DNA of 27,619 bases from positions 322,578-350,196 of the forward strand of contig NW_014577363.1 in assembly GCF_000485595.1 (NCBI RefSeq), in the 5' to 3' direction. Below are positions 1 through 27,619 of this stretch, one piece after another. The DNA comes from Priapulus caudatus (Eukaryota > Priapulida > Priapulimorpha > Priapulimorphida > Priapulidae). A program made the translations under genes and the position numbers. The notes below the pieces were generated by a model that saw only the letters and a list, made by a program, of their open reading frames with translations, was not told the DNA's origin and made no database searches. Every line of letters starts with the position of its first letter. Position 1 is the first letter of the stretch.

Positions 1-281
1 TCGTGCCCATTACACCGGTGCCCGTACCAGACCCCGCGCTCCTCTCGTTAAATACATGCAAGGTTAGTCAGGACTTACGCCCTTTCACACTAGACCTGCT
101 AATGCACTCATATCATACACCATGAAATCATTATTGCTCACCAAATAGCGCTCATGACAGACCATTCTAGCTCTCTAAGATTACTCCACTGTAAAGCCAC
201 TGCATCATTTCAGGCCATCGTATGAAGCATGAACTGTTAAGTCCATTTTTGTTCAGTGCATATCAAATATACCTAAGAGTG
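1..281. other. Intergenic, no feature seen
   Basis: Mixed-composition sequence with no open frame of note, no splice-bounded coding pattern and no obvious repeat. Nothing is called here. Confidence 0.5.
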
Positions 282-345
282 TATAATATAGATATCTATA
301 TATATAAATATAAGAAATATATATATCTATATATATAGGTAGCTA
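282..345. repeat. AT-rich simple repeat
   Basis: Run of TATA/ATAT dinucleotides broken by single C and G bases. It is typical AT microsatellite sequence; no gene or promoter is implied. Confidence 0.7.
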
Positions 346-663
346 ATAGAATATAATAATAGATAATCAATCTTTTTGGTCGATCGGCGCCATTTCTGTT
401 TATCAGTTTCATTTAATCATATTTTCAAAAAATACCGCCAATCTAATTGAAAGTAACGGCGTTTTTCCGGCGCCGCGGCCTTAAATTGACAAGGCTGACA
501 TTGTCTTTCTTTATATATTTCAGAATCTATTAAAGTTATTTAATTACAAATTAATATCCAGCTTGAGCATTAGATACCACTACGTGCAGGTTGCAGATAG
601 AGACAATTGATCAGTTAAACGATGATAAATCAAATGATGGAGGACGGATGAAAGCACCGATCG

Positions 664-780
664 GACAGAGAGACACACCAGACTGACAGACAGACAGACA
701 GCATACAGAAAAGATAGACAACAAACACAGACACACTGACGATAGACAGACAGATCCGACAGACACACTGACAATAGATA
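664..780. repeat. GACA/GATA tetranucleotide microsatellite
   Basis: Degenerate GACA units (GACAGACAGACAGACAG near 683-700) interspersed with GATA and CACA. The minus-strand open frame across it is low-complexity Cys/Leu/Ser/Val and is not treated as a gene. Confidence 0.75.
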
Positions 781-1234
781 AATAATCATAGGTTAACTAC
801 ATAAAAAAATTGCAAAACAGCACACATTCCAATCAGGCATTAATTGCAACATGAGTTATAGCCAACCCACCACTTCACAGCGTCATATAATCATACTTCA
901 AAATTTAGTATTATCAGATATCCGAGAACTTCAAAAACCTCGTAATAAAAAGCGTGTAATGCATAGCTTGAAATACTTTGTCGCGTGAACGCATTTCCGC
1001 CGAACTCGGGTCATGACAATATCCGTGGCGGCGAAGCGTCGCTAGTGATGTCCTCGCTCAGCAATCAGATAGTCGACGCAATAAAACTGTAGCTCCGTCT
1101 CATAAACATCGGTGTTCGTCTCCATCTCAATTCGTTACGACCCTTTCCTTCTGCAAATATCACGTGCCTTCAATATTAGATCCAAATTACAGCGCACAGG
1201 CTATCGCCATTGCACGACAAATACGTACGACGCG

Positions 1235-2075
1235 ACTGCATGCACATACCTCACCCCTACCTCACCACCCACACTTAACCCGCATACACCACATCTACTC
1301 AACCGTACCTTACAAATATCTTCTCATACACACCATACTCCCCCCACTCCCTATTAACACACACTCCAAATCACACCACCATTATCTTCCCCCAACTTTA
1401 ACACACCTCATACCCACCTTATCCCACCCAACTCTATTACCATCCATACACACCAATACTTTTCCACCAACCTTACACAAAAACACAAACACCCTAACTC
1501 CCACCCAACCTTCACACTCATACCCACCTACTCCACCCAATCCTTACACAACTCAACCCACCTACCCCCACCCAACCCCTTAACACCATACCCACCACTC
1601 CCCACCCAACCTACACACACTCTACACCACCCTACTCCCACCCACCCTTACACACACTCATACACACCCTACTCCACCCAACCTTACACACACATACCCA
1701 CCCATACTCCTACCCAGCATTCCCAAATCCTACACATCATCACACACTGCGCCTACCTCCAACCGCAACTTACACTCCACTCAACACACCCTACCCCACC
1801 CAAAAGAACCTTACAACACTCACATACCCAACCCCTACTGCCCAAAATGCCCACCTTACACCACTCATACACCACCCTACTCCCACCCAACCTACACACT
1901 CCATATACACACCCGCTACCTCCCACACAACTTTCAAACACACTATCACCCACCCTATCTGACCTACCCAACCTTACACCCTCCCCACCGCACTCCTAAC
2001 TCCCCACCCAACCTTACATAAACTCCCACCCACCTACTAACTCTCCACACGCAAACCTTACAAAACACTCCATAT
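1235..2075. repeat. C/A-rich degenerate minisatellite
   Basis: About 840 bases almost lacking G on the plus strand. They are built from an irregular unit of roughly 35-40 bases containing CCTACTCCCACCCAACC and TTACACACACTCATAC. Unit lengths vary and copies are eroded. Long Pro/Thr/His open frames across it are by-products of the composition. Confidence 0.8.
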
Positions 2076-2079
2076 CCTG

Positions 2080-2427
2080 GCGACTATGAAACCTTAATAG
2101 ACGGTCAGAGATATATCATGTTCTACACTGCTCAATCGGGCGCTGTCGCGTTTGATGCATAATCCCGAAACTAGAATCCCATACTATTTATTTTTTAAAT
2201 ATATATACCTTGAAAATTCACACTATTCATTCTCTTATGCACTTATTTATTAGAAAAATGCTACACACTAATTAATGTTCATAAGATTATTGATATAACC
2301 AGTAATGCACCACATGCAAATCATGGTATCCATCATTTAAGTCATCACAAAATACTACAATATTCTAATATCAATCTTTACATCCTATTTTATCTGAAAC
2401 CAAATATCCCCACATCACCTAACTCCA
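2080..2427. other. Intergenic, no feature seen
   Basis: AT-rich unique-looking sequence between the C/A-rich minisatellite and the GC-rich island. No coding or repeat structure was recognised. Confidence 0.45.
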
Positions 2428-3250
2428 TTGAACCACAGAGCGAGGCCCGCAAGATTTATAGAAAACATTCAATCAAGAAACAATTCCCCGCTTTCGCACC
2501 ACACCATCCCACCCGCTAACCGCCGCCTCGCCTTCGCTCCGTACTGCACTGTATGTCGAACGCTTCTCACCACTGACCGACCAGCACCTCGTGAGACTCG
2601 GCAAGGGATTTGGAGCCGCGTGCCGAAGACGCTAGCGCAGCCGATCCTCGCGTTCCTTCCTCGATGGTTGTCTCGCGGCGGTCGTCGGCGTCGACCCTAC
2701 GCGCACAGGTTGCCGCATCGCACTGCGAACAATCTTCGCGTGCTCCATCGCCCCGGACGGACACCCGAGTCACGCGCCTAAATCAAGCTCGGCTACGAGG
2801 TCCGGCGTGCGGAACGCCTCAGCAGCGAGCTAACGACTTCCTCGCGCCACTCCGCCATGCCCGTGGCAGCCACGCCCCAAGCCGGCTGCGAGTCGTCCCA
2901 GCCCGCCGCAGCGTCCCCCACTGTCACCCGGCAAGCCTGGACGGCTTCGCTGACGTACTAACGCGGCGGACGCGGAGGGACCACCCGCCCCTCGATGTAG
3001 CACGAGGCGCGCTCGCGTCTTCGCTTGCGGCTTACCGGCGCACGAACCCGCGTTACGCCGCGCCCAGTGTGTCCGACACAATTACCGCTCGCCGTCCTCT
3101 CCGCAAATGTAAGCTCGCAGCGCGTCGCGCGCAGCGCACGCGCGAAGCCGTGGTCCCAGACCGAACGAATTCCCTTCGTTTCCTGTGGACAGGACTCAGT
3201 AGCTCTTTGCCTGCCTTCAGGAATGCGTGCGCTAGAACAGCGTAAATAAA
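2428..3250. other. GC- and CpG-rich island
   Basis: Base composition shifts abruptly to GC-rich, with very frequent CG dinucleotides, and returns to AT-rich just after 3245. Open frames run on both strands (for example 2610-3245 plus and 2830-3081 minus). They encode Arg/Ala/Ser-rich sequence with no recognisable domain, as expected when GC-rich DNA depletes stop codons. An AATAAA string lies at the right edge. It could be a promoter-type CpG island, a diverged mobile-element fragment or a gene I do not recognise. Confidence 0.5.
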
Positions 3251-3795
3251 GAAAGAAGGTGGTCGGAGAGGCAATGACAGAGGCTAGCTTAACTTACAGA
3301 TCACCGTTTATAGATCAACAACTGTCCCTTCAGAAAGATACTTACATTTAAACCAAAATAAAGAAATAGTTAATACATCACTCAGTCACACTCACTGCTA
3401 TAATAGGTAGAACAGCTGTCCAGAAAAAGGAAACTGTGGTTGCTTGGAATAATCCTTACATCAGGTTTCACTGTGAAATTGTATGTGTGCACTCTAGTGT
3501 TAGTACATGAATCATTGTCAGATCGACACCTACATTTAGGACCCCCCCCACACAATAAAATAGCAACGATGTAGTTTAAGAAAAGTTAGGAACTTACCAC
3601 TCCCTAATAATATCACATTCGTCAAAGTTCAAAATGCTGTGCGCGAGAGAGAATGCGAGTTAGAAACTCTGTGTACACTAATCGCCTAATCCAGTGAGTA
3701 GACTAGTGAATACTACTAGTCATTATTATCATTCATCACATGAGGCTTACAAAATCAACCACTAATGAGTTTTCGCATACATAAGGTTTTCCGAC
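3251..3795. other. Intergenic, no feature seen
   Basis: Unique-looking AT-rich sequence. A short run of C at about 3541-3548 is the only simple tract. No coding pattern was found. Confidence 0.45.
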
Positions 3796-4178
3796 CACTT
3801 TTAACACCACACACACATAACACACACACACACTACACATCATCACACACATCATTTCTTCACACACGTCACGCACGGCACACATCACACACCACACACA
3901 CACACACATACTACACACACACACACTATTACCACATCATCATCACACCTGAACCACCCACACCCACACACACGACGCGCAACCATCAATCAGCATCAAC
4001 GCACACGTTGTGCCTGACACACTACAAAACAACCACACACACACACAACAAACACGCACAACACATCGCCCATTCACACCTCACTCGCACACACAGCGCA
4101 CGCACATCACGTCAACCACACGCACACATCACCACACAACACACATACCCACAGACACACACACACAAACACGCACAA
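3796..4178. repeat. CA-rich microsatellite array
   Basis: Degenerate (CA)n with interruptions such as CGCA, CATCA and CACG. The plus-strand Thr/His-rich frame and the minus-strand Val/Cys-rich frame are artefacts of the repeat. It directly abuts the left arm of the large inverted repeat that begins at about 4181. Confidence 0.85.
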
Positions 4179-4180
4179 TA

Positions 4181-4893
4181 GATAATAATCATATGTTCAC
4201 TCCCGATATAATCATATAAACAATCATTGCTTCAGTGTGCGTCAGGTCCGTGCCGCTACGTGCTGGTAACTAAGCTATAGCTGGGCAGTTTGCTGCCGTA
4301 TAAACCCGAGGTGGGGATGCTGCCACGTAAAGACCCTTGCCACAGTAGTAAGCGGTGACCATGCACTTCAACCTCGCTGTTAATACATCCGGCCTATTAA
4401 ATAGGGGACTGTGTTACATAGATGACTACTTTAATATTTGAAAATATATAATAAATTGTTGAACTAGAACCTACACATTTAGTGGGGCCTCATTTTAAAC
4501 ATGAAGCCATATGTCAGTACTGGGTACACGCTATTGGTCATCTATAACTATATATCTACCCAACTAACTTGAACTTTCATAATATAGTGGTTGGATTCAG
4601 TGTTTGTTAGCTCATACTGTAGCAGTGATGCAAAATGTTTCCTAGATGAAAATTTAAAGCCAGGTTGAAGTGATTCAAAGGCCAAGGTTATGCCCGCACG
4701 CGTGGTCACCGCCTACTACGCGTGGCGCGGATGGTCACGTGGGAGCAGTGTTCATAAGTTCGTGTTTATACGGCAGGCTCGCAGCAAACTGCCCAGCTAT
4801 CTCAGTTACCAGCACGTAGCGGCACGGACCTGACGCACACTGATGCAATGATTGTTTACACCACCAGGTACGTGCGTGAACATATGATTATGT
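4181..4893. repeat. Long inverted repeat pair, MITE-like or foldback
   Basis: The left arm is about 4181-4388. The right arm, about 4655-4893, is its reverse complement with scattered differences and indels. The best-conserved core contains CAGTGTGCGTCAGGTCCGTG followed by CCGCTACGTGCTGGTAACT; the left copy is near 4233-4271 and the right near 4808-4846. The outer ends share ATAATCATATGTTCAC. About 270 bases of unrelated AT-rich sequence separate the arms. No open frame for a transposase is present. A non-autonomous foldback or MITE, or two opposed copies of a short interspersed repeat, are the main readings. No convincing target duplication was seen. Confidence 0.75.
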
Positions 4894-4943
4894 CAAGAGT
4901 GAATCATAGATTATTACCTATTATTATTCACTCCTGATTATAT
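4887..4943. mobile_element. Palindromic mini-element 1 with flanking repeats
   Basis: The body at 4894-4936 begins CAAGAGTGAAT and ends ATTCACTCCTG, giving an 11-bp stem with one A-C mismatch at its third base and a 21-base AT-rich loop. The 7-mers outside are ATTATGT (4887-4893) and ATTATAT (4937-4943), matching at 6 of 7. It sits exactly at the outer end of the large inverted repeat's right arm. Confidence 0.6.
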
Positions 4944-5617
4944 TATGTTATATCCTTTATCAATTGACTTAAACACACAGTGTTTACAAATTATTCCTCT
5001 GTGTGTTAAATCCGAGTTGTTTAGTTATAATCATTAGTTAATTCAACTGTCAATTAACTGTGTGAACTGTGTGAAGTGGAGTAATTACTATAGAACACTA
5101 CATATACATAGTTTTTGGCCTTACAATTAACGCTCAGATAAAACGATGTGCGCAATTATTGTAAGCTTTGATAACATCTTTTAATATGGATGAATTAATT
5201 AGTTTGGTATTTTCGTTGTCTTTTCTTTCGCGCGTTTTTGACGTACATTAGTTCATCACATGTGTATGATGTGAATTATCCGTGTAGTTGCATGGTATAA
5301 TGTATGTTATCGTGAGCTATTGTATTTAATTCTAATTCAGTAACCTGCCGTTGGCAGGTCGGCGAAAGTTTGATAAATGTATAAGAAGTATAAATACCCC
5401 TAAAATAACTGTGATAAATAATAGAACATAACCATTAATTCAGCATAATCGTATCCCATGTTTGTATACGTATATAGTTTTTTTTACGTAACTGTGGAAA
5501 TGTCTTTTTCATTGCCAGAGTTGTTAGGTTAGTAAATTATTCCCACCTCCCATTCAACAACAATTGGCGCAGGATACGGCTCCGCTTTAAATTCTGTAGT
5601 CCTTAATCCTTATATAT
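4944..5617. other. Intergenic, minor dyad symmetries only
   Basis: AT-rich sequence without coding pattern. Small dyads such as ACACACAG/CTGTGTGT (about 4972-5007) and AGTTAATT/AATTAACT (about 5035-5060) are present but unremarkable. It ends in a short (TA)n run just before the palindrome array. Confidence 0.45.
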
Positions 5618-5783
5618 ATATTATCAGGAGCTAATAATGACAAATTTGTTATTATTAGCTCCTGATATTATCAAGAGCGTAGAAAGAAGTACCTTCTTAA
5701 TACGCTCTTGAGATTATCAACAGCTCATAATAAAGATTTATGAGCTCGATTATGTGCTTTCTATTATGAGCTCTTGACATTAT
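5618..5783. mobile_element. Tandem array of three palindromic mini-elements
   Basis: Element 2 (5625-5664) is a loopless palindrome, CAGGAGC...GCTCCTG, with one G-T pair. Element 3 (5672-5710) has a perfect 10-bp stem CAAGAGCGTA/TACGCTCTTG plus an inner AAGAAG/CTTCTT stem. Element 4 (5718-5776) has a 15-16-bp outer stem with one mismatch and an inner AGCTCATAA/TTATGAGCT dyad. Before, between and after them lie the 7-mers ATATTAT (5618), ATATTAT (5665), AGATTAT (5711) and ACATTAT (5777), so each element is bounded by near-identical 7-bp direct repeats shared with its neighbour. Confidence 0.7.
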
Positions 5784-5993
5784 GATACGTTTGGAATAAC
5801 GCATTATATGGGATGTTTTGAGCGTTCAGTCTAATAAGCGATTTGGTGAAACGACAATTTCAATACTGCCGACGCGGTTATTGTGATAACGCTGCGCAAG
5901 GAGTGCTACAAATCTCTGCACATGCTATAGCCTTGTATTCTTCCCAGATGAAGAGAAATAGGATCAAAAGCGCTCTTGTTTATTTGTCTACAG

Positions 5994-6766
5994 GTTACTA
6001 GCATGTGCCCTGCTATTATACCGTATGAATGCAGCGATAATGGATGTTCAGGCATCCGTAGAAAATGTAGCCGAGCTTGTCAACGGAGCTGAAGTGATAG
6101 GCAAAAGATCAGCATCACTGGATCGTGAGAATAACTTATAATAATTGTCGTGAAAATGCCAATGTATACAACGCCTAAACCATAGTCATGTTAACTATTA
6201 AGATGGCAATGTCCAGAAATAGCGCGTTTTCTAATAGTTTGAACACGTGAGCTTAAAATTACTATTTCGACTATAAGGACCTATGCATACACGATTTAAG
6301 CAGCACAATACAATTGAACGAAAAAATGCCGATGAACTGAAATGAAAATGGACTCGTTCAGATAATTGTTCCTGCAAAATTCGTTCTTCCTCGACTGTAT
6401 TTCGTGCGCTTCGTTATCTTGTTATTTACCGATGAAAGCGATATTTTATAGATGTGCTCACGAAGCGATTAAGCGCATTCAAACGGAGTGTGGATGAATC
6501 CATACGCGATCAGCTTTTGCTACACAAAAGAGCGGTGGGACATGCGGTAGATGATGAGACAGAAGCAGGAGGCCACAGCATAGCTAAAAGGGATGTGCCG
6601 CTGTCATTGTACAGAGATCAGAGAAGTTAGTGGTAGCATCGTGTAGTGTCGATAGATGTGCATCAAAGTATAACAGTGTAAATGAAACTTGTTAATCCAA
6701 ATTCAGTGGACGAATCCAGGAATTATGGGAGGAGTCCAGTGAAAGCGGATCGACTACCCTCCTCAG
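5994..6766 (+). other. N-terminal exons with repeated Lys-Arg sites
   Basis: Three exons in consistent phase: 5994-6124, 6452-6625 and 6707-6766, each leaving one base of a codon and joining to the EAR exon at 6962. Acceptors are CTACAG, TTATAG and ATTCAG; donors are GTGAGA, GTTAGT and GTTATA. The translation starts with a hydrophobic stretch (LLACALLLY). It then has Lys-Arg pairs in the contexts GKRSAS, TKRLSA, FKRSVD, HKRAVG and AKRDVP. Lys-Arg is the usual proprotein-convertase recognition pair, so a processed propeptide is plausible. These exons are too short to show as long open frames; the call rests on frame continuity and residue pattern. Confidence 0.6.
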
Positions 6767-9700
6767 GTTATATATTAACGAAATACGGTTGCAACCGAAT
6801 TGATTCTGACTATATTTCCTCGTTTCAATTACTTTATTTTATTTGAGTTTGAGTTTCCTACAATCAAACGTGTACTAGTACGTATGCTGTCAACGGTTTG
6901 CTACTGGCGTTGCAGCGTACGCGGGTGGGCAGCAAATACTAAAAACAAGGTCGTATTGTAGGTTACTTCCAGCTACACGCGATCACGGTGACTGAGACCA
7001 TGGCCGTCGCTAACATACACGACATAGCGCCGCTGAGTGGATTTGATGTTCCTTCCGATCAAGTCATCAATATAGGCAATAGCGACTTCTCTATTCATGG
7101 CTGCGTGTTGGAGAATCTAAGCAAGGTCCTGGTCGACGTTCACAGCAATGCTGATGACATCGAACCATTTTACATGTCGGGTCAGGCGTATGTCGCCGTA
7201 GCTAAGAACGGTAAGTTTAAACTGAATGATTGGAACACATTGATAATGCGTAAATTGCGTATCCTGATGAAACTTGTTACTTATCCTGAAACACGTCACT
7301 TGCACGGTATTTTCTAGATGGGACTGGATCACCAATATACACCCATGTTGATAACGAGTGGTTGCTGGTGCAGCGTCTTCGACAAGTAAAGGCATCACAG
7401 ATAAAGTCATTCATATTCCATGGTGTGACACATCTCGCCGTTGCGACATATGCTGCTGAAATCAACGGAGAGTTGGATGTAGAAGCTTACAGCTTCATAT
7501 ACCGGTGGGAAGGCAAGTTACTACGGGATGTAATTTGCTCATGCTGTGGATAGATACCAAGTATTTCTCATAACAACTAACATTTCTGTAATTCAAACGA
7601 AAATTCTGTATATGTAATGATTATTTAGGGATATATTGGCTCATGATTTCAGATTGGAAGAGTACAACTCGTTGTTTCACACTTTATCGTATTCTTTCAG
7701 ATGTTGCGTTTAACAGCGCCTACAGAGTGAAGACCAGCGGTGCGACAGACATCGAACCTTTTACGATCTATGACAAGCAATATTTGGCTGTTGCAAATTA
7801 TGTGGACGATGGAGGAAACGTAGCTATAGAGTCTGAGATCTTCGTCTATGAACCACATGAGCAGGATTTCACCAGCTTTCAGATGCTGCCGACTTACGCT
7901 GCCTCCGACATTGAATTCTTCCACGTGGAAATAAATGGGAAGAAGGAATTCTTCCTGGCCGTTGCTAATGAGATGGAAATAATTGGCGAGTTATAACATA
8001 TTCACCTTCACCTTTATTCTACAGTCCTTCTAAACGGGTCAAATTCATGTATTGTTCTTCAAGTGTTGACGAAATTAATACTATATATATATATCACTTT
8101 TCTTTACAGACGGAGTTGAAAGTCCGGCTACATCAGTAATTTACAAGTATGTGGATTACGTGTTCGTTCCATTCCAAGGCTTCAGTTTAACTAGGGCAGT
8201 GAAAGTTAAAGCTTTGCTAACTGACACTAACACTATTCTTCTGGCGTTTGCGGACCGGATCGAGGGCTTGAGACTGTACGAATATAATGGATGGAGATTC
8301 ACTTTGACCCAACAGCAGGTGTGTGTCGTTGTCACGATTCAGCGCGATGCTGTTACCTTCATGCCCATTACGTTTTGACTTGTAATTAAATATGCATCTT
8401 TTTTGCAGATAACGGCACCACCTACAAATACCCAACTGGTTAATATAGCCTTAATCCAGGCGTTTACGACAAGTGATACTGCGGAGCTTCACATTGCTGG
8501 CGTCTACAGAGATGTCACTCACAGTGGCGGTCTGTCACACACCTATAAATTGAACTTTAACAAGACTTCCCCGATTGAGGACATGTACGACGTCTATCAA
8601 ACAAGGTATATAGGCGTTACGTGGTTTGCATGTAATATTATATCGGGCGAACCGCTAGGTTTAATAAAACGTAACAGATAATAGCATGGGATCTTGTTTT
8701 TCTCAGGTGTGATACTTTGACGTCAAGGTGGGATACAATCAACTCGGCTTACAAGAACCTCGAAGGCGAATTTCATACTACGAATCTTGCACTGAGCACC
8801 GATGATCCCATAATTTTTACTGGCAGCCTGGCATTCCAAGGTATACTGATTGGTTACTGATAGCGATGTCACAAATCCACATACTTAAACCACAGACCCA
8901 TCTTAAGAAAAACCATTGCATACACTTGTTATAGTTTAGTTTCTTGCCAATTTCTTTAACAGGAGATATAGTGGTCAGCCCTGACAGTGTCGTGACTGCA
9001 CCCTTAATAGAATCCAACGTACTTCATTTCGACGAAAGCGAATTTGATACTTTCCCTGGCATGATGGAAGACATCGTTACCACAAATAGCAGTTTGGACG
9101 CAGTTAAAGCAGTCATAGATAGGAGCCTGCGAACTGATGGGACCACGCAAACTATCGCTGGTAAATAAATTACAATTTCTAACAATATTCATATTCACTG
9201 TCATTCTAAATCCTGAAGAACACCAGAGCAGAATATTACAATTGAATTTGTTTTCCTTGCTATTCTTTAGGTGCAGTGCAGTTTCAAGCTGTTAACGCGA
9301 ATGCAGGAGTTTCTGTGCAAGGTGACATTTATGCCCCAGCCATCAATACTAATGTTGACATCGAGCGTCTTAGTGAAATTGCTGTGTATGCTACAGGAGT
9401 TGAACAGCAGGTATGTTGTTGCTTTTAATTTTACTTCTCATTTTGCTGTGGAAATTATATAAAAACCATGTTATCTGCCTGTACACACTGGTGCATTCAT
9501 GATCGCAGGACTTCAACATGGACATGAACTTCAGCGATATCCAGTTTGACGCTGCTGTTACTGCCTCTGGAACACTGGACACTATTGCACAAGACAGAAT
9601 CGCATGGATCGATGGTTCAGTGATGAATATTACAGCAGATAAAATAATCCTAGCGGACCTCGACTTTGGTAATCTCAATTAAATTAATATTCAGTTCTAC

Positions 9701-12700
9701 CCTGGATATTCCAAGTGGGTCTTGATACTAGCATGCTTTGCTAAATTCACAACTTCATTTAAAATAAGGTAGATTTATGCAAGTTTCTGCATTGTATTGT
9801 AACGTGCATTGTAGGAGGTGGGCTCACAGTGGATGGAACTGTAGATAGTAGAATGATCTCTTCCAACGATATTCTGATGACCTCTGGAGAACAACACGTG
9901 ACCGGTAACTATGGATGGCATTCGCTCTTCGCTTTGTTTGCACATCGGACTTGAAAATTATTATATTTTATTAAATATTGTTATAACTTAATTATATATA
10001 AATAAATGATTATATTATTAATATATTTTAATATAGGTCAACTGGAATTTATTGACACCACCTTGACTGCTACTGCAATGACAGTTGACGGGACCGTTGA
10101 TGGTGTGAACGTCACCGACTTGATAACCGACGCAGTGTATTACAATGTCTCCACAACATTCACAGGTTGGCATAGAACTAATCCAAAGCACGAAGTAATT
10201 CATCCAGATAAGTAACTATGCACGAAATAGAAGATATATACAGAATATCAGATATATAGAATATATATCTATATATATATATATATGTGAAGACTAGACT
10301 CTATACAGAATAGAGCCGACCTCATATTGCGCTACTTTGCGCACATTTTCTAGGTTATAAAACATTTAGCAGTGCAGCGACGCTCACCAATCTTGAGGTT
10401 CCACTGCCAGGCCTGATAGATGGAGTTGACATCGTTGATCTTGACACGAGTGCTTTTCGTCTTGCTGGATCACAAACCATTACAGGTACAACAATTACGT
10501 TGCATGTTCCTGATTTCATTTTGAATTGCAGGCATATTTTTTGGTGATCTTTTTTGGTATCATTTGAGTGGCATCTTTTGGAATGTTCCAGCATCCATGG
10601 GCTTCAGTGACATCGACCTGGATTCAGGTTTAACCTTGGCAAGTGGTTACACCCTAGCCGGTCTTGATCCAGCACACGTTGTATTGTTAAACTCAACCCT
10701 GCAAACCATAACTGGCGCAAAGACTTTCAACGCATCCCAGCAATTTGGTGTGCTTAACATGGTGGCTGGGAAGTCTATCGATGGCATCGATATCCTTGAC
10801 ACTAACAGTAAGTATACGTTTTCAATATACATATGGAAACAATTGTGATATGCCTCCTCAACGATGCAACAGTTGCATATTTTTGTTTTTCTTTCATTTT
10901 CCTGTAGAACCAGACCTTCTGCTGTCCGGTGAAGCTCAGTCCGTTTCTGGAAGCAAGACATTCTCTAGTGACCTTCATATTGGCAGTTCGACAGCAGGAA
11001 CTATCAACGACGTAAATCTTCAACAAATGAGCAGCTCTGCTCTTAAAACAGTCGGCAACCAGATAATCCCAGGTGCGTGCACGCGTTTTCCTATTAGTTA
11101 TAGTTATCTGATTATCAGGAAGCAGTCCATAAGGTTAGCAGTGCTACAAAACCGTGACTTTTAACCAAACATACTAGCAAAACTAACGTAACGATTTAAC
11201 ACAAGATCGATTTAACTTTTTTTTAACGATTTGACATAAGATATATAGCCAAGCATGAGCGGACATAACGATTTTGTTGTTTTATACAGGAGAGAAGACC
11301 TTTAGTAATGTGACATTCAGTTCCCCAATCACTGTTGGTGGCAAGGTTGATGATGTTAGCCTGTCGTTGTGGTCGAGTACCTCCATTTCTCTAAGTTCGA
11401 CCAGCATCAGTGTTGCACTCACATTTACTCAGGACATGCTGACGGTAAGTTCGTTATATAAAGACCAGCTACCAGCAAATTTTGCTGCCACTCTTGGTTA
11501 ATTCTCCGTCACTGGTAATCCTTGTGAAATAACGTTGATACAATCTTTACTTCACAGGTGGCTGGAAATCTTCAAGTGACGGGAGACGTGAACGGTGCTA
11601 CCGTGCCCCAAAGCTTCCTAAGGACTATGTCGCACGTTGACACCCAAGTGTCCGGTCTGAAGAACTTCACCAATGGTGTCCGGTTGGACAACAATCTCAT
11701 GGTTACTGGAACTGTCGGTGACATAGATCTGTCACAATTCGTCGCAGATTCACTTCTAAAGGACACGGCAATGGTAAATGCACCCATTTGTCTTCTGTAA
11801 TTATGTTTTGGAATTACTTTTTGATGATACAGTAATACCACATTTTTTAAGAATGGATAGTTTCATTAAACGCATTTCTCACTCCAGGTTGTTATGGGAA
11901 AAAAGACATTCACTTCAGAGAGTACCACATTCGGCAACTTGACGGTCACTGGGGCGGTCAACGCCTTGACCATGCCATCACACGTGGTGCAGCTATCCAC
12001 AAACGAGTTTCTCCCAAGTGCATTCGTCTTCAACGACATGGTTGCAGAAGCAGGCGTGACCGTCAGCACATTGACTCTCGGTGGTCTGCTAAACGGAGAG
12101 GACCCAATGACCTTGAAAACTGACACGTTATACCAGAGTCCTTCTATTGGTGAGCTTGAGCTATGACATATCAACATCATCATCTGCAGGACATATTTGT
12201 GGATCTCGGCTATAGGCGCAAATTAATGTCTTCTGCTTTTTACAGCTGGCTCCTCGCAAACAGTGACTGGAGCGAAGGTTATCAGACATGACCTGCAGTT
12301 CCAGGGTACCATCACATGTGATCTAGTTGATGGTGTAAACCTTAGTTTGCTAGAAGCAGACGCTGTGTTTAACAATCAAGCTTCAACGGTCACTGGTGAG
12401 AAAATCTTTAGCGACACGACTACCATCGAATCTTGGACATCCACAGGTAAGTGTTTAACATAGTAGCACTCAGCACTGCATGGTAATTACAATACATTAT
12501 TTTATATACGGCGTTCTCGCTGTTATTTATTAATATACCTATATCAATATATAATATAATATAATTGTATTATATATAATGCTTTATATATAATATAAAT
12601 GCCAATGTTTATAGTGAAGATTCCCCTCGTTAATTAGGTCTTGTTGATGGTGAAAACATCACTGAGTGGGATACTAGGATCATGCAGCAGGGTAGAACAC

Positions 12701-15700
12701 AGACTGTAACTGCAGCAACCACGTTTGAACATGTCACCGCTCCCAACGTGGTCACAGCTGATGGCACGATAAATGGTGTCGATGCCCGAGTCCTGAATGC
12801 GGAAGCTGTGAGACTGACAGGTATGTGTGTGTCCATCGCGAGCGATGATGGCCACTGACACCCCTTAAGGTTGGTTTCATCTGTTGTGCTTCCGTAGATG
12901 GCTAATGAGGCCTATCCGAGCACTGCTGAACAGTCTCCCACAAGATGGGCAGGTGTGATGAGAAGTTTCAGAGGTAACACCGCTGGTTGCACACTCTTTT
13001 CGTAGGCGTCACTTTTCCTCTGCATCAGCTTTACGTTTCTCTGCAGCCTGTGTGGCTCCCAGACTAATGAGCCAACGCCAAGTTGGGCGATCTTGGGCGG
13101 TTTGCTCCCATGTTGCTGTGTTGATATGCTATAAAGGACTTCAGCGCGTGCCAGAACTCAGTTCGCCATACAACAACTGTTTGGGTATGCGATTATCAGG
13201 CATTCTACTGACGTGGCCTGCCCATCTAGTCTGGTGTTTTTTCAGCAGGGTATGAATTGAGGGCAACTTAGCAGAGGTGAGGACTTCTGTGTCCGGGATC
13301 TTGTGATTTTGACAGGTAACTGTAATGATGAACACGCGGTAGATTGCGGTGGGGTGATCAAAATTATGCATTGTTTTTGTTTTTTTTAGGTGGTTCCATT
13401 ATTTATGGCCCAGTTACATTCCTTAACCTGACTGCCACGGATGTCACACTAGCTGCATCTAAAACTGTCGATACCGTTGACCTGAGTGAGGAGAACGTTG
13501 ATACCACAATTGCTGTGAGTATTCTGTAATGTTTTTTCGAAATTATTCCCATAAGTATTCCAGTAATGCAATTAGTACTACTTCCGTCTCGTTTTATACG
13601 ACGATAACCTATAGCTTTACACAATGTCATTTGCCAGGTTACCATCACCGGATTAAAAACCTTCACTGCAAATCAGACCGTGGGAAACCTCACAGTAACT
13701 GGATATGTGGATGGAGTGAACATTGCTCAGCTCTACGAGGATGCGGCTAGAACACAGGGCGCCACATTATCAGCGCATACACTCTTCACTGGTAAGAATT
13801 TGCTTATGTAGTCCATAAATCTTTGCTAATCTTGGATGGTTAGCTAAAGGTAATTAACATCTATGCTAAAGGTAAATATTTGCTTACGAAGTCTATAAAT
13901 CTTGGTAATCTTGGATGGTTAGCTAAAGGTAATGCTAAAGGTAAATATATAGGCTTCTATTATACAACTTCCAGGTGGAGTAGACTTTCAGGATGTCTTG
14001 ATAACGAGTTTGCTGGGAACAGTGGACATAGTCAACGTGAACAGCCGTGTTGTGAGAAAGACAGATATTGATCAGATACTGAGTGGCTTTTATTTCTTGT
14101 CCAATGCCAACTACACTGGGGTGAGTGAGATTAATTCATAGTGAAATCAAAATAATAGAATCTTTGAAAGAGATTTGCAGTATTTACTGATATATCTGAT
14201 ATACTGATATAATGATATCTATGCAGGACATTACAGTGAATGGCTTGATCGATGATGTGAGAGTAGAGACGTTGAATTCCACCTACGTGAGTGTGACTCA
14301 ATCACAGAACATTGAAGGAGTCGTCACATTCACTGATGTCATTGCTGAATATCTCAATCTAGGCACTCTCGGTGTTGGAGGTATAGTCCTAATTGAGCTC
14401 ACAGCTACATTATATATTTAGATGTAATTAATTTTAGATGATGTATATTGTCATCTTGCTGCCAAAATTATGAAAGGCCATGGCTACAAACGATACCTGT
14501 TAACAGTGCCTTTCAATAAATTTTGCTTGCAGGTCTTGTGGATGGTGTGAACATCACAGATTTCGACATGACTGTGATGAGAATTGTAGGTGATCAAACC
14601 ATAACTGGCAGTCATACGTATACAGGTCCCACAGTTCTTGAAGGTAATTAGCTTAATGAAATTATATCTTGTGTATAATGTATTCTATCATTTGTTTGGT
14701 GGTCGTTTTGCACTCACCAACTGGTTACTTGTATGTTATAGCTGACCTGGTGGTAGGTGGCCTCGTGGATGGGGTAGATGTGGCCAACAATACTGCGCAA
14801 CATGGGGCGGACAACGTCTTCACTGGCACGAAAACATTTAGCCACACAGATGGCTTCAATGCGGCAGGAAATGTGACATTTGACGATGGTATGTTAGTTC
14901 GTCAAAGATGGTTAGATTGACAAACATTGATGCATCTCTAATGATTCTATTGATTAATGCAGATAAGTGACAGCAAATAAGTCTGTGGTATGGTTGCAGG
15001 AAAAACTATGCACGGTGTTGATGTGTCACAGTGGGCAGATGATGGAGTAAATATGAACGTGGATACGGCCATAGGAGGCGCCAAGACCTTCACTGCTGAT
15101 ACTGTCACATTCAGTAATAATATACAGTAAGTGTGCACCTATAACCCACAAAGCTCCTCGTAAAAGTCTTTCTTGGTTATGACCATTTCAGTTGTTCAAT
15201 TTATACCATTTCATTCCAGAGCGGATGACATCGTAGATGGTTATATGGTAGATGCAGCCACCTTGTTAATGCTGTCAGGCGATCAAGATATCACAGGCTT
15301 GTATACATTCTCCACTCTGGTGACGGCTACAGAACTCCAGGTTTGTTGATATACGATTAAAGATTGTTGATAGGATTCAAAACAAAGCAAAGCAAAGTTT
15401 CTAGATGTAACTGATGTCCTTTGTTTATTTGCACAGGTAGCGGGCACCGTTGATGGCATGAATGTAACTTATGTCGGAGAGATGGCCCTGCTAAGCAACA
15501 AGAACGGCACTCTGCAGACATTGCTAGAAGAAGTGACGTTCAGCAGCGCACCACTGTTCAACAATATACAGATTAATGGACTACTAAATGGTGTTGACAT
15601 CACAAGTGATGTCCAAATGATCCTGTACGCATGTACACAATTTAATTTCCTCAATCAAATTCACGTAACCACAACAGTGGCCACGCTTTGTGTTTTCTCA

Positions 15701-18700
15701 TGTTTAACTTTGGTCTCACCGGGTCTGACTTGATGCGTACACAGGAATGACTCACAAGTGTTGTTTTTCCTCGTACAGGGAGGATTACAACCTGTCCTCC
15801 ATTATAGACAGCCTCAACAATCAGTGCGAAGCCTTGGAGGACATGTCGGGAGCGCTGAATGGTGAGAACAGCAACGCCCTCTGGTTCACGATTGCGTGCG
15901 TGCGCGTGCCTGCACGTGTGCGTGCGTGTGTGTGTGTGCGTGCGTGCATGCGTGTGCGTGCGTGCGTGTGCGTGCGTGTGTGGAGGGGGATGTCATCACA
16001 GGTAGACTGTGGCCACCGCACGTCAGTAATGATAGGAGACTCACTCGGAGACTGACGCGGAGACGAGGCTCTCCTAGTTTATTACCACTAGCCCCATTAT
16101 TCATCCTATAGTTACTAATAACTAATTACTGTTGTCACCTCTATTCGGAATGTCTACGAGGACTAATAATGTCGGCAATAATCCAGTCGTCATTTATTAT
16201 CTTGCTCTTATTTATCTAGCAATCTACTATCTCTATGCTATACAATAGGTTTCGCAACGCGATATGTTTTTCGAATTTATATTTTCCTCTCGCAGAATCT
16301 GGCAGGATCATCAGCTTTGTACGAGGGTTCTCCAGCTATGCGGACACGCTGCGTAGCTTCACACCATTCGTAATGAACGGAGAGCACTACGTCGCAATGT
16401 CCGTCAAGAGCATCGACTGTGTGGATTCGAATATTCTAAAGTACAACAACATTAACGACAGCTTCGAAATATTCAGCGTAAGTGTATACTGTGTAGAGTC
16501 GAATATTCTAAAGTACAATACGACTAACGACAGCTTAGAAATATTTGGCGTAAGTATATGTGGAGTGGAGCATTTAAAGTACAACACGACTAACGACAGC
16601 TTCGAAATATTCAGCGTAAGTGTATGCTTCTTGGTGTAACGTTGTGTAAGTATGATGTAACGTTAGGGCGCCTGTGTAACGAAGGGCTGCATAATGATAT
16701 AATTAATGATATAATATAATAATTATATGATCTCATCGCAGTCTATACCAGCCGTCGGAGCGGAAGTCATGGACCATTTTGAGTTCGAAGACAATCACTA
16801 TCTCGCCGTCACTTTTGCTGCACTATACAACGACTCCCTCCCTTGCTATACCAAACGGAGCGCATTCGGTGGTGAGTGTGCATGCGAATTCGAAACGTGC
16901 TTCAGCAACGAATGTAGTTTGACTCCCCACGCCTTGTTTTATTACTGTATAATTTTAAATTTTATTTTTAGGCGATGCTGCCGTGTCGTATGTCCAGGTG
17001 TATAAATACAATGCCGACACATTAACATTTAACCTGTGGCAGAGTCTGGCTGCTACCATGCCTCTTGGTCTGAAGGCATTCCCATGGAATGGCAAGCAGG
17101 TGCGAATGACGCTCATTGACACCTGTTGAATGTGCTATAAGAATCAAATAATATATGATATAAAATAATGATATGAAATAAATATAATATGAATGGGATA
17201 AGAGGAGTTTACGATGTGCTGAGAGTAGTTGCAAATAATTATTTATAATCATTCACACTGGCCGTATGTTAACTCCTTTTAATTAATTATAAATGAGATC
17301 ATGAATGAATGTGCATTTCAGTGCTTGGCTGTTGCCAATAACTTCAATCCAATTAATGGGAGTATGGTCATTCCCTCTCGACTATACTGCATGACAGATG
17401 AAGCTGGAAAGTTCAACGAAACGTGGGATCTTGAAACCTATGGCGCGGTTAAGGTATGTTAAACAACCATTCGCATGTGTAGGTAAGGTAAAACAAATGG
17501 TAGATTCACCAAGTATTTGTCATCTTCATAAAACATTTGAAAAAAGAACCATATTGTGTCGACACGCTTAACCATTTAAATGGTTGAGAAAGGTCGTCTG
17601 CTGTCATTATAATTGCTTGATTGTGAACAAAACTACTTCAGGTGGATGCAACATCTATCGATGGAATACTACATATCGCATTTGCAAACAAGTATCACTC
17701 GAGCGTGGGCTACCAGACGCACAGCATTGTGTACTACTGGAACAACATAAACGACACTTTTGACGTAAGTATAATTGGCGTACCGACTTGGAATGCTAAC
17801 GTGGGTGAGTTGCGTGAGATGATGCAGTTTACAGGCGTCGCTAAACGGTTTTTGAAGTTGGGGTGCTCAATTTGTTACGATCCAGTAGAGCGATTTTGTG
17901 ATAGCGCCTGTGCACACGCGCGCTCTCTCTCGATCTCTCATTTAATTTTGTGGCGTCAAAAAAGTTTGGATGCTCGAGCCCCCTTAGGCCCCCCCCCCGT
18001 TCCGCGGGCACTGCAGTAGGCTTACATGCATGGCTTTGGAAGAGAGATGAGTTTCGTGTTTACCATCCCTGTAGGATTACCAGCTACCGACGATCAGCTG
18101 TGTGGACGCAGTGTTTGTTACGACAGCCACTGGTGTGTTACTGGTGCTCGCCAACTCCCAGGCTGCCAGCACTGGCGTGACCGCAAACACGGATGTCTAC
18201 GAGTACGTACCTCTACAACTAGATCACATGCCCAGTAGGGAGAGTTAGTAGACAAAATGCCTGTTATGGCGTATGTAGGTATATGCCAGGATGTTACATG
18301 ATAACAAGAGTCTATCAATGTCTATCTATCGATCGAGTCTATCAAGTCTATTGATAGACTCCTGATGATAATAATACCGGGTGTCCAGTATGGAGTCCAG
18401 CAGAAGAACTAAACCTATTTTATTGTAAAATTTATTTGCAGATATAATGGAAATTTGCCATTTCCATTTGTGCTGAAGCAGGCAATAGATATTCCTAGCA
18501 CTGTGGACGTGGAAGCGGTAAGCTAACCCTGTTGCTATGCGCTAACGTGAATACAGTTGTCATTCGCTTAACAAAAGTGTTGCAGAGATATGTTATAATA
18601 TGATTTGGAAACCAGTGTTTTCTCTAATTTTCAGGCAACCTTAATGGATGGAGAGATATACATGTTTGCAGTGAATGGGGATTTTGATCAGAGTATCCAA

Positions 18701-19180
18701 GTGTACAAGCTTGGTGGTTCATCGTACTTCCTCCCAAATATGCAGCTGAGTGTCAACTACAGTAAGTTCAAGTTGTAATCTTAAAGACCGTTTTTTATTC
18801 GGACAATTCTGTTTTCACTACACATGCCGATCGACATTCAAAATGGTAAACATGACATTTTATACATTCAGAGTGTGTCGGAGTGTCTGTATTCACGATC
18901 CCAGACGTTGCTAGCTTCATCGCCGTGGCAGTAGACGGAGACTTCAACGATAACATCTTCGTTACTGGGAGCTCGGACTTTCTGAAGGTTGAAACTAAAG
19001 GTACATATTAGCATAATTTTAGTGGAGATGTTGGAGTAATGTACAGCTTGGTCAACGAGCATGGTTATCAGTATTATGCATCGATATTGTTGTTTTCTAG
19101 GCAAGCCTATACCATCTACTTCATGCGATGCTCACAATCTTTTGGATCTTCTGGAACTACTGCCCAACAACGGATTTTAG
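5994..19180 (+). CDS. Large EAR-repeat/solenoid protein, 5' exon missing
   Basis: I joined 42 exons by splice signals and phase; coordinates are in the four domain entries that follow. Coding length is 6,520 bases, which closes exactly in frame on the TAG at 19178-19180, giving about 2,172 residues. Order: Lys-Arg-rich N-terminus (about residues 1-121), seven EAR repeats (122-515), about 26 TGxKTF/VDGV modules (516-1760), seven EAR repeats (1761-2172). EAR repeats, known from LGI, TSPEAR and ADGRV1 proteins, fold as a seven-bladed beta-propeller used in extracellular protein contacts. An extracellular structural or adhesive role is therefore inferred. The first exon, presumably carrying the start and the front of a signal peptide, was not found. 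The first visible segment reads LLACALLLYRM, like the end of a signal peptide. The precise family is not recognised. Confidence 0.85.
6962..8605 (+). other. N-terminal EAR propeller, seven repeats
   Basis: Exons 6962-7210, 7318-7512, 7653-7985, 8110-8318 and 8409-8605. Seven EAR repeats can be read from their core strands: ETMAVAN, DDIEPFYMSGQAYVAVAKN, IKSFIFHGVTHLAVATY, ATDIEPFTIYDKQYLAVANY, SDIEFFHVEINGKKEFFLAVA, NTILLAFADR and AELHIAGVY. Seven is the blade number of known EAR propellers. The introns after 7512 and 7985 appear to use GC donors (GCAAGT, GCGAGT); no GT donor nearby keeps the frame. Repeats 1, 6 and 7 are diverged. An open frame starting with GTG at 6988 is not the real start, because the frame extends upstream to the acceptor at 6961. 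Confidence 0.8.
12877..13340 (-). pseudogene. LINE retrotransposon 3' fragment in an intron
   Basis: It lies antisense inside the intron 12821-13389 of the EAR gene. Minus-strand translation gives TRWAGHVSRMPDNRIPKQLL followed by YGEL, the well-known C-terminal motif of non-LTR endonuclease/reverse-transcriptase proteins. After a frameshift near 13141 come WEQTAQDRPTWR and a terminal C2H2-like finger with CPSCGRLF and HLRKH, then a stop at 12877-12879. Only the C-terminal end is present, with at least one frameshift and an internal stop, so it is a 5'-truncated, dead copy. The clade is uncertain. Confidence 0.8.
13799..13950. repeat. Tandem duplication within an intron
   Basis: Two copies of a roughly 65-85-base segment share TTTGCTTA..AGTC.ATAAATCTT and GGATGGTTAGCTAAAGGTAA. 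The first starts just inside the donor at 13792 and the second at about 13880. The copied segment includes donor-like GGTAAA. It lies between exons ending at 13791 and starting at 13975 and does not alter the coding frame. Confidence 0.7.
15895..15985. repeat. GT/GC microsatellite in an intron
   Basis: GCGTGCGTGTGTGTGTG-type repeat with alternating purine/pyrimidine, inside the intron 15862-16295. Cys/Val/Arg open frames over it are artefacts. Confidence 0.9.
16417..16621 (+). repeat. Triplicated exon end with splice donor
   Basis: Three head-to-tail copies of the end of the EAR exon begin at about 16417, 16489 and 16558. Each contains AAGTACAA and AACGACAGCTT and ends with GTAAGT, at 16478, 16550 and 16616. 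Donor spacings are 72 and 66 bases, both multiples of three, and the frame stays open through all three copies to a stop at about 16637-16639. All three donors are in the same phase (0) and can join the exon at 16742. Confidence 0.8.
18298..18371. mobile_element. Palindromic mini-element 5 with 7-bp repeats
   Basis: The body at 18305-18364 starts CAAGAGTCTATCAAT and ends ATTGATAGACTCCTG, a 15-bp stem with one A-C mismatch at its third base around a 30-base loop. It is flanked by exact 7-bp direct repeats ATGATAA at 18298-18304 and 18365-18371. It lies in the intron 18203-18441 of the EAR gene. Confidence 0.7.
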
Positions 19181-19203
19181 TATTATTGATTTTGTGATAA
19201 AAT

Positions 19204-19774
19204 TTTAGTACTTACTTACCAGTTATTTTTATGTTTAGTATTTAAGCCTATGGTAACTACAAATATCTGAAAAAAAAATTATTTGAGATTATAGTAACGA
19301 AAGCATTCTGTTAGCAGCTAAAGTGTATTACCATAATTTATTTATATTAGCAGCTAAAATGTATTTCCATAATTTATTTATATTAGCAGCTAAAAAGTAT
19401 TACCATAATTGATTTATATTAGCAGCTAAAATGTATTACCATAATTTATTTACACTACTAACTAAGAGTATAATTGTGATTTTAGTACTATACTTACCAG
19501 TTATTTTTATGTTTAGTATTTAAGCCTATGGTAACTGCAAATATCCGAAGAAAAAAATTGAGATTATAGTAACTAAAGCATTAGCAAAAAATTATTTATT
19601 CATGTTAGCAGCTAAAATGTATTACCATAATTTATTTATATTGGCAGCTAAAATGTATTACCATAATTGATTCATATTAGCAGCTAAAATGTATTACCAT
19701 AATTGATTCATATTAGCAGCTAAAAAGTATTACCATAATTTATTTACACTACTAACTAAAAGTATAATTGTGAT
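19204..19774. repeat. Duplicated block holding a minisatellite
   Basis: Two copies of a block (about 19204-19480 and 19481-19774) start TTTAGTACT, continue CCAGTTATTTTTATGTTTAG and end CTACTAACTAA..AGTATAATTGTGAT. Each contains four units of a roughly 35-base minisatellite with TTAGCAGCTAAAATGTATTA and CCATAATTTATTTA. The block starts 24 bases after the EAR gene's stop codon, so it may lie in the 3' untranslated region. Confidence 0.85.
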
Positions 19775-20095
19775 AAATTGATTATATATTTTTGCATTAA
19801 TTGTTATGTTTACATTCAATTAAACACGTTTTACTAAATCAAAATGGTGTTACTGCTTACTTCATATTGTCCCTGTTATCACAGAGTGAATACTTTTTAT
19901 TACTCATGTCAAGACTGCCTCAGTGGTTAGCTGAGATATATCTCCCATCCTAAGTGAACCCACACTCCTACAGACAACATTGAGCAACTGGTAATTGAAA
20001 CTTGCTAACGATGTAATGACGTGGAAATGTAATAATGTATAAAATAGAAATTTTACAATATTTTTACTATTTTTTTTTTATTAATTACACAATTA
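19775..20095. other. AT-rich spacer, no feature seen
   Basis: Unique-looking sequence between two repeat blocks, with T and A runs near 20070. No gene, RNA or repeat is supported. Confidence 0.45.
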
Positions 20096-20850
20096 TTTAC
20101 AATATTGGTTAGTACAATTAAATTATAAAAATCGTACTGCTGCAAGTAGGACAATTAATATGGCGCTCTATACACGAGTAGGACGCAATTAATATGCCGC
20201 TATATACAATTAAATTATAAAAATCGCACTGATGCAAGTGGGACAATTAATATGCCTCTATATATACGAGTATGACAATTAATATGCCGCTATATAGGCC
20301 TATAATTAAATTATGAAAATCGCACTGATGCAAGTAGGAAAATTAATATGCCGCTATGTATACGAGTAGGACAATTAATATGCCGCTATATATACGAGTA
20401 GGCCAATTATTATGCCGCTATATATACAAGTATGGTAATTAATATGCCGTTATATATACGAGTATGACAATTAATATACCGCTATATATACGAGTAGGAC
20501 AATTAATATGCCGCTATATATACGAGTAGGACAATTAATATGCCGCTATATATACGAGTAGGACAATTAATATACCGCTATATATACGAGTAGGACAATT
20601 AATATGCCGCTATATATACGAGTAGGACCCAATTAATATGCCGCTATATATACGAGTAGGACAATTAATATGCCGCTATATATACGAGTAGGACAATTAA
20701 TATGCCGCTATATATACGAGTAGGACAATTAATATGCCGCTATATATAACGAGTAGGAAAATTAATGATGGCCGGCTATTTATACGAGTAGGAACACATT
20801 TAATAAGCCCGCTATATATAATAGGACAGAATGGGCCGCTATATACAATT
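20096..20850. repeat. 32-bp satellite array
   Basis: Head-to-tail units with AGGACAATTAATATGCCGCT then ATATATACGAGT, period 32 bases. They are very regular between about 20370 and 20750 and eroded at both ends. At the left, units alternate with a longer variant containing AATTAAATTATAAAAATCG and ACTGATGCAAGT. About twenty units are visible. Short frames across it are artefacts. Confidence 0.9.
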
Positions 20851-20929
20851 AGGACAATTATCTTACTCTTACCGATATATGCGCAAACCCGCCACGCACC
20901 CGCCTGTGCACAAACAACAAGATAATAGT

Positions 20930-21000
20930 CTTTTCGTCTTCTATTACTATTCTTCTTCTATTCGCATTCTTCTTCTTCTTTTACTCTATTATTCTTGTTG
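20930..21000. repeat. CTT-rich pyrimidine tract
   Basis: TTCTTCTTCT-type tract with interruptions on the plus strand. It is simple sequence only. Confidence 0.7.
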
Positions 21001-21117
21001 TTTATGCACAAGCGGCGTGCGGACGGTGGCGGTGTACTATGTGGTGTTGCAGATGGCGCATTTGAAGCGCATTTACTCAGGCAGTTTTGTCGCATAAAGG
21101 CGAAACGAGTATGTATG

Positions 21118-21174
21118 TATGTATCAGGAGCGTATAATGACAAATATTTGTCATTATACGCTCCTGGTATGTAT
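21118..21174. mobile_element. Palindromic mini-element 6 in a GTAT repeat
   Basis: A perfect, loopless 42-base palindrome at 21125-21166 starts CAGGAGCGTATAATGAC and ends with its reverse complement. It interrupts a (GTAT)n microsatellite, with GTATGTAT immediately on both sides. Its arms resemble element 2 at 5625-5664, with matched differences in both arms. Confidence 0.75.
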
Positions 21175-21533
21175 GTATGACTGGAAACCTTTAAATCGGT
21201 ATTTCACTACAAAAAAAAAAGAAAAAAAAGAGAGAAGAATTTCGTATCCCCTTATAGATTTGTGAGTGCAGCTGATCTAGCTCCCCAAAGTATCTCCAGG
21301 TACTGTGTTAGTAAGCTAAATATAAGTAATAAGGACTGCGCTGCTACCCTAACCCCAGGAGAGTTTTAGAGAGGGCTCCTCCTGCATGTCTGTGAGGTTC
21401 TGTTGCCTCAATGTTTCTACGTTTTTAATCATATTTATTAAAAAAACTATGTTTCATAACAGGGACATCTCTAGTAAAATAGTGCTGCCAGGGTCTGCCA
21501 ACTTCCTCTCCCACAAATTAAGCATTTATCTAT
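21175..21533. other. Non-coding stretch, A-rich tract
   Basis: An A/G-rich run lies at about 21210-21238, followed by unique sequence. Minus-strand translation may be the tail of the retroelement remains to the right, but no motif was readable. Confidence 0.35.
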
Positions 21534-22980
21534 TCACTCTGCCCGCATGTCTAGTGCGTTATTTCTAGTGGCAAGCACGGGGAAATGGAGAGCGTGCGGG
21601 CAGCGCCGCTGCTTTGAAATGAGCAGTAGGCTACTTTCCAAGTCTATTATCATAAAAGGACTCGTTACCAGGCGCCTTTTTCCTTTATACAATCCTAGCG
21701 AATCTTGGTTTTCTATCCTTTTTTCCATTCGTAGTACGTACACTCTGTTTAATTGGCTCTTATCCACTCTAACATTTCCATTCTTATAGCCCCCCGTTAA
21801 CTCTTTGTCTTGACTCCTGATCCGAGTCAAAGCTTTGTTATGAGGAACTAGTTCTCCTCTCCAAAGTCTGAATCTGAATTCGCCCATTCCATTGCTTCCG
21901 CCTATCCTGTTTACTTACGTTACTATTTCATTATTTTATCCTGCCCCAATATTTAATTTACTTTTTTGGCTCTCTCTCTCAAAAGTTGACCATCCCGCAT
22001 CTCCGCCTCTAATACTCTCCATCCCCATAGAGAGGTGACCCCTAGTAAACATCCCTTCCCAGCTGGTTTAATCCTGTTCTAGTGCCGGTAGGAGCAGTGA
22101 CAGTTCCTAGCCTGGTTTATCTTAAATAACTAGGCTTCATTTGTATACGCTCAGTGGCCAGGCACTGTGCAATTGGCTTGCAAAAGCTCCTACCCACCCA
22201 ATATCTATTGAAAGCTATAAGAATATACTTTCGAAGGCTATGCTCCCCTGTATTCTTCTTGGCTTTTTTTCCGTAGTAATCATCCTCATGCTGTTGTAAG
22301 CAGTTTTATCGAAATTGTCACTAGATGCTTTACCAGGTAAACTTGTTTCAGATACTGTTGCTGCAGAATTCATTGCTTTCAGTGTTTTATAGACCCCTGT
22401 GGCTCATCTATCGCGCTTATTTGAGAATACTGAATTTCGGAGATTTCTGTTTTCTCGCAAAAACCATTCGAAAATTTTCTGCAGAAGTACCTGCGGCAAT
22501 GCTCAAAATACTTTCCATTTTATAACTGCTATGTCTCTGCTAGGCAGGAACGCACATCATTGCGCGATATAACTCCCGCAAGCTATTTACCTCAGATGCA
22601 ACAAATCCATTATGGCCTGGGTTACGAAGGGCCTAGTAGATAATTCTTGATAAACAATGCCCGAACCAGGATGGTGATAACAAGGCAAAGCCCTGCTTCA
22701 AACTAGCATTAGATGCTAATTCCCAATCCGATTCCCAAAAAACAAATCCGTATACTTATCGTTTGATTCATTGTTTTAGTAAGTAAGACTCCACCAGTTT
22801 CACCAACCCATTACAAACTATTGCTTTTTAGATCGATCCCTAGATAATTTATCTCGCTATCCACCAAGTATAACTTTGTTGAAGTCCAAAGGAATTTAAG
22901 GTTTAATGGTTTTCCATTACATGTGTTACGACACCTGCTGAAGCATTGGGTTAATTTATGAGATACTAAGTCCACGCATG
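21534..22980 (-). pseudogene. Probable degenerate LINE remains
   Basis: Minus-strand frames, all interrupted, carry fragments resembling the distal part of a non-LTR reverse transcriptase. Near 22800-22920 there is NGKPLNL followed by SEINYLGI, like the residue pattern after the catalytic YxDD region. At 21534-21887 an uninterrupted frame reads FRLWRGELVPHNKALTRIRS and then CPHALHFPVL, resembling element C-termini. No catalytic motif is legible. Orientation and order agree with the clearer fragment at 24893-25257, suggesting one element broken by the CA-rich array. The family assignment is tentative. Confidence 0.4.
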
Positions 22981-22989
22981 CACAGTCAT

Positions 22990-24870
22990 AAGGTGGTGCA
23001 GAACGTTCTGCTTACACATACACACACACACAACACCACCCATCACACACACACACACACGCAACACACCACATACACACCAACACACAACACACAACAC
23101 ATACACACACATGCAAACACCACACACAACAATCGCGCGCACACACCCACCAGGGCAGCGCGCGCGGTGCATAAACACACACCACACCACACCACACCAC
23201 ACCACACATACACACACACACACACACGCATAGACAAACACAAACCACATCCACACACCGCGCGCGCGCATAAACACAGCCCACACAAGCAGCATACACA
23301 AACACAAACACATACAACACACGCGCCGCCGCCGCATAAACACACACCACCACGCATACACAAACACATACACTACACGCCATCACACTAGACGCTACAC
23401 GCACCACAGCACACACACACACGCACGCACTGGCACGGGAGAGATAAGGGTGCGGTTCACGCACACACACACAGCGAGCACAGGCGCAACCCAGGACCAC
23501 TACAACACACACACCCCAAACACACAACGCGCGGGCTGCACACACACACATGGCGAGTCGAAGAGGACACCGCGAGCGCGGGCGCATTAAACACACACAC
23601 AGCGACACACACCACACACACAGCACAACACACACACACACACACACACGAACACCCATACAACACACAGCACACGCTAAACACAATAAACACGCGCGTC
23701 GCGCATAAAACACACACCACCACCACATACGCGGGGTGTTTTACAACCATGTACCAACGCGGCAGAGAAGAGACTGACAGAAGGCAAAAGCGTTTGAGAC
23801 ATACTACACGCGCACATAGAACACACACACATAGACAGCACACAACACCCATACACGACACGCACTGCACAGGCACTACAGCACCACGACAGCGGCAGTG
23901 AACACACACACACATACACAACACCACACAACACACAAGGAAATTACACACAGCAGCAGACCCACACACACGACACACCGACATAAGACACAAACAGCAA
24001 AGAAAAAAAGAAAAAGAGTAAAGAAGAAATAAAAGAAGAACACATCCACACACACGGCCGCCGCCGCATATAACACACACCACGCATACACAAACACAAA
24101 ACACAATACACAGCCGACCGCCACACACGGCCGGCACGTAGAGCGCAATAAACACAAGAGGAGACACATCACACACGCATCACACAAAGCACATACACTG
24201 ACACGCACACCCGACGCTACCGCACACACAGGACACACACAACCCACGTCATCGCCAGCACGAGGCACCGGACGACACCGCAACACCAGCAACACACACG
24301 AACACACACGGCACACATCAGGAGCACACAACGCGCGCGCGACACACGCCACAACGCGGCGCGCTGATGCATAAACACGCACAACCACACACCACACCAC
24401 AGCACACGGTACACACGCATGAAACGGACAAGCTAATCCACACGCGCGCGCGCATAAAGCACACACCTACACAGCACATATTCATCGACGCATACACTAC
24501 AGCCGCGCCACATCAGACCACAGGACACCATAAGACACACACCACACATACACTACAACCGACTCGACACGCGTACACACACACAGCACAGCCTCAGAAG
24601 TACCACACACACACACAACACACAGCGACACAGCACACAGCAACACACACAGACACACACGTTCACACACAACACACCCCGCAGCACACAGAACACCACA
24701 CACGCCACCCACACAAACACACACACACGCACCCACTACACACACCACAGCACACACTACATACAACACACAGCAGGCCACACACACCACAACACCACAA
24801 CACACACACACACACAAAGAAAAACACAGCACAGCACGACCAACACACGACACATCACACACAACAGACA
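22990..24870. repeat. Complex CA-rich array with GC-block motif
   Basis: About 1.9 kb of degenerate (CA)n in which alternating GC blocks recur. They are usually followed by the same string, GCGC then GCATAAACACAC, near 23160, 23265, 23330, 23585, 23700, 24060, 24365 and 24450. Long minus-strand frames (up to 239 residues) encode Val/Cys/Arg low-complexity sequence and are not credible proteins. Alternating CA and CG tracts are prone to Z-form DNA. The array separates two minus-strand retroelement fragments. Confidence 0.85.
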
Positions 24871-24892
24871 ATAGGAATATAATTATCTCGGC

Positions 24893-25257
24893 CGGCACCG
24901 GATGCCTCGCTGACACGCATTCTGTGAACCTCTCCCAACAATACTTTGAGTCTTCCTACAATTTTTCCAGTCGATCTCTAATAAATTCCCATAAATAACT
25001 GTACTCACGTTGCTATCGTTAACGGCAATCGTCTTGTAGTTTTGGCAAGAAAGCTGGAGTCATCGCAAGTTTTTACCCTTATAGACTAATGATACTTTTG
25101 ATTTCTTCCATGAATCTGGGAACTCCAGTGACTGTAGAATTTTATTAAAGAGGACCGTTAGTGCTTTGACTAGGAATTTCCTCCAAACTTTAGAAATTCA
25201 TTTGGTACCTCGTCTTACTTAGCTTAATTCTAAGCCGCACCTCCTCTACCGTTATTC
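24893..25257 (-). pseudogene. LINE reverse transcriptase fragment, frameshifted
   Basis: Minus-strand translation in three frames reads, in order: ITVEEVRLRIKLSKT, EVPNEFLKFGGNS, LVKALTVLFNKILQSLEFPD with SWKKSKVSLVYKGK, then NYKTIAVND. This is the N-terminal fingers region of a non-LTR reverse transcriptase (FP..WK...hhhhYKGK...NY+.Ihh). At least three frameshifts or stops interrupt it. Coding similarity fades at about 24893, where the CA-rich array begins. The catalytic palm is absent. It is a dead CR1/Jockey-like copy; the clade is inferred only. Confidence 0.75.
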
Positions 25258-25298
25258 TACTTAACAAAGTATTTCTACTATCTATATGAGGGCTATAG

Positions 25299-25350
25299 CC
25301 TATATCAAGAGTAGATAAATAACATGTTATTTATCTACTCTTGCCTATAT
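25299..25350. mobile_element. Palindromic mini-element 7 with 7-bp repeats
   Basis: A perfect loopless 38-base palindrome at 25306-25343 starts CAAGAGTAGATAAATAACA. Exact direct repeats CCTATAT lie at 25299-25305 and 25344-25350. It is the cleanest copy of the family. Confidence 0.75.
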
Positions 25351-25599
25351 GTACATGGTTGGGACTCCTGGGGGCCCACTGAGATGCCAGAGCCCGAGTT
25401 GATTTCTCGAGTAGAGACTTTGGTAGGTAGTAAATACATTTCGTGTTTATTTACCATTATTTTTTTTGATTGAGACGTTCCAAGTGCCTGTGTCTGTGTG
25501 GATAAATAGCTCATGAACTCGAGCAGCGCCTAATTGATCATTGTACATACATTGTAATTATGTATACATTGTAATAATGTGTTGGTAACTTGGTATGCG

Positions 25600-25636
25600 A
25601 CCGTGAGAATTCTCGCGCGAAAGGTCGAGATTAAAA
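25600..25636 (+). promoter_or_regulatory. Possible promoter of the RPA49-like gene
   Basis: GAGAATTCTCGCGCGAAAGG lies directly before the proposed ATG. TCTCGCG-type motifs are common at housekeeping promoters in animals. The assignment rests on position and motif only. Confidence 0.35.
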
Positions 25637-27439
25637 ATGGCTGCCCCCGTAAGTTCGGTTCATCCATTTATCGTAGTGATAAACATTTAAACGGCGTTTA
25701 CTAATAACTCTTATAATATATTGCGAAATTATCGAGACGAATTACTAAGCTAGAGCACACCACGCGTCAACTCTATTACACTCAATATTCGTGTAAATTT
25801 CACACTATTGTTAGTTTTGTTTGTCATATTTTGCACTGCACTGCACACTCACGAGCACACAGGGGTAATCAGTATCATGACTCGAGTATGGAAGTCATAC
25901 ATAGATACAATAGCCCACGGTAATGTAACTCAACAAGAGTAGGGTTGGGTTACATTATTGTATCTACTCAACTCTAGCCTTGTTAGGTTACATTATTGTA
26001 TCCAAGAAGTTGGGGCCCAATCCTATAGTCACGCACCCTGGAGCACCCACAGGCCCAATCACGTGACGTTGCCAAGCACGGACCCTAACACCCCCAAGCA
26101 CGGTACCTAACACCACCAAGCATGGCCCCTAACACCCCCAAGCACGGGCCCTAACGCCCCCAAGCACGGACCCTAACACCACCAAGCACGGCCCCTAACA
26201 CCCCCAAGCACGGCCCCTAACACCACCAAGCACGGCCCGTAACACCCCCAAGCATGGCCCCTAACACCACCAAGCACGGCCCCTAACACCTCCAAGCACG
26301 GCCCCTAACACCCCCCAACCATGGACCGTACCACCCCCCAAGCACGCCGACCAGTGGTCACTAGTGTGTGTACGACCATAGACAGCATGGGTCATGGAGA
26401 AAAAATGGAGAATAAAGGTTTAAGCAGTAGAGGTTTGCACAGCACAACTGCTGGAACAACAATAACTTGGAGGAGGTGGATTAGAGGTACTCAGGAGCAT
26501 GATTCTGTCTCATAGTTGATTTATGGTGTATGTACTATACCATTATTTAAGTTATAGTTCAGTTGATTATTGTCATTGTGACGGTTGTTTTGTTCTATTT
26601 ACAGACAGCTATGTGTGAAACTGAAAGCATCTGTCAGGTTGAGCTGATGAGCAGTTGCAGTCCAATACTGCTTGGTAAGTTGTTTACTAAAAATAACATG
26701 ATATAAGTATCTCCATGTGCTAAACCTGTGCCTATAACAGTTTAGTGGACTCCGTAATTTGAATCCTTGGACGTTATGATTAGTAAATAATGCTAACCTT
26801 GTTTACTTATACTTGGGTACCTATGTGTAGACATGTGCAATATCTGTTGGATTATCCCATCAGAGAATAACTATCTTTTACAGTGTTGATAAGTTCTAGA
26901 GATTACTTATGCAATTGCTTCTTCTTGTTTTTATATGATACTTAATTGTACAATAATTTAAGTATTGTTTTGTGCACAGCTAGTTTCAGCAATGGAAAAC
27001 TTAGATACGATAAGTCTGGTATCTGTAAGAAACCGCCAGCTTTTGGATATTTTAAAAGCACCAGCCAAGAAAAAGGTGTAAAAAGGAAAAGACAACTGGT
27101 TGGTATTTTAATTAGCAACTTTGTATGAGGTGTTCATACTTGTAAGCATTCTAAGCATTTGAAAACATGTAAAACATTATAAACTTATAAAACATTTCTT
27201 TACATTTGCGTCTAACTAAATATAGTAATTAATTGGAGCTTACGTTGTAGTCAGTGTCAAGCTACACATTTTTGTGTTGTGAAGTGGAGCCAGAATCCGA
27301 CCTCACATACATGTCTGTGGTTGCAAGTGTAGTGGCTCTAGTGCATATGTTTCCATGCACAGGTAGCAGAGACGGATAGAACACAATACATTGGAATTAA
27401 CGAAAGTGATGGTGCCTACAAAGAATTGGAGCTCTCCAG
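25637..27439 (+). CDS. POLR1E: RNA polymerase I subunit RPA49-like, 5' part
   Basis: RPA49/PAF53 is a non-catalytic subunit of RNA polymerase I in the nucleolus; its N-terminal domain dimerises with the RPA34-type subunit. Exons: 25637-25648 (ATG GCT GCC CCC, donor GTAAGT), 26605-26674, 26980-27098 and 27363-27439; the last ends with a GTATGT donor and the gene continues off the window. Phases are 0, 1, 0 and 2 and the frame is open. Diagnostic residues are LLASFSNGKL, KRKRQLVAETDRTQYIGIN and YKELELS, matching the family's FSNG and VAETDR.YVG landmarks. The four-codon first exon is inferred from its phase, its donor and the usual MAA start. If it is wrong, translation may start at the ATG at 26611. 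Confidence is high for the last two exons and moderate for the first. Confidence 0.75.
25905..26003. repeat. Local inverted and direct repeats
   Basis: GTTACATTATTGTATC occurs twice (about 25949 and 25987). Its partial inverted form GATACAATA...TAATGTAAC lies just left (about 25905-25929). A CAAGAGTAG...CTACTC pair at about 25934-25969 could be a worn eighth copy of the palindromic family. Confidence 0.5.
26072..26347. repeat. 22-bp minisatellite with CCCTAAC
   Basis: About 13 units of CAAGCACGGCCCCTAACACC plus two or three C, alternating CACC and CCCC spacers. It lies in intron 1 of the RPA49-like gene. Single base variants (CATGG, CGGAC, CGGTA) mark individual units. The CCCTAAC string recalls telomere repeats, but the 22-bp unit is not telomeric. 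Confidence 0.9.
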
Positions 27440-27532
27440 GTATGTTTGGATACAACAGTATACTCAGCAGTAGAAGTAACATGTTTCCTATACCCTGTTG
27501 ATTACAGATATAGCCTTAGGTGATGTATGTTT

Positions 27533-27619
27533 TTAGCTCACCTTGACATCGTCAAGCTAAGCTATTGCCATGGGTCGTCGTCCGTCGTACGTCCGTCCGT
27601 CCATCCGTCCGTCCGTCCA
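27533..27619. repeat. Dispersed repeat end with GTCC microsatellite
   Basis: TTTAGCTCACCTTGACATCG with a small dyad (CTTGAC ATC GTCAAG), then GCTATTGCCATGGGTCGTCG and a (GTCC)n run to the window edge. Similar TTTAGCTCACC...GCTATTG...CGTC repeats are abundant in molluscan genomes, from general knowledge. It lies in an intron of the RPA49-like gene and is cut by the window end. Confidence 0.65.

Follow-up and report, generated by a model that had tools for sequence, protein, structure and literature searches.

Short palindromes dispersed in the genome of Priapulus caudatus are probably excision scars of P-superfamily transposons

Introduction

A 27,619-nucleotide stretch of the Priapulus caudatus genome (contig NW_014577363.1), here called the window, contains seven short palindromes with related outer ends, CARGAG...CTCYTG. 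What are these palindromes, and how did they come to lie between short direct repeats? A sequence-only reading of the window proposed a family of miniature elements, each flanked by a target-site duplication, and named mitochondrial hairpin elements as the nearest known idea. We followed the palindromes through the genome, compared their arms with the ends of longer elements and analysed the sequences at their centres. We conclude that they are very probably scars left by the excision of P-superfamily cut-and-paste transposons resembling Galileo.

The distinction matters for annotation. If they are scars, dispersed palindromes that annotation would otherwise list among tiny MITEs or unknown repeats become a readable archive. 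Each scar would record the position of a transposon, its family and how a single germline break, whose ends are known, was repaired. Sequence data from a non-model animal would then suffice to measure how far apart the transposase cuts the two strands, by what rules templated filler is synthesised and how often elements are excised rather than retained. There is also a warning here: a 'MITE' that is very short and has a centre of its own may be a footprint.

Results

Seven palindromes in the window

All seven palindromes lie where the sequence-only reading had placed them and carry the ends it described, including the deviant left end of the copy at 5718 (Table 1). The flanking 7-mers are likewise as it gave them, both the exact pairs and those that agree at six of seven positions; at 21125 the flanks match as an 8-bp repeat, not as a 7-bp one. 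By eye, the centre of the copy at 5718 contains imperfect copies of its arms, and that of the copy at 18305 repeats GTCTATC words that are also present in the arms. The window gave no match to an Rfam family and no tRNA with ARAGORN. The contig is of nuclear type and a stretch adjoining the palindromes encodes an EPTP domain, so the appeal to mitochondrial hairpins is unneeded.

Table 1. Palindromes of the window, with the direct repeats that flank them
Copy	Span with flanks	Palindrome	Strand	Palindrome features	Flanking sequences
1	4887..4943	4894-4936	.		left ATTATGT, right ATTATAT; 6/7
2	5618..5671	5625-5664	.	40 nt, 20+20, one mismatch	ATATTAT, exact on both sides
3	5665..5717	5672-5710	.		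left ATATTAT, common with copy 2; right AGATTAT; 6/7
4	5711..5783	5718-5776	.	left end CAACAG	AGATTAT/ACATTAT; 6/7
5	18298..18371	18305-18364	.		ATGATAA, exact on both sides
6	21117..21174	21125-21166	.	42 nt	8-bp repeat GTATGTAT, within GTAT microsatellite
7	25299..25350	25306-25343	.	38 nt, perfect, CATG centre	CCTATAT, exact on both sides

Genome-wide number and flanking duplications

The 385-Mb genome holds 5315 matches to CARGAG-N(26-50)-CTCYTG, against 587 for the reversed pattern. Among the matches listed of the former, 38 of 50 qualify as palindromic, with agreement at no fewer than 10 of the first 12 positions. We scored the flanks of 80 palindrome calls from the window and loci L001-L088. 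An exact 7-bp repeat flanks 40 calls and an exact 8-bp repeat 14; when the right flanks were permuted in 2000 rounds, the means were 1.6 and 1.3 and the maxima 7 and 6. On the loci read, matching 7-mers are thus far more frequent than permuted flanks allow, which bears out the proposal of target-site duplication. The duplicated 7-mers have a common form, nTnnnAn: of the 40, 39 have T as their second base and 38 have A as their sixth.

Two of the 80 calls overlap other calls, leaving 78 once they are dropped. Of these, 54 have a direct repeat that is exact over 7 or 8 bp and 24, as scored, have none; L073 and L083 were scored from an inner right end, and both have a flank repeat when read from the outer one. 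The palindrome finder demands exact hexamers, so that six of the window's copies are among the 78 and the copy at 5718 is not. Forty of the loci were chosen from the listed matches, mostly with exact arms of 17-18 nt on both sides, and short arms are under-represented as a result; one of the forty, L088, gave no palindrome call. At L008 one palindrome is nested inside another; the inner one is 35 bp long and is flanked by a repeat of its own, ATAATAT. L025, considered as a 1.4-kb element, is in fact two separate short palindromes.

Longer elements with the same ends

Two families of stems, A and B, were traced to longer elements, mostly of about 0.7-0.8 kb, that have CARGAG-type ends and duplications of their own. 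These two are the only ones so traced, and the window's seven palindromes belong to neither. The seven elements of family A measure 398-1326 bp, and at six the flanking repeat is exact over 7 or 8 bp; at L029, also family A, the repeat appears only after 7 extra bases. All seven elements of family B (356-3149 bp) have an exact 7-bp repeat. A filled and an empty site can be compared between the long element L028 and a diverged repeat unit in L011: they differ by the element plus the 8-bp ATATATAT. Among the loci read, none was both occupied and scarred.

How much of a long element's end does a short palindrome keep? Each arm follows the end for at most about 20 nt and then gives way to the centre. 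Arm lengths were taken from 41 palindrome calls of families A and B, of which two overlap and two (L073 and L083) have a misplaced right end. In family A, 21 of 40 retained arms are 20 nt long and 12 are 19 nt, the longest being 21 nt; in family B, 29 of 42 are 18-19 nt and the longest is 20 nt. These values suggest that tail length differs slightly between the families, 20 nt in A and 18-19 nt in B.

The same limit appears in genome-wide counts of end sequences. Family B ends number 1068 at 17 nt and just 250 when extended to nucleotide 22; for family A there are 1223 at 18 nt against 291 that reach nucleotide 22 of one of two A variants. Among the matches listed (100 per family, 200 of 541), the 22-nt ends form 21 convergent neighbour pairs in B and 22 in A, the closest spanning 356 bp and 398 bp, respectively. 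By comparison, when the 17-nt B ends among the matches listed (100 of 1068) are paired, 15 pairs measure 36-120 bp and 5 measure 356-786 bp. No nearby exact partner was found for 58 of 100 (B) and 56 of 100 (A) of the listed 22-nt ends, and these may conceal short palindromes in which one arm is long.

Centres and fillers

All 43 centres of at least 8 nt are distinct strings. Near-identical centres occur at L011, L049 and L050, where the flanks are similar as well and a target repeat is absent. For that reason this centre, which has a relative at L051, seems to be part of some larger repeat. Outside these three loci, no pair of centres falls under 25% edit distance. Among the short joins, two whole sequences of family A, of 40 nt and 39 nt, recur at four loci each.

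Because the arms match the ends of the larger elements for about 20 nt and no further, and because independent loci do not have longer centres in common, we read the palindromes as what remains after the excision of larger elements. For the same reasons the sequence-only reading, right about target-site duplication, is probably wrong about miniature elements.

Where does the central sequence come from? In 39 fillers of at least 10 nt, 170 of 947 six-letter words are found in the arms of the same scar. Shuffled fillers contain a mean of 47.6 such words (maximum 78, 300 rounds), and swapping the arms between loci gives a mean of 76.4 (maximum 122). Judged by these word counts, the excess is the mark of filler copied from the break ends, as in theta-type end joining.

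P-type transposases

Domains of P-type transposases have 64 matches in the genome, against matches in 0 of 14 control genomes. One lies in an 826-amino-acid open frame with five P/THAP9 domains, and a protein search found the transposase at L042 to be P/THAP9-like. In stretches of 4-5 kb around seven of the 64 matches (L042-L048), no transposase gene lay between CARGAG ends, and we infer the tie between these transposases and the CARGAG-ended elements. Two properties of the elements agree with it. As expected of the P superfamily, the duplications are of 7-8 bp (7 bp exact at 40 of the 80 calls, 8 bp at 14) and have a palindromic target motif. The inverted ends start with CA, a mark that is not specific to the P superfamily: ends starting with CA occur in other transposon superfamilies too.

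Discussion

A model for the origin of the palindromes

We assign the scars to the P superfamily because P excision followed by theta-type joining leaves the same form and because Galileo, too, makes 7- and 8-bp duplications. Their formation would proceed as follows. An element with CARGAG...CTCYTG ends would insert into an nTnnnAn target and duplicate 7 bp of it (sometimes 8), as the flanks of scars and long elements both indicate. To judge from the limit on arm length, the transposase would later cut one strand at the tip of the element and the other some 18-20 nt further in. Both target copies would then stay at the donor site, each with a 3' tail consisting of the outermost 20 nt or so of the element. 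The centres suggest that these identical tails are joined by error-prone, theta-type end joining, either at short self-complementary matches or after scraps of the tails have been copied into filler. The product would be a palindrome of 30-120 bp in which filler separates an arm from its inverted counterpart, with a copy of the target outside each. Different stems would correspond to different transposon families. The tandem copies at 5625, 5672 and 5718 would fit repeated insertion into a regenerated target copy, each followed by excision.

The fly repair junctions tabulated in the cited part of PMC2895639 bear on this scheme in two ways. A blunt join is rare there (1 isolate), a point against reading the palindromes as scars. 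Joins at long microhomologies that lose most of the tails (20 isolates in that table) would escape a palindrome search.

Other explanations

Might the palindromes instead be minimal MITEs, self-sufficient non-autonomous elements made of two inverted ends only and moved in trans by a transposase? They do have terminal inverted repeats, symmetric stems and exact target duplications, and the two sequences found at four loci each, which count against excision scars, are also expected of a mobile mini-element. A multiplying element would, however, spread one centre. Internal sequence is not common to the copies, the exceptions being those two short joins and the repeat at L011, L049 and L050, and all centres of at least 8 nt are unlike one another outside that one repeat with similar flanks. 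Random deletion could end anywhere, yet the arms keep no more than about 20 nt of a long element's end. Moreover, we infer that hardly any double-stranded DNA, or none, would remain to be moved if an element just 36-40 nt long were cut 17-20 nt in from both ends. We consider such MITEs improbable.

Scars left by another superfamily, for example hAT, appear slightly less probable still. The target preference of hAT elements, nTnnnnAn, is similar to the nTnnnAn found here, and occasional 8-bp copies occur in our set. But hAT elements usually duplicate 8 bp and leave footprints of a few bases, whereas in Priapulus 7 bp dominates (40 against 14 of the 80 calls) and each end is kept over about 20 nt. 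Least probable, to the point of being very unlikely, are derivatives of the long elements that lost their interior through interrupted gap repair and then stayed in place. In their favour, the palindromes do have the ends and target repeats of the long elements, and repair synthesis after P excision can remain incomplete (PMC2895639, cited in part). Such derivatives should have arms of many lengths; among the matches listed, no convergent 22-nt pair is closer than 356 bp (B) or 398 bp (A).

If the palindromes are P-superfamily scars, their number is of interest in itself. We think it somewhat probable that the genome contains some four thousand or more natural scars, apparently outnumbering intact A and B ends, each an independent germline record of theta-type joining between identical tails of about 20 nt, and that the stagger of the P-type transposase is 18-20 nt, compared with 17 in the fly.

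Comparison with known systems

Titles and abstract openings, in a search that left subscription journals mostly outside its coverage, included no report of natural P-excision scars across a genome. The repetitive hairpin elements of sponge mitochondria are, in the passages cited from PMC2800124, likewise short and dispersed; they are mitochondrial, whereas the palindromes described here lie in a nuclear-type genome and have transposon-like target repeats. MITEs share with them high copy number, inverted repeats, target duplications and the lack of coding capacity. Unlike MITEs, the palindromes are only 30-120 bp long and share no internal sequence, the centre being specific to each locus.

Galileo, a P-superfamily element of Drosophila, is closer. 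According to the passages cited from PMC4168063, it makes 7-bp and, rarely, 8-bp duplications with the consensus GTANTAC, which is compatible with nTnnnAn, and has long, foldback-like inverted repeats. Those passages do not mention short palindromic scars, and the likeness lies in the duplications, their target consensus and the foldback-like repeats.

Closest of all in form are the repair junctions of the Drosophila P element, as the available part of PMC2895639 describes them. There, tails of 17 nt that start CATGATG are joined at short microhomologies or with templated insertions: a target repeat stands on both sides, with at most 17 nt of each inverted end and a microhomology join or templated filler between. 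Those junctions come from laboratory experiments on Rad51-deficient flies, at a single locus and with an 8-bp repeat (PMC2895639). The scars of Priapulus, by contrast, would be natural and, by extrapolation, number in the thousands, with mostly 7-bp repeats and arms of up to about 20 nt.

Results

Palindromes and their target repeats

The sequence-only reading had described seven short palindromes in the window, beginning at 4894, 5625, 5672, 5718, 18305, 21125 and 25306 and sharing the ends CARGAG...CTCYTG; all seven were found again, with those ends except that the copy at 5718 has CAACAG on its left, when the sequence was re-read. In the whole Priapulus caudatus assembly (385 Mb, 2952 contigs), where the window covers 322,578-350,196 of contig NW_014577363.1, the pattern CARGAG-N(26-50)-CTCYTG has 5315 matches, versus 587 for the reversed control. 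In a scripted comparison of 50 listed matches, 38 proved palindromic, with at least 10 of 12 positions pairing. Both arms have the same base at the hexamer's R in all 38, and in 8 of the remaining 12. If these 50 are typical, the genome would hold about four thousand copies with exact hexamers in that length range.

Are the flanking 7-mers target-site duplications, as had been proposed? Among 80 palindrome calls in the window and the further loci read (numbered L001 to L088), the flanks repeat exactly over 7 bp in 40 and over 8 bp in 14. Permuted flanks gave means of 1.6 and 1.3, and the proposal is upheld by the excess of matching 7-mers. With two overlapping calls taken out, 54 of 78 palindromes carry an exact 7- or 8-bp repeat. 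The other 24 include several 6/7 matches, the four loci L011 and L049-L051 discussed below, and L073 and L083, where the repeat is restored when read from the outer right end. Position 2 of the duplicated 7-mers is T in 39 of 40 cases, and position 6 is A in 38 of 40. For Galileo in D. willistoni, PMC4168063 describes 7-bp duplications, three 8-bp cases and the consensus GTATTAC.

In the cluster at 5625, 5672 and 5718, the four junction 7-mers are ATATTAT, ATATTAT, AGATTAT and ACATTAT, the pattern expected if every insertion regenerates the target for the next one. At L008, one palindrome is nested within another and has a separate repeat of its own.

Longer elements with the same ends

Two stem families, A and B, were traced to long elements. 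The family A half-stem CAGGAGTAGATAATAGGG occurs 629 + 594 times in the genome; its listing contains convergent pairs about 40 bp apart and others about 0.4-1.4 kb apart. Ten family A places were read: seven are long elements of 398-1326 bp (L026-L032), two are short copies of 90 and 77 bp (L033 and L034), and L025 is two separate palindromes. The inverted arms match across most of the first 100 nt in L027, L028 and L030-L032, over about 74 nt in L026, and in register over about 27 nt in L029. The family B half-stem CAAGAGCTAATAATACC has 542 + 526 ends, and seven long elements of 356-3149 bp were found (L035-L041). An exact 7- or 8-bp repeat flanks 13 of the 14 long elements, the exception being L029. 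There (499-515), the right end is followed by seven extra bases, TCTCCTG, before the target repeat resumes; the insert is perhaps a repair trace.

A limit on arm length

How much of each element end do the short palindromes retain? In 41 palindrome calls of the two families, family A arms peak at 20 nt (21 of 40 arms; maximum 21) and family B arms at 18-19 nt (29 of 42; maximum 20). Ends reaching nucleotide 22 of the long elements number 291 for one of two A variants and 250 for B. Among 100 such ends listed per family, 22 (A) and 21 (B) nearby convergent pairs occur, the shortest spanning 398 and 356 bp; the rest have no exact partner nearby. By comparison, 100 listed 17-nt B ends form 15 convergent pairs of 36-120 bp and five of 356-786 bp. 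Together, the arm lengths and the spacing of the 22-nt pairs indicate that the short palindromes retain at most about 20 nt per end among the loci read, a limit blurred by chance matching of a base or two.

Centres

All 43 centres of at least 8 nt are different strings. L011, L049 and L050 carry versions of a single centre; their flanks resemble one another and no target repeat borders them. Of the 903 pairs of centres compared, no other is closer than 25% edit distance. The CARGAG-ended palindrome with a complex centre at L011 (4714-4771) recurs in this way at L049, L050 and L051, and because its flanks are similar and the target repeat is absent it is probably part of some larger repeat. Whole sequences recur in only two short family A joins, at four loci each among the loci read. 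Fillers copy words from the arms far above both shuffled-filler and swapped-arm controls. By eye, GTCTATC is repeated in the window copy at 18305, and the copying is more striking in L069, L072 and L083.

Transposase genes

Matches to the P-type domain PF21787 lie at 64 places in the genome, and 14 control genomes have none. At one place, L042, a reading frame of 826 aa contains HTH, RNase H and GTP-binding domains and a THAP9 C-terminal domain. A search with this protein found 526 relatives; among the 120 listed, the few that carry an organism name are proteins called THAP9 from a sea spider, a gorgonian and a tick, a hypothetical protein from a limpet and a THAP-type one from a hagfish. No CARGAG ends were found around the seven transposase places read, of the 64 matched. 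Two P-type copies, L044 and L045, are about 95% identical, with an internal inversion in one relative to the other.

Other features

Besides the EPTP frame tabulated here, five window frames were scanned, with no Pfam match.

Other features of the window and of one further locus
Feature	Location	Basis	Interpretation
EPTP-domain open frame	window 7643-7996	Pfam match	likely exon within a larger gene
Long minisatellite, units like CGAGTAGGACAATTAATATGCCGCTATATATA	window 20140-20860	by eye	
CA-rich low-complexity sequence, ~1.9 kb	window 23010-24870	long reading frames, both strands	frames probably spurious
Different palindromic repeat, ends CAGGGGCGTGTAC...GTACACGCCCCTG	L010 443-548		possibly another MITE

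Discussion

The palindromes have target repeats, ends in common with long elements, a limit to their arms and templated centres particular to each locus. We consider it very probable that they are natural excision scars of P-superfamily transposons, the long elements having been traced for families A and B, to neither of which the seven window palindromes belong. A P-type transposase would have made the cuts, polymerase theta may have been involved, and excision presumably occurred independently at each locus.

P transposase is described as cutting 17 nt inside the element ends (PMC7776569), and the donor ends are reported to hold 17-nt 3' tails after excision (PMC2895639). In Rad51-deficient flies, Table 1 of PMC2895639 gives junctions bordered on both sides by the target repeat, in which each element end retains at most 17 nt and the two ends meet in a short overlap or are separated by a filler. 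The same table has 20 isolates with long-microhomology joins, in which most of the tails are lost, and one blunt join. It is the short-overlap and filler classes of these Drosophila junctions that the Priapulus palindromes resemble.
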